From: Thermoplasmata archaeon
GTDB taxonomy: Archaea; Thermoplasmatota; Thermoplasmata; Thermoplasmatales; Thermoplasmataceae
Direction: 5' to 3'
Length of the DNA stretch: 64,000 bases
Assembly: GCA_021806295.1 (NCBI GenBank)
Contig: JAJZXS010000018.1
Span: 1 to 64,000 of the forward strand
A program made the translations under genes and the position numbers. The notes beneath the pieces were generated by a model. That model did no database searches. It worked only from the letters and a program-made list of their open reading frames with translations, and was not told where the DNA came from. Shown in pieces: positions 1 to 64,000 of this stretch (position 1 is the stretch's first letter; each line of letters starts with the position of its first letter).

Positions 1-158
1 TATTATAATGAAGCCCAGGAAGATCAGGCATAAAAAGAAGAGAATACCCACGGACTGTGGGGAATTAATGCCCGTGGAGGGGAAAACCTATACCAGCAAT
101 GGCAAGTTTTTTCTGTAGAAGCGGGAAACTCCTATCTTTAGATAAGGGAGGATGTCAC
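1..158 (+). mobile_element. Right end of an IS200/IS605-family (TnpB) element, likely including the omegaRNA scaffold; the tnpB body would lie left of the window
   Basis: Short ORF tail ending in TAA near 33, inverted repeat CCACGG(48-53)/CCGTGG(72-77), then GAAGCGGGAAACTCCTATCTTTAGATAAGGGAGGATGTCAC with hairpin CTCCTATC-TTTA-GATA(AG)GGAG (129-150) and a TCAC end (155-158); this resembles archaeal IS605 right ends. Confidence 0.5.
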
Positions 159-185
159 CGGCCATTTCACATTCTTAAGCAGCAT

Positions 186-875
186 TCATAATTTTTTCTT
201 TGCAGCATATTTATCTATGTCCATATATTGCAGGTGGTTTGCCAGATAATAATTAAGTGTGTACGTCTCAAATCTCTTAAATTTTCTGGAGAGATTGGAT
301 TTTGAAGTCCCGAATCTTCTGGCCATTTCCCCGAGATTAATATCCTTATTATTTGAATAATATCCATTCTCAATTGCATAAGTCAGGAGATGTACATTTG
401 ATATGAGCTCCCCGTCAATAAATGGATCAGGGAAATTGATATTTTCCAGCTCTTTAAAATAAACAACGTCTGCTATCTGCTCTAAATTCCTGGTTAATGC
501 ACCATCATTTTCATGCCAGGAAAATATATCCCAGATTTCCAGGCCTCGATAAAATACTTCCCTGTAAAATGGTACATCATATTTTTCAATTAGAGAAGTA
601 ACAGAATTTGTAAGATTATTCACAAATTTAACAATAAACACCCTTGATTTGCCGTAGGATTCTATGTGCTCTATTTTTTTAACAGCAGTTTCCTCCTTCA
701 TGTTATTGAAAAATTCCTCCCAGTTGGTATGTTTTCCAAGAGAATAAAAGGCAACTGTACCAGTAATTTCTTCATCGTCAGTTTTTTGCCCTAAAAGAAA
801 ACCATAAATATTAGTACTATTTGATAGAACTTGGGACCAGCAATTTTTATGATTTAATACTATACGAATAAACAT
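186..875 (-). CDS. HTH transcriptional regulator (bacterio-opsin-activator/HTH_10-like C-terminal domain)
   Basis: C-terminal LGEMARRFGTSKSNLSRKFKRFETYTLNYYLANHL has an HTH_10-like helix-turn-helix pattern. Confidence 0.65.
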   Translation of the reverse strand: MFIRIVLNHKNCWSQVLSNSTNIYGFLLGQKTDDEEITGTVAFYSLGKHTNWEEFFNNMKEETAVKKIEHIESYGKSRVFIVKFVNNLTNSVTSLIEKYDVPFYREVFYRGLEIWDIFSWHENDGALTRNLEQIADVVYFKELENINFPDPFIDGELISNVHLLTYAIENGYYSNNKDINLGEMARRFGTSKSNLSRKFKRFETYTLNYYLANHLQYMDIDKYAAKKKL

Positions 876-931
876 AAATTATAATATATAATTAAAAATA
901 TTTAAGTATTCCTATCAAGATAAATATACGC

Positions 932-1804
932 CTACAGTTTGAAATTATATTTTTCCATTACTGTATTTACCTCATTTTTCAACTGTACCCTGTCACTATC
1001 AGAAAGTTTGAAAAAAGGCTCCCTGGGGCATCCTGCATCCACACCTGTTATGATTTCCACCATGTCGTATATAGATGATATTGTGCCATATTTCCTGGAT
1101 AAATCAGATAATTCATTGAGAAGAAACTGGTATCTGTCACCCTTTTCGTTATCATAGTTTTCCTCTATGCCCTTGATAATTTTATAGCCATAATTTCCAG
1201 CACCTGAAACATAGCCATCCAGGTTAAGCCTGAAGCCTGATAAAATGTACTGGTCAGGGCCTGTGTATACCTTGAAATCGTCCACATACATTTTTGTATT
1301 GAGTATATCATTCATGTTGAAAGTTGTTTCCTTGATGCCTATGATATTTCCACCATCCTTCCTGATATCATTGATTATATCATATGTAATATTATAACCT
1401 GTTGTATCCGGGTAATTGTATATTATTGTAGGGTACTCGGAGGATATCTTCACATAATATTTTACAAGCCATTCCCTTTTCAATCCTGTGAAATAATATG
1501 GCGGAAGTGCGGCAACTGCATGTATCTTTTTCTTTTTCGCTGTCCTGGCCATGTCCACTGAATCCTCCAGGTTGAGTGATCCTACCTGTAACATGATGCT
1601 GTCAGGAATGTTTGAAAACGCGTCAAGGAGATCAAGTTTTTCCTGGGTAGAAAGGGATGGGCCTACCCCTGTAGTCCCTGCAAGGAATAGATATTTCATC
1701 CCTCCCCTTAGAACATCATTTCCGTGGTCAACAGCCAGCTGCTTATCAACCCTGTTATTTGTAAACGGGGTAATCAATGGAATTATAGATTCAAGCTGTT
1801 TCAT
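932..1804 (-). CDS. DapA/NAL-family aldolase, probably 2-keto-3-deoxygluconate aldolase
   Basis: 290 aa TIM-barrel DHDPS-family pattern: GTTGVGPSLS, IIYNYPDTTGYNI, catalytic-lysine motif GIKETTFN. Confidence 0.8.
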   Translation of the reverse strand: MKQLESIIPLITPFTNNRVDKQLAVDHGNDVLRGGMKYLFLAGTTGVGPSLSTQEKLDLLDAFSNIPDSIMLQVGSLNLEDSVDMARTAKKKKIHAVAALPPYYFTGLKREWLVKYYVKISSEYPTIIYNYPDTTGYNITYDIINDIRKDGGNIIGIKETTFNMNDILNTKMYVDDFKVYTGPDQYILSGFRLNLDGYVSGAGNYGYKIIKGIEENYDNEKGDRYQFLLNELSDLSRKYGTISSIYDMVEIITGVDAGCPREPFFKLSDSDRVQLKNEVNTVMEKYNFKL

Positions 1805-1977
1805 TAGTAAGTAAATGTTAATATATATTTAAGTTTTGTACCGAACACGTTTAATTATGTAATGGATATTCGTACCCAGCAGGAGAATTCATATAGGATA
1901 CGCCTTGAAAATAAAAGAGCGGCTTATGCTTAAACCGCCTATCAAATATTTCTATATAATAATATTAAAATATTATC

Positions 1978-4506
1978 TTGGCTTTACAAACTATGAACGT
2001 GAAACACAGCACCATTGAAATAAATGGACGGAAACTCAAGTATTATCCACTTTCCCAGCTTGCCGACAAGTACGATGTTGATAATATGCCATATTCTTTT
2101 AAAATTTTGCTTGAAAATGTTTTAAGGAATTATGACGGCGTGGATATTGATGAAAGGTCAATAGATAACATCGCAAAAATGAAATCTGGATCAGAAATGG
2201 CATTTAAACCATCCAGGGTTGTTTTCCAAGATTATACCGGAGTTCCTATCCTAGTGGACCTTGCAGCCATGAGGGAATATTACCAGAAGATGAAAAAAAA
2301 CCCTGAAGAGGTGAATCCCGCCACGAAATCAGATCTGGTCATTGACCATTCCATAATAGTGGATTCATTCCGCGGCGATGAGCCCATTATTATCAATATG
2401 AAGGATGAGTTTTCAAGGAATGTAGAAAGATATGATTTCCTGAAATGGTCACAGCAATCCTTCAAGAATGTTAGGATAGTTCCGCCGGGACATGGCATAG
2501 TTCATCAGATCAATCTTGAATATTTATCCTCTGTGGCTGTGGTCGACAATGGAGAGATATTCCCGGAGAGCCTCATTGGTGCAGATTCACATACAACAAT
2601 GATAGGTGGCATAGGAGTACTGGGATGGGGAGTAGGTGGCCTTGAGGCAGAGGCTTCGATGCTCAATGAGCCGTACTTCATGACTGTCCCGGAGGTCATA
2701 GGAGTAAACCTTAAGGGGAAAATTCCCACAGGTGTAACGCCCACTGACGTTGTACTGTATATAACAAAAACGCTCCGCGCCAAGAATGTTGTTGGAAAAT
2801 TTGTTGAGTTCTATGGAAATCTCTCAGAATTGACAGCACAGGATCGGGCAACGATTTCAAATATGGCACCAGAATACGGGGCAACAATCGGATATTTCCC
2901 TGTGGACAGCGAAACACTGAAGTACCTGACAGGGACAGCCAGAGATGCAGGGTCTGTTGAGAAATACTTTAAAGAACAGGGATTATTCTATGATGGCCCG
3001 AAGAAATACCGTGAAACTGTGGATATAAATCTCTCTGAAATCAAAAGTGCCGTTGCCGGACCAAAAAATCCCGATGAGCTTATAAATATAGAGGATTTAA
3101 AGGAAAAAATCCATGACCTTATTAAAGATGGTAGTGATGGAAAGCTTGTGAAAAACGGGTCAGTTGTAATATCTGCAATTACCAGCTGTACAAACACTTC
3201 AGATCCCTTTGTACTACTGGGTGCCGGACTAATTGCAAAGAAGGCTGTAGAGCACAATATTGTGCCTGCACAGACTATAAAAACAAGTCTTGCACCCGGT
3301 TCCAAGGTGGTTACGGATTATCTGGAAAAGGCAGGCCTGATGAAGTATCTCAATAAAATCGGCTTCGAACTGGTAGGTTACGGGTGCACAACGTGCATAG
3401 GAAATGCCGGCCCGCTCATACCTGAAGTGCAGGACGATATCCTGAAAAATGGTGTAAAAACCGTCGCAGTACTCAGCGGAAACAGGAACTTTGAGGGTAG
3501 AATAAACCCGTATATAGCAGGGGCATTCCTTGCATCGCCGATGCTGGTTGTAATATTTGCACTGGCAGGGACTATGGACATAGATTTGACAAAGGACCCG
3601 GTAGGCATGGATCATGGAAAACCTGTATATCTTAAGGATCTGTGGCCAACTTCAGAGGAAATAAAAAAATACTTCCACCTTGCCATGGACCCTGAGACCT
3701 ATAAAAGGGAATACAGTAATGTGTTCAGCGGGGATTCAAACTGGGAGTCAATGAAATCAACTGGGGGTACCATATTTGACTTTAAGGATGATTCATCATA
3801 CATTAAAATGCCTCCATGGATGTATATGGAACCTGTCAGGGATGTGAAAAATGGGAGGATATTCGCCATATTTGGTGATAAAATTACAACAGACCATATT
3901 TCTCCTGCAGGGCCCATAGCAAGGGATTCGGTTGCAGGGAAATACCTCACATCACTGGGCGTCACTGAACTAAATACATTCGGTGCTCGCAGGGGGAACC
4001 ATGAAGTCATGCTCCGTGGTGGATTCTCGAATCCCAAAATAAGAAATCTAATGGTTGACCACGCCGGAGGCGACACCGTATATTATCCGGATGGAAAAGT
4101 AATGAGCTTCTACGATGCAGCCATGAAATATAAAGAAAATAATGTGCCTCTGGTCATATTTGCAGGGAAACAGTACGGTTCCGGAAGTTCCAGGGACTGG
4201 GCAGCAAAGGTAACATCACTTCTTGGTGTAAAAGCCGTAATAGCAGAAAGCTTTGAAAGAATTCACAGGAGCAACCTTGTAGACATGGGCATAATTCCGA
4301 TCCAGGTTGATAGCATGCCGTCACTGAAAGGGGATGAAACAGTAGACATAGAGGGGATCAATGATATATCAATAGAAAAAGAACTGAACATAAACATAAA
4401 CGGAAAACCCATAAAAGGTAAAGCCCTGATAAATACAAATGCAGAGCTCAATTACGTTAAAACCGGAAATATACTGAAATACATAGCCTCGTCCGGTAAA
4501 AAATAA
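1978..4506 (+). CDS. acnA: Aconitate hydratase (AcnA type)
   Basis: 842 aa; motifs GADSHTTMIGGIGVLGWGVGG, ITSCTNTSDP, GYGCTTCIGNAGPL, GSGSSRDWAAK. Start TTG 1978 or ATG 1993. Confidence 0.95.
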   Translation: MALQTMNVKHSTIEINGRKLKYYPLSQLADKYDVDNMPYSFKILLENVLRNYDGVDIDERSIDNIAKMKSGSEMAFKPSRVVFQDYTGVPILVDLAAMREYYQKMKKNPEEVNPATKSDLVIDHSIIVDSFRGDEPIIINMKDEFSRNVERYDFLKWSQQSFKNVRIVPPGHGIVHQINLEYLSSVAVVDNGEIFPESLIGADSHTTMIGGIGVLGWGVGGLEAEASMLNEPYFMTVPEVIGVNLKGKIPTGVTPTDVVLYITKTLRAKNVVGKFVEFYGNLSELTAQDRATISNMAPEYGATIGYFPVDSETLKYLTGTARDAGSVEKYFKEQGLFYDGPKKYRETVDINLSEIKSAVAGPKNPDELINIEDLKEKIHDLIKDGSDGKLVKNGSVVISAITSCTNTSDPFVLLGAGLIAKKAVEHNIVPAQTIKTSLAPGSKVVTDYLEKAGLMKYLNKIGFELVGYGCTTCIGNAGPLIPEVQDDILKNGVKTVAVLSGNRNFEGRINPYIAGAFLASPMLVVIFALAGTMDIDLTKDPVGMDHGKPVYLKDLWPTSEEIKKYFHLAMDPETYKREYSNVFSGDSNWESMKSTGGTIFDFKDDSSYIKMPPWMYMEPVRDVKNGRIFAIFGDKITTDHISPAGPIARDSVAGKYLTSLGVTELNTFGARRGNHEVMLRGGFSNPKIRNLMVDHAGGDTVYYPDGKVMSFYDAAMKYKENNVPLVIFAGKQYGSGSSRDWAAKVTSLLGVKAVIAESFERIHRSNLVDMGIIPIQVDSMPSLKGDETVDIEGINDISIEKELNININGKPIKGKALINTNAELNYVKTGNILKYIASSGKK

Positions 4507-4534
4507 AATTTTTAAATTTTTTTATTTTCCAGTA

Positions 4535-4903
4535 TTATTTTTGGTTCTTTGTGCTGAAATAAATAATTCCAGATAGTATTATCATAACTATATCAAGGAT
4601 GATGCTATCTATTGCGGAGGCAGTCCAGGGCAATCTTACCCCGAATACTGGTGCTATTGTTATTCTCGATTCCAGTAATAGTGCAGTATCAAGTATATAA
4701 AAGATAAGAACAGGCAAATAAAAACTCTTTTTCCCACTCACATATATCATTGCTGACACTATGGCAATTGCAATAACAAATCCAAAAAATACCTTAACTA
4801 TATATGGTAACTTTATAGCCAGCAATGTCATGTGTATACCTGCCCACATTGCCGATCCTAAAATAGCCAACCATTTTAACACATCAATTGCTCTGTTTTC
4901 CAT
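4535..4903 (-). CDS. Small multi-pass membrane protein, unknown function
   Basis: 122 aa with about four hydrophobic segments. Confidence 0.55.
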   Translation of the reverse strand: MENRAIDVLKWLAILGSAMWAGIHMTLLAIKLPYIVKVFFGFVIAIAIVSAMIYVSGKKSFYLPVLIFYILDTALLLESRITIAPVFGVRLPWTASAIDSIILDIVMIILSGIIYFSTKNQK

Positions 4904-4984
4904 CTATTTCTTTAACTAATTATATTATTTCAATATTTTGTCTTATATTAAGAAAATACGATATTCTCAGATAAATAAATAATT

Positions 4985-5461
4985 TTAATTGATCTTAGAA
5001 TAAATTTTTATTAATTCCTTGAAATCAATGCTTTCATAGAATTTTGATGCAAGAAGGTTCAGTGATGGAAATTCTGCAGTTATCATTTTAATATTTCTTT
5101 CAGAAGCAAGCTCCCTCAATTTATCCAGAAGTTTCATGCCAACACCCTTTCCCCTGTACTCAGGTATCACATAGAATTCTCTTATCCTGGCCTCGTATTT
5201 CGGATCATAGTATATCCGGAATATAACATCTGACATGATCATTCCCACTAAGCGTTTCCCATCCTCTGCCACAAGGCCTATGTGGTTCTCCCTGTCATCA
5301 ATAATCCTTCCAAGCTTCTCTGAAATTTCCTTCTCATTTCCAATAGATACCTTTAAAAGCGGATCAAATTCCTCGTTGAGGTGCTTTAATCTCAATAGCT
5401 GCTCCATGACGCCATCTATATCCTTTTTTTCCATTAATCTTATGTTAACCAAGTTAATCAC
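4985..5461 (-). CDS. GNAT-family N-acetyltransferase
   Basis: EARIREFYVIPEYRGKGVGMKLLDKLRELA is an acetyl-CoA-binding motif A. Start may be TTG at 5452, preceded by GGTGATTAAC. Confidence 0.85.
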   Translation of the reverse strand: MINLVNIRLMEKKDIDGVMEQLLRLKHLNEEFDPLLKVSIGNEKEISEKLGRIIDDRENHIGLVAEDGKRLVGMIMSDVIFRIYYDPKYEARIREFYVIPEYRGKGVGMKLLDKLRELASERNIKMITAEFPSLNLLASKFYESIDFKELIKIYSKIN

Positions 5462-6769
5462 CTACATGTCAAATAGTTTGTTGTAAATATTTCTATTCTT
5501 TGTAATAATATCCGATGCTGTTCTGTAAAATCCCTCTGTGGAATCGGATTTTCTTGCCAGGCCGGATTCTACGCATTTCCTTGCAACAACAGATGCAACC
5601 CTCGGGAAGAGGTCAAAGTCCTCCATGGATGGAACTATATGATCTTCCGTAGGATTTTCAACAAAATCTGCTATGGCCTGGGAGGCTGCCACCATAATGT
5701 CGAAATTCACACCCTTTGACCTTGCATCCAGTACTCCCCTGAAAACTCCAGGGAATACCATGCTGTTATTGATCTGGTTAGGGAAATCCCCTCTTCCTGT
5801 TGCAACTATTTTTGCACCAGAATTTTTGGCTTCACCGGGCCATATCTCCGGTAATGGGTTTGCAAGTGCAAAAATTATGGCATCCCTGTTCATTGATTCT
5901 ACCCATTCATTTTTAATGGTTCCTGGTATTGATATTGAGGCAGATACAACAAGGTCTGCCCCCTTGAATGCATTTGCAGGGTCTCCCTGAACACGTTCTC
6001 CATTGGTTTCCAGTGCTATCTTATATTTCCAGGGATTCTTGAACATTAAGGCATCGATATCTGCCCTTCCCGGCTCTATTATACCCTTTGAATCTATTGC
6101 AATAATGTTTTCCTTCCTGAAGCCTGCAGCCTCGAAAAGATATATGGCTGCTATGTTAGCCGCTCCGGCACCGTTGAAAACGATTTTTGCATCTTCTTTT
6201 TTCTTGTTTACCAGCTTCAGTGCATTGATAGCACCTGCAAGTATTATAGAAGCGGTGCCAAGCTGATCGTCATGCCATACAGGTATTTCCATAGATTTCT
6301 GCAGGCTTTCCAGAAGGAAAAAGCACCTTGGTGACTGTATATCCTCCAGGTTGTATCCGCCAAAATATGGCTGTATTGCCTTTGCAGTGGCTATGAATTC
6401 ATCATTATTTTTCACTATAAGTGGCATGGGAATTGCATTTACACCCCCAAGATAATTAAATAAAAGGGCCTTTCCTTCCATTACAGGTATGGCGGCTTCA
6501 GGACCAACATTTCCTATACCCAGAACCCTGGTACCGTCGGTTAAAATGGCAACTGAGTTCCATTTGCCTGTGAGTTCGTAGGCAAGTTCCTTGTCATCCT
6601 CTATTTTCTTTGAAACTGCAGCAATTCCGGGAGTGTAAAGTGATGAAAAATCCTCCAGTCCGGTAATAGGAACCTTTGGAAGTGTCAGTATCTTGCCCTT
6701 GTATTTTTTTGAGATTTCTATTGCGTTTCTGTCGAAGTATTCTGTTCTCTCAGAATCTTTCATTATCAT
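5462..6769 (-). CDS. Malate dehydrogenase (oxaloacetate-decarboxylating), malic enzyme
   Basis: LYTPGIAAVSKKI, VAILTDGTRVLGIGNVGPEAAIPVMEGKA, VWHDDQLGTASIILAG, IVFNGAGAANIAA. Confidence 0.93.
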   Translation of the reverse strand: MIMKDSERTEYFDRNAIEISKKYKGKILTLPKVPITGLEDFSSLYTPGIAAVSKKIEDDKELAYELTGKWNSVAILTDGTRVLGIGNVGPEAAIPVMEGKALLFNYLGGVNAIPMPLIVKNNDEFIATAKAIQPYFGGYNLEDIQSPRCFFLLESLQKSMEIPVWHDDQLGTASIILAGAINALKLVNKKKEDAKIVFNGAGAANIAAIYLFEAAGFRKENIIAIDSKGIIEPGRADIDALMFKNPWKYKIALETNGERVQGDPANAFKGADLVVSASISIPGTIKNEWVESMNRDAIIFALANPLPEIWPGEAKNSGAKIVATGRGDFPNQINNSMVFPGVFRGVLDARSKGVNFDIMVAASQAIADFVENPTEDHIVPSMEDFDLFPRVASVVARKCVESGLARKSDSTEGFYRTASDIITKNRNIYNKLFDM

Positions 6770-7292
6770 AAAATTATATAGAAGTTTATTATTAAAACTT
6801 TACGTATTAATTTGAATGTGTATTACTGCAATTGCCGATATGTATAACATCTAAGTTCAGTCAATATCCTCTATATATTCGATATCGTCAACTATTTCTT
6901 TATGGATTTTCTGACGCTTTATCTAATTACTTGCAGGGGTGTTCAGAACAGCAGGCCTTCCAAAGGTAAACATAGAGTATTAAAGATTTATTGTTATTCC
7001 ATCCACTTTTTCATTTCCATCATATGCACTTAGAAACTCAGTTCCTTGTTTTAGAAGACATACCAGATAATTCTATAGGCCTTTCATATACAAAGAAAAA
7101 ATATATAACATGCATGCCTTTCACCTCAATTCTATTATGGCATGAAATATATTTATTTGCCAGGTGGTTATGGATAGTTTAAACTTACACACATCTAAAA
7201 TGATATATATAATGAATAATTTATATATATAACGAAGGTAATGTAAATGCCGGGACGATTATATACAGTATCGTGTACCATATTCTGTGTAT

Positions 7293-7686
7293 TTATAAAG
7301 GATATCTCTTGTTGAACATCTCTTTAATCTCATCATTGCATTTATAGGAGCCGTTCATCTTCCTGAATGCATGCTTGGAATTGAACTCTATAGATTTCAG
7401 ATAGAATATCTTCATTGCAGAGTCCTCATCAGGGAATGATGATACTACTTTTATCCTCCTTCTTATTTCCTCATTCAATCTTTCTATTTCATTGGTTGAT
7501 TTAAGTGAATTCCTTATTTTAGAAGGATAATCATAGAATATCAATAACTGCCCAGGCTTTCTCTCAGTATTGTATATTACATTGGGATACCTTCTCTCCC
7601 ATTTATTTTTCATTTCGTTGAATCTTATTATGGCCTCTTCCTTATTATTGCATCTAAACATTTTATTGGCATCATCTGCGTTCCTT
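7293..7686 (-). pseudogene. IS256/Mutator-type transposase, C-terminal remnant
   Basis: ORF 7293-7661 plus in-frame upstream residues RNADDANK; STNEIERLNEEIRRRIKVVSSFPDEDSAMKIFYLKSIEFN is typical of the IS256 C-terminus; the catalytic N-terminal half is absent. Confidence 0.7.
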
Positions 7687-7709
7687 TATTGATTGCTTGC
7701 CAAAATACT

Positions 7710-8054
7710 CTAAATACCCAAAAATTCACTGGAACATATACTTCTTAGCCTTGCAAACAGGTCAATATGTTCAGAAACTTTCCCTGAGCCAAAATATGAT
7801 GGGACTTCAGGCATAATAGATATATCTTTCAAGGCAAGGGCATGGTTCTTCACTGGATCATAACCATTCACCGTTATACGCCCCTCCTGTATCCTAAGGA
7901 AGCCGGCAATGCTGTAGATAATTATGCTTTTGCCGGTTCCGTTTTCAGAGATAAAGAGTGTGATACCGTTTTGAATATAAAATGAGGTACTCTTCAGTAC
8001 TGTATTTTTCCCAAAAGGCTTTGTTACCTTGTCAAATTTGATCCCATACATCAA
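7710..8054 (-). pseudogene. ABC transporter ATP-binding protein, truncated after the Walker A/Q-loop region
   Basis: 114 aa; ISENGTGKSIIIYSIAGFLRIQEGRITVNGYDP (Walker A) but no LSGGQ signature or Walker B before the stop; abuts transposase remnant. Confidence 0.65.
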
Positions 8055-8898
8055 TTTTCACGCCTTCTTATAACTTTTAACACCAGGTATCCGATTCCTA
8101 TTAACCAAATTAAGGCAATGATAGGTATATATTTTTCTATGTAATGTGAATAATTGATAGAAGTTATTCTAACATTGGTTTTAACCATATTTAGTTCAAA
8201 AAATGATGTTTTTATTCCTATATTGCCCAGTACCACTGCAGAAATGGTTGAATTGCCAGGTATAGAAATGCTGTTCAGCAATGCATAGTTATCTGACTGA
8301 ATGTAGCGTGCAGAGAAAAAAAACTATAGTTGTAAAGAGGAAAAATATCAGGAACTGATGAAACCAATGCATTATCCGGTATATAATATACTGAACGATT
8401 TCCGTAATGCAATTCATAATTTGAAGCAGGGCAAATTAAAGAATTATTGCTTACAGTAATAATATTATTTCCGAACAAAATCTGTGAACCTGGTGGAAAT
8501 GATTTCCCCCTAGGAAAGAAAGCTGTGAAAATTGTCCCATTCTGGCTTTCATTATATTGCCTGTTTACTATTCTATCTCCTGAGCTATTATAAACTGAAG
8601 TAACAATATTAACCTGGTTGCCCGATGTATTTATATATAGATTCCCGTACACAAAATTGCCTTCATTTAAGGTTTCATTATAATACCGTGAGCAATTACT
8701 GTAATAACTCTTATAATACAATAAGGCGGAAAAATTATATTCTGTTGAGGAACCTTTTATGGCTGGATTATCAATGTATCCATTCAGTTGATTGCCTGCG
8801 TCCATGACACTGAAAATTGAAATTGTAGCAGTAGCAACCACCATTAAAGAAATTATCAGTGCTATTAATTTTTTAGTTTTCATTATATTCACGCACAA
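8051..8898 (-). pseudogene. Bitopic membrane protein interrupted by a frameshift at an A8/T8 run (ORFs 8275-8898 and 8051-8281)
   Basis: ORF 8275-8898 has an N-terminal TM and ectodomain; ORF 8051-8281 has a C-terminal TM. A -1 shift at 8316-8323 gives a continuous ...PLYNYSFFSARYIQSDNYALLNSISIPGNST... product. Confidence 0.55.
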
Positions 8899-9470
8899 AT
8901 TGTTTTAAACAAACCGGTAATATCCATCATAGCATAATAGCTTTCAGAACGTTTTTGGCTATGTGCGATTGAATACTGCATAAATATCTCGCCGTTGTTG
9001 AAAATTTCAAGATTAACGCTAATTGCAACATAACCGGCAGTAAAACCGCCACCCCAGTTAAATCCCTCATTTTTCATAACTACATATCCATTAAATTCCT
9101 TAAAGGACCCGGTATTATTGCTCCCACTGTTTGTATAAGTAAATTGGTTAGGTATAATAACGCTTCCTCTAGTATTCCCTGTTACGATCCCGGCTATATT
9201 TTTACTGATTGTATGATGGACATCATGGTATTCATAACAATAGACATTGCTAACATTAGAATATCCTGAATCCACAGAATCTATGCTACAAAATAATCCA
9301 GATTTTTCTGTTTTTGATATAACCGCAAGGTCGCTATTAACTGTACATTTTATTGGATTAACATTTTCTGGTGTTCCAACGTAATTTTGGGATATTAAAT
9401 TAAACGATAACATCATCAGCATAATTACCACCACTATGGAAATAGCAATCAATAAACTATTCTTAGACAT
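8889..9470 (-). CDS. Membrane-anchored hypothetical protein
   Basis: 193 aa with one N-terminal TM and an Asn/Ser-rich ectodomain; overlaps start of downstream gene. Confidence 0.5.
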   Translation of the reverse strand: MSKNSLLIAISIVVVIMLMMLSFNLISQNYVGTPENVNPIKCTVNSDLAVISKTEKSGLFCSIDSVDSGYSNVSNVYCYEYHDVHHTISKNIAGIVTGNTRGSVIIPNQFTYTNSGSNNTGSFKEFNGYVVMKNEGFNWGGGFTAGYVAISVNLEIFNNGEIFMQYSIAHSQKRSESYYAMMDITGLFKTICA

Positions 9471-9560
9471 ATATAATATAATATAAAAATTTTACGATAT
9501 ATATACTATAGTATGCTATTTTGTAATTAATTCCCATATAAACTTATTGTTCCTTAACAT

Positions 9561-9998
9561 TTAACTTGCCTCCCTTTTCCTCATATGCCTTCTCTTATAA
9601 TTATAGTAATACAGTACCTCCTCCCCTATGAAGAAGTAAGGCTTCAATGACCTTACTGTTTCATTAAACCTCTCTAATTTGCCATTGGTCTGTGGATAGT
9701 CTACCCCTGCTAATATATGTTTTATTCCATTGCTATTAAGGTATTCCTGGAACGCCATTGGTCCTGATAATGGATAATCATTCCTTATTCCTATTATCAG
9801 TTCCTCTGGATATTCATCTATTGCCTTTGTCTTCCTTACTCTTTTGTATAATTCTGTTTTATTGCAGTTGGTGTAATTGTAATAGATCTTATTGATATAA
9901 TTTGTACTTACACTGTATATTGCTACCAATTCAGCAGATAGTATTCCTTTCTTTTTCTGATTTATTATGTATTTTAATTTCTTATCGTTTAACTTCAC
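9561..9998 (-). pseudogene. rve-type (DDE integrase core) transposase with internal deletion
   Basis: N-terminal HTH part is joined directly to FQEYLNSNGIKHILAGVDYPQTNGKLERFNETVR...YYNYKRRH, so the region that should carry the first catalytic Asp residues is missing. Confidence 0.65.
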
Positions 9999-10114
9999 CC
10001 TGTTTTTAGTACTTTTATCTTTTATTAGTTGCCTTTAAACAGAAACTCAATTCAGGATATCATATTTTCAGTTCAAATGAAAAATATTTTAATAACATTC
10101 AATATTAGACTCCT

Positions 10115-11005
10115 ATGAAAATAAGCTTGCAGATTAACTTTTCCGCCATGTCGGTGCCAGACTCCCTTATAAAGGAACTTGAAAAGGAAGCAGGATGTGA
10201 AATTACCAAAGGGTTCTCAGATGATGCTGAAATAGTGGTTTTCGCAGGAAAGCCTGAAGTGGGGAGGAACACAATATTTATGCAGAGTGTGTCTGCCGGT
10301 GTTAACCATGTAAATTTTAAAGATATACCGGAAAACGTTACTGTATGTAGCAATGCAGATGCATGGTCAATTCCTGTAGCTGAGCATGCCTTTGCCCTCC
10401 TTTTATCCAAATATAAAAATATCTGCAAATCAAATTCATTGATTAGAAATGGCCAATATGAAAGGGAACTTTCAGAATCACTTTACGGCAGGACTCTGGG
10501 AATTATGGGTTATGGTGGAATAGGCAGGGAAATGGCCAGAATAGCCAGGGTATTCAGGATGAAAACATTGGGGTTCGGGAGGACAGAACCCAAAGATAAT
10601 AATCTAGACCTCTTTACCACTGACAAACTATACATTCCTGAAAATTCTGATATAATGGCAATAACATTTCCACTTAACAGATACACAAATGGATTTATCA
10701 ATTATGAACTCCTGACCAAATTCAGAGGGAATGTAATTTTGAATGTTGGAAGGGCCGAGGTTGTCAAAAAAGAGGATATGTTGAATTACCTATCTGAAAA
10801 TCCGGAGAAATGGTTCCTAACGGATGTGTGGTGGGGAGAACCGAAAATCCGGGAAAAAATACCTGATAACGTGATAGTCACACCACATGTTGCTGGGCTG
10901 GCAAAGGATTACATGACTGTACCCCTGAAGAAAGCTTTCCAGAATGTATCAGCATATCTAAAAGGTACGCCAAAAAATGTTGTCAATAGAAAGGACTACA
11001 TATGA
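10115..11005 (+). CDS. D-2-hydroxyacid dehydrogenase family protein
   Basis: LGIMGYGGIGREMARIARVFRMKTLGFGR Rossmann motif; NVGRAEVVKKEDM; VIVTPHVAG. Confidence 0.85.
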   Translation: MKISLQINFSAMSVPDSLIKELEKEAGCEITKGFSDDAEIVVFAGKPEVGRNTIFMQSVSAGVNHVNFKDIPENVTVCSNADAWSIPVAEHAFALLLSKYKNICKSNSLIRNGQYERELSESLYGRTLGIMGYGGIGREMARIARVFRMKTLGFGRTEPKDNNLDLFTTDKLYIPENSDIMAITFPLNRYTNGFINYELLTKFRGNVILNVGRAEVVKKEDMLNYLSENPEKWFLTDVWWGEPKIREKIPDNVIVTPHVAGLAKDYMTVPLKKAFQNVSAYLKGTPKNVVNRKDYI

Positions 11006-11064
11006 AATCTAACATAAAAAATTAGGATAATTAAGTATATATCTTAATATAATATATACTATCA

Positions 11065-12378
11065 GTGTTTAAATTGTCTAGTTTTGAGAATATGAATATA
11101 TCAGCCAATCTGAAAAAATCATTAAGTTTAATGAAATTTACTGAGCCAACAGAAATACAGGACAAATCAATACCCGTTGTTATAAGCGGAAAAGATGTGA
11201 TTATACGTTCTAAAACAGGTTCAGGCAAAACAGCAGCATATCTCCTGCCTGTATTAAATTCCATTGAATCAATGAAGGGAAGGAATGTTAAAGCCCTCAT
11301 AGTTTTGCCTACAAGAGAGCTTGCCCTGCAAACATACAGGGTCGCTACAAGGCTCGGAAAAATATCCGGGATAAAATCTACAACAGTTTATGGAGGTGCT
11401 TCAATATCCAGGCAGGTAGAGCAGTTGCCCGGGTCTGATATCGTTGTAGGTACACCAGGAAGGGTACTTGACCTGCATAATCAGGGTTACCTTAAACTGG
11501 ACCATGTGAAATACCTGGTCCTCGATGAGGCTGACCTGATGCTGGACATGGGGTTCATAGATGATATAAAGAAAATTATATCATTTGTTTCAGATGAACA
11601 TCAGACAATACTCTTATCAGCAACTCTACCATCAGAGGTAAAAACAATAGCGAAGAATTTCATGAAATCACCGGAATTTATAAGCGCCGGAGGAGAGGAA
11701 ACAATACCTGATTCCATCAAGCATCTGTATACCATATCAGAAAAGTTTGACAAATTTTCAACGTTGATGTCATATATCCATAACTATGGGTCCAGAAAGG
11801 CTATAGTATTTGTCAAAACCCAGAGATCTGGAGATCTCCTGAATCTTATACTGTCAAGGTCAGGATTCAACAATATACTGATACATGGGGGAATGAAGCA
11901 GCATGCCAGGGAGAGATCCATAAATGATTTCAGGCACATGGATTCTGGAATACTTGTAGCAACAAACGTGGCAGCACGTGGACTGGATATACCGAATATA
12001 ACAGATATAATTAACTTCGATGCCCCTGATAGTACAGAGACATATGCCCACAGGGTTGGAAGATCAGGAAGAATGGGCAAGGATGGCAGGGCAATGACAA
12101 TATTTGATACTGACCAGCGCGGATTGATACAGAGCATACAGAGAAGAAATAAGATAAAAATGGAAAAAATTGATGTTAACCTTGAAACGGAATATACAGA
12201 TATAAATTACGGAAATCTTATTTCACAGTTCAGGGACAGTGAAGATAATACAGGGGATTCAGGCTTTCATAGGAATTCAAGGCCATCTTACAGTAGAAAT
12301 AGAAGATCTGACCAGGGAAACAGGAATAGAAGCAGGGCACCAAGAAACGGAAGAAATTTCCATAAAAGAGAATACTGA
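11065..12378 (+). CDS. DEAD-box ATP-dependent RNA helicase
   Basis: SKTGSGKTAAY, PTRELALQ, VLDEADLMLDMGF, SATLP, HRVGRSGRMGKDG; basic RG/RN-rich C-terminal tail. Confidence 0.95.
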   Translation: MFKLSSFENMNISANLKKSLSLMKFTEPTEIQDKSIPVVISGKDVIIRSKTGSGKTAAYLLPVLNSIESMKGRNVKALIVLPTRELALQTYRVATRLGKISGIKSTTVYGGASISRQVEQLPGSDIVVGTPGRVLDLHNQGYLKLDHVKYLVLDEADLMLDMGFIDDIKKIISFVSDEHQTILLSATLPSEVKTIAKNFMKSPEFISAGGEETIPDSIKHLYTISEKFDKFSTLMSYIHNYGSRKAIVFVKTQRSGDLLNLILSRSGFNNILIHGGMKQHARERSINDFRHMDSGILVATNVAARGLDIPNITDIINFDAPDSTETYAHRVGRSGRMGKDGRAMTIFDTDQRGLIQSIQRRNKIKMEKIDVNLETEYTDINYGNLISQFRDSEDNTGDSGFHRNSRPSYSRNRRSDQGNRNRSRAPRNGRNFHKREY

Positions 12379-12399
12379 TTCTATTTTTAAGAATAATTT

Positions 12400-12714
12400 T
12401 TAATAAACTGATTTTTCAGGTTCCTTTTCTATATTAATTTCTATTCTTTTTACTTCTCTCCATGAAAAATTTTTCTTGATTCTTGAATTATTGGAATAAT
12501 ATGTGCCAGAGAAGAATAGATTACCACGATCGTTGTATTTAATTGAAAGCAGTGAAAGAATCTTGTATTCTGCATTTTCAGTATACACATTCACTGGAAA
12601 ATCATACAGGAATGCATATGCAAGTGTTTTTTTCATATCATCCATATCCATAGGAGAATCGTTGCTGGCCTCTGTTAATCTTCCTCCGGTAAATGATACC
12701 AATGCGATTATCAT
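12400..12714 (-). CDS. Hypothetical protein
   Basis: 104 aa ORF in otherwise uncovered sequence; no recognised motif. Confidence 0.4.
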   Translation of the reverse strand: MIIALVSFTGGRLTEASNDSPMDMDDMKKTLAYAFLYDFPVNVYTENAEYKILSLLSIKYNDRGNLFFSGTYYSNNSRIKKNFSWREVKRIEINIEKEPEKSVY

Positions 12715-12903
12715 TTCTCTCTATTGTAATATCAAACCCTGTTATTTATATTTATTTTATAACCTTGCATATATTTGTGATTACTTCGGGTCCATAAAGC
12801 TTTGAAAACTAGATAAAGGATCATACTATATCCAGGAAGTTTAAGCATCAACGAGATGGTATCTTCTAAAGATGTGTTGACATGATTAACAGAAACCACA
12901 ATT

Positions 12904-13740
12904 TTATAATTTTTCCTCAAGATATTTTATATCCCCTTCTTTCAATATAATGTCAGCATATTTAGCATTCTGGGTAACGTGAGTCCTGTTGGAAGCTCTG
13001 GGTATCGGAAACACGTTCTGATTTTTGCTGATTAGATATGCCAGGGCTATATTTGCATTCGGTACGTCCCCGACTGTTTTTCTGACGTGGTCAAAATATT
13101 CATTGTACTGTTTTTGTGTGACCTTGCCATGGCCCAGTGGGAAATATGCCATTACTGCTATATGGTTTTGTTCGCAGTATTTAATCAGGTCATTCTGGCT
13201 CTTTCTGTGGAATACATTGTAATTTATCTGTATGGATGTTATTTCGTGCTTTGAGAGAATTCCCTGCGCCCTTTTTAAGAGGTTAAGTGAGAAATTGCTA
13301 ACCCCTATATACCTCATTTTGCCCTCATTTACCATTCTTTCCATAGACCTCAGAGTTTTTTTAAGGTCTATAGTGGGATTGGGAAAATGGATTTGATATA
13401 GGTCAATATAATTTGTCCCAAGATTCTTCAGGCTTCTGTTCAGAGACTTCTCAATAGATTTTGGGGACAAGTGGGTGGGAAAAACTTTTGTGGCTATAAA
13501 AAGGTCATCGCGCCTGTGTCCCTTAATTGCTGAGGCTATAATTTTTTCAGTTCTGTAAAGTTCTGCAGTATCTATAAGATTAATTCCAGAATCAATACCG
13601 GATTTTATGGCATCTTCTTTCTGTTCTTTTCCGGAATATATACCGAGGTATGTTTTAAATACCCACCTCATGTCATAATATGTACCCATCCCGATACAGG
13701 ATGTTTTGAACGAAGTGTTGCCGAATTCCCTGTAAATCAT
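12904..13740 (-). CDS. Aldo/keto reductase
   Basis: DTAELYRTEKIIASAI, IATKVFPTHLS, NYIDLYQIHFPNP, MRYIGVSNFS. Confidence 0.9.
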   Translation of the reverse strand: MIYREFGNTSFKTSCIGMGTYYDMRWVFKTYLGIYSGKEQKEDAIKSGIDSGINLIDTAELYRTEKIIASAIKGHRRDDLFIATKVFPTHLSPKSIEKSLNRSLKNLGTNYIDLYQIHFPNPTIDLKKTLRSMERMVNEGKMRYIGVSNFSLNLLKRAQGILSKHEITSIQINYNVFHRKSQNDLIKYCEQNHIAVMAYFPLGHGKVTQKQYNEYFDHVRKTVGDVPNANIALAYLISKNQNVFPIPRASNRTHVTQNAKYADIILKEGDIKYLEEKL

Positions 13741-13836
13741 TATATTCCTAATATTGAATTACACTTAAATAGATTGTGTTTTATAACATAGCATAAGATA
13801 AATATAATAGGGAATAATGTTTAAATATCATAAAGT

Positions 13837-13868
13837 GATATCTATATTAGATATCAATAAAAGATATC
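13837..13868. promoter_or_regulatory. Putative operator: three GATATC palindromes at 13-bp spacing downstream of a TATA box
   Basis: TTTAAATAT at 13820-13828; GATATC at 13837-13842, 13850-13855 and 13863-13868; first two form the perfect inverted repeat GATATCTA-TAT-TAGATATC. Confidence 0.55.
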
Positions 13869-13879
13869 TGGTGATAAAA

Positions 13880-14104
13880 ATGTATGGAAGAAGATATTCA
13901 GGAAATAATGAATATGGTGAGAGATATGAAAGAGACTGCGAGAAACGATGGGAATATGGCAACATGGACTCCAGGAAAGGATGCAGGGGATCTGAAAGTG
14001 GGCAATATGGTTTCCATGAACATATGCACGAGCAAGGTGAGTGCCATAATGAAGAACGCCGCTGCAGGCATGAACAGCACCGTGGATGCCATGGTGGCAA
14101 TTAG
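13880..14104 (+). CDS. Small His/Cys-rich protein, possible metal-binding
   Basis: MYGRRYSGNNEYGERYERDCEKRWEYGNMDSRKGCRGSESGQYGFHEHMHEQGECHNEERRCRHEQHRGCHGGN; start ATG 13880 preceded by GGTGATAAAA. Confidence 0.5.
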   Translation: MYGRRYSGNNEYGERYERDCEKRWEYGNMDSRKGCRGSESGQYGFHEHMHEQGECHNEERRCRHEQHRGCHGGN

Positions 14105-14113
14105 GTGATTAAC

Positions 14114-14572
14114 ATGTTTGGACCAAAGGGGAGATACATGCATGGCGGAATGCACCATATGCATGGCATGCGTGGATTCGGACTTAAATACTGGATACTG
14201 GGAATAGCTTCTGAAAATGAAGTTACCGGTGCAGACATAGCAAACAGGATTGGCGAAATAACAAAGGGAAACTGGGTACCATCACCAGGAATAATATATC
14301 CTACTTTAACAGCTTTGTACAGTGAAAATTATGTCGAACTTGCAGAGAAAAATAATAAGAAATACTATAAAACCACTGAGGCTGGAAAAAAATTACTGGA
14401 TGATTCATACTTTCCCTGGGATGAAATATCAGGCAAAAAAAATGACCTTGATGATATCATAGTTCAGATGGAAAATTATTCACAGTATTTGCTAGATAAC
14501 CTTGAAAAGCTGACCGATGATGAAAAATCCAAAATAAAAAACATTATAAACAACCTCGGCAAAATAAATTAA
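14114..14572 (+). CDS. PadR-family transcriptional regulator with His/Met-rich N-terminal leader
   Basis: GLKYWILGIASENEVTGADIANRIGEITKGNWVPSPGIIYPTLTALYSENYVEL is a PadR winged helix; leader MFGPKGRYMHGGMHHMHGMRGFG; ATG 14114 follows GGTGATTAAC. Confidence 0.85.
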   Translation: MFGPKGRYMHGGMHHMHGMRGFGLKYWILGIASENEVTGADIANRIGEITKGNWVPSPGIIYPTLTALYSENYVELAEKNNKKYYKTTEAGKKLLDDSYFPWDEISGKKNDLDDIIVQMENYSQYLLDNLEKLTDDEKSKIKNIINNLGKIN

Positions 14573-14921
14573 TTTAATTTTTATTTTTAGTATTTTAATT
14601 GTTAAATTATTCTAACAATCAATTTAGCCATTATGCCACAATTTATATTGCTTTATGTGTTTTGAGTTTAAATCTATAATTATTCATAATTTGATAAAGT
14701 GCGATGCTATTTTAAAGATAAAAATTTTGATTGCAGGATTTATATTCTATCTATGCATGGAAAGTTGTAATTGATCTGGAATCAATATTAAAATTTTGTA
14801 CTGAAAAGCGGTTATCTTACTGGATTATCATCTGGAGGGGTTAGCTGTAAGGCATTGAATGTAAAACTTATTCCCTAAAAAATAATATTAAATATGCTTT
14901 ATTAATATATCAGGGATTGCA

Positions 14922-16022
14922 ATGAACCTTTATGAATACATGGGGAAGGAAATATTCAGGAAGTACGGAATTCCTGTCCCTGATGGATATGTAATAGAAA
15001 ATGTTGGAGAGCTGAAGAAATTTGAATACCCTGTGGCCATTAAGTCACAGATTTTATCAGGAAAGCGTGGAAAGGCCGGAGGAATCAAATTTGCAAAGAA
15101 CGCTGAGGATCTTAAGACCTATTCTGAACAGCTTTTGAACTCTACAATTAACAATCTAACTGTAAAGAAATTACTGATTGAGAGGATGCTCAACATAAAA
15201 AAGGAGCTATATCTCAGTATAACACTGGACAGGGCAACAAAACAGCCAGTTATAATACTGTCAGCTGACGGTGGAATGGAAATAGAAAGCGTTCCTGAAG
15301 AAAATATACACAAGATATACATAGACCCTATGGTGGGATATTCAGATTATATAGCCAGGGAGGCGTTATCATACCTTCCCGTTGAAAACAGGAAACAGTT
15401 CAGCAGCCTGCTTGAATCTCTTTACAGAGCCTTTGTTGGAGAAGACGCGCTGCTCACCGAGATTAATCCTCTGGTTATTGATGGCGAAAACAATATTATA
15501 GCAGGTGATTCAAAGGTAATAATTGATGATAATGCGCTTTACAGGCATAAGGATTACATGATAACCGACCCAGACAAGACAGAACTGGAAAACGAGGCAG
15601 CATCAAAGAGCTTCACATTCATAGAAATGGATGGGGATATTGGAGTAATAGCAAACGGAGCAGGATTGACTATGGCAACCATGGATGCCCTCACACTCCA
15701 TAAGCTTAAACCCAGAAATTTCCTTGACCTTGGAGGTACAGATAACATAGAAATTGTTGAGGATGCATTTTCATTCGTTATGAGGGCAAGGCCAAAGCTC
15801 ATATTTGTAAACATATTCGGTGGGGTTACCAAGGCAGATACCGTTGCAAATGGAATAGTGTCGTCAAAGAAGAAGTTTGACATAAAACAGCAGATTGTCG
15901 TCAGGCTCAGTGGCGTTCATGAGGAGGAGGGACAGAAAATACTGCTGGAAAGTGGCATCAAGGCATTCAACAATATGACAGATGCTGTAAAGGAATTATC
16001 AAAAATTCAGGGGGTAGAATAA
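14922..16022 (+). CDS. sucC: Succinyl-CoA ligase (ADP-forming), beta subunit
   Basis: ATP-grasp N-terminus MNLYEYMGKEIFRKYGIPVPDGYV; EINPLV; FLDLGGTDNIE; FVNIFGGVTKADTVANGIV. Confidence 0.95.
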   Translation: MNLYEYMGKEIFRKYGIPVPDGYVIENVGELKKFEYPVAIKSQILSGKRGKAGGIKFAKNAEDLKTYSEQLLNSTINNLTVKKLLIERMLNIKKELYLSITLDRATKQPVIILSADGGMEIESVPEENIHKIYIDPMVGYSDYIAREALSYLPVENRKQFSSLLESLYRAFVGEDALLTEINPLVIDGENNIIAGDSKVIIDDNALYRHKDYMITDPDKTELENEAASKSFTFIEMDGDIGVIANGAGLTMATMDALTLHKLKPRNFLDLGGTDNIEIVEDAFSFVMRARPKLIFVNIFGGVTKADTVANGIVSSKKKFDIKQQIVVRLSGVHEEEGQKILLESGIKAFNNMTDAVKELSKIQGVE

Positions 16023-16023
16023 G

Positions 16024-16878
16024 ATGGTTATAATTAGTAAGGAAACAAGGGTAATAGTCCAGGGAATGACAGGGCATCAGGGCACTTTCCATTCCGGGGA
16101 AATGATAAAGTTCGGAACAAATGTCGTAGCCGGGGTTTCTCCAGGCAAGGCAGGCACAAAAGTAAACGGTGTGGATGTGTACAACAATGTTATAGATACA
16201 CTGCCTCTTAAACCGGATGCTTCCATGATATCTGTCCCGGCACCGTTTGTCAGGGATGCTGCCCTAGAAGCGATGGAAAACGGGATAAAACTTATATACA
16301 TACTTACAGAGCACGTCCCTGTACATGATACCATGGAACTTTATCATGAAGCAAGAAGAAAGGGTGTTTTTATGATTGGCCCCAACAGTCCCGGAATAAC
16401 AGTTCCAGGGCAGGCAAAGATAGGAATAATGCCAAACAACATATTCCGTGTGGGAGATGTGGCTGTAGCCTCCAGAAGCGGTACCCTCACATATGAAATA
16501 GTAAAGGCTGTTACAGATGCAGGATTCGGTGAAAGCACAGTTATAGGATTGGGAGGGGACCCAATTGTGGGAACAACATTTTCCGATATAATCAGGATAT
16601 TCAACGATGATCCGCAGACAAAACAGATAGTACTTGTGGGTGAAATAGGTGGAAATGAGGAGGAAAAGGCTGCAAAGTATATCAAAGAGCATGTTAAAAA
16701 ACCTGTTACTGGTTACATCACGGGAATAAGTGCGCCACCCGGGAAGAAGATGGGACATGCAGGAGCAATAATAGAGAAGGGTACGGGAACCGCAGAATCC
16801 AAGATAAAGGCATTCGAAGATGCCGGTATAAAGGTTGCCAGTTACCCTGATGATATACCGGCACTCCTCCGAAAATAA
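16024..16878 (+). CDS. sucD: Succinyl-CoA ligase (ADP-forming), alpha subunit
   Basis: VQGMTGHQGTFHSGEMIKFGTNVVAGVSPGKAG; GPNSPGITVPGQAKIGIMP; GHAGAIIEKGTGTAESKIKAFEDAGIKVA. Confidence 0.96.
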   Translation: MVIISKETRVIVQGMTGHQGTFHSGEMIKFGTNVVAGVSPGKAGTKVNGVDVYNNVIDTLPLKPDASMISVPAPFVRDAALEAMENGIKLIYILTEHVPVHDTMELYHEARRKGVFMIGPNSPGITVPGQAKIGIMPNNIFRVGDVAVASRSGTLTYEIVKAVTDAGFGESTVIGLGGDPIVGTTFSDIIRIFNDDPQTKQIVLVGEIGGNEEEKAAKYIKEHVKKPVTGYITGISAPPGKKMGHAGAIIEKGTGTAESKIKAFEDAGIKVASYPDDIPALLRK

Positions 16879-16923
16879 ATTTTAAATATGTTATATTTAT
16901 ATATTTTGCTTTAATTTCATCTT

Positions 16924-17208
16924 ATGAAACCCAATATAAGTCTTGAAAAATTACAGAACTACGTGGTGGAGAATTCATCATACCGGCTATATATACACGG
17001 AAATGAATTTGATCTGCATTTCATTCCGAATACACCTGAAGCAGAGGCACATTTCCCTGATGGAGAAAGTGTTGAGCATGTCATGTACGGATATATAAGC
17101 AACGGTGTGGCGTATTTTACTAAATTCGTAACAACATCAGCATTAGGCAAGACGGAAATAAACATCGGTGATGACGATCCTGTCATGGAATGGCTAAAAT
17201 ATATATAA
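16924..17208 (+). CDS. Small hypothetical protein
   Basis: 94 aa ORF between sucD and the oxidoreductase genes; no recognised motif. Confidence 0.5.
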   Translation: MKPNISLEKLQNYVVENSSYRLYIHGNEFDLHFIPNTPEAEAHFPDGESVEHVMYGYISNGVAYFTKFVTTSALGKTEINIGDDDPVMEWLKYI

Positions 17209-17331
17209 AATATTCAATTTTTTCATATATAATACAGATTTTTGCACATAAAAATTCATGTATTTAAAATTTCATACTTATAATCCGATGGTAAAGTTTT
17301 TAAATTAAAATAGGCTTATCATACGGTAACA

Positions 17332-19230
17332 ATGCAGGAAACTGATATCAATCTACTTGTGGGAGGTCCACAGGGCGGAGGAATAGATAGTGCTGCAAAT
17401 ATGATTAGCATGGCGTTTTCACTGGCCGGCTATAATATTTACGGAATAAGGGAATTCCATTCCAATATTAAGGGAAGACATAGCTATATACATTTTAGAA
17501 TAATGCATGAAAGGCCAAAATCATTGAAATATCCAGTGGATATAATGGTGGCCCTGGATCCAGATACGCTTTTCGAACATATGTTCGATGTGGCGAAGGG
17601 ATCCAAGGTTGTATATGATTCAGCCTTCAACACATTCAATCTGAAGAATGCAAGGATGATAACATCAGATACCATGACCAGGATCCAGGACGAACTTGCA
17701 GAGAGAAACCTAACATTTGATGTTAAGGGTGTTCTGGATTACTTCAAGAGTGCAGGAATTGATGTAATAGCCATACCTTTTGATAAGCTTATAAATGAAA
17801 ACGTGCATGATGGCCCGGCCAACCGGTATTACAATACACTGGGAGCAGGAACAACACTGGCACTTCTGGGGCTTGATGAGGATCATGCAGACGATGGCAT
17901 TAAATTTGCATTCAAAAAGAAACCCAAGGTTATAGAATCCAATATAAAGGTTATAAAGGCAGCCTATGACTATGTTAAAACATCACCCATAAAGGTTGCT
18001 ACACTTCCAACATATCCGGCAACCCCCAGAATGCTTTTGACAGGCAATGATGCTACGGCACTTGGCAAGCTTATGGGAGGCCTTAGATTCCAGACATACT
18101 ATCCAATCACACCGGCAAGCGATGAGAGCACTCTTCTGGAGAGCCATGAGGAAATGAAATTCCTGAAAAATGCCGACGAGGTTGTAAAGAAAGCAGGCCT
18201 TGTGGTGGTACAGTGTGAGGATGAACTGTCTGCAATAAACATGGCAAACGGGGCCGCACTTACAGGAACCAGAAGCGCAACCGCCACATCCGGGCCAGGG
18301 TTTTCATTAATGGCAGAGGGAATTGGATATGCAGGTATGACAGAGATACCTGTTGTAATCACATTCTACCAGAGAGGCGGACCGTCCACAGGATTGCCCA
18401 CCAGGAACGGTCAGGCAGATCTGCTATTCGCATTAAACACAGGTCATGGTGAATTCCCGAAGATGGTAATATCATCAGGGGATATGGAAGAATGCATATA
18501 CGACGGAATGAAGTCACTTAATTACGCACAGAGGTACCAGATGCCAGTAATACATCTGATAGATAAGACCCTGGCAAATACCATGGATCTTGTACCTGAA
18601 ATCGATGTGAAAAAGGTCAAGATAGTGAAATACAACGAAAATACCAATCATGAAAACTTCAAAAGGTACTCACTGGATACAGAAAATGGAATTTCTCCCT
18701 ACGGAGTATTTGGAAAGGATATATTCTGGATGACCGGTGACGAGCATGATGAGCTTGGCCACGTAACAGAAGATTCTGCAATGAGAGACAAAATGATGGA
18801 GAAAAGAATGCAGAAACTTATAACGGCAGATAAGGAAATACCACTGGAGGACAAGGCCGTCCTGTACGGAGATGAAAACGCCGACATAACATATGTCACA
18901 TGGGGAAGCCAGAAAAGCCTGTTGCTTGATACAATCAGTGAACTGAAAAAACAGGGGATATCTGCAAATCTTTTGTATCTTAGAATGTTCGAGCCGTTCC
19001 CGTCTGAATATGTAGAGAAGGTTCTTAGAAAGTCTCACCTGATAATAGATGTTGAAAGTAACATGACCGGTCAGGCGGCAAAAGTAATAAGAATGAATAC
19101 AGGTGTTAATATAGAAAACTTCATCCTTAAATACAATGGAAGGCATATAACATTAGATGAGGTTTTGAGATCCACAAAGAATATAATGGAAAAGAAGACC
19201 GCCCTGGAAGTACTCCAGGAGGGGTCATAA
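17332..19230 (+). CDS. 2-oxoacid:ferredoxin oxidoreductase, gamma-alpha fusion subunit
   Basis: 632 aa; N-terminal gamma domain followed by alpha domain with TYYPITPASDEST (YPITP-type motif) and TSGPGFSLMAEGIGYAGMTEIPVV. Confidence 0.95.
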   Translation: MQETDINLLVGGPQGGGIDSAANMISMAFSLAGYNIYGIREFHSNIKGRHSYIHFRIMHERPKSLKYPVDIMVALDPDTLFEHMFDVAKGSKVVYDSAFNTFNLKNARMITSDTMTRIQDELAERNLTFDVKGVLDYFKSAGIDVIAIPFDKLINENVHDGPANRYYNTLGAGTTLALLGLDEDHADDGIKFAFKKKPKVIESNIKVIKAAYDYVKTSPIKVATLPTYPATPRMLLTGNDATALGKLMGGLRFQTYYPITPASDESTLLESHEEMKFLKNADEVVKKAGLVVVQCEDELSAINMANGAALTGTRSATATSGPGFSLMAEGIGYAGMTEIPVVITFYQRGGPSTGLPTRNGQADLLFALNTGHGEFPKMVISSGDMEECIYDGMKSLNYAQRYQMPVIHLIDKTLANTMDLVPEIDVKKVKIVKYNENTNHENFKRYSLDTENGISPYGVFGKDIFWMTGDEHDELGHVTEDSAMRDKMMEKRMQKLITADKEIPLEDKAVLYGDENADITYVTWGSQKSLLLDTISELKKQGISANLLYLRMFEPFPSEYVEKVLRKSHLIIDVESNMTGQAAKVIRMNTGVNIENFILKYNGRHITLDEVLRSTKNIMEKKTALEVLQEGS

Positions 19231-19240
19231 GGTGATAAAA

Positions 19241-20185
19241 ATGCAAAAAGGTGTAGAAGATAAGGGCAAATACAACTTCAGGAACAACATAACAATTGAC
19301 TGGTGCCCGGGATGCGGTGACTTCGGTATAGTGAGCGCCGTAACGCAGGCACTTTCCAATATGAATATGGATCCTGATGATGTTGTTGCAGTATCAGGTA
19401 TAGGTTGTTCAGGAAAAACTCCTCATTATTTAAATATAGCAGGAGTACATACACTTCACGGAAGGGCAATACCCTATGCAGTGGGTGTCAAGCTCTCAAA
19501 TCCTAATCTGAATGTGCTGGTAATGGGAGGAGATGGAGATCTTCTCAGCATTGGGGCCGGCCATTTTGTAGGAGAGGGCAGGAGAAACTCTGGTGTAAAG
19601 GTAATACTTTATAATAATTCAGTTTACGGGCTTACAAAGGGACAGGCAGCACCGACACTCCCACTGGGAGAGAAGGTTAAGAGCCTTGCAAGGCCCAATA
19701 TAATGGGAAAGATAAATCCCATAACACTTGCAATGGCATCAGGATATTCATTTGTGGCCAGAGCTTTCTCATCTGAAATCAAGCAGTTATCTGCTATAAT
19801 AGAAAGGGCAATAAAACACGAGGGTTCAGCAGTAATAGAGGTACTCCAGCCATGTCCCACATACAATGATGTGAATACTCTTGACTGGTACAGGCAGCGT
19901 GTATACAAGCTCGAAGACGACAAATCATGGAATCCTGTGGTAAATAAGAAAGAAGAAGATGAGGAAAAATTCGACACGGGATACAGAAAATCGCTTGAGT
20001 GGGGAGATCATATACCGATAGGTATATTCTATGAAAACAATACAATTCCCAGTTACACAAACAGGCTTGCAGGCATAGTTCCAGACTATCTGAAATACCC
20101 TCCAGCACTGCAGGATGTATCTGACAAGGATGGATATACAATAGTAGACCCGATTAAAACCTTTGAAGAAAAGGATATTGAATAA
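19241..20185 (+). CDS. 2-oxoacid:ferredoxin oxidoreductase, beta subunit
   Basis: WCPGCGDFGIVSAV; SGIGCSGKTPHY; VLVMGGDGDLLSIG thiamine-PP site. ORF track start is GTG 19232; ATG 19241 follows AAGGTGATAAAA. Confidence 0.94.
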   Translation: MQKGVEDKGKYNFRNNITIDWCPGCGDFGIVSAVTQALSNMNMDPDDVVAVSGIGCSGKTPHYLNIAGVHTLHGRAIPYAVGVKLSNPNLNVLVMGGDGDLLSIGAGHFVGEGRRNSGVKVILYNNSVYGLTKGQAAPTLPLGEKVKSLARPNIMGKINPITLAMASGYSFVARAFSSEIKQLSAIIERAIKHEGSAVIEVLQPCPTYNDVNTLDWYRQRVYKLEDDKSWNPVVNKKEEDEEKFDTGYRKSLEWGDHIPIGIFYENNTIPSYTNRLAGIVPDYLKYPPALQDVSDKDGYTIVDPIKTFEEKDIE

Positions 20186-20211
20186 TTTTTTTATTTTGAT
20201 TTTTAAAAAAA

Positions 20212-20559
20212 TTAATTTTTACTTTGCTTGTTTTTCATATCAGTTAGATACTTTTCCAGATAGGCAAGATCATTTCCTATGGTGTTTTCATTTTCCTTGA
20301 GCCACAGAAGGCCTCCGGCAGAATCTACTACAGTGCCTGCAAATTTCATATCCCCAACAAGCTGTTTCCAGTTGAATGGAATTTTTGAAATCACAGATAA
20401 ATACATTGCACTGTTGGATTTTCTTATATGTAACTTGCCATAGAATAAATCATCTTTCTTATAGTAAACCTCCGTGGCAAAGGGTTTATCACCGGGCCTC
20501 GGCGGTATTTCCGACTGCCCGGTAACTTCAGTGCCCTTTAAAAGGTCTGCATAGTTCAT
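20212..20559 (-). CDS. Small soluble protein, fourth gene of the succinate dehydrogenase operon (SdhD-like position)
   Basis: 115 aa, ATGA-type overlap with upstream CCG-domain gene; no TM or cysteine motif. Confidence 0.6.
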
Positions 20560-21431
20560 GATATCCCCCTTGACCTCAGATATTCTATGGATCCCTTTGA
20601 CATTCCAAGCTGCTTTGGCGTATACCCGAATGATAGGCCTATAAGCTGTGTTATATACAGTGCTGGAAGCCTCCAGTCCTGTTTAAACTGTCTCTGGATC
20701 TTGTCCTGGGTAACATCAAGCTGTAGATGGCAAAGTGAGCATGGATGAACCAGCATCTCAGAACCCTCATTCCTTGCACTGGATAATATGTTATTTGCCA
20801 TTTTCAGTGCAACAGGGGGATTTGAACCCATCAATGGAAAGCCACAGCATGCTGTTTTCATTGGAAATGCTACAGGAGTTGCACCCGTGGCAGCAACAAG
20901 ATCCATTACACTGTGTGGATTGAATGCAGATTCGAAACCCATTACATTTGATGGCCTCAGCAGCTGGCATCCGTAATATGTTCCGATCTTGATTCCGGTC
21001 AGTGGTCTTTTGACGTGTTTTCTTATATTCTCAATACCAACATCCCTGATAAGTACCCATATGAAATGCTCTGATTCCACACCGTTATCATATTCCTCCA
21101 TATTGGCATCCTTTAGCCTCTGATCGACATCTTCCTTCAGTACCGGATCGTTTTCATATTTGTCCGCAGCCACTTTATGTGAATTGAGGCATACACTGCA
21201 TGGAGTTGCCATCTTATCATAACCCATCTTTTCTACTTTTTCGAGATTTCTTAGATTAAGGGAGGCGTGGACAGCTTCATTCTTATCATCCATAAAGCCA
21301 CCACCGCAGCAGTTCCAGTCATCAACTTCCATAAGCTCTAAATCAAGGTCCTTTGCTATCAGTTGCGTTGCTATATCCACATCCTTTGCTATTCCGTGGG
21401 AGGCACATCCCGGATAATATGCTACTTTCAT
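20556..21431 (-). CDS. Succinate dehydrogenase/heterodisulfide reductase-type CCG-domain subunit
   Basis: YYPGCASHG...[10 protein letters not shown]...CSVCLNSH and [10 protein letters not shown]...[11 protein letters not shown]...CSLC: two CCG motifs. Confidence 0.88.
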
Positions 21432-22369
21432 TTCTTCTCACCCATCATATTTTTGATTTCATTCATATTTTTTACATTGCTGTCTTTCTCAAATGCGTAT
21501 TTAAATTTACCAGATTTCAGCATATCTATGGCGTCTCTCATAGCCTCGCCGAACCCGAATGTTTTCAGGAAAAGAGTTGATTCTTTTATTTTTCCGGTTG
21601 TTTCTATGAGATTCTCAACTGTATCATCATGCTTCCTTGCCATTATTGTGATCGGTGTATTTCCCTTATACTGGTCAAGGTAGTTCTTTGTCTTCTTTAT
21701 GGCTATTACCGGCTGTACATCCTGGGGGCAAACCTCATAGCACATATAGCATGATGTGCACCTGTATGCGCTATCCATTAACAGATCAAGACGCTCCGAT
21801 TTCTTTGTGTCCCTCACATCGTCAATGAATCTGAATCCCTTGGCATGTGCTGCCGGACCCAGAAATTGTTCATCCTCCTTTACTGAGGGGCATGCAGATA
21901 CACATAACCCGCAGTATATGCACTCCTGGAATTTCCATACCTCGGTCTGGTTTTCAGGTGTCATGCGCTGTTCGTTTTCTCCCATAAGCACAGATTCGTC
22001 AGCAATAAGCCTAGGCATTACCTTGTACATTTTATCGTAGAAAACATCTATATCTGTAATGAGGTCCCTGACACCGGGATAATAATCCATGCTCTCAACG
22101 TTTATCTCATTCTTTTCGTCCACTGCCTGCAGGGCGATAGTTCTGCATGCAAGTGAAGGGATGCCGTTGATCTTCATTGAACAGCTTCCACAAACTGCCA
22201 TATGGCAGGATGCACGGTATGCCAGAGATGGGTCCTGCTCCGATTTTATTCTCCTGAGGACCTCTGTCATCTGTGTATATTTATCTGCCTTAAGTTTGTA
22301 GGACTTCCAGAATGCACCGTCTTTATCATTGTATTTCTTTATATTCACGGTTATTTCTTTTTCTTCCAT
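21428..22369 (-). CDS. sdhB: Succinate dehydrogenase iron-sulfur subunit
   Basis: [25 protein letters not shown] (2Fe-2S); [13 protein letters not shown] and [13 protein letters not shown] (FeS clusters). Confidence 0.95.
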
Positions 22370-24064
22370 TTAATACACCCTCACTTCTGGCTTCCACCTT
22401 GTATATGTTACAGGCTTATAAGATATTTTAACCTCGTCTCCTGCAAGATATGTTATAGTATGCTTCATCCAGTTTTTATCATCCCTCTCCGGGAAGTCAT
22501 CCCTGAAATGTGCCCCCCTTGTTTCTTTTCTGTTCAGGGCTGCTGTGGCCATGGTATATGCCACATCAAGCATGTTTCTTGTCTCCAGCGCATTGAATAA
22601 TTCAGTATTATAGTTAGATGTTTTGTCTGTTACATACATGGATCTTGCTCTGACCCTGAGATCCTTTATTTTTGAAACGGCCTCTGCCAGTTTGTCATTG
22701 TCCCTGAATATGCCAACATTATCCCACATTATATCCCTGAGTTCCTCCGTAAGGACACCGAAATGTTCTCCTGTTTCCCTCTTGATATAAGCATAGGCTG
22801 CATCTATTATTGGCTCTACATTGCTATTTGTCTCAACATTTTTATGCGTCTTCAGGAATTCTACCATGGTGTTTCCTGTTTCCCTACCATATACTACTGT
22901 TTCCAGGAGAGAATTTGAACCCAATCTGTTTGCTCCGTGTACAGAAACACAGGCTGATTCACCTGCAGAAAAGATCCCGTTAAGGTCGTGGTTGGTTCCA
23001 GTTGTATCCACATCGATTCCTCCCATGAAATAATGCTGTGCAGGCCTTACAGGTATCATTTCCTCGGAGGCATCCACTCCAGAGAAGTTCTTTGCCGCAT
23101 CGTATGCCAGTGCCAGCCTTTCTATTATGTACTTTTTGCCAAGGTGCCTGAGATCGAGTCCGAGGTAGCCCCCTTCAAAACCTCTGCCCTCTCTTATTTC
23201 TATAGTCATAGACCTTGAAACTATATCTCTGGGGGCAAGATCAAATTTATGAGGTGCATATTTTGCCATAAACCTTTCGCCCTTGTTATTCTTTAATATA
23301 GCCCCCTCTGCCCTGGCAGCCTCGCTTATAAGTATATCGGAGGGATACAGGCCGGTTGGGTGGAACTGTACAAACTCTGGGTCCTTCAATGCAACTCCTG
23401 AACGTAATGCTATGCCCTGCCCGTCTCCGGTATTTATGTAACTGTTTGTTGTATGCTTGTACATCATTCCTATTCCACCAGAAGCTATAAGCAGTGCCCT
23501 TGATTTAAGGTATATGGGATTCAGGGTTTTCATTTCCATGGCCACAAGCCCATTAACATTGTTTCCCTCTTTTACTATATCAAGGACATAGTATTCATTG
23601 TAATATTCTATGTTTTTGAACCCGGTTGAATGCTCAAAAAGCGTATGTAGAAGTGCCATCCCGGTTTTATCTGCAATGAACCTTGTTCTGGGATATGTCT
23701 GCCCGCCAAAGTACCTTAATGCTATTCTACCATCAGGCTGCCTGTTAAAGGGAGCACCCCATGCATCAAGGAGGCTTACTATCTCCCCTGATTTTTTCGA
23801 TAGCAATTCAGCCGCATCCTGATCAACAAGATAGTCTCCACCCTTTACCTCATCATATGACATGAAATCCGGATCGTCGTTTGGATCAGAATTTCCCATC
23901 ATATATGCTGCTATTCCACCCTCGGCAGCAGCGGAGTGTGACCTTGTGGGAAAAACCTTTGAAACAACGGCAACTGAAAATCCTGCAGCCGCAACTATAT
24001 TGGCAGCCATCAGTCCTGCCAGACCTCCTCCTAAAATAACTGCATCATATTCTTTTTTTTCCAT
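22370..24064 (-). CDS. sdhA: Succinate dehydrogenase flavoprotein subunit
   Basis: [79 protein letters not shown]. Confidence 0.97.
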
Positions 24065-24140
24065 GAAATTACCACCAGTATATATTTTTTACGTTATGCT
24101 ATAATGAAATAAAATATAAAATTTTTGATTGGCACTGTTT

Positions 24141-25109
24141 TCAGTGAGATGCAAAGTAGTCATCGGCCAGCTTGCAGTTCTTGTTCACTGAATCGACACT
24201 TTTCATCCATTCCTTTGCATCCTCTTCACTGAATTTGAGGTCGTATATTTCCTCTACACCGTTTTTGCCGATTTTAATCGGGACACCGATAAATTTGTTG
24301 CTTATTTTATAGTTTTCAGCGTGCTTACCGGTAAGGTATGCGGCACATGGTATTACTCTGTGCTCATCATTGATAACTGATTCTACCATGACAGATATGG
24401 AGATAGAGGGAGCATAGAATGCTGTACCTGTTTTATAGTAGTTAAGTATTTCACCGCCACCGAATCTGGTTCTCTTTATGATTTCATCAATTTTCTCCTT
24501 GCTCAAAAGGTTCGAAATTGGAATTCCTGATACACTGGAGTAATGTATGAAAGGTACCATGTCGTCGCCATGGCCTCCTATAACAAATGCATTGACATCC
24601 CTGACTGATACATCAAGAGCCTCTGCAAGAAATGTTCTGAATCTGGAACTGTCCAGGGACCCGCCGAGGCCTATTATCCTTTCAGGGCTAATGCCTGATG
24701 CCTTTTCAAGTGCATATGCCATTATATCTGCAGGATTTGTTACTGCTATGATTATTGAATCCGGAGAGTATTTCTTTATCTGCTCACCGATATCCTTCAT
24801 TATTCCTATATTCTTCACAAGAAGATCGTCCCTGCTCATCCCCGGCTTCCTCGCAAGCCCCGCTGTAACCACTATAACATCAGATCCCTTCAAATTCTTA
24901 TATTCTTCGGGGTTCTGAGTGCAGAATCCTTCTAATTTGCAATCAAAACCGAAATGTGGTGCTCCCTCCTGTATATCAAGGGCTTTTCCCTGTGCAACAC
25001 CGTCCACAATATCAAATATTTTGATATCCGCAATGTCCTTTATAGCCAGAACCTGTGCCACACTTGCACCGACTGCTCCTGCGCCGATAATAGAAATCTT
25101 TTTGTCCAT
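24141..25109 (-). CDS. mdh: Malate dehydrogenase (LDH/MDH superfamily)
   Basis: ISIIGAGAVGASVAQVLAIKD; VTAGLARKPGMSRDDLLVKN; VTNPADIMAYALEKASG; VIGGHGDDMVPFIHYSSVSG. Confidence 0.95.
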   Translation of the reverse strand: MDKKISIIGAGAVGASVAQVLAIKDIADIKIFDIVDGVAQGKALDIQEGAPHFGFDCKLEGFCTQNPEEYKNLKGSDVIVVTAGLARKPGMSRDDLLVKNIGIMKDIGEQIKKYSPDSIIIAVTNPADIMAYALEKASGISPERIIGLGGSLDSSRFRTFLAEALDVSVRDVNAFVIGGHGDDMVPFIHYSSVSGIPISNLLSKEKIDEIIKRTRFGGGEILNYYKTGTAFYAPSISISVMVESVINDEHRVIPCAAYLTGKHAENYKISNKFIGVPIKIGKNGVEEIYDLKFSEEDAKEWMKSVDSVNKNCKLADDYFASH

Positions 25110-25218
25110 GATAAGGTATAGTCATTAAAATTAAATATTTTTGTATTAACCCGAAAGTATTCAGGATTTTCAGAATAACTCATAAAGCGTATATATGAAA
25201 TTATGATAACGATTTATT

Positions 25219-26211
25219 ATGGTAGACTTAAAGAGCATGAAATTCGGGGATGAGCTGTTAAAACGTGGTTTTGCAAAAATGACCAAGGGTGGTGTCGTTA
25301 TGGATGTCACCAATGCTGAACAGGCAAAAATAGCCGAAAAGGCCGGAGCCGTTTCAGTAATGGCCCTGGAAAGAGTCCCGTCAGATATAAGAGCCCAGGG
25401 CGGGGTGGCGAGAATGTCAGACCCCCTGAAGGTTAAGGAGATACTGGATTCAGTTTCAATACCGGTTATGGCAAAGGTAAGGATAGGCCACCTCAGCGAG
25501 GCATCAATACTGGAATCGCTCGGTGTTGACATGCTGGATGAAAGTGAGGTTCTAACCCCGGCTGATCCATTTTACCATATAAACAAAAAACTCTACAAGG
25601 TGCCGGTGGTATGTGGCGCAAGGACATTTCCTGAGGCCGTCAGAAGGATATTCGAGGGTGCAGCAATGATCAGGACAAAGGGAGAGGCCGGCACAGGCAA
25701 TATAATAGAGGCAGTGAGGCACATAAGAACTGTAGGCGATGGAATATACATACTTAATTCGATGACAAACGACGAAATGTTCAAAGTAGCCGAAAATATA
25801 TCTAAAAGCTACACCAATCTCAGGGATTTGACCTCTGAAGACCTCTACGGGGAAGGTGAAAAGATGCCGTATAATAATGTATATTATGGTATGGACTTCA
25901 GGGAGATATCTAATGAAATATTCAAGATATTGAAGGAAATAAAGCATCTCAAAAGGCTCCCCTTGGTAAACTTTGCAGCCGGTGGAATTGCAACCCCTGC
26001 CGATGCAGCACTTATGATGAAGATGGGCATGGATGGTGTATTTGTTGGCAGTGGAATATTTAAATCCAGGGACCCGCAGAGGATGGCAGAGGCAATAGTT
26101 GATGCCACCGAAAATTATGAGGATTACAAATTGCTTGGAGAGATATCATCAGGACTTGAAGGAATGCACGGCCTTGACATTTCTGAAATTGAGAAACTCC
26201 AGAACAGGTAA
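25219..26211 (+). CDS. pdxS: Pyridoxal 5'-phosphate synthase lyase subunit
   Basis: [92 protein letters not shown]. Confidence 0.98.
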
Positions 26212-26225
26212 ATGCTGATGGAACT

Positions 26226-26807
26226 ATGAAAATAGGAATACTGAATGTCCAGGGAGATGTATCAGAACATTTCCAGATGGTCAGGCGGCTGCATCAAAAA
26301 TATGGTGTGGAGCCGGTAAACGTAAAGGAATTGAAGGATTTAAAGGACATTTCCGGATTAATTATACCTGGTGGTGAAAGCACTGTCATATATAAAATCC
26401 TGGGAAAATCCGGCATGGTTGATAGAATTATTGAAATGGCAAAATCAGGAATGCCTGTAATGGGTACCTGCGCTGGCGCAATAATACTTTCATCCGACAC
26501 CGGAGATAGCAGGGTAACCGGAATGAATCTAATCAGCATAACCATAAAAAGAAACGCATATGGAAGACAGATCAACTCATTTATAAAAACAGTGGATATC
26601 AATGGAATCGGAAAATTCCAGGCCGTTTTCATAAGGGCACCGGAAATAGAATCACCAGGCAGGGCAGATGTTATATCAAGCCTCGATGGAAGCCCTGTTA
26701 TGGTAAGGGAAAAGAATATACTGGCAATGACATTCCATCCAGAACTAACTGGAGATAGCAGAATACATGAATATTTCATATCCCAAGTGATATCCACTCC
26801 CAGCTGA
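26226..26807 (+). CDS. pdxT: Pyridoxal 5'-phosphate synthase glutaminase subunit
   Basis: IGILNVQGDVSEH; LIIPGGESTVIYKIL; MGTCAGAIILS; MTFHPELTGD. Confidence 0.96.
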   Translation: MKIGILNVQGDVSEHFQMVRRLHQKYGVEPVNVKELKDLKDISGLIIPGGESTVIYKILGKSGMVDRIIEMAKSGMPVMGTCAGAIILSSDTGDSRVTGMNLISITIKRNAYGRQINSFIKTVDINGIGKFQAVFIRAPEIESPGRADVISSLDGSPVMVREKNILAMTFHPELTGDSRIHEYFISQVISTPS

Positions 26808-26928
26808 CGCAGGTGGATTCATACTTAAGATCCCAGCCCCCTTAAAATAACATAATGTTGAAGTAAGACTCATGGGGTCTTCAAAACACCTTTAAAAAAA
26901 TAATTATATGATTTTATAATGTATAGTA

Positions 26929-27129
26929 ATGGAAAACCATACCGTTAGGAATCTTATAAAGCTGAATATTTCAATTGGTGTTCTGACTGTTATATTTGTC
27001 TCCTTTATAATATCGGATTTCAAACTTTATCTTGCCAACGTTCTCTTTATAGATATAATTGCAATAATACTGGGGATGTCCTTTGCAGTTACCATGTTTT
27101 TATGGGTAATTGGAATAACAAAGGCTTAA
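26929..27129 (+). CDS. Small two-TM membrane protein
   Basis: 66 aa with two hydrophobic helices; upstream sequence is AT-rich. Confidence 0.45.
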   Translation: MENHTVRNLIKLNISIGVLTVIFVSFIISDFKLYLANVLFIDIIAIILGMSFAVTMFLWVIGITKA

Positions 27130-27136
27130 TACGGTT

Positions 27137-27568
27137 ATGAAATCGCTTCTTATGCAGGATAAAATCGAAAATAACATGGTAGCAGCAAAATTTGAGGCAG
27201 GCGAAGATGTTATAGAAAATTTGAACACACTGGTTCAGAAGTACAGTATAAAATCCGGGTTCATTGAAATGGGAATAGGGATGGTAAAAAATCTGAAAAT
27301 TGGATACTGGAACATAAATAAATATGATGAACTCTACATAGAAGAAAGGTGCGAACTTGTTGCATTTCACGGGTCCATAGCTGATGATAAAAACCGTTTC
27401 CATATACACATCGGCGTGGCAAGAAAGGACCATCAGCTTTATGGTGGGCATTTCTTCAGTGGTGTGGCTGATCCACTGATGGAGGTCAAAATTACCAGGT
27501 TTGATACCGTTAAGTTTACGAGAAAGTATAATGAAAAATCCACTCTGAATGAGCTTGAAATAAAATAA
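27137..27568 (+). CDS. PPC-domain (PF03479/DUF296-like) protein
   Basis: IENLNTLVQKYSIKSGFIEMGIGMVKNLKIGYW...FHIHIGVARKDHQLYGGHFFSGVADPLMEVKI. Confidence 0.8.
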   Translation: MKSLLMQDKIENNMVAAKFEAGEDVIENLNTLVQKYSIKSGFIEMGIGMVKNLKIGYWNINKYDELYIEERCELVAFHGSIADDKNRFHIHIGVARKDHQLYGGHFFSGVADPLMEVKITRFDTVKFTRKYNEKSTLNELEIK

Positions 27569-27583
27569 TTTATATGACGTTTT

Positions 27584-28225
27584 ATGAATATTAATGAAAT
27601 TTTTTTGAGCATCCAGGGAGAAGGGTATTATACAGGTAAAAAGATGGTTTTTGTGCGAACTGAATACTGTAATCTTAGGTGCTCATGGTGTGATACAAAA
27701 TATTCTTTCAATGAGGGCAGGAATATGTCTGTGACAGAAATAGTTGATACTGTCAACAATATTGCAGGAAATGGCGTCAGCTGGGTATGCCTTACCGGAG
27801 GGGAACCACTGCTTCAGAGGGATGCCAACGAACTGATAAGTAAATTGTCCGATAAATACAGCATACTGCTTGAAACATCTGGCAGCCTTGATATAAAAAG
27901 GTTTTTACCTGATTATGCCTCCGTAAGGAAGGATATTGATTTCAAACTTCCATCCTCCGGGATGTACCGTAAATTCAATGATATCAATTTAAAGTATATG
28001 GATGAGAATGATTATATAAAATTCGTTGTAAATGATAAATATGATTTTTCCGTGGCATTGCAGGAAATGAAATATATGGATACAGGCACCGGAATAGTCA
28101 TACAGCCGGTTTATGGAACAGAAATCAAATGGCTTGCCGAGGAATTCCTGGAAAAGGCTCCTGACAATGCAAGGCTCATGCTGCAGGAGCACAAGTATAT
28201 ATATGGCGATATAAGGGGGGTTTAG
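27584..28225 (+). CDS. queE: 7-carboxy-7-deazaguanine synthase (radical SAM)
   Basis: EIFLSIQGEGYYTGKKMVFVRTEYCNLRCSWCDTKYSF (CxxxCxxC); LTGGEPLLQ. Confidence 0.92.
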   Translation: MNINEIFLSIQGEGYYTGKKMVFVRTEYCNLRCSWCDTKYSFNEGRNMSVTEIVDTVNNIAGNGVSWVCLTGGEPLLQRDANELISKLSDKYSILLETSGSLDIKRFLPDYASVRKDIDFKLPSSGMYRKFNDINLKYMDENDYIKFVVNDKYDFSVALQEMKYMDTGTGIVIQPVYGTEIKWLAEEFLEKAPDNARLMLQEHKYIYGDIRGV

Positions 28226-28801
28226 ATGGAACAGAAAAACGAAAAAGTATTGCGGGATAGTATAAAGCAGCTTGTATACAATTTGCATGAGGAATATGGG
28301 TGGTTTAACGAAGAGGAATTAAAAAACACCCCTGGGAGAATAGAAAATTTTTATAGGGAATGGTACGGTACCAGGAACTTTACATTCACGAAATTCAGGG
28401 TTTCTGGCCAGGAGAGCATGGTAATAATGAAGAATATTTCATTTTATTCAATGTGTTCCCATCACCTGCTTCCGTTTTTCGGAACAATAAATATAGCGTA
28501 TCTTCCGAGGCCTGGCGGATATATAGCGGGAGTGAGCAAGCTTGTCAGAGCAGTTAATAAGATTGCCAGCAAGCCCCAGCTTCAGGAAAATATGACATCT
28601 GAAATAGTTGAATTGCTATATGAAAATCTGAATCCACTCTTCGTAATGGTTACTGCAAAAGGACAGCATATGTGTATGATGATGCGCGGAGTCAAGCAGG
28701 AAAGTGCAACAATGGTTACATCCTCTGTCAAATACAGCGATATAGTTAAAAAGGAGCTGGAATCTTTGAAATCAGAAGCTTTAAAGATGATGGGTGAATA
28801 A
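28226..28801 (+). CDS. folE: GTP cyclohydrolase I
   Basis: FYSMCSHHLLPFFGTINIAYLPRPGGYIAGVSKLVR; AKGQHMCMMMRGVKQ. Confidence 0.93.
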   Translation: MEQKNEKVLRDSIKQLVYNLHEEYGWFNEEELKNTPGRIENFYREWYGTRNFTFTKFRVSGQESMVIMKNISFYSMCSHHLLPFFGTINIAYLPRPGGYIAGVSKLVRAVNKIASKPQLQENMTSEIVELLYENLNPLFVMVTAKGQHMCMMMRGVKQESATMVTSSVKYSDIVKKELESLKSEALKMMGE

Positions 28802-29273
28802 AATGTACGGCATAGAAATTACTGGAAGGCTTAAGGGATTGACATGGAGCGCGGGGCATTATGTTCCTGATAATGAAAAATGTAAAAAATTCCATGGGCA
28901 CGATTATTCTATCGACATTCTCATCGATTCCGGTGATGTTGAATCTTCCGGAATGCTGATGGATTTTACCCTGGTAAAAAAGGCTGTAAAACCTGTAATA
29001 GAGAGTATGGACCATAAATTTATTGTGCCTGGAACTGACATCAGGAAAGGCAATATTGACGGAATGATCGATATTGTTGTCAGGGGAATTTACAGGGGAA
29101 CTATGCCTGAAAGTGATGTTTTCATATTTCCATATCCTTCAGATACTGCTGAGTACATTGCAAAATACTGCTATGTTGAGATTTATAAAAAAATCAAAGG
29201 GATGATAAGGGATTTAAAAATGAAAATAATTATACATGAGGGACCTGGCAATCTGGCGTCATACACAGAATAA
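28794..29273 (+). CDS. queD: 6-carboxytetrahydropterin synthase-like protein
   Basis: WSAGHYVPDNEKCKKFHGHDYSIDILI; GMLMDFTLVKK; MDHKFIV; KIIIHEGP. Likely start ATG 28803. Confidence 0.88.
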   Translation: MNKMYGIEITGRLKGLTWSAGHYVPDNEKCKKFHGHDYSIDILIDSGDVESSGMLMDFTLVKKAVKPVIESMDHKFIVPGTDIRKGNIDGMIDIVVRGIYRGTMPESDVFIFPYPSDTAEYIAKYCYVEIYKKIKGMIRDLKMKIIIHEGPGNLASYTE

Positions 29274-29274
29274 T

Positions 29275-30021
29275 TCATTTTAAATTTTCATTATTCTTTT
29301 CCATTATAATTTCTGCAATAATACTTACGGCGATTTCATTGACTGTCACAGCATTTATGGATAATCCAGCCGGGCATTTTATACCGTTTCTGTCGGCATC
29401 GGGGTTATCTTTAAGCACGGACTCCATATCACGGTTGAACCTATTCCGGCTAGAAACAATAGCAAGATATCTCGGTTTTTCCATGAGAAAATGGGATATA
29501 TAAGGTATTTCATTTTCCGTTTTTGTAATTAGGAGCACAAAATCATCCCTGAAGTCAGATTCCATGAGATGCTTTGAATCCTTTTTATCATTGATGTTAT
29601 AGACTTCTGGCACCAGCCCTGTATACGGTATAAGTGTCTTCAGTGCCTCAAGGAGTTTATCGTTAAATGATTCCACAAGTATTACCATACTCCTTCGGTG
29701 CACATACGGCTCGATGAAAAGTTCTATCATTCCCCCGCATGTAGTATTCATGGCATAGTCAGAGGTTTTATTGTCCTTGTCCAGGGCTATCCTGAGGTAT
29801 TTGGTTTCATTTTTCTCGATGCACCTCTCAGCCTCCTTCAGAACAACATTATCAAGGGATGGACTTCCAAGAGTTCCCATGAGTACCTGTCCATGAATCG
29901 CAAGTATTTTGAATCCGGGTTTTGCTATAGAGGATCCGGATGTCCGTATAACAGTGGCAACAGCATAATCACTTTTACTTTTTTGCAAATCTGCCTGAAG
30001 AGGAAGTATATCATCGTACAT
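29275..30021 (-). CDS. XdhC/CoxI-family protein
   Basis: YAVATVIRTSGSSIAKPGFKILAIHGQVLMGTLGSPSLDNVVLKEA; NTTCGGMIELFIEPY. Confidence 0.8.
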   Translation of the reverse strand: MYDDILPLQADLQKSKSDYAVATVIRTSGSSIAKPGFKILAIHGQVLMGTLGSPSLDNVVLKEAERCIEKNETKYLRIALDKDNKTSDYAMNTTCGGMIELFIEPYVHRRSMVILVESFNDKLLEALKTLIPYTGLVPEVYNINDKKDSKHLMESDFRDDFVLLITKTENEIPYISHFLMEKPRYLAIVSSRNRFNRDMESVLKDNPDADRNGIKCPAGLSINAVTVNEIAVSIIAEIIMEKNNENLK

Positions 30022-30396
30022 AATGTTTAAACACCTGATTGTTTAAAACTTTTTTCAAATTTATGAAATTTATATATTTGTTTAAGCGTAATATATTATT
30101 ATCAGAATGTCAGCCAATAGTGGATGCTGATATTTTGATATCCGGATCCAAATGATAAAATGATGGTCATGTATGGCACGGATTAAAACAGTAAATCGGC
30201 ACCCCCATACTTTATGAAAAATCCGTTGTATGCAGACAATGAATATAAAGTAAGCATTTTCTGTAATAATGCAAAAAATATATACAATTTAACAACTTTT
30301 ATCTTATTAATAGGTAAATATCCTGATATTATATTAAATTTTGCCGTTATGCATAGTACTACGCAACAGATATACGGAATGTTGCAATTGAGATTT

Positions 30397-31098
30397 ATGG
30401 CAATAATAAAAGCAGATAAAGAAAAAATAAGTGATAAAGTGGTTATCCTGGGAAACCTTGATAGACAGAAAACTATCAATTCATACCTGAATAACGTAGA
30501 AAAAGTTTCTGAGTTTGCAGGTTATCACGCATACACAGGAGAGTATCAGGGAGAAAAAATAACCACAGTTTTCCATGGTATAGGAATACCATCCATGGCA
30601 TTGATTGTGGATGACCTGGTATCAATGGGTGCCAGAAAGATCGTGAGATTCGGATCGTCCTTTGCTGTCTCGGAAAAGGTGAAACCTGGTACAGCGGTAC
30701 TCCCCATAGGATATTCATATTATCCAGGAGGTGTATTCAGGCAGTATCTCAAAGATGATTACTCTATTGCACTTACTCCTGATTACTCCATGCTGAAAAG
30801 CGGTGAGGAAAGGCTTAATAAAGACGGCATGAAGGTAATGGTGGGAAACGTCTTTACCAGCGATGCTCTGATGACCCATAATAAAGAATTTGCAGAAAAA
30901 CTGGGAAGAGACGGGCATCTTGCCGTGGAACTCGAGGGCGCCGGCCTTTACTTTATTGCAAAACTGAAGGGTGCCAGTGCACTATCAGTGCATCTGGCAT
31001 ACGGCAACCTCGTAACCGGTGAAAGCCTTAAAGCTGAAGAGATTACTGCAAAGGAAAGAATTATCTCAAAGAACATACTGGACCTTCTGGTAGAATAA
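30397..31098 (+). CDS. Purine nucleoside/uridine phosphorylase family protein
   Basis: GIGIPSMALIVDDLVSMGARKIVRFGSS; AVELEGAGLYFIAKLKGASALSVHLAYGNLVTGE. ORF opens at 30214 but homologous region begins at ATG 30397. Confidence 0.85.
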   Translation: MAIIKADKEKISDKVVILGNLDRQKTINSYLNNVEKVSEFAGYHAYTGEYQGEKITTVFHGIGIPSMALIVDDLVSMGARKIVRFGSSFAVSEKVKPGTAVLPIGYSYYPGGVFRQYLKDDYSIALTPDYSMLKSGEERLNKDGMKVMVGNVFTSDALMTHNKEFAEKLGRDGHLAVELEGAGLYFIAKLKGASALSVHLAYGNLVTGESLKAEEITAKERIISKNILDLLVE

Positions 31099-31208
31099 AT
31101 CCAGTATTTTTATATATTTTTGCCAGCCTAACTGGATTATGCCAGAAACAATTGTGATCAGGACTCAAAAAACATCAAGAATTAAATAATAAAATTTATT
31201 ATCATATA

Positions 31209-32972
31209 ATGGAAGAACAAACTATTGATGATTTTTTAAAATTTAAGAATATAGAAAATGTGGTTATAAACAGTGATGGGTCGGCCATAGCTGTTCTGGT
31301 TTCCGACAATTTTAAGCTTTACAAAAAAAAGTATGTAAATAAATCAATTTATATTTACGATTCTGGCCTAAAACTCCAGCATACAATAGATGCGCCTGGA
31401 ATAACCTCTATAGATTTTTCTGAAAAAGGAAGATTATTATATGCAGCAGGTGGAAAGATTCACATTTTTAACACTGAAAGAAATGAACTGGCTGTAGATT
31501 TCAACGGGGATATTGACCAGGCCCTCTGGATGGGTGATAAAATTATTTTTTCTGGAAAGGGAAAGAAAGATAAAAAAGAGGCTGATGCATATTTCTTCGA
31601 AGAGAACGATCCATTAAATGAACTTTATATAATTGATTTCGCAACAGGAATGAGAAAAATAACAGAAAATATCCATATATGGGAATTCAACACTGATGGT
31701 ACATCCATATATGCTGTAACATCAGAAAAACCTATGGAGAGCTCCTGGTACACCGCAAAGTTATCCAAGATACATCTGGACGGAAAGGTAGAAACTGTCT
31801 ATGACCCTAAATTTAGACAGATAGGTAAAATAGCTGTTTCTGGATCTAAGGTTGCCATACTGGAATCAATTATGAGCGATAGAGGGGTAATATCCGGGGA
31901 TGTAATTCTGGTTGAAAATGGAAATTCAAGGAACTTAACCGAAAGTTATGATTCGACTATTTCACATATTGTGTTTCAGAAAGACGGAATATATATACTG
32001 GAGAATAAGATGGGCAACTTCAGAATAAGGTCGCTGGAGAATGGCAATATTTTATGGGAGGGGTCTGGCATAGTTTACCCTGTATTTTCACCATCATTTG
32101 CCATGAAAGGAGGCATTACTGCATTTTCATATTCAAATGAGGATGATATAGCAGAAGTACTACTGCTAGGTAAAAATAAGATTATAAGATCATCAATAAA
32201 CAGTGAGCTCCAGAAATTGAAGGCCTATCCATCAAGAAAGGTTCAGTGGAAATCTACAGATGGTAAAACTATTTACGGATTTCTAAGGTCTGAGAACCGG
32301 GGGAGCCCGCTGGTCGTATATATACATGGAGGTCCCACATCTTTTTCATACACTGCATTTATGGACAGGACAACTCTTTATGCTGGATCAGGATTTTCTG
32401 TTTTCCTCCCAAATTACCGGGGAAGCATAGGCATGGGACGGGAATATGCAGAATCTAACAGAGGTGACCTGGGAGGAATGGATTTTGAGGACATTATTTC
32501 GGGAATAGAATATTTAAAGAGCTCCGGACTGGTGAATACAGACAGAATTTACATAACTGGAGGGTCCTACGGAGGTTACATGTCCGCACTTGCAATCATG
32601 AAATCAGATATATTCACGGCATCTGTATCGTTATACGGAATTTCAGACTGGGTAAGCTTCCACGGGGTATCGAATCTCTATAACTGGGATAGAATACATA
32701 TGAATGAAGACCCATACAGGTTCAACCTTTACGATAAGTTTTCTGCTATAAGAATGGATCATGATGTAAAGACCCCTATACTGCTGATGCACGGTGTTGA
32801 AGACCCTTATGTTCCAATAGGGCAGTATTATGAGTTTTACAGGTTTCTCAAGGAAAGGGGAAAACAGGTCAGATTTCTTGTTTATCCCAGGGAGGGGCAC
32901 GGTTTCAGGGAGAAGGAACATATGATACAGCAGTACCGGGAAACAGTAGAATTCTTCAACAACCATAGATAA
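31209..32972 (+). CDS. S9 family (prolyl oligopeptidase-like) acylaminoacyl-peptidase
   Basis: C-terminal hydrolase: VYIHGGPTSFSY, YITGGSYGGYMSAL (GxSxG), HGVEDPYVPIGQ, YPREGHGF. Confidence 0.92.
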   Translation: MEEQTIDDFLKFKNIENVVINSDGSAIAVLVSDNFKLYKKKYVNKSIYIYDSGLKLQHTIDAPGITSIDFSEKGRLLYAAGGKIHIFNTERNELAVDFNGDIDQALWMGDKIIFSGKGKKDKKEADAYFFEENDPLNELYIIDFATGMRKITENIHIWEFNTDGTSIYAVTSEKPMESSWYTAKLSKIHLDGKVETVYDPKFRQIGKIAVSGSKVAILESIMSDRGVISGDVILVENGNSRNLTESYDSTISHIVFQKDGIYILENKMGNFRIRSLENGNILWEGSGIVYPVFSPSFAMKGGITAFSYSNEDDIAEVLLLGKNKIIRSSINSELQKLKAYPSRKVQWKSTDGKTIYGFLRSENRGSPLVVYIHGGPTSFSYTAFMDRTTLYAGSGFSVFLPNYRGSIGMGREYAESNRGDLGGMDFEDIISGIEYLKSSGLVNTDRIYITGGSYGGYMSALAIMKSDIFTASVSLYGISDWVSFHGVSNLYNWDRIHMNEDPYRFNLYDKFSAIRMDHDVKTPILLMHGVEDPYVPIGQYYEFYRFLKERGKQVRFLVYPREGHGFREKEHMIQQYRETVEFFNNHR

Positions 32973-32995
32973 AAGTGGCATTCTGAGGTGTATAG

Positions 32996-33382
32996 TTGGA
33001 TAAGACCGAAAAAATCCTGTGGGCAACATCTGGAGTTACGCTCCTTCAGATAATGACAGGATTCTATCTATCCCAGATATCTGATGCAATCAGTTCACCT
33101 GTTTTGATTTTTCATGTATTTACAGCAATAATCCTCCTTGTTATGGCAGTAGCATCTTTTCTCATAGTCAAAAGTGTAGTGAGGCTACAGCATCTTGCTA
33201 TAGTAAATACTGTACTGATTATAATAACAATAATAACAGGATCCGGTTTCATTATATTCAAATCCAGTGGTTTATACGGTGAATTTATGCCATATATTCA
33301 AATGCTTCTGTCCATAGGCATAATCAGCAATTATGCTGTCATGCTGGGAATCAAAAGAACTTTAGACATGGTTCAGCCATAA
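32996..33382 (+). CDS. Four-TM membrane protein, unknown function
   Basis: 128 aa hydrophobic ORF, TTG start in track. Confidence 0.5.
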   Translation: MDKTEKILWATSGVTLLQIMTGFYLSQISDAISSPVLIFHVFTAIILLVMAVASFLIVKSVVRLQHLAIVNTVLIIITIITGSGFIIFKSSGLYGEFMPYIQMLLSIGIISNYAVMLGIKRTLDMVQP

Positions 33383-33450
33383 ATATATAAATTCTGAAAA
33401 AGCCTATCAGATTATACAATAGTTTTTATCATTACAGTTGTTCATCAATA

Positions 33451-35168
33451 ATGAAGAATATAGAACTATCCCGTATTTTCAATGAAATGTATTATATGCT
33501 CAACGCTGATGAAAAGGCACGTTTTGAGGCCCTCGCCTATCAGAGGGCAGCCAGATCCATCGAATCGATGCAGGATGACATTTCCGAAATCTATGAAAAA
33601 AACGGAATAAATGGACTGATGAAAATTCCTGGAATAGGAAAGGGACTTGCAGAGCATATTGAGGAATATTTAACCACCGAGAAAATAGAGAAGTATGAGG
33701 AACTGAAGAAGAAATTTCCTGTAGATTTCAATGAATTTTCAGGCATAGAGGGATTTGGCCCCAAAAAGGCAATGACTTTATACGAAAAACTTGGGATTAA
33801 GAATATTTCTGACCTAAAAAAAGCAGCAGAGGAACATAAAATAAGGGATATTCCGGGTTTTGAGAAAAAAGTGAGGCACTTATCCTGAAAAATATATCCA
33901 TGGTTGCTGCCACAGGTTCCAGAATTTTATTGGGCACGGGATTGAATGAGGCCAGAAAGATTGTGGCATATCTTTTATCCCAAAAAAGTGTGTCAAGATG
34001 TGAGATTGCCGGTTCAACCAGGAGGATGAGGGAGACCGTGGGAGACATAGATATACTGGTTACATCCGAACAGCCCGAGAAGGTAATGGATTTATTCATA
34101 AAGTATGGGGGTGTTAAATCTACAGTTGTAATGGGTGAATCAAAAACTACTGTTCTTCTGGATATCGGGACAACATGTGACCTGCGTGTCATAAAACCCG
34201 AAAGCTTTGGGTCGGCATTGCAGTACTTCACCGGAAGCAAGGATCACAACGTAAAGGTGAGAAAAATTGCAATAGACCATAATTATAAGCTGAATGAATA
34301 TGGATTGTATGCCGGTGATAAAAATATAATGGAAGGTAAGGATGAAAGAGCCATATACAGAGAACTGGGCATGGATTATGTTCCACCAGAAATGCGGGAA
34401 GACCGTGGAGAGATCGATCTTGTATTATCGCATAAAATCCCCTCATTGGTTGAATTGCCCGATATAAAAGGTGATCTGCATCTTCACACGAAGGAAAGCG
34501 ATGGAATGAACACCACAGATGAAATGATAGCAGCTGCGATGAAAAAGAACTATGAATACATAGCCATAACGAATCATTCAAAAAGCCTGAGAATCGCCCA
34601 TGGAATGGATGATGACCAGTTTATGGAATATTTCGAAAAAATAGATAGATTGTCCGATAAATATAATATAAAAATTTTAAAGGGTGGAGAGGTTGACATA
34701 TTGAAAGACGGGAGCCTGGACCTGGAAAATGACACACTGAAAGCAATGGATGTGGTTATAGCCTCCGTGCATATGGATACTAATATGAACACTGAAAATA
34801 TGACCGATAGAGTAATAAATGCAGTTAAAACAAATAAGGTAAATATTCTTGGGCATCCCACAGGAAGATTGATCAATGAAAGGCAGCCATTTCAGATTGA
34901 TCTGGATGAGGTTGCAAAATACTGCAGTAAATATAAAACTGCAATGGAAATAAATGCATCCCCCCAGCGTCTGGATTTAAACGATGAAAATATTCTAAGG
35001 ACCTCCAGATACGGGGTTGCTTATTCCATAAATACCGACTCTCACAATATATATGGTTATGATAATATGGAACTCGGGGTGGGCACGGCAAGAAGAGGAT
35101 GGCTTACCAAAAACAATATAATCAACACAATGAATTTAAATGATTTAATAAAATTTTTAAAAAAATAA
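33451..35168 (+). pseudogene. polX: Family X DNA polymerase with PHP domain, split into two ORFs (33451-33888 and 33900-35168) by a -1 frameshift
   Basis: ORF1: HhH domain (MKIPGIGKGLAEHIEEYL, IEGFGPKKAMTLYEKLGI). ORF2: AGSTRRMRETVGDIDILV, then PHP (GDLHLHTKESDG, AITNHSKS, INASPQRLDLND). Re-reading one A of A6 at 33865-33870 gives IPGFEKKSEALILKNISMVAATGSRILLG. Confidence 0.85.
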
Positions 35169-35182
35169 TTTATGTACGATAT

Positions 35183-36838
35183 TTATTGGCTTTCTTTCCA
35201 TTCATCTGCACCTTTCTTTGTGTAAAGCTCTTCAGTGAAATCCTTGTGTATGAACTGTTTTTTGAACCCGGATAGTACACCAAGGGGGTATACCAGCAAT
35301 GTGCATACCAGAAATGTTATCAGCGTTCCCTCCAGATACCCGAAGAACTGTGGAAATACAGCAGAGGTCAAACCGTCGTGGCTTGTTGCAACCATAAATG
35401 TCACAAATCCTATGAAGAATACATACCAGAGGGCATTCTTGGCACCGATCTTTACCTTGGACCAGATACCGAATATAACTGCCCCTGCGGCTATCAGTAT
35501 TACTGCATAGGGTTCTGATGGCCAGCCTGTCCAGAAAACTATCAGACCGCTCGCACCTGCTGCCAGTGGCGCGATGATATTCATACCACGTATCATATCT
35601 CCTTTTTTGGTAATGCCCTGGCGCCTTGAAACCATTAATGCAATAGGTGTTGATATAAGTCCGATATAACCTGCAGCGGTTGCATCATCTATAAATGTGT
35701 ATATGCTTGGGTCAGGTGCGGTGACAAACACAAGAAATGTACCAACTGCAGCGAATATGATCAGGGACACCAGTGGTATGCTATGTTTTGAATCTATTGA
35801 TTTAAGGGATTTGCTTATATACCCAGATCTTCCCATGGAGAAAAGAACCCTGGTACCACTTCCTAAATAGATATATCCGGTAACGAAAGGTGCCAGTACC
35901 CCTGTAATAACAGCAGCAATGAATACATAGAGAACCCCGCTCTGTTTACCCAGAATGAAGAATGGATTATCGCCATGGAATGCCGGAGTTAACTGGTCAA
36001 AATGCCCCGGAATAATACCCAGCAGGCTCCAGTGGGTTCCCATTAATACTGCAAATGCTACGCTGATGTATATGAGTGTTTCAAAGAGTATTACAAGCCC
36101 AATGGCCCTAGGAAGCTTGTCGGTCATATGTGTTTCCTCGGCCAGATCCGGTATTACCCTGATGGCCCCGAAATCATACATTGCATATGGCATTATGGCG
36201 AACAATGCCGTAGGACCGTATGGGAACAGCCCATGGTAGGCATAAAGATCCTTGTAATCAAATACTATGAATATGAGTCCAAGGGACATTGAAAGGTAAA
36301 AGAAGAGTTTAACCGCACCGGAGTAAAGCGAAGCCTGCCCGAACTGCTTGACACCATAGTAATTGAAAGGTATGAGTGCCAGCATCAGTGCAAGCCCGAT
36401 TCCGACTCCCAGGTATGTGGGTGCCCCTGTAGCTGTAAGAAATACTGGATCAAAGTAGTTCAGGCCTGCAATGATTGCTATTACCTCAATTGGAGGTATG
36501 AATATATACCATATAATATCCGAAAGTGCATTTATAATGTTTGTCCATCTTCCATGTGTATAAATAGTATACCTTGTAGGCCCTCCTGCCTCCGGATAAA
36601 CCTTTGCAAGCTCCATATATGAAAATCCTATAGAGGAATATATTATGGCACCCAGAACGAATGCAAGTATGGCCTCGGGACCTGCCCCGGCCACCATTAC
36701 AACAGTTCCGAAAAGGGCACCGTTACCGAAAGAACCGACCAGCCCGATCATTAACATCTGATTAAATGTTAGATCCTTTTTTAATCGTGGTTTTCGCTTT
36801 TTAATAATATGTGCATGAGTATTTATATCCTCAACCAT
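35183..36838 (-). CDS. APC-superfamily amino acid permease
   Basis: 551 aa, about 12 TM; LTFNQMLMIGLVGSFGNGALFGTVVMVAGAGPEAILAFVLGAI. Confidence 0.88.
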   Translation of the reverse strand: MVEDINTHAHIIKKRKPRLKKDLTFNQMLMIGLVGSFGNGALFGTVVMVAGAGPEAILAFVLGAIIYSSIGFSYMELAKVYPEAGGPTRYTIYTHGRWTNIINALSDIIWYIFIPPIEVIAIIAGLNYFDPVFLTATGAPTYLGVGIGLALMLALIPFNYYGVKQFGQASLYSGAVKLFFYLSMSLGLIFIVFDYKDLYAYHGLFPYGPTALFAIMPYAMYDFGAIRVIPDLAEETHMTDKLPRAIGLVILFETLIYISVAFAVLMGTHWSLLGIIPGHFDQLTPAFHGDNPFFILGKQSGVLYVFIAAVITGVLAPFVTGYIYLGSGTRVLFSMGRSGYISKSLKSIDSKHSIPLVSLIIFAAVGTFLVFVTAPDPSIYTFIDDATAAGYIGLISTPIALMVSRRQGITKKGDMIRGMNIIAPLAAGASGLIVFWTGWPSEPYAVILIAAGAVIFGIWSKVKIGAKNALWYVFFIGFVTFMVATSHDGLTSAVFPQFFGYLEGTLITFLVCTLLVYPLGVLSGFKKQFIHKDFTEELYTKKGADEWKESQ

Positions 36839-36944
36839 GGTTACATTATTGAGGTATTATATAAATATATTGCCAATAACATTTTTATATTATAATTGAG
36901 ACATAATAGTTTTTATGATGAAAGTACAGCTACCTCTAGGAAAA

Positions 36945-38951
36945 TTATCTGGAAAGTGACATATCATACAGTGCATAATGATTCGAATTTTCATTGATTC
37001 TGTAAATGACTCCGGTGTAAATATCTTGTATATTTACATTGAATGCTAATTTGTCTCCAGTAATGTTTTCATTAACTCCTGAAATATTTGCAATTATAGT
37101 TTTCCCGTAATCCCCGTATATTGTTACATTTACATGCTGCAGAGAATTGGCAGCGGTATTATTAAATGTGAGTGAGTAGGTATAATTTCCCGGCAGCAGG
37201 TAGGTGCTGTTTCCGGCATATATATTCGACCCCTCTAGCTCCAGTTCCTGAAAATTGGTAAGTCCCTTATCAGGGAAAGGTCCGGTTATGATGTTGCCGG
37301 TTGTATTAAACAATGGTCCGTGGTAATTGACATAAAATGGGGCAGTTATTAGAGGGTTGCCTTTATAATGGTGCTCCAGTGCGATAATTCCATAACCCTC
37401 TGCAATAATGCCATATGATCCGCTATTCATATATGCTGATGCCAGGCCTGAAAGTGATATATTATTCCCGTCTTTCAGATATGTCTGGCTATCGTTGAAA
37501 TTGGCTATCAGATATGTATAATTACTATCTTCGGAGATGTTTCCATATGGGAAGGCCGTGGCGTTCAGATCACTGTAAAATAGTGGGTAAAGGCTGTTTC
37601 CGGTAACAAGGGTTGCGTTCATATTCACATCTTTAGCAATTGAATACATAAACTGATTTTCACGTTCCATATAACCGGTTGAATCGTTGTATATATTGTG
37701 AATGGCCGATGGCTCCACGGATAGCGGCGATATGGGAGATACAATTATAAATGATGCTATGGCAAATGCGGTTATGGCAATGAAAGTATTTCTGAGATTC
37801 CTGAATTTAAAGTGTTTCCTACCTGTTCCCTCAGGCTTTAATTCCATTAATTTTTCTATTCCGAATGACCCGGCAACAAATACTACCGGAATGAACATCA
37901 TTGAGTACTGGTAACCTATAAAATAATATGGTATATAGGATGATGTCATGGCATATGCCAGATAAGGGATTGCAGGCAGGAGCCCTACAGGGAAATCTGC
38001 TGATGCAAAATCCACTGCCATAAAAGCAAGAAGAAGGAAGAGTATTTTTATTTCATAGTTGGAAACGACATAATTTATGAACCTAATAGGATTGTAAATC
38101 AGGGTTATCAACAACCCCTCAAGGCTTCTTGATGCTGCGCCAGATTCCCCGCTAACAAAAAGTGAAACAGTGGTTGAATGGTTAATATCACCCTTAACCA
38201 CACCTACAGCTATATAATATAGAATCAGTACAGCTATGCCAGACATAGAAAATAATGTCCATCTCCTGACATCCCGGGATTCTTTATGGCTTTCCCTGAA
38301 CCAGATTATAAATTCCATTATGATGGTCATTATTACTATAAAGATGAATGATGAATGGAGCGAAGCTATCAATCCGAGAAATATTATATTGAGAAATATC
38401 TTCTTCTGAAGAAAGAAATATATGGCCATGAAATAGAAAAACGGTAGAAATACCATAATATGGAAATCAAAATACACCGGGCTTTCAGTGAGTGGGGAAA
38501 GCAGAAATGCAATGGAGAGTATGAATGCGTATACCTCCGGTTTTTTTATTCTTCCTGATTTTTCTGCTCTGGAAAAAAGTTTCAGGGAAAGATAATAAAG
38601 CGGCACTGCTGCGAAGCTGATGAATACAGATTGGAGTACAAGCAGGGTATACGGACTCGGGTACAAATAAAAAAATGGAAGTATGGCAAACATGAATGGG
38701 GAAAAATGTTCAGCGAGAAAACTCCCACCTGCAAGGTTTGAGTAAAAGAGCTTTCCATGGATCGCCGAATAAAATGCCTGTGAATATAATCCAAGGTCCC
38801 AACCGTAGGCATTTATTGTGTATGCTTTTAGAATAGAGTAAAAAGAAAATAAAATCGAGAATGTAACGGAAATTAGAATAATAGCGGTGCTGTATTTGGC
38901 CCTGCCACGTGTTAGCAAACTAATAGAATAGGATGTCTTCCCAGAATGCAT
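36945..38951 (-). CDS. DUF2079-like multi-pass membrane protein
   Basis: 668 aa; YGWDLGLYSQAFYSAIHGKLFYSNLAGGSFLAEHFSPFMFAILPFFYLYPSPYTLLVLQSVFISFAAVPLYYL. Confidence 0.8.
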   Translation of the reverse strand: MHSGKTSYSISLLTRGRAKYSTAIILISVTFSILFSFYSILKAYTINAYGWDLGLYSQAFYSAIHGKLFYSNLAGGSFLAEHFSPFMFAILPFFYLYPSPYTLLVLQSVFISFAAVPLYYLSLKLFSRAEKSGRIKKPEVYAFILSIAFLLSPLTESPVYFDFHIMVFLPFFYFMAIYFFLQKKIFLNIIFLGLIASLHSSFIFIVIMTIIMEFIIWFRESHKESRDVRRWTLFSMSGIAVLILYYIAVGVVKGDINHSTTVSLFVSGESGAASRSLEGLLITLIYNPIRFINYVVSNYEIKILFLLLAFMAVDFASADFPVGLLPAIPYLAYAMTSSYIPYYFIGYQYSMMFIPVVFVAGSFGIEKLMELKPEGTGRKHFKFRNLRNTFIAITAFAIASFIIVSPISPLSVEPSAIHNIYNDSTGYMERENQFMYSIAKDVNMNATLVTGNSLYPLFYSDLNATAFPYGNISEDSNYTYLIANFNDSQTYLKDGNNISLSGLASAYMNSGSYGIIAEGYGIIALEHHYKGNPLITAPFYVNYHGPLFNTTGNIITGPFPDKGLTNFQELELEGSNIYAGNSTYLLPGNYTYSLTFNNTAANSLQHVNVTIYGDYGKTIIANISGVNENITGDKLAFNVNIQDIYTGVIYRINENSNHYALYDMSLSR

Positions 38952-39192
38952 TTAATTGGTCAGTATCTATTTATATATTTATTTTACCGTGGTACGTAAT
39001 TAATCTAATTAGAACAATAAAGTTTTGATTCATAATACTGCTTCATAAAGCTTATTTATCCGGTCCGGATTGTTTCATGTATTATAAATTCAGCAAATCA
39101 GATTATTCTGCGCATAATGAACCGTGGAGACGATATACGATATATTGCATGATAATGGATAAGTTTTTATCTAGAATTTATATAACCATTTA

Positions 39193-40764
39193 TTGAGTAA
39201 CATTACTGAATCGTTCAGTTCCGGAGTAGGTTTTCAGTATTCGGCTGTGGCATCCATGTTTATATCATCGAGTCTCTTTTATTTTTTCATCGCCCATCTC
39301 CTGCCGGTTAATATTGTGGGTTCTATCTCCCTTTTATACGCCATAATGAATATTATGGCCGTGGTATTTGTGTTCGGTCTTTCAAATGGCATACAGCATT
39401 ATATATCTTACCACCTGGTGCGTGAAAACCATCAGGCTATCATGAAATTAATGAAACAGACTATTATATTTGCAGTGCTGCTTGCATTATCGGCATTTAT
39501 ATTCATGTATATAGCCTCTCCAGAAATTGCATCGTTGTTTTTCCATAGCACGGCATATATCCTTTCAGTGAAATTAATAGGAATAGCTATTGCAGGGTCT
39601 GTAATGATAAATATATTCGGGTCCATGCTGCTTGGATTAAATCAATATAAAAAGTATTCCATGATTTATATATTTATTAATATTTTTACATATTTCTTTC
39701 CATTATCAATACTATTTTTAACCGGGAAATCCGTATTCCTAATAGCAGGCCTGGGAGCAATTAATGTGCTCAGTGCAATGTTATTCTTTGTTTTTGTGTA
39801 CCGTGCATATAGCCTGCTGGGCAACCTTACACAGAATGCGTCAAAGGAACCTTACCGTAATCTGATTTACTACTCCATACCACTGTTTCTCTCATCTATT
39901 ATGGGGACAAGTGCAACATACATAGATAGGATAGTTGTTTCATATTTTATTAATCTTTCATACCTCGGCATTTATAACTTCGCATTGATTATTGCATCGG
40001 CTGCAACCTTCCTGGTGGTGCCCGTCTCAAATCTTCTTATTCCCAAGCTGTCAACATTCTTTTCTCTGGATAATAAGGATGGCTTTAGAGGTAGTATCAG
40101 GATACTTTTAAATATTGTTTCCCTGATATACGTACCGGCAGCACTGGGTATAGCTGCTCTTTCAAGGATAATACTATATGAATTTGCAGGATCTGCATAC
40201 ACAGTTGCGTATATACCGCTTATGATTATCATGTTTATAACATCATTTTTCATAGGCACTGTTGTCCTTTCTTCCGGAATTTCAAGCATAAGAAAAACAA
40301 AAATTTTTGTTTACTCCTCAGGATTATCGCTCTCAGCCAATATAGTTCTTTCTGTGCTTTTGATTCCAACTTTTAATATAATAGGTGCTGCCATTGCCTA
40401 TTCATCAATGAACGCAGTTAATTTTGCTATAGTCTACCATTATGCGAGAAAATTTGGTGTAAATAATTATGATGTCCCCCGAACTATAAAGATTTGGCTA
40501 TCATCTCTCATAATGTTCAGTGCGGTATTTATAATACAGGGGATGTTTCCATACAGCATGCTAAATATATTTCTGTACATCATTATGGGTGCCGGCATAT
40601 ATCTGCTGGAAATAAAGGCATTCCATCTGATTAGCTCCAACGAAATGGACTACATACTTTCTGTGATACCTGATAGATTCAGTACCTTAAAATATATTAT
40701 GAGAAATCTTGAATACAGGGAGCACAAGGGTAGATATGACCGTCTCTTCAGATTTATAAAATAA
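39193..40764 (+). CDS. Polysaccharide biosynthesis/flippase-type membrane protein
   Basis: 523 aa with about 12-14 TM and Wzx/MATE-like pattern; TTG start. Confidence 0.8.
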   Translation: MSNITESFSSGVGFQYSAVASMFISSSLFYFFIAHLLPVNIVGSISLLYAIMNIMAVVFVFGLSNGIQHYISYHLVRENHQAIMKLMKQTIIFAVLLALSAFIFMYIASPEIASLFFHSTAYILSVKLIGIAIAGSVMINIFGSMLLGLNQYKKYSMIYIFINIFTYFFPLSILFLTGKSVFLIAGLGAINVLSAMLFFVFVYRAYSLLGNLTQNASKEPYRNLIYYSIPLFLSSIMGTSATYIDRIVVSYFINLSYLGIYNFALIIASAATFLVVPVSNLLIPKLSTFFSLDNKDGFRGSIRILLNIVSLIYVPAALGIAALSRIILYEFAGSAYTVAYIPLMIIMFITSFFIGTVVLSSGISSIRKTKIFVYSSGLSLSANIVLSVLLIPTFNIIGAAIAYSSMNAVNFAIVYHYARKFGVNNYDVPRTIKIWLSSLIMFSAVFIIQGMFPYSMLNIFLYIIMGAGIYLLEIKAFHLISSNEMDYILSVIPDRFSTLKYIMRNLEYREHKGRYDRLFRFIK

Positions 40765-40801
40765 TAAGGTTTATCTGTATAAATTGTTACCGTAAATAAT
40801 C

Positions 40802-41719
40802 ATGAGTGATGATGACAATACATATATATCTGTAATAATTTCTGATTATTGCAGGAGGGAATATATTACCGGTGCAATGGAATCTGCTTTAAATCAGACA
40901 CTTTCCAGGGATCATTATGAAATGATACTGATTAAAAATTTTGAGGATGAAAAAATAGACAGATATGCCCTGGAGCATGGTATCAGGACCATGCTAAGCA
41001 GGGACAGCACACTTTCTGGCAAAATATATGAGGCGATGGCAATCGCAAAGGGCAATATTATAAGTTTCCTGGATGATGATGATGTATTCTATAAAGAAAA
41101 GCTGGAAATTGTGTATAATAAATTCAAAAACAATAAAAATTTGGTGTATTTACACAACGGTTTTTCCGGCATTGATGTAAATGGCCGCACCATAGTTTAT
41201 GAAAATAGTAATCCAGATTTTAATATGTCTTCAATATCAGTAAGGTCGGAAATTATAAAAACAGATATGCTCAAAAAAGTTTCCAAAAGCATAGACACTT
41301 TGATGTATCTTTATGCCCTGGAATCCGGAAAGGGCATAGAATTCGAAAGTACACCCCTAACCTACTACAGGGTATCAGAAAACAGTGTAACCCATTCTTT
41401 TAATAATATTCAAACATTTACGGATTTTTCAATTAAATCTCTCAACAGAATATTAGAATCCTATATACAGATGGAATCCATGTTCAAATCCAGAAAGGCG
41501 CTTAGAATCCTGAAACACAGAGAAATATTTACTAGGATAAGGATCAAACTTTTCGGTGGGAAGGGCCCGGGTATCTGCAATTATTTCAGGCTCATAGTAA
41601 CACCCACCACAGAATCCAGGGCATATGAATTAAAAGTAGCAATTTCTTCCATTATCCTTAAAAATTATGCCATAAGAAAACTTTATGAAAATGAAATAAG
41701 GAAAAAGGAATTTGCATAA
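40802..41719 (+). CDS. Glycosyltransferase family 2
   Basis: ISVIISDYCRREYITGAMESALNQTL...IAKGNIISFLDDDDVFYKEKLEIVY. Confidence 0.85.
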   Translation: MSDDDNTYISVIISDYCRREYITGAMESALNQTLSRDHYEMILIKNFEDEKIDRYALEHGIRTMLSRDSTLSGKIYEAMAIAKGNIISFLDDDDVFYKEKLEIVYNKFKNNKNLVYLHNGFSGIDVNGRTIVYENSNPDFNMSSISVRSEIIKTDMLKKVSKSIDTLMYLYALESGKGIEFESTPLTYYRVSENSVTHSFNNIQTFTDFSIKSLNRILESYIQMESMFKSRKALRILKHREIFTRIRIKLFGGKGPGICNYFRLIVTPTTESRAYELKVAISSIILKNYAIRKLYENEIRKKEFA

Positions 41720-41723
41720 ATAT

Positions 41724-42656
41724 TCAAATTATGGCGACCGGAGAAACAGGGGAGGCAGTCGCCCCTTTGAAGGGTACCGGGGAACATACAAACATAAACT
41801 TATAAATCCTGTCTTTCGCCATTCTATGCAGACTCAAATTATCTATTATGTGTATGCCCGCCTTTGCGATCAGGTACTGATGAACTGGAAGCCTTGTATT
41901 TTTTGACTCCGGAGGAACAACCTCAGATGATGGAGTGTCGCTTCCTGTAATAGATATTCCGATGTCATTTAAATATCTTGCAAGCCTGAATCCTATTCCT
42001 GGGGCTGAATCATAGAATTTATCGTATTTCTCCGGCTTAGAGAATAATATAGAGGCTCCGGTGTGAAAAAACATTGCATCGCCAGGTTCAGGTATGATGT
42101 TATTATCCTTCAAAAACTTCTGAACATCTGAAACCTCTACAGGGGTTCCTCCGTCAAGCAGATCGGTTCCGGCATATCCAGCGGCATCGACCATAATTCC
42201 CCTTGTCACAATCGGCCCGGCATTTTCTATGCCCATCCTTGCATATCCAGTATTGGTAATAACATCCTTTACAGGAACATTATTGAAAAATTTGCCATCG
42301 TATGCCATATGCGAAAGTGCATCAAGATGTGTTCCAGTATGATCTGACATTTCAAGCCTTCCCAGTGATGGACCGTATCTGTTATCGTATTTTTCGGTGA
42401 ATCCCCCATCACATGGGCGAAGTAAAATATCAAAAAAATAAGGACCGTGTGTTGGTCTGTCGGCCATGCCGTTGAATAACTCATGGGACATTCTGTATAC
42501 CCTCCCACTTTGAGGAATTCTCAGTGCTTCAAGCACCTTCCTGCTATCTATATAGTTAAGATTTCCCCTCTGGTCGCCGGGCCCGAACCTTGAGGATAGA
42601 TCAGAATCTGTATTATACAGCTTTTCATCCCTGTTATCAGATCTACTTTCATTCAT
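41724..42656 (-). CDS. Cyclase-family (kynurenine formamidase-like) metal-dependent hydrolase
   Basis: MSDHTGTHLDALSHMAYDGKFFNNVPVKDVI fits the HxGTHxDxxxH motif; GDAMFFHTGAS. Confidence 0.85.
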   Translation of the reverse strand: MNESRSDNRDEKLYNTDSDLSSRFGPGDQRGNLNYIDSRKVLEALRIPQSGRVYRMSHELFNGMADRPTHGPYFFDILLRPCDGGFTEKYDNRYGPSLGRLEMSDHTGTHLDALSHMAYDGKFFNNVPVKDVITNTGYARMGIENAGPIVTRGIMVDAAGYAGTDLLDGGTPVEVSDVQKFLKDNNIIPEPGDAMFFHTGASILFSKPEKYDKFYDSAPGIGFRLARYLNDIGISITGSDTPSSEVVPPESKNTRLPVHQYLIAKAGIHIIDNLSLHRMAKDRIYKFMFVCSPVPFKGATASPVSPVAII

Positions 42657-42700
42657 TATTATGAATATTGGGAGTGTATAAAATAGTGACGGTTTGGCCC

Positions 42701-44641
42701 CTATAACAGGGAGTTCCTTATTTGTATAAAATAATCCAGTGATGACGGGTTTTTCAGCGATTCTCTGTTGATAACAGCATTTGGGGACTCACCCTCGATT
42801 ATCCTTGTAAGTGGGACCTCTGTTTTCTTTCCATTCAACGTTTCAGGTATTTCAGGAACAGCCATGATAATATCCGGGACATGCCTGGGTGATAGGTCTT
42901 TCCTGATTCTTTCCCTGATTCTCCCTTCAAGTTTACCATCCATTTTCATGTTATCCTTAAGCTGGACGAAGAGGGCAATCCTGTAAACATTTTTGCTGTT
43001 TCTGTATCCGATTACTATTGAGTTTCTGACGCAATCCATGCTTTCAATGGTAGAATATATTTCACCTGTTCCTATTCTGATCCCGTTACGGTTCAGTACT
43101 GCATCAGACCTGCCATAGATTATAATATTCCCGTTTCTATTTATGGAGATAAAATCACCATGTCTCCATATGTCAGGAAAAAAGTTGTAATAGCTTTCAT
43201 AATACTTCTTTTTTCCCGGGTCGTTCCAGAAAAACACAGGCATATTGGGCATTGGTTTCATGATTGCCAGTTCTCCCTTCCTGCACAGCACCGGATTTCC
43301 ATTTTCATCCAGTGATTCAACCATTGCTCCCAAACCCCTGCACTGTATCATTCCAGAATAAACCGGCAGGGTGGGAGACCCAAGACATATTGCAGAGCAC
43401 AGGTCTGTGCCACCACTGAGTGAGGAAAGCCAGACATCATTCTTTATATGGGAATAAACAAAAACAAATGCCTCTTCAGACAGCGGACTTCCTGTAGAAC
43501 CTATAAATTCAAGGCTTTCAAGCTGGTGCTTTTCCGCCGGATAGTATCCACGCTTCATTACAGATTCTATGTATGCTGCACTGACACCAAGATGTGTGAT
43601 TTTAAATCTCTCAGTTATTTTCCAGAGTATAGAAATATCCGGATAGTTAAGGCTCCCATCGTACATAACAATTGTCGAACCCATAAGAAGGCCACTGACC
43701 AGTACATTCCACATCATCCATCCTGTTGTTGTTGCCCATGTAAAAATGCTATTCCTGGATATATTCATATGAAGCCCGAGAACCTTGAAATGTTCAAGCA
43801 CTATCCCGCCATGCCCGTGGACTATTGCCTTGGGCTTACCGGTTGTGCCCGAGGAATAAAGTATCCACAGTGGATGTGAAAAATCTACAGGTACTGGCAC
43901 AAATTCTCTGCTATTATCAGGTATATTCCGAATATTTGTAAAACCCTTTATTTCTTTATTCCCTGTTGAAATGGCAAGTTTCACGCCAGGAAGGGCTTTG
44001 AGGATTTCAGATGAATTTTCACTTCTTTCATATTTTTTACCGTTATATGAGTACTCCGGTGAGACAATAAAAACAGAGGGGTCAATCTGTGAAAATCGCT
44101 CAATAACGCCTTTGACACCGAAGTCGGGAGAGCATGAGGACCATATGGCACCTATGGATGCAGATGCAAGGAAAGAGATCACTGCATCCGGTATATTTCC
44201 TATGTATGCACAAACCCGGTCGCCTGCACCTATCCCATGTTCCAGAAAATAATATGCCAGTGAGGATACCCTCCTCCATAGTTCAGTGTATGTAAGAGAT
44301 AATTTCTCACCATATTCATTGTACCCTATCACTGCAATTTTATCCAGGTTCCTATTCCTGTAAACATAGTCAGCATAATTCAACCTGGACCCGGAGAACC
44401 ATGCAGCATCTATATTCTCGCCACTGAGTATGTAATCATATTTGCCCAGGTTAATATCAAAAAATTCTGCCAGATAATCCCAGAAAGTATCCGGGTTGTT
44501 TACAGACCATTCCCAGAGTTTGCTGTATTCCATTAAATTTCTGCCTGTTTTTTTAGTTATATACTGCGCAAAACGGTACATTGCCGAATTAGTTATGTAT
44601 CTTTCATCCGGCCTCCAGAGAACACGGTTTCCGGTATCCAT
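42701..44641 (-). CDS. Acetoacetyl-CoA synthetase (ANL superfamily)
   Basis: 646 aa; WILYSSGTTGKPKAIVHGHGG; TWATTTGWMMWNVLVSGLLMGST; LSLTYTELWRRVSSLAYYFLEHGIGAGDRVCAYIGN. Confidence 0.88.
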   Translation of the reverse strand: MDTGNRVLWRPDERYITNSAMYRFAQYITKKTGRNLMEYSKLWEWSVNNPDTFWDYLAEFFDINLGKYDYILSGENIDAAWFSGSRLNYADYVYRNRNLDKIAVIGYNEYGEKLSLTYTELWRRVSSLAYYFLEHGIGAGDRVCAYIGNIPDAVISFLASASIGAIWSSCSPDFGVKGVIERFSQIDPSVFIVSPEYSYNGKKYERSENSSEILKALPGVKLAISTGNKEIKGFTNIRNIPDNSREFVPVPVDFSHPLWILYSSGTTGKPKAIVHGHGGIVLEHFKVLGLHMNISRNSIFTWATTTGWMMWNVLVSGLLMGSTIVMYDGSLNYPDISILWKITERFKITHLGVSAAYIESVMKRGYYPAEKHQLESLEFIGSTGSPLSEEAFVFVYSHIKNDVWLSSLSGGTDLCSAICLGSPTLPVYSGMIQCRGLGAMVESLDENGNPVLCRKGELAIMKPMPNMPVFFWNDPGKKKYYESYYNFFPDIWRHGDFISINRNGNIIIYGRSDAVLNRNGIRIGTGEIYSTIESMDCVRNSIVIGYRNSKNVYRIALFVQLKDNMKMDGKLEGRIRERIRKDLSPRHVPDIIMAVPEIPETLNGKKTEVPLTRIIEGESPNAVINRESLKNPSSLDYFIQIRNSLL

Positions 44642-44757
44642 AATGCTTCAGCATAATTTTATATAAATATCTTATCTACAGGATTTTACTATGATAGATA
44701 ATAACATGCATTTAAAATTAGCGAAATATTAATATAAATAGATGCAAATAGGTTATT

Positions 44758-45837
44758 ATGTACAGTGATAATGAACTGTTTAAAAAAATTAATCACATTG
44801 AATTTTATGTGAGCAGCGGGAAAACATGGTCATACTTCATGCAGAATGGCCTCGGATTGAATTTAAAGGCATATTCAGGACTTGAAACCGGAAACAGGGA
44901 GAGCTCTTCTTTCCTGCTTAACCGTGGTGACATAAACCTTGTATTTACCAGCTCCCTGAAGGCAGAATCAGACATAAATAAATCTGTAAATGCCCACGGA
45001 GATGGTGTACGTGATATTTCACTTGAGGTTGATGATCTTGATTTTACCAAAAAGCATCTCGAATCAAAGAATGTAAAGGTTTCTGCTATCAGGGAAGAAA
45101 AGGATGAGAATGGAAAGATAAGAAAGGCAGTAACAAAGACTTATGGAGATACAACGCATACACTCATTGAAAAGGGCGATTACAGGGGTTTCCTTCCAGG
45201 GTACAGGGATGTGGAATCGGACGTAAAGGATACGGGAATTTACAAAGTTGACCACGTGGTGGGTAATGTTTATGAGGGGGAGATGGACCAGTGGGTTAAT
45301 TATTACATAAAGAATATGAATTTTAGCCAGCTGATCACATTTGATGACAAGATGATTAGGACAGATTATTCAGCCCTGAGATCCAAGGTTGTAAAATATA
45401 ACGATAATATAGTATTCCCACTGAATGAACCTGCCAAAGGCCTTAAGAAGTCGCAGATTGAGGAATACCTTGATTATTACAATTCGCAGGGAGTGCAGCA
45501 TATTGCCCTGAAGACAGATAACATTATTGATACGGTTTCGAGGTTAAAGAACAATGGAATACAGTTCCTGGATACTCCTGCATCCTATTATGACAACCTT
45601 ACTGAAAGGGTTGGGGATGTTGATGAGGATATCGAAAAATTGAAAAAACTCAATATACTGGTTGATAGGGATGAGGATGGATATTTACTCCAGATTTTCA
45701 CGAAACCACTGACAGACAGGCCAACAGTGTTCTTTGAGATAATAGAAAGAAAGGGTGCAAAATCATTCGGCGCGGGAAACTTCAAGGCGCTCTTTGAGTC
45801 CATAGAAAGAGAACAGGCCCAGAGAGGAAACCTATGA
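44758..45837 (+). CDS. hppD: 4-hydroxyphenylpyruvate dioxygenase
   Basis: 359 aa double VOC fold: KVDHVVGNVYEGEMDQWVNYYIKNMNFSQLITFDD; EPAKGLKKSQIEEYLDYYNSQGVQHIALKTDNI; GYLLQIFTKPLTDRPTVFFEIIERKGAKSFGAGNFKALFESIEREQ. Confidence 0.95.
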   Translation: MYSDNELFKKINHIEFYVSSGKTWSYFMQNGLGLNLKAYSGLETGNRESSSFLLNRGDINLVFTSSLKAESDINKSVNAHGDGVRDISLEVDDLDFTKKHLESKNVKVSAIREEKDENGKIRKAVTKTYGDTTHTLIEKGDYRGFLPGYRDVESDVKDTGIYKVDHVVGNVYEGEMDQWVNYYIKNMNFSQLITFDDKMIRTDYSALRSKVVKYNDNIVFPLNEPAKGLKKSQIEEYLDYYNSQGVQHIALKTDNIIDTVSRLKNNGIQFLDTPASYYDNLTERVGDVDEDIEKLKKLNILVDRDEDGYLLQIFTKPLTDRPTVFFEIIERKGAKSFGAGNFKALFESIEREQAQRGNL

Positions 45838-46715
45838 AAATTTGCCTTCTTCAATACAGAAATGAATATATTTACTGCATTTACAGTAATGGTAAATATT
45901 ATAGCATAGCCTCGCTGCTGGGAATAGGGGAAGATGAACTTGAAAAGAATTTTTACAGCATGTACGACGATATAATAAGAATAGACCTACAGGGAAAAGC
46001 AGATATAAAGCCGGAAGTTATAAAATACGGGGTCCCGATTCCTGGTATGAGATCCGTACGTGATTTCTACTCATTTGAGGATCATGTCAAGAATGCAAGG
46101 AAAAATAAGGGGCTGGACATGATTCCTGAATGGTACAAATTCCCTGTCTTTTATTTTTCGTGCACCCCCAATATATATCCATCAGGCCAGGACATCAGTT
46201 ACCCTGAGAAGAGTAAAGCTTTTGATTATGAAATGGAAGTTGCGGCTGTTATAGGCAGGAGGGTTCAGGACTGCCACGGGGATTGCATGGACTCCATTTT
46301 CGGGTTTATAATGATGAATGACTGGAGCCTTCGTGACATACAGAAGGAGGAGATGAAGGTTATGCTGGGCCCGGCAAAGGGAAAGGATTATGCCACATCC
46401 TTCGGGCCCTTCCTGGTAACAAGGGATGAAATTCTACGTGATTATGAAAATGGAAAGATTAATATTGAGATGAAGGGATATGTTAATGGTAATCTATATT
46501 CCAGCAATAATTTGAAAAACATATATTTCAGCTTTGATTCAATGCTGGAAAGGGCCTCTGAATCTGTACCACTGCTTCCCGGGGATGTAATCGGGAGTGG
46601 AACTTTCGGGACAGGCTGCCTGCTTGAGCTGGGAAAATATCCGTGGCTCAGGCCTGGTGATGAGGTTAAATTCGAATCCCCACAGCTGGGGACACTTATT
46701 AACAGGGTGGTGTGA
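45834..46715 (+). CDS. Fumarylacetoacetate hydrolase family protein
   Basis: FDYEMEVAAVIGRRVQD; GFIMMNDWSLRDIQKEEMKVMLGPAKGKDYATSFGPFLV; LLPGDVIGSGTFGTGC. Confidence 0.93.
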   Translation: MKICLLQYRNEYIYCIYSNGKYYSIASLLGIGEDELEKNFYSMYDDIIRIDLQGKADIKPEVIKYGVPIPGMRSVRDFYSFEDHVKNARKNKGLDMIPEWYKFPVFYFSCTPNIYPSGQDISYPEKSKAFDYEMEVAAVIGRRVQDCHGDCMDSIFGFIMMNDWSLRDIQKEEMKVMLGPAKGKDYATSFGPFLVTRDEILRDYENGKINIEMKGYVNGNLYSSNNLKNIYFSFDSMLERASESVPLLPGDVIGSGTFGTGCLLELGKYPWLRPGDEVKFESPQLGTLINRVV

Positions 46716-47861
46716 ATGGTTTATTATGTAAAAAGAGGTGTGGTGCCTGAACAGAGGCATACATATGATGACCGGAATCATATACAGAAGGAAGAGCTGT
46801 TCGGGCTCAGGGCATTTGATGGCAGGTATTCCCTGCTTTATCATAAGTTTGATCCTGCTGAAGTTGAAAGCACAGAGGTAGAATACCGTGAAATATTATC
46901 ACCGGTGGATTTAATCGAGCACAGGCATCTCCGTACCGGCGAACTTGGCAAGCTGGATAACTTTTACACGGGCAGGCAGGTCCTTTTCTTTAATAGTTCC
47001 ACCAGCACAGGAATAATAGATACAGATGCAAATACCGATGAGTACTTCAGGAATGCACTTTGTGATGAGGTGTTTTTTGTACAGTCTGGGTCAGGCGCAA
47101 TCCAGTCGCCCTTCGGAATACTAAAATTCAGGGCAGGGGACTTTATTTACATACCCAAGGGAACAACATACAGGGCAACCATGAATGAACGGTCGTTTTT
47201 CTTCTTTACCATATCAACTGACCATATTGATATACCTGCAGGTTACATGAATGGGTACGGACAGCTGAAGGAGGGAATGCCATATTATTCCAGGGATATA
47301 CAGATACCGGAATTTGTTGAGCCGGAAGATAAAATCGGTGAATTCCATGTGAGGGTTGACTACGGACATTACTACCTTCACACGATCAGGCACTATCCTG
47401 TATTTGATCTTGAGGGCTATGATGGCTATCTATATCCATTTTCTATAAACATAGATAAATTTGCCCCTATTGTGGGAAAACTGCATATGCCACCTCCTGT
47501 GCATACTGTGTTTGAATCAGATCATTTCATGATCGGGGCTTTTCTTCCAAGACTTTTCGATTTCCATGAAAGGTCTATCCCAGTTCCGTACTACCATAAC
47601 AATATAGATTCAGATGAGCTGATATTCTATTCATCCGGGAATTTTATGAGCAGAAAAGGCATAGGTGAAAAATCCATTACAATGCATGTACATGGAATGA
47701 TACACGGCCCGCAGCCAGGAGTTGTTGAAAAAAGTATCGGTGCCCAAAAGACCGACGAGGTTGCAATAATGGTTGAATCCTATAAATGGCTGCTACCCAC
47801 AGAAAAGGCAGAGTCTATAAAGGATAAAAATTACCAGTATTCCTGGAAATCTGAAAAATGA
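46716..47861 (+). CDS. hmgA: Homogentisate 1,2-dioxygenase
   Basis: 381 aa cupin protein; FIYIPKGTTYRATM; LHMPPPVHTVFESDHFMIGAFLPRLFDFHERSIPVPYYHNNIDSDELIFYSSGNFMSR; MTMHVHGMIHGPQPG-like segment. Confidence 0.93.
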   Translation: MVYYVKRGVVPEQRHTYDDRNHIQKEELFGLRAFDGRYSLLYHKFDPAEVESTEVEYREILSPVDLIEHRHLRTGELGKLDNFYTGRQVLFFNSSTSTGIIDTDANTDEYFRNALCDEVFFVQSGSGAIQSPFGILKFRAGDFIYIPKGTTYRATMNERSFFFFTISTDHIDIPAGYMNGYGQLKEGMPYYSRDIQIPEFVEPEDKIGEFHVRVDYGHYYLHTIRHYPVFDLEGYDGYLYPFSINIDKFAPIVGKLHMPPPVHTVFESDHFMIGAFLPRLFDFHERSIPVPYYHNNIDSDELIFYSSGNFMSRKGIGEKSITMHVHGMIHGPQPGVVEKSIGAQKTDEVAIMVESYKWLLPTEKAESIKDKNYQYSWKSEK

Positions 47862-47888
47862 TTAATTATAAAAATTCTTAAAATTTGT

Positions 47889-48581
47889 TTATTTTTTGTC
47901 TGAGAGGCCCAGCCAGAAATTTTTTTCCAGTTCAAGTATGCCCTTTGCGCTTTCAATGAATTTATCCTTCTGATCGCTGCTATGTATTCCTATTACGTTC
48001 TCCATTGCATCCTCGTGCGTAGATTCCAGTTCTCTGTGGAAGGTGAAGTAAAGCATGTCCATGTCCCTGTACTTACTTTCTTTCATTATCTTCAGGCCTG
48101 GTAGAAGCTTATCCCACATAGGTATGGCCATATTTTCCAGCGCGAATTCTGCACCCAGTGCATTCGCATGGTCAGAGGAAAAGTATTCACGCATCCCGTC
48201 AAGCCAGGCTTTTGTTGTTGGTAGCTGTGTTCTCTTTACAAGGTCCTCGGGCTTCAGTCCGATAGACCGCAAATATCTTCTGTATAAAAGTTCATGCCTC
48301 TTGCCTGAATCACCACTCCCAAGTTCCGATACCAGAATTCCTGTCAGTTCATAGGCATCGTTCTCATTTTCTGTGCTGACAAGCAATTTAGCAAGAATTT
48401 CAGGCCATTCCCTTGTAAAGTGATAGAACTCAATTGAAAACCTGATAAATTCATCATCAGAAATCTCTCCTCTGGCAAATCTGTTTATGAAGTCATTATT
48501 AGTGGCCTCGTGTCCTTTCACAACTTTCTTTATTTCTCCATAAAAATCCGATTGCTGCATAATAACTAATATGACAAACAA
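47889..48581 (-). CDS. Heme-oxygenase-like diiron (TenA/PqqC/CADD-like) protein
   Basis: Helical protein with LVSELGSGDSGKRHELLYRRYL, FALENMAIPMWDKLLPGL, YFTFHRELESTHEDAMENV carrying spaced E/H residues. Confidence 0.75.
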   Translation of the reverse strand: MFVILVIMQQSDFYGEIKKVVKGHEATNNDFINRFARGEISDDEFIRFSIEFYHFTREWPEILAKLLVSTENENDAYELTGILVSELGSGDSGKRHELLYRRYLRSIGLKPEDLVKRTQLPTTKAWLDGMREYFSSDHANALGAEFALENMAIPMWDKLLPGLKIMKESKYRDMDMLYFTFHRELESTHEDAMENVIGIHSSDQKDKFIESAKGILELEKNFWLGLSDKK

Positions 48582-48769
48582 TATTTAACCTTTTTGAAAT
48601 TTACATATGGACAGTACAATTTAAAATAGATTGTTTATTGTGTAACATAGTAAAGTATTTTTGATTTAAGATTGTATTTCTTATGTATTTTTGTGATATA
48701 ATTATATTCAGTATCTGAACACCCAGTAGCCTTTCATAAATATATGAATAAACAAAGGTAAATTCCCTA

Positions 48770-49726
48770 TCAGGACATTTCATATATTTTCAGCACTGCC
48801 CTTAAATCTCTCAGAGCAGTTTCTGGAGAGAATGGAACAGGAGTGTCATTTTCTACACTTCTTGCAAATTCCCCTATTTCCCTCTCGTATACATCATATT
48901 TTTTTATATTGAGCCTTTTCCCATTAAGGATAAGATCGCCGTATACGGTTCTATAAGGTGTATCTACTCCCCAGTCTGTTCTTGAGCCAGGATCCTCATA
49001 TAAAGAACCTTTATCGCCTATCACCTCAAAGGCTGGAACTACCGGCGGATCCCTGTAGGCCCAGGTATAGAAGAATAGACCTGTGCTACCATTTTTGAAT
49101 TTAAAAATCGCAGTGGTGGTGTCCTCTCCCTGAAGTGCAGAACCTCCGTGCCTGCTGATTCCATCTATACTGTCATAGTCTCCGCCAAAATTCAGAAGGG
49201 TGTCGATGAAATGTATTCCACCGTCAATTAGTGATCCACCACCCATGTCCCTGCTATTTGTTCTCCACCCCTTATGGGTATAGTATCTCTGATCCCTGAC
49301 AACTATTGATACTGGATTGCCGATTTCCCCATTTTTGATTATTTTTACGGCTTCCCTTACAGATGGATCGAAATAGTACTGATCTGTAACCATGAATTTT
49401 ACATTGAATTTTCTGGAAGCAGTTATCAAATCCTCAGCGTCTTGTATTGAAGTGGCAATAGGTTTCTCAAGAAGAACGTTGCTGCCCATTTCCATGGCCT
49501 TCATTGCCATTTCCCTGTGAAGGTAATGCGGCACAATTAAATCGACAATATCGAACTTATCATTAAGCGCCTCATCATAGCTGCTGTACACTGAACTTAT
49601 TTTGAATTTTTCCCGGGATTTTTCAATGACCTCGGGTTTTCTCTCAACTATACTGATATCCATATTTTTTATTGCAGACAGATGCATCTGTCCGAAGTTA
49701 TTCACACCCACAACCAGAATTCTCAT
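48770..49726 (-). CDS. Gfo/Idh/MocA-family oxidoreductase
   Basis: MRILVVGVNNFGQMHLSAIKNM; VLLEKPIATSIQDAEDLI; DMGGGSLIDGGIHFIDTLLNFGG. Confidence 0.92.
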   Translation of the reverse strand: MRILVVGVNNFGQMHLSAIKNMDISIVERKPEVIEKSREKFKISSVYSSYDEALNDKFDIVDLIVPHYLHREMAMKAMEMGSNVLLEKPIATSIQDAEDLITASRKFNVKFMVTDQYYFDPSVREAVKIIKNGEIGNPVSIVVRDQRYYTHKGWRTNSRDMGGGSLIDGGIHFIDTLLNFGGDYDSIDGISRHGGSALQGEDTTTAIFKFKNGSTGLFFYTWAYRDPPVVPAFEVIGDKGSLYEDPGSRTDWGVDTPYRTVYGDLILNGKRLNIKKYDVYEREIGEFARSVENDTPVPFSPETALRDLRAVLKIYEMS

Positions 49727-49869
49727 AAATAATTGAAGGCCTTTTTATTAGTTATGCTTTTCTATTGAAATGGCATCCGACCGTATCTAACGTAATGGAA
49801 TTCTCCTTTAGGAGTTAAAATAAACCTAAAATAATTATATCTTTGCTAGCAATAATTAAGTAAAATATT

Positions 49870-50718
49870 TCAGTTAGAGCTGTGTCTGGAGGCTATTGAA
49901 TCCTCATAGTATTTTGCCTCCATTGCATCCATTTTTTTCATGTCCTCAGGTTTTATTCTTATCTCTGTACTGGCTATATTTTCTTTCATGTGGGTCTTGT
50001 TAGTTGCCTTCGGGATTGGAAATACATTATCCCTGTTCATTAGCCATGCCAGTGCCATCTGCGAGGCTGTAGCGCCATAGGAGGCACCAATTTTTGAGAG
50101 CTCCTCTATCATTTTCTTTTTAGAGAATATTTTTCCGTGTGATAATGGACTGTAGGCAATCACGGCAATTTTATTATTCCTGCAGAAATCATAAAGACCG
50201 GAACGCTCTATATCCCTGGTAACCATGCTGTATTCAACCTGATTGGATGCGATCTCATATTTATTCATACTTTCCATTGCTTCCTTGGTCTGATCCACAG
50301 AAAAATTACTTATCCCGATATGGCGTATTTTTCCCTGATCCATTAATTTCTCCATGGCCTTCATAGTTTCACCTATGGGAACTGTCTTGCTCGGCCAGTG
50401 GAGCTGGTAGAGATCTATATAATCTGTTTCAAGTTTTTTGAGGCTATCATTGCATGCTTTTATAACAGCATCGTGATCGAAATGGTCCGGCCACACCTTG
50501 GTTGCAATGAAAAGGTCAGATCGGTTATATCCGTTTATGGCCCTGGCCACTACCGGCTCGGTTCCATACATTTCAGCTGTGTCAATGAAATTAACTCCAT
50601 TATCTACGGCAAATTTTATTGATTCCACATTTTCGTTTATATTATTCCCTATGTCCCATGTTCCTATGCCAAGATTGGATAATTTTTCCCCGGTTTTTCC
50701 AAATTCTTTAAAATTCAT
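49870..50718 (-). CDS. Aldo/keto reductase (paralogue of 12904-13740)
   Basis: VNFIDTAEMYGTEPVVARAI; IATKVWPDHFDHD; YIDLYQLHWPSKTVPIGETMKAMEKLMDQGKIRHIGISNFS. Confidence 0.93.
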   Translation of the reverse strand: MNFKEFGKTGEKLSNLGIGTWDIGNNINENVESIKFAVDNGVNFIDTAEMYGTEPVVARAINGYNRSDLFIATKVWPDHFDHDAVIKACNDSLKKLETDYIDLYQLHWPSKTVPIGETMKAMEKLMDQGKIRHIGISNFSVDQTKEAMESMNKYEIASNQVEYSMVTRDIERSGLYDFCRNNKIAVIAYSPLSHGKIFSKKKMIEELSKIGASYGATASQMALAWLMNRDNVFPIPKATNKTHMKENIASTEIRIKPEDMKKMDAMEAKYYEDSIASRHSSN

Positions 50719-50914
50719 GGCATAATATTATTATTTATACTAAATACTTTCTCACATTAATAGCACTACAGAGGGATAATATGAAATAAAAATTATATGT
50801 ATTATTTACTCCGTGGGAATAATAGCTTTTCATTATACCTGCTTCAAACAGATAAAGACATTTCCGGTAATGGCCGTTTAAGAATATTATTATACAAAAC
50901 TAATATTTCATTCT

Positions 50915-51391
50915 ATGGATGCCGTAGAATTGTTGATGATGGATCATTCCGCCCTGAGAATCATATCAGAACACAATGAATTTACGAATATGATGGAATT
51001 CAGAATATTTCTCATGGATATTCATGTGAGTATAGAGGAAAAAGTTGTATTTCCGGAGCTTGTGTCATTGGGAAATAGGGACACAAAAAAAATAGTGGAC
51101 AGTCTGATAGCTGATCATAAACTCCTGGATAAATTGTACAGTAATCTGATAAAATGGAAATCTGCAGAAAATCCGCTATATGAAGCGAGAATTCCATTAT
51201 TTTATCAAACACTTACATTTCACAACTCCCAGGAAGAAAAATTAGTATTCCCCTTATGGAAAAAACTTGAACCGGAGAAAGCTAAAAATGATATAAAAAC
51301 TGCCCTAGAAATCATAGGTTCCTCCGGCATAGACATATATATGAAAGAAACTGGAATATCGAATGATATGATAAAATATATAGAACAATAA
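50915..51391 (+). CDS. Hemerythrin HHE-domain protein
   Basis: LLMMDHSALRIISEH, FLMDIHVSIEEKVVFPEL, LIADHKLLDKLY, LTFHNSQEEKLVFPLWKKL: spaced H/HxxxE ligands. Confidence 0.85.
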   Translation: MDAVELLMMDHSALRIISEHNEFTNMMEFRIFLMDIHVSIEEKVVFPELVSLGNRDTKKIVDSLIADHKLLDKLYSNLIKWKSAENPLYEARIPLFYQTLTFHNSQEEKLVFPLWKKLEPEKAKNDIKTALEIIGSSGIDIYMKETGISNDMIKYIEQ

Positions 51392-51508
51392 GTCAATTTC
51401 AAAAATATCTATTATCTAAAATTTATATATAGTATATAGTTATATATGAATTATATTGGAAATCATTAATTATTGTTACGTAATTTTTATGAAATAAACG
51501 GTGAACAA

Positions 51509-52267
51509 ATGGAAATAAAATTTATGGGAAACTGGTCTTCGCATATTGAAGCTGGAAGAAGGAATGTGTCTATGATTATTGATAAGCAGATATTGCTTGA
51601 TTGCGGTCCACATACAATAGAGTCTATGCTGGAGTCAGCAATAGACCCGGGAAAGCTGGATAAGATTTTGATAAGCCACATGCATCTGGATCACTTCGGT
51701 GGTCTTGCCGAAATTCTATGGTACAGAGGTTCCAGGAACATAAAAGATGAGCTAACGATTATGGGACCACCGGGAATTAAAAAGAATACTGAAAGAATAC
51801 TACAGCTTTATAATACGCCGGACAATGAAAAATTCAGGGTAACGGCCAATTATGTAGAAATCAATGATGGCAGCGAAGTTTATGAGCTTAAAGCCCGGTT
51901 CATTGAAAAAAGTGAATTCGATTATATTGAAACATTCCATGGATATCATGCTATTCCGGATAATATGTACAGAATAGAATATCATGGCCATATTATTGCC
52001 TATACAGGAGATACTGCCTATAATGAAAATATAGCGAAAGTAGGCGAAGACGCGGACCTATTTTTCCATGAGATGACATACTCGGATAATGATTACAAAA
52101 CTGCAGAATTCTGGAGGCATTCCACATACTCTTCTGCAATGAAAGGATTCAGGGAAAGCCATGCTAAGAAACTTATACCGATCCACCTTACAAATGAGAC
52201 GCTGGAAATCCTTCAGGCAAGAAAGACAGAAGATATAATAATGCCATTCCAGGACATAATATTATAG
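51509..52267 (+). CDS. Metallo-beta-lactamase fold hydrolase (RNase Z-like)
   Basis: ILISHMHLDHFGGLAEILWY (HxHxDH); IAYTGDTAYNENIAKVGEDADLFFHEMTY. ORF opens at 51473; MEIKFMGNWSSH start at 51509. Confidence 0.9.
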   Translation: MEIKFMGNWSSHIEAGRRNVSMIIDKQILLDCGPHTIESMLESAIDPGKLDKILISHMHLDHFGGLAEILWYRGSRNIKDELTIMGPPGIKKNTERILQLYNTPDNEKFRVTANYVEINDGSEVYELKARFIEKSEFDYIETFHGYHAIPDNMYRIEYHGHIIAYTGDTAYNENIAKVGEDADLFFHEMTYSDNDYKTAEFWRHSTYSSAMKGFRESHAKKLIPIHLTNETLEILQARKTEDIIMPFQDIIL

Positions 52268-52339
52268 TTTTGTATTAATCCGCTTATATCTCTTAAGTGA
52301 AAACATCTACGGATTAACATAGCAGGAATTGTTAATCTT

Positions 52340-53719
52340 TTATTTATCTACCTTCGGTGTTAGTTTATCCAGCTCCTGAAAATCTATGTTAATTGCATTC
52401 TCGCTCCTGGTTTTGAAAGATTTTGCAATTATCATATAATATTCATTATTTCTATTCAGATTAACTGATAAAGATTTATATTTTAAATCATGAAAAATCT
52501 GCATACCATCGACATTATCTGAAAATTTACATTCAATAAAGCAAATATCACCGGTTTCCTCATTTACTGCAACTGCGTCTATTTCTATGTCCTTGTACCA
52601 GAACCTTTTAACATTTGTAGGAGTAAATGGGAGTTTTATAATGCCTGTATTTAACATTTCAATGACTATCTTCTCAAATGCATGTCCATAATAAATATTT
52701 AAATCATTTTTGATTGCTTCCAATACTTTACCGGTTTCATCAATTTCAAGCATTGACAAATTTGGATAAATGAACCTATAATAAAAGTTCAAAAAAAAGT
52801 CCTTAATTTCATATATACCTCTGCGTTTCATGTTAGCAGGCAGTATATAATCAATGAGACGAATAGAAATAAGTGTTTCAAGGTATTTTGATATATTACC
52901 TTTATCCATATGTACCGCATTTTCCAGTTTTCCATGAGTGTTATATCCCATTGATATATATCTGAGAATAAGTTCATAAACACGTGGCTCCCTGAACTCT
53001 TCCTTGAGAAGTATTTTAGGTTCCTGATATAATATTTCGCCCTTTGTCATTATCTTGTTTTTGATATTCTGTTCCACAGACATACTATTATCAGCAAGGG
53101 CGAGGTAAAACGGTACACCACCGAATACAGAATACAACTTTATCACTTCTTCAAAATTGTGATTATAAAAATGCCTGGCCTCTGAAATTCCGAATGTGGA
53201 AAGCTCAAGACTACTAGTCCTCCGGCCATACAGGGGTGATTTATAACTTAATAATTCATCCTCCATCATGCTGATGCTCGAACCGGATAATATAATATAC
53301 AGTAATGATTTATCCATCAATTCATCGTAGATTTTCTGCATTACCGAAACGATACCGGGTACCAATCCGAGTAAATTAGGAAATTCGTCAAGCACAATAA
53401 TAATTTTTTCTGATTTGATTTCGTTGATAAAATATTTGAACAGATTATAAAAATCTGTCTCGAGGTCAGCGAAATACGCTTTTCCTGTTATGGATGCAAA
53501 CTGTAGTTTCAATTCATCTAAATTGTTAATAATACTATCCTGCGTACATAAATGATATATGTGTCTTTTATTTTCAATAAATTTTTTTATTAATTCGGTT
53601 TTTCCTACCCGGCGTCTCCCGTAGATGATGATTAATTGTTTTCTGTTTTCACGGAATTTAGTTTCCAGTATTTTCAATTCCAGGTTTCTGTCAATAAATT
53701 GTTGTAGCATAATTATCAT
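52340..53719 (-). CDS. Archaeal AAA+ ATPase with DUF234-type C-terminal domain
   Basis: FIDRNLELKILETKFRENRKQLIIIYGRRRVGKTELIKKFI; IIVLDEFPNLLG; IEIDAVAVNEETGDICFIECKFSDN nuclease-like motif. Confidence 0.9.
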   Translation of the reverse strand: MIIMLQQFIDRNLELKILETKFRENRKQLIIIYGRRRVGKTELIKKFIENKRHIYHLCTQDSIINNLDELKLQFASITGKAYFADLETDFYNLFKYFINEIKSEKIIIVLDEFPNLLGLVPGIVSVMQKIYDELMDKSLLYIILSGSSISMMEDELLSYKSPLYGRRTSSLELSTFGISEARHFYNHNFEEVIKLYSVFGGVPFYLALADNSMSVEQNIKNKIMTKGEILYQEPKILLKEEFREPRVYELILRYISMGYNTHGKLENAVHMDKGNISKYLETLISIRLIDYILPANMKRRGIYEIKDFFLNFYYRFIYPNLSMLEIDETGKVLEAIKNDLNIYYGHAFEKIVIEMLNTGIIKLPFTPTNVKRFWYKDIEIDAVAVNEETGDICFIECKFSDNVDGMQIFHDLKYKSLSVNLNRNNEYYMIIAKSFKTRSENAINIDFQELDKLTPKVDK

Positions 53720-53972
53720 AATCTAATTACAACTAAATATTTAAAACATTTTATCAAGTAGTCTGCATTATCATTATGTAATACATCTATGAGAGTCAGT
53801 TACAATATTGATGAAATACATACCACAAAATTCAATTTTTGAACATTTTATAAGCGATATTTTAAACTTATGGAGCCATTACCAAAACCATATTTTTAGT
53901 ACACTTTTCTAATGTGATACTAAATATTTAAAAATATGATTCATTAAGAAAAAAAGTATCTAGAATAAAAAT

Positions 53973-55355
53973 TTATTTTGATCCGGTGCTGGGAACATTT
54001 CCAGCATGCTCCTCTTCAGCATTGATTTCCTCCAGAGTCTTCCCTTTTGTTTCTGTTCCAAGGAAGATAGTTGCAAGTAGACCTATGACCGCTAGTGCAG
54101 TAAAGAAGAAAAGGCTACCGCTGAAACCGTATGCCGTAACTATAAAGGGAAATGTGGTTATCCCAAGGATAGCCCCTATTCTGCTAACAGAAGTACCGAA
54201 TCCCTGGGCTGTTGCCCTGTCTTCTGTAGGAAACAGCTCTACTGGATACACGAAATCTGTAGATCCTGGGCCTATGGCCTCAGTAATATAAAATATAAGA
54301 AACAGTACAAATATCAGTGCCCCTTCAGTTACAAATGCAGTTTTGTTAGGCACATAATAGGTGACTATACCTAATGCTGCAAGGGACACAACCATTCCGG
54401 AAAATCCTATAATAGTAATTCCTTTCCTTCCTATTCTATCAATCAATACTATGGCTGTAAGGCTACCCAGTATTGCGAATATATCGAATATGCCTGAACC
54501 TAAAACTGCCGTCCTCGCTTTTAAGCCAAGTAACTCCAGTATTGTGGGGCTGAAGATGCTGATGCCATAAAATGAAGCGTCGAAGGTGAACCAGAATATT
54601 CCAATGAAAAGCAGGCTCTTGATATACTTTCTGCTGACGAGATCGCTCAATGGATTTTTATTATCCTTTTTAATAACTGTAAGGTTGTCCGATGTTCCAG
54701 TAAGTTCTTTCTCTACATCTGATGCCTCCTTTGTTTTTCCCTTGTTATTGAGCCATCTTGCCGATTCCGGAACATCTCTTCTTAATACTAGAATTATTGC
54801 CGCAGGTATGATTCCCAGTAGGAACATGTATCTCCAGGACTGTGGACCTAGAGACAGAAGCAGGTAGCCAGTTCCAGCTGCTACTGCGGCACCGACAAAC
54901 CATGCCAGAACGTTTGTAACTAATAATTTCCCTCTGTACTTTACCGGTGAAAATTCACTTATAATCGTTGTACCTATTGCATAATCTGCACCAAGACCGA
55001 GGCCAAGTATGAACCTCATGATAAATAAGGAGGCGAAATTCCATGAAAATGCTGTTGCTATGGTTAGAATAATAAAAATGACCATATCATACATATACAT
55101 GGTTCTTCTTCCGTATAAATCAGTAATATACCCAAAAAGGGTGGCACCCACTAACATACCTATGATTGTTGAAGCACCTATCATAGCTTTCCCGAAATCA
55201 GTATTCAGATCAAATGCTGTTTTAGACATCACTATAAGGGCTACCGATATAATGGAAATATCATAGCCATCAAGAAATGTCCCGCCAACAGATAGTGCAG
55301 TGATTTTTTTATGCAAAGAATTCATCTTTGCGTTATCTAGAGCATTGTATGCCAT
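53973..55355 (-). CDS. MFS transporter (sugar/phosphate porter-like)
   Basis: 460 aa 12 TM; GYITDLYGRRTMYMYD; FILGLGLGADYAIGTTIISEFSPVKYRGK. Confidence 0.9.
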   Translation of the reverse strand: MAYNALDNAKMNSLHKKITALSVGGTFLDGYDISIISVALIVMSKTAFDLNTDFGKAMIGASTIIGMLVGATLFGYITDLYGRRTMYMYDMVIFIILTIATAFSWNFASLFIMRFILGLGLGADYAIGTTIISEFSPVKYRGKLLVTNVLAWFVGAAVAAGTGYLLLSLGPQSWRYMFLLGIIPAAIILVLRRDVPESARWLNNKGKTKEASDVEKELTGTSDNLTVIKKDNKNPLSDLVSRKYIKSLLFIGIFWFTFDASFYGISIFSPTILELLGLKARTAVLGSGIFDIFAILGSLTAIVLIDRIGRKGITIIGFSGMVVSLAALGIVTYYVPNKTAFVTEGALIFVLFLIFYITEAIGPGSTDFVYPVELFPTEDRATAQGFGTSVSRIGAILGITTFPFIVTAYGFSGSLFFFTALAVIGLLATIFLGTETKGKTLEEINAEEEHAGNVPSTGSK

Positions 55356-55467
55356 GAATATTCATAGGCAATATGTATTTAATCAAAATCCCAATATAAA
55401 ATAGAACCCAATGTACATATATATATTAATATATATAAAATATAAATGAAATTTTAAAAAAATATTT

Positions 55468-56793
55468 TTATCTGGAATGCTTTACGAATAAAACCAAAAC
55501 ACCTGCTAATCCTGCAAATATAGCCATTCCATAAACTCCTGCAACGAAAGAATGTGTTACAACTTCCAGGCCACCGACTACTATTGGACCAACAGCACCA
55601 CCGAGGTTACCGAGACCGTTGATAAGGCCTATAGAGGCTGCGGAGCTTTCCCTTGTTAAGGATTCCTGAGGTATATTCCAGAATACTGGCAGGAATGTAA
55701 ATATTCCAATGGCCGATATTGTAAAGAATATAAAGGATACCACTGCGTTAGATATTGTGAAGGCACTCAGGGTTAATCCGATGAAGGCAATAAAGAATAT
55801 AATTGCAGTCAGGCGTTTTCTATCTCCTTTCTTATCGGAATACCTTAAGATGAATATCAATGCAATTGCTGCGACTATGTATGGTATATCAGACAGGAAA
55901 CTGGCTTCTGCTGCATGCACATGTGCAAATGATTTTATTATGGACGGCAGCCAGATAGAATACCCATAAAGCGCTGTTACACCTAAGAAATAAACTACTG
56001 TTAAGATAATAACATCAGGTTGCATTAAAGCTTCTTTCCATGAAACCTTTATCGGCTTGTTCTTCTCCTCCAGATCCAGATCGCCCTGTAGCGCATCTCT
56101 TTCCCCTTTTGACATCCATTTTGCCTGTTCCGGAAAATCGGTTAATACCACCCACAGAATGGCAACAGATATCAATGCCAGTATTCCCTCTATGACGAAA
56201 AGGTATCTCCATCCAGGATTATTTCCGTATACAAGAAATATTTCTCCAGAAATAAGTCCACCGAATATTCCAGCAACAGGTATAGCAGCATTGAAGAAGC
56301 TATTTGCCACTCCTCTTTCAGATTCAATAAACCAGATTCCCATGAAGAACATCACACCAGCGTAGAATGGTGCTTCTGCAAGACCTAGAATGAATCTGAG
56401 GGCATACACCTCAGGAACGTTTGAAACAAATCCTGTAGCAATTGTAATTATTCCCCATGCAGTGAAGGCCACTGCGAATATCTTTCTTACACCAACCTTA
56501 TTGATCCGTAATGTTGTAAAAACCTGTGGTAAAGCATACGCCACGAAGAACAGGGCAGAGGCAATACCCGCTATTAAATCAGCAGATGATGCCGGTGCCC
56601 CGATGTCCGTGAACATCCCGGCCGAAATGGCATAGGAAAGATTCACCCTATCCAGAAAGTTTATAACATAAAGGAAAAACAGTATTGGTGCTATTCTTAT
56701 ATATCTCTTTTTCAGAGATGATGCAACACTGACTTTAGTATTTTCCATAGGGTGTGGTAAAATGGTATTATATAAAATGTTGCATGATAACAT
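55468..56793 (-). CDS. MFS transporter (anion:cation symporter-like)
   Basis: 441 aa; FLDRVNLSYAISAGMFTDIGA; RFILGLAEAPFYAGVMFFMGIWF. Confidence 0.9.
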   Translation of the reverse strand: MLSCNILYNTILPHPMENTKVSVASSLKKRYIRIAPILFFLYVINFLDRVNLSYAISAGMFTDIGAPASSADLIAGIASALFFVAYALPQVFTTLRINKVGVRKIFAVAFTAWGIITIATGFVSNVPEVYALRFILGLAEAPFYAGVMFFMGIWFIESERGVANSFFNAAIPVAGIFGGLISGEIFLVYGNNPGWRYLFVIEGILALISVAILWVVLTDFPEQAKWMSKGERDALQGDLDLEEKNKPIKVSWKEALMQPDVIILTVVYFLGVTALYGYSIWLPSIIKSFAHVHAAEASFLSDIPYIVAAIALIFILRYSDKKGDRKRLTAIIFFIAFIGLTLSAFTISNAVVSFIFFTISAIGIFTFLPVFWNIPQESLTRESSAASIGLINGLGNLGGAVGPIVVGGLEVVTHSFVAGVYGMAIFAGLAGVLVLFVKHSR

Positions 56794-56921
56794 TTGTCAA
56801 TATAAGACCATATGCAATAAGCCCCCTATAGTTTTTTATTCAGTAAAACACCGTAATTATTATGGATATTTCAATAATAAAAATGAGATAAAATTATATA
56901 CTCATAAAATAATATTTATTC

Positions 56922-57842
56922 ATGGATAAATACGTACATTCTGTTCTATCTTCACTGGATTTCCCGTGCCATGATTATTATAAATTCTCTGACAGGCCCA
57001 CGCCATACGTTATCTCTAAACGTTATGGCTATCCCCCAGTATCCATATATAAGACATGGAAAACCCTGAAAACAAACGGAACCCTCAATGGCTTAATATT
57101 ACTTCCGGCACTTAATAGAAAATTTTACTATATTATTACAGGAGTTTCATTATCAAATATACATACTATGGAGAATAATCTTGATCACCTATATTTCCTG
57201 GAATATTTTTACCTTATTAAAATATATAAAGCCATGCATAAAGGGGTCAAAATATCATGTTCAGATGCTATTTTTGTTTCAATACTTGCTGAGTCTCCTA
57301 CAAGAGGTTACAGTTCATCAATAATACTGTGCAGTATAATGGGCATCGATTACCAGAATATTATTGATATAAATGGTACCTTAGGAGATACACTCTATAC
57401 TAGAGATCAGACAAAACTTTTATCATACCTATCATATTCAGACATCTCAACCTTAAGTTTTGCCCGGATATCAGAAGCTATGAACATTTCTGAGAGAAGT
57501 GCCAGAAGACAGGTTGATGCTTTATTGCAGCAGGGAAAACTGGATCTTCTACCGGTTATGGACCAGACAAAGATCCCTGAAATAAATACAGCCGCAGCAG
57601 TGATTATGAAATCTTCAATAAAAAACAATAAAATAGATGAAATTTCAATTGCACATTCTCCCCTAAAAATATGGGTTAAGGAGAGACCAAGTTTTTACTG
57701 TATCTTTTTTATATACAGTACGCTGGAGCATCTCGATGTAATTTCTGAGGAATTATATAAAAATCACATAGATTACTTTCTTTTTATTAGATTTAGAACA
57801 GTTTTTAATGCAATGATCAGGGAAAATTTTTTCGATAAATAG
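56922..57842 (+). CDS. Putative transcriptional regulator with two HTH-like segments
   Basis: TPYVISKRYGYPPVSIYKTWKTLKTNGTL and SFARISEAMNISERSARRQVDALLQQGKL. Confidence 0.7.
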   Translation: MDKYVHSVLSSLDFPCHDYYKFSDRPTPYVISKRYGYPPVSIYKTWKTLKTNGTLNGLILLPALNRKFYYIITGVSLSNIHTMENNLDHLYFLEYFYLIKIYKAMHKGVKISCSDAIFVSILAESPTRGYSSSIILCSIMGIDYQNIIDINGTLGDTLYTRDQTKLLSYLSYSDISTLSFARISEAMNISERSARRQVDALLQQGKLDLLPVMDQTKIPEINTAAAVIMKSSIKNNKIDEISIAHSPLKIWVKERPSFYCIFFIYSTLEHLDVISEELYKNHIDYFLFIRFRTVFNAMIRENFFDK

Positions 57843-58098
57843 GATTCATAGCCATATTTTATGCTGGAAATACTTCAATAGAGATTTTTTGTGTACTATA
57901 AAGTTTTATAAATATGCTTTCCAGTTCTGTTTTCATTTATCGTAATGAACTATTTATTAAATATAGATCTCCCGATTTGTGTGGATAAGAAAATATTAGC
58001 CTGTGGTGATTCGATAAACGAATACTGCCTAAAACTATAATGATCTGTAATAATTTTAAAAGCAATAAAATTTTATTCTACAATTTCATTATACACTT

Positions 58099-58254
58099 AT
58101 GGTTGCGAAGGTAACGGAATTTAAAGGACATAAAGTATTGACATTGATGAGCAGTGAGGAAGATAAGTATCCATTTACATTCGGAGTTGCAAAAGCTAAG
58201 TTAATTATGAATAATCTCGATGAGATAAAAAAATTTATTGAGGAAAATCAATAA
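58099..58254 (+). CDS. Small 51-aa protein, absent from the supplied ORF track
   Basis: MVAKVTEFKGHKVLTLMSSEEDKYPFTFGVAKAKLIMNNLDEIKKFIEENQ; ORF-like composition; stop is 10 nt before the next ATG. Confidence 0.65.
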   Translation: MVAKVTEFKGHKVLTLMSSEEDKYPFTFGVAKAKLIMNNLDEIKKFIEENQ

Positions 58255-58264
58255 CTATAAAATT

Positions 58265-58780
58265 ATGAGGATGTTTATAGCATCACCTGTAAAACTAACC
58301 AGAGAAATAGAAGATATTATAAAAGTGCTTTCCGGTAATAAAAATTTGAGGGTCACTGAACCTAATAATTTCCATCTTACATATTTATTTTTAGGTGATG
58401 TTAATATAATGGAATCAAACCGGATAACCAGTGAAATGAAGAATATTTCAGGTAAAAAGTTCGGGGCAAAAATTTCAGGCATGACAGCATTTCCGGATAT
58501 TTATCATCCCAAGGTTATAGCACTTGTTCTGGAAAGCCAGTTTTTTGAGGTTCTTTATAATTCTATATTGAAACGTTTACCAGAATATAAAAATAGTAAC
58601 AGGGGATTCCTGCCACATATAACCATTGCAAGGGTAAGAAATAGGGGAACGATGCCGTGGATATCCCATATGGTAATTCAAAATGAAACGTTAGGCATAG
58701 ATCGTATATGCCTTTTTAAAAGCACATTGACACGTGAAGGGCCAATATATGAAAGCATTTATTGCAATGAATTTCATTAA
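58265..58780 (+). CDS. thpR: RNA 2',3'-cyclic phosphodiesterase (2H family)
   Basis: MRMFIASPVKLTREIEDII; two HxTx motifs NFHLTYLFLGDV and PHITIARVRN. Confidence 0.88.
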   Translation: MRMFIASPVKLTREIEDIIKVLSGNKNLRVTEPNNFHLTYLFLGDVNIMESNRITSEMKNISGKKFGAKISGMTAFPDIYHPKVIALVLESQFFEVLYNSILKRLPEYKNSNRGFLPHITIARVRNRGTMPWISHMVIQNETLGIDRICLFKSTLTREGPIYESIYCNEFH

Positions 58781-58894
58781 TTATTTGATGCCGATACTAT
58801 ACTGAACGTTTATTTCCGCCAGGCAATTAAGTATTTTAACTGTTTGAATTTGTTTCACATATGAAAAAAATTTCGGTTATATTTATTAGTTATC

Positions 58895-59686
58895 TTGCCA
58901 TTTAAAAACATGGTATTAGAAAGACTTTATGTAATTCCACACGGTGATGAGATAATAGATATGCCAGATGAGGAAAGCAGGGAGATGCATAACAGGATAT
59001 TAGATCTAACCCGGGGTGACAGTTCGGATTCAATAATAGTGCTAACCCCGCATGGAATGACTCTTTCCAGCGGGATACCAATAATTAACACCGAAAATCT
59101 ATACGGTGAATATTCAACAAAGACAGCCAGGTTAGTAAGTAAGCATAAAACTGATAAAGAAATTGTGAGGAATATAGCAGCTGAATTCGGCAAGGAGATG
59201 GTGACAGTGAATTTTGCAACCTCCTCTGGACCTCTTTCCGTATTCCCCGAAGATTTCGGAACCATAATACCGTTAACGTTCTTCGGAAATCAGAAAATAA
59301 GCATAATATCGCAGCCCAGAATATCTGATACAGAGAAGCTCATGAGGCTTGGAAGAAACATCTGGAATACTGTGGATAGTATGGATATCAAAATCAGTGT
59401 TATATTCAGTGCCGATCAGGCACATACACACAGCAAATCTGGACCGTATGGATTTTCCGAATATGCCAAGCTCTATGAAGACAGAATCAGAGGGTATCTC
59501 GAGCGCGGTTCCCTGCAGGGGCTGGAAAACATGGAACAGGGCATGGTGGTGGAAGCCAAGCCGGACAGTTACTGGAATATGGTAATTCTCAATGGATTTT
59601 TGAAAAGTTCTGGGATGCAGGTCACCCTGGATTATCACTATGTTGAACATTATTTTGGTATGATGCTTGCCCACGGCGTAAAATGA
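58895..59686 (+). CDS. Class III extradiol dioxygenase (LigB)-like protein
   Basis: VLTPHGMTLSSGIPI; VIFSADQAHTHSKSGPYGFSEYAKLYE; overall LigB-like pattern. Likely start ATG 58910. Confidence 0.7.
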   Translation: MPFKNMVLERLYVIPHGDEIIDMPDEESREMHNRILDLTRGDSSDSIIVLTPHGMTLSSGIPIINTENLYGEYSTKTARLVSKHKTDKEIVRNIAAEFGKEMVTVNFATSSGPLSVFPEDFGTIIPLTFFGNQKISIISQPRISDTEKLMRLGRNIWNTVDSMDIKISVIFSADQAHTHSKSGPYGFSEYAKLYEDRIRGYLERGSLQGLENMEQGMVVEAKPDSYWNMVILNGFLKSSGMQVTLDYHYVEHYFGMMLAHGVK

Positions 59687-59848
59687 GGTTAATCCTTTTT
59701 CCATTACTGAAAGATAAAGAATTTCGGTTTAAATTAATATGACATTTATGTTTTTATCGTCTACCCATTTAGGTAGAATCCAAATTTTTAGTTTAAAATT
59801 TGTTTATATTTATATTTTTTAAATCATTTTCCATGAAATGGAAAATAT

Positions 59849-60412
59849 TCAGTAACCATAACCTGTTCCTGAGGATGAGGAAGCATATGTTTTACCTGAC
59901 ATAGATGCCATTGCGGATTTTGCCAATTTCTCTGTTACCGTTAGGGAAGTGCCATGCCATGCCACCACAAATATCATGTTCCCTCTGTATCCGAATGCGG
60001 TATTGTTATTTATAACTGTATATAAAAATCCACTATATGATATATTTACAGCATTTGAATCTTTTATATCTGATCCAGCACTGATAAATATGGTTTTATA
60101 TAATGCCTTTGCCTTAGAGGTTGAATTTGCATGGGCTTCTATAATTGTTACAAATGAAACTGGTGTACCGTTTATCGTTTTATTGAAGTATAAAGTTTCT
60201 TCTCTGCTTATATTGGAAGCAGGTCCACTAACTATGACCTTTGACTCATTAAGTTTAGAATTGTTGCCAATGTCAGTGTATATAGAACTTGAGGATGGGA
60301 ACCCGAAGTGAGGGCTGCTTTCAATCAAATAATATGAGACACCGCCCGCTATAACAACTATAACGATAATTACCACTATAATATATTTGAATTTCCTGTC
60401 CATATCACTCAA
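59849..60412 (-). CDS. Single-TM membrane-anchored hypothetical protein
   Basis: N-terminal FKYIIVVIIVIVVIAGGVSYYLI and Ser/Asn-rich ectodomain. Confidence 0.55.
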   Translation of the reverse strand: MSDMDRKFKYIIVVIIVIVVIAGGVSYYLIESSPHFGFPSSSSIYTDIGNNSKLNESKVIVSGPASNISREETLYFNKTINGTPVSFVTIIEAHANSTSKAKALYKTIFISAGSDIKDSNAVNISYSGFLYTVINNNTAFGYRGNMIFVVAWHGTSLTVTEKLAKSAMASMSGKTYASSSSGTGYGY

Positions 60413-60508
60413 GAATTTAACCCGAATATAAATAAAAATATTTATTTCAGTTTCTGTAAATAAATTGCATATAAATTTAAATTATATGTCATACTTTATT
60501 TTAACCTT

Positions 60509-60540
60509 GAAGCGGGAGCCTGTATCTTTATAGGGGAGAG
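60509..60540 (+). mobile_element. Degenerate solo sequence resembling the IS605-like right end at 117-158
   Basis: GAAGCGGGAGCCTGTATCTTTATAGGGGAGAG versus GAAGCGGGAAACTCCTATCTTTAGATAAGGGAGGATG at the left edge. Confidence 0.35.
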
Positions 60541-60644
60541 AAAACCACTTTGGAAGCATAATAACATAATTAACCTCTGTATAATTGCTGCAGGATATAT
60601 TATAAAGGAGAGAACATATTTATAGGCTACATAGATTGATCTAT

Positions 60645-60920
60645 ATGGTGGAACCATATGAAACTCAAACCAAATCTGGAAAGCTTGAAGAAAGAATTTA
60701 TGTTGATTCTGGAAAGTTTATAAGATATTCATACAAAGATAAAACCACAGGTAAGGTTACAAAGGATAAAATAATACTTTTAGGTAAGAATCAGACGGCG
60801 TATTTCCTCATACCCACAGGGAGTAAGGAACTGGCAATTAAGGCGAAATTTGACCTGAATGCATCGGTTAAAGATGGTGAATCCATCAAAAAACTTATAG
60901 ATTTTCTATCAGAGATTTAA
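60645..60920 (+). CDS. Small hypothetical protein
   Basis: MVEPYETQTKSGKLEERIYVDSGKFIRYSYKDKTTGKVTKDKIILLGKNQTAYFLIPTGSKELAI; ORF-like composition, no known motif. Confidence 0.55.
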   Translation: MVEPYETQTKSGKLEERIYVDSGKFIRYSYKDKTTGKVTKDKIILLGKNQTAYFLIPTGSKELAIKAKFDLNASVKDGESIKKLIDFLSEI

Positions 60921-61068
60921 TCCTTTATATATCCCTGTATAATTTGATTATAACAGGCAGTTCAATGCCCTTTTCAGATGAAACCGTAAAGTCTTCTTCA
61001 GTGGCTAATGGAAACTTTCTGCTTTTTCTACCATCATATTTTGAATTTATCCACAAATGATTCTTAAC

Positions 61069-61572
61069 TTATTTCCTTTTTAAATTTCTCTCTTTCGCAT
61101 AGTTAATTATATTTACTAGCATTTTGTTAATATTATCTATGCCTTCTTCATCTCCATTCTTTCTGAGATAGAAAGCCTGCCGTATTGTCTCTATGATAGG
61201 ATGACCTATTTCCCTTATCAACTCTTTCAGGACTTTATAATCCTCTATATCTGTAAATACATTTATATAGGGGAATTCACGGTCAATTGCATCAAAGATG
61301 GCCTGATCCCTGACCTCTTCATTTAGGTCCAGAACATTGCTTACAAATTTTTCCCCCTTCTCTGTAAGTGAATAATATTTCTTTCCTTTTCGTATATTAA
61401 ATGTAATAAAATTATCCGTCATAAGGCGGTTTAGTACAGGGATCAATGCGCCATTAGAAATGTTTTTTCCTGTTGCCGAATTATAAAGTTGCTTTGAGAG
61501 CCCATATCCTGTCATTTCTTTGAGGTTTAATATGTAGAGTATACGCAGGGAGTAATCATTCATATGAATCAA
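61069..61572 (-). CDS. PadR-family transcriptional regulator
   Basis: SLRILYILNLKEMTGYGLSKQLYNSATGKNISNGALIPVLNRLMTDNFITFNIRKGKKYYSLTEKGEKFV. Confidence 0.85.
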   Translation of the reverse strand: MIHMNDYSLRILYILNLKEMTGYGLSKQLYNSATGKNISNGALIPVLNRLMTDNFITFNIRKGKKYYSLTEKGEKFVSNVLDLNEEVRDQAIFDAIDREFPYINVFTDIEDYKVLKELIREIGHPIIETIRQAFYLRKNGDEEGIDNINKMLVNIINYAKERNLKRK

Positions 61573-61592
61573 TTCTTATAAAGTAAAAAAAT

Positions 61593-62945
61593 TTATGGAT
61601 TCTTTTTAGAATCCTTCTTCTCTTCCTGAGCCATCTTATTCATCTTTTTTTCTACATTTCTGGATTTTCTTTTAGAGTGGACTGCAATAGCTCCGATAGA
61701 AATAAGTATTATAATTATCATGGCTGTCAATCCTGCGTACAGTGGCTCCACCAGGGCATTTTCAACCTGCTGTGTCGTGGTGGGGACAATTTTCTGATTA
61801 TATGTATATACCCTATCAAAGGTTTCTGCAGTGTTATTGAAATGGTACTGTACAAGCATCTGTACAGGATAATTGCCTGATGGCGCAGATGATGTATCCA
61901 CCACATAGGTTACAGTAATGCTTTCCCCGGGTTTAATCTGTGCAAACGTCACATTGTTTGCTGTAAGTGCTCCCAGTGGGTTTGACGAGGACACATGTAT
62001 CGCTATTATACTGGGAGATAACATATGAACCTGAACATCAAGATATGTTCTGTTACCGGTATCATTTAGATAAAATATCATTATCTGTTTTTTTGTGTCT
62101 GAAACCAGGGATTTTTTCAGTACAGATATGGATAAGCTCTGCTTTCCATTGCTATGTATAAAAGTATTCAATGTATACGTATCATTATTGATATGCAAAT
62201 ACACCGGTGCTTTTCCAGTAATATTGTCGGCATTGATATAGAAGGTAAAATTTAACAGTTTGCCCTGCGGGTAATATGCAATGGAATACTGTACTGGAGT
62301 TACTATATTGTAATCACTGGATGTTATATTTACTTTAACATTCTTCATTGCAGAAGTTCCTGTATTTTCAGTATAGGCTGTAAGTTTTATGAATTTTTCG
62401 TTCTGGTATATCACCGGCGGATTAGTTATGTATGAAATAAGCCCTATCTGGGGGTGCCCTACCGGAATGGTAAATGTTGTATTCCCTGAAATTGTTGTGT
62501 TGCTGTATGTCAGATTTTCATCATAATACTGGTATTTGCTTATTTTGCTTATATTTACAAGCTGCATGATAGTATAAGAATGGCCCTGCTCTATTTCCGG
62601 TATGATATTGTACGTTCTTACATCTGAATTCGGACCACTTATGTACGTATATGAGAGTGGAGATTTATACGCTGAAAGGTTGAGCGATATGTTTGCATCA
62701 GTTATTGTTGCATAGGAAGTAAATGTAACATAAAGTGGAATTCCGTTGCTTCCCGGAGCAGGTAGTTCTGTCGAATTTGGAGAGTACCATGATACAGATG
62801 TCACTGCCATGGCATTATTATCAACAGTATCCGGGAAAGCAATACCAGAATTATGTCCGGTAGATATTATTCCGGACGCAGATATAGCCAGCATTATCAT
62901 GGACATTATTATTAGTCCAGCCATTATTTTTTTATATGTTTTCAT
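61593..62945 (-). CDS. Secreted/membrane-anchored protein with CARDB-like repeats
   Basis: N-terminal signal-like helix, repeated beta-rich segments (TENTGTSAMKNVKVNITSSDYN...; INPGESITVTYVVDTSSAPSGNYPVQMLVQYH-like), C-terminal TM and lysine-rich tail. ATG 62945 follows GGTGAT. Confidence 0.75.
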   Translation of the reverse strand: MKTYKKIMAGLIIMSMIMLAISASGIISTGHNSGIAFPDTVDNNAMAVTSVSWYSPNSTELPAPGSNGIPLYVTFTSYATITDANISLNLSAYKSPLSYTYISGPNSDVRTYNIIPEIEQGHSYTIMQLVNISKISKYQYYDENLTYSNTTISGNTTFTIPVGHPQIGLISYITNPPVIYQNEKFIKLTAYTENTGTSAMKNVKVNITSSDYNIVTPVQYSIAYYPQGKLLNFTFYINADNITGKAPVYLHINNDTYTLNTFIHSNGKQSLSISVLKKSLVSDTKKQIMIFYLNDTGNRTYLDVQVHMLSPSIIAIHVSSSNPLGALTANNVTFAQIKPGESITVTYVVDTSSAPSGNYPVQMLVQYHFNNTAETFDRVYTYNQKIVPTTTQQVENALVEPLYAGLTAMIIIILISIGAIAVHSKRKSRNVEKKMNKMAQEEKKDSKKNP

Positions 62946-64000
62946 TTTTATCACCATTTTTTTCCTTTACAAGGAGCGTGATCAGGACGGCAAAAAGAAG
63001 GAATATTAACCCTGTAATATAGGTAAAGTTGTAAGAGGTCTGGGATGGAAAACCGTATGTCACAGGAATAAATGGGAATCCATTAAATCTATAGGGTATC
63101 AGGCCTATTATTACCCTTACCGAGAACATTGTTTCATATGTTCCTCCGATTGCCGGTGCTACTGTCATGCCCAGTTCTCTGAATACAGTATTTAGCCCGG
63201 TAGCCTCGCCTGCCTTTGTCTTGGGAGTAGATATTAGAAGTAAGTTGATAATTCCCACCAGAACAAAGGAAAACCCGGAACCAAGTATGGTGGCCGCCTC
63301 GATTATGTCTATTACGCTACCCCTGTGCACCAGAAGCAGGAAAAATGCACCGAAACTTACCATAAGACCTATCAGTATTGATGTTTTTGGTCCCCTGGAG
63401 TCAGTTACCTTGGAAGCAACAGGGGCAAACACCATTGCTAATATTGTGGCAGGAAGCATAATTAAACCCGATTCCAGAATAGACCTGCCGAAACCACTGG
63501 GAGCAGGATCCTGGAGAAGGGTGGGAACAGTAAAAAATAGAAAGTACATACCTGCCATGGTAAAGAGCCCTACAAAATTTGCAATAAGTATATTCCTGGT
63601 TTTCAGCAAATGCATATCAATAAAAGCATTCTTATTGTGAAGTTCGTAAATAATAAACAGATAGAAAGCCAACGCCGAAAATATGAATAGAAATAAAATC
63701 AATGGAGAAGTCCAGCCATACTGATTTCCTTCGGAAAGTGCAAATATCAATGACACCAGGGCCGCTGCCATAATCCCAACTCCGGCGATATCAATTTTTT
63801 CTTTTACAGGTTCTGCAGCATCCTTCAAAAAGAAATATGAAAGTATGAAGAGGGCAAAGGCAACAGGAGCAATTGTATGGAAAGACCATTCCCAGCTGAA
63901 TGTTTCTGTAATATAAGCTCCTAATACAAGTGCAATTCCGGCACCCACTGCAAAGGTAGCACTCATTAATCCCTGGGCAAGGGCAAGTTTAGATTTTGGA
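62932..64000 (-). CDS. MFS drug-efflux-type transporter, truncated at the right edge
   Basis: Reading frame stays open beyond 63966 (PKSKLALAQGLMSATFAVGAGIALVLGAYITETFSWEWSF); TM-rich; DHA2-like. Confidence 0.85.
   Translation of the reverse strand, partial: PKSKLALAQGLMSATFAVGAGIALVLGAYITETFSWEWSFHTIAPVAFALFILSYFFLKDAAEPVKEKIDIAGVGIMAAALVSLIFALSEGNQYGWTSPLILFLFIFSALAFYLFIIYELHNKNAFIDMHLLKTRNILIANFVGLFTMAGMYFLFFTVPTLLQDPAPSGFGRSILESGLIMLPATILAMVFAPVASKVTDSRGPKTSILIGLMVSFGAFFLLLVHRGSVIDIIEAATILGSGFSFVLVGIINLLLISTPKTKAGEATGLNTVFRELGMTVAPAIGGTYETMFSVRVIIGLIPYRFNGFPFIPVTYGFPSQTSYNFTYITGLIFLLFAVLITLLVKEKNGDKNENI

Follow-up and report, generated by a model that had tools for sequence, protein, structure and literature searches.

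Within the PadR family of winged-helix regulators, LmrR of L. lactis and PadR of B. subtilis are the characterized members used here for comparison, together with the small M. tuberculosis protein Rv3488, which binds metal. Known PadR operators are inverted ATGT/ACAT repeats whose halves lie about 8–10 nt apart (PMC3506622), and LmrR binds its own promoter, among others (PMC4534193). A second point of reference is provided by metallothioneins and SmtA-SmtB pairs, in which a small protein of the metal-binding type is found. Among archaeal systems, Ss-LrpB of Sulfolobus solfataricus belongs to the Lrp family, and MDR1 of Archaeoglobus fulgidus is a DtxR-type protein that heads a transporter operon and has several operators near the start of this, its own operon. 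MDR1 is metal-dependent and acts by letting basal factors bind while excluding RNA polymerase (PMC2995911).

We analysed a 64,000-nucleotide stretch of DNA from a member of the Thermoplasmatales (hereafter the window), in which a promoter with phased GATATC sites is followed by a small open reading frame rich in His and Cys and by a padR gene. The regulator of this cassette has the winged-helix domain of LmrR and B. subtilis PadR, and the best Foldseek match of its structure model is the B. subtilis PadR–DNA complex 5x11. The cassette differs from both systems in that its TATC-N7-GATA dyads overlap in a ladder of 13- or 14-bp steps, in that no exporter is linked to it and in the two-helix C-terminal region of its regulator. 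The structure of Rv3488 is also among the Foldseek matches, and NF053635, the model of the family to which Rv3488 belongs, matches the cassette PadR weakly (21.4 bits, far below the cut-off of 140). In repressing transcription at an archaeal promoter, the cassette PadR would resemble MDR1, but it is of the PadR type, has no linked transporter and has a metal response that is putative. Ss-LrpB offers a further archaeal comparison, from which the cassette differs in that its putative PadR half-sites are shared by neighbouring dyads. As in metallothionein and SmtA-SmtB systems, a small protein of the metal-binding type adjoins a would-be regulator; the 74-aa sequence, however, contains neither CxC nor CxxC motifs and has no homology to a known family, and the adjoining regulator is a PadR rather than an ArsR/SmtB protein. 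PadR autoregulation is a known kind of circuit, and the tiled ladder would be a new variant of it.

A GATATC ladder spans the cassette promoter

Inspection of the window bore out every promoter coordinate of the original prediction, which had placed three GATATC sites just 3' of a TATA box. The TATA box (TTTAAATAT, 13820..13828, + strand), for which TTTAWATA is kept at the same position in the genus, is followed by GATATC at 13837, 13850 and 13863, in exact 13-bp steps, and the first two of these sites form the perfect 8-bp-arm repeat GATATCTA-TAT-TAGATATC (13837–13855). A fourth copy that was absent from that account, AATATC, overlaps the TATA box and extends the register, and AATATC or an equivalent is found in most orthologues. 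The ladder thus comprises site 1 (13824..13829) and the conserved GATATC sites 2 (13837..13842), 3 (13850..13855) and 4 (13863..13868). Neighbouring hexamers pair as a TATC-N7-GATA palindrome, so that each hexamer is a half-site common to adjacent dyads. We infer that the three overlapping dyads (13826–13840, 13839–13853 and 13852–13866; span 13826..13866) form a PadR operator array, on the basis of dyad enrichment at PadR promoters outside the genus and of the sole perfect core dyad in the host genome.

Downstream of the ladder lies the ribosome-binding site of the small open reading frame (GGTGAT, 13870..13875, + strand), which is kept in the genus. Going by the usual archaeal TATA-to-start distance, transcription would start near 13850, within the ladder, and the array would probably occupy the classical position of an archaeal repressor, spanning the TATA box and the probable transcription start. 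The canonical PadR operator ATGT-N8-10-ACAT is absent, ACAT not occurring in 13815–13880; this operator is a trait of characterized PadR members and does not define the family.

The ladder is conserved and accompanies padR

GATATC alone is slightly over-represented in the window (35 occurrences, 26.3 expected). The phased pair GATATC-N7-GATATC is found in the 1.47-Mb host assembly at the cassette promoter only, which also holds the single perfect TATCTA-N3-TAGATA core dyad of the host genome. Among promoters of the PadR subfamily, 23 of 28 contain at least two strict GATATC sites at 13- or 14-bp steps, compared to 0 of 2800 shuffled promoters, and looser ladders are present in 27 of 28, compared to 9.9% of shuffles; the 28 include many close relatives and do not represent 28 independent events, yet several genera and families are represented. 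Within the genus, pairwise identity is 98.9% for the hexamers, 77.2% for the spacers and 38.9% for the DNA just upstream.

The original prediction had named absence of the phased sites from close relatives as grounds for its refutation, and the strict pair is present at the orthologous padR promoter in 10 of 10 genus members. Throughout the order, orthologues of this PadR have a ladder in front of them, with a step of 13 bp in most genomes and of 14 bp in Thermoplasma-like genomes and G116. Flanking genes vary within the genus while the array stays with padR. When 117 genomes of the order were scanned for triple ladders, almost all GATATC-type matches fell at padR promoters, including that of a more distant PadR in G094; a reversed-pattern control gave a few matches per 117 genomes. 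Ladder-like matches elsewhere (for example in G052 and at position 156963 of G100) were rejected as lying inside open reading frames or being imperfect. The perfect core dyad is confined to the padR promoter or promoters in nine of the ten genus genomes. To look for a wider regulon in the genus, the ten genomes were searched for strict pairs, for the core dyad and with a promoter model of 72 positions; these pattern searches, which could overlook weak sites, gave no convincing target beyond the padR promoter. Because 9 of 20 PadR promoters outside the genus carry a single TATC-N7-GATA dyad (0.23 expected), the dyad looks ancestral and tight tiling would be derived.

To our knowledge, few regulators of the Thermoplasmatales have been characterized. 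TATC-N7-GATA with 13- or 14-bp tiling provides a testable operator code for a PadR subfamily across this order, and the difference in step among genera (13 or 14 bp) offers a natural experiment on the fit of adjacent dimers along DNA.

Several observations concern the surroundings of the ladders. The gene divergent from padR resembles, by eye, glutamate-1-semialdehyde aminomutase in six genus members (L005–L010) and is an aldo/keto reductase gene in G000 and G006. A triple GATATC array with 14-bp steps follows a radical-SAM-like gene and has no obvious gene downstream of it (L286, G023:C13:37467-37500). Ladder-like sites also occur beside another PadR gene that adjoins what by eye is a ChrB-like chromate-resistance gene (L274, G082:C23).

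The regulator belongs to the PadR family

The downstream gene had been called a PadR regulator, an assignment that the Pfam model PF03551 confirms (51.7 bits, cut-off 27). Its most likely start is the ATG at 14114, behind its own ribosome-binding site GGTGAT (14104..14109, + strand), which gives a product of 152 aa (14114..14572, + strand); a GTG start at 14105 was rejected since it falls inside this site. The gene has an omega of 0.04–0.08. In the AlphaFold monomer model (pLDDT 78.0), a leader rich in His, Met and Gly (residues 1–20, pLDDT below 50) is predicted to be disordered and is followed by the winged helix and two C-terminal helices (112–128 and 135–149). With 152 aa and two such helices, the modelled protein does not appear to be of the PadR-s2 type (LmrR, about 110 aa, with a single C-terminal dimerisation helix of 20–30 aa), and its C-terminal region of about 55–60 residues would be shorter than that of PadR-s1 proteins (about 180 aa, with a C-terminal domain of 80–90 aa and several helices). 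Only the PadR model matches the protein, with no ArsR-type HTH, which places it outside the ArsR/SmtB family. Among the orthologues compared, no His/Cys ligand set in the leader is conserved in position, and the leader of G026, read from the ATG used, has zero His.

Elsewhere in the window, a second, distant PadR-family gene was identified at 61336–61548 (− strand; E 2.9e-5; open frame 168 aa), and an open reading frame at 9561–9998 (− strand) resembles, by eye, a transposase or integrase remnant.

A His/Cys-rich mini-protein is found in part of the genus

The small open reading frame (13880..14104, + strand) encodes a 74-aa, probably disordered protein with the 5 Cys and 7 His that had been reported for it and only 2 ILVAFWP residues. 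Its frame is under purifying selection (omega 0.12–0.68), and an overlapping 74-aa frame from 13884, open in several relatives, was rejected as being without selection. Searches of the protein against Pfam and NCBIfam gave zero matches. Orthologues were identified by sequence search in G006, G008 and G003 and positional equivalents in G005, G002 and G007. The mini-protein is thus present in seven of ten genus members; it evolves fast, ranges from 58 to 74 aa, is almost without hydrophobic residues and has 13–22% His plus Cys in all seven. The remaining three, G001, G004 and G009, use this start site for PadR itself, whose leader then begins MYGKR. The proposed pairing of mini-protein and PadR in close relatives therefore holds for seven genus members and gives way to a fused start in three.

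In all 18 of 18 outgroup members, padR lies directly behind the ladder and the mini-protein is absent. Since the tree moreover requires no more than one change between the mini-protein and fused states among genus members, with branching within the genus unresolved, the simplest view is that the mini-protein was added to an older circuit at the level of the genus. Its absence from three genus members and from all outgroups also indicates that the core circuit does without it.

Metal-related genes lie near padR or a second ladder in a few distant relatives

Genus members have neither a metal gene nor an exporter linked to the cassette. In two other genera, padR is followed by a CDF gene: that of G027 (cation efflux, PF01545) lies directly downstream, and that of G064 is part of a same-strand run behind padR. 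In G105, which is probably T. volcanium, a second triple GATATC array with 14-bp steps (L232, G105:C1:540000-547000, 3303–3336) sits between a divergent ribosomal-protein-like gene and a NifX-like gene (PF02579) whose product ends HEHGMHEHQ. The core 20-mer of this array matches the padR operator of G102 at every position. The array is located upstream of the TATA box of the NifX-like gene, a position that could possibly also suit an activator. In the genus, NifX-like genes have no ladder in front of them. The two CDF neighbours and the T. volcanium NifX-like target are the sole leads to metal that are independent of amino acid composition.

Two further observations concern NifX-like sequences. 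The CDF protein of G027 (L211, 6744–7997) has a weak C-terminal PF02579 domain, and the NifX-like genes of four Thermoplasma-like genomes (L253, L254, L256 and L257) have a conserved (G/A)ATATCGRAATATCGATT before the TATA box, which is possibly another type of target.

More distant PadR genes of the order directly precede ABC transporter genes, which suggests drug-like ligands for their products. A search of the available literature on PadR with Ferroplasma, Thermoplasma or metals found nothing relevant. Kinship to I-plasma and Thermoplasma agrees with the metal-rich acid habitat that had been envisaged. The cytoplasm of this group is mildly acidic, a condition that would weaken binding of metal by His.

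Autoregulation is well supported and the signal is less certain

Judged from phylogenetic footprinting, negative autoregulation by PadR on the ladder is probable: PadR promoters of different genera retain the ladder, it accompanies PadR into new surroundings, and the host genome holds no second copy of it. The self-regulation sensed in the original prediction is well supported by these findings. PadR would bind as dimers to the TATC-N7-GATA palindromes, which overlap at 13-bp intervals, beginning at the TATA box and extending across the probable start. Once bound, the protein would keep the archaeal initiation complex from assembling and thereby silence its own operon; both dimeric binding and repression are putative. 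In a sub-branch of the genus, the same promoter would yield the disordered His/Cys-rich protein. A rise of the inducer, most likely a divalent metal or metal cofactor, would release PadR, and this release would lead to production of a chelating mini-protein and more PadR. An autoregulated cassette that most likely has such an inducer is the best explanation of the locus as a whole, and our confidence in it is evenly balanced. Taken separately, a metal or metal-cofactor signal for PadR is a tentative proposal, and the role of the mini-protein as a metal buffer is likewise conceivable but short of probable.

A chance origin of the phased sites, as a repeat or as a side effect of AT-rich promoter sequence, can be rejected with near certainty: while the genome is AT-rich and GATATC on its own is common in it (35 copies in the window, about 26 expected), shuffled promoters lack phased pairs, the host-genome pair is unique, the hexamers are conserved in the genus and the ladder recurs in several further genera. 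It also seems very unlikely that the ladder serves another regulator as its operator, with PadR merely a target. The ladder travels with padR through differing neighbourhoods and is otherwise near-absent from each genome, and related TATC-N7-GATA dyads mark promoters of other PadR genes, as autoregulation predicts; contact between PadR and the ladder is nonetheless deduced from sequence, and the T. volcanium array before the NifX-like gene indicates that the array is not strictly bound to padR. For the 74-aa frame, an unlikely alternative is that it lacks a protein function and that its translation, as a leader, serves to couple or dampen that of padR. The overlap of its stop codon TAG with the padR ribosome-binding site by one base would fit this role, as would its fast evolution, variable length and restriction to part of the genus, but purifying selection acts on the 74-aa frame and not on the overlapping open frame, and His/Cys richness is retained in all seven species.

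The alternative that bears on the signal accepts autorepression through the ladder and holds that PadR senses a drug or metabolite, as LmrR does, with the composition of the His/Met/Gly leader and the His/Cys mini-protein reflecting drift. This is a doubtful but substantial possibility. The ABC transporter genes directly behind distant PadRs, one of which (G011, L025) has the same TATC-N7-GATA dyads, the unconserved His positions of the leader and the lack of an adjoining metal gene in the genus all favour it; set against it are the CDF genes of G027 and G064, the NifX-like target of T. volcanium, the His plus Cys content that the seven mini-proteins keep despite fast evolution and the lack of a linked exporter in the genus. 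The originally proposed metal-sensing or metal-buffering cassette accordingly stands in part. CDF and NifX-like neighbours in a few distant relatives and the His/Cys composition speak for it, whereas leader His residues are unconserved in position and the cassette in the window has no efflux gene beside it. A metal cassette is plausible, with a role for metal that is circumstantial. The observation of the ladder is well conserved and self-regulation was correctly sensed, and the metal interpretation went beyond the evidence.

The lack of any other clear target in the genome raises the question of what purpose the regulator serves, to which a metal-buffering mini-protein would be one concrete answer. 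A speculative and rather improbable scenario is that the mini-protein budded off the His/Met-rich PadR tail by duplication or fission of the 5' end and became a separate metal buffer in one archaeal genus. A single promoter would then serve a circuit that comprises sensor, operator ladder and chelator and regulates the production of nothing but itself. The idea of a duplicated leader draws on the apparently similar starts of the mini-protein (MYGRRYSE), the fused PadRs (MYGKRYSE) and PadR (MFGPRG). G008 contains both a mini-protein version and a fused version (C46 and C74), the latter scoring the same as that of G004, and bin contamination (5%) likely explains their co-occurrence.
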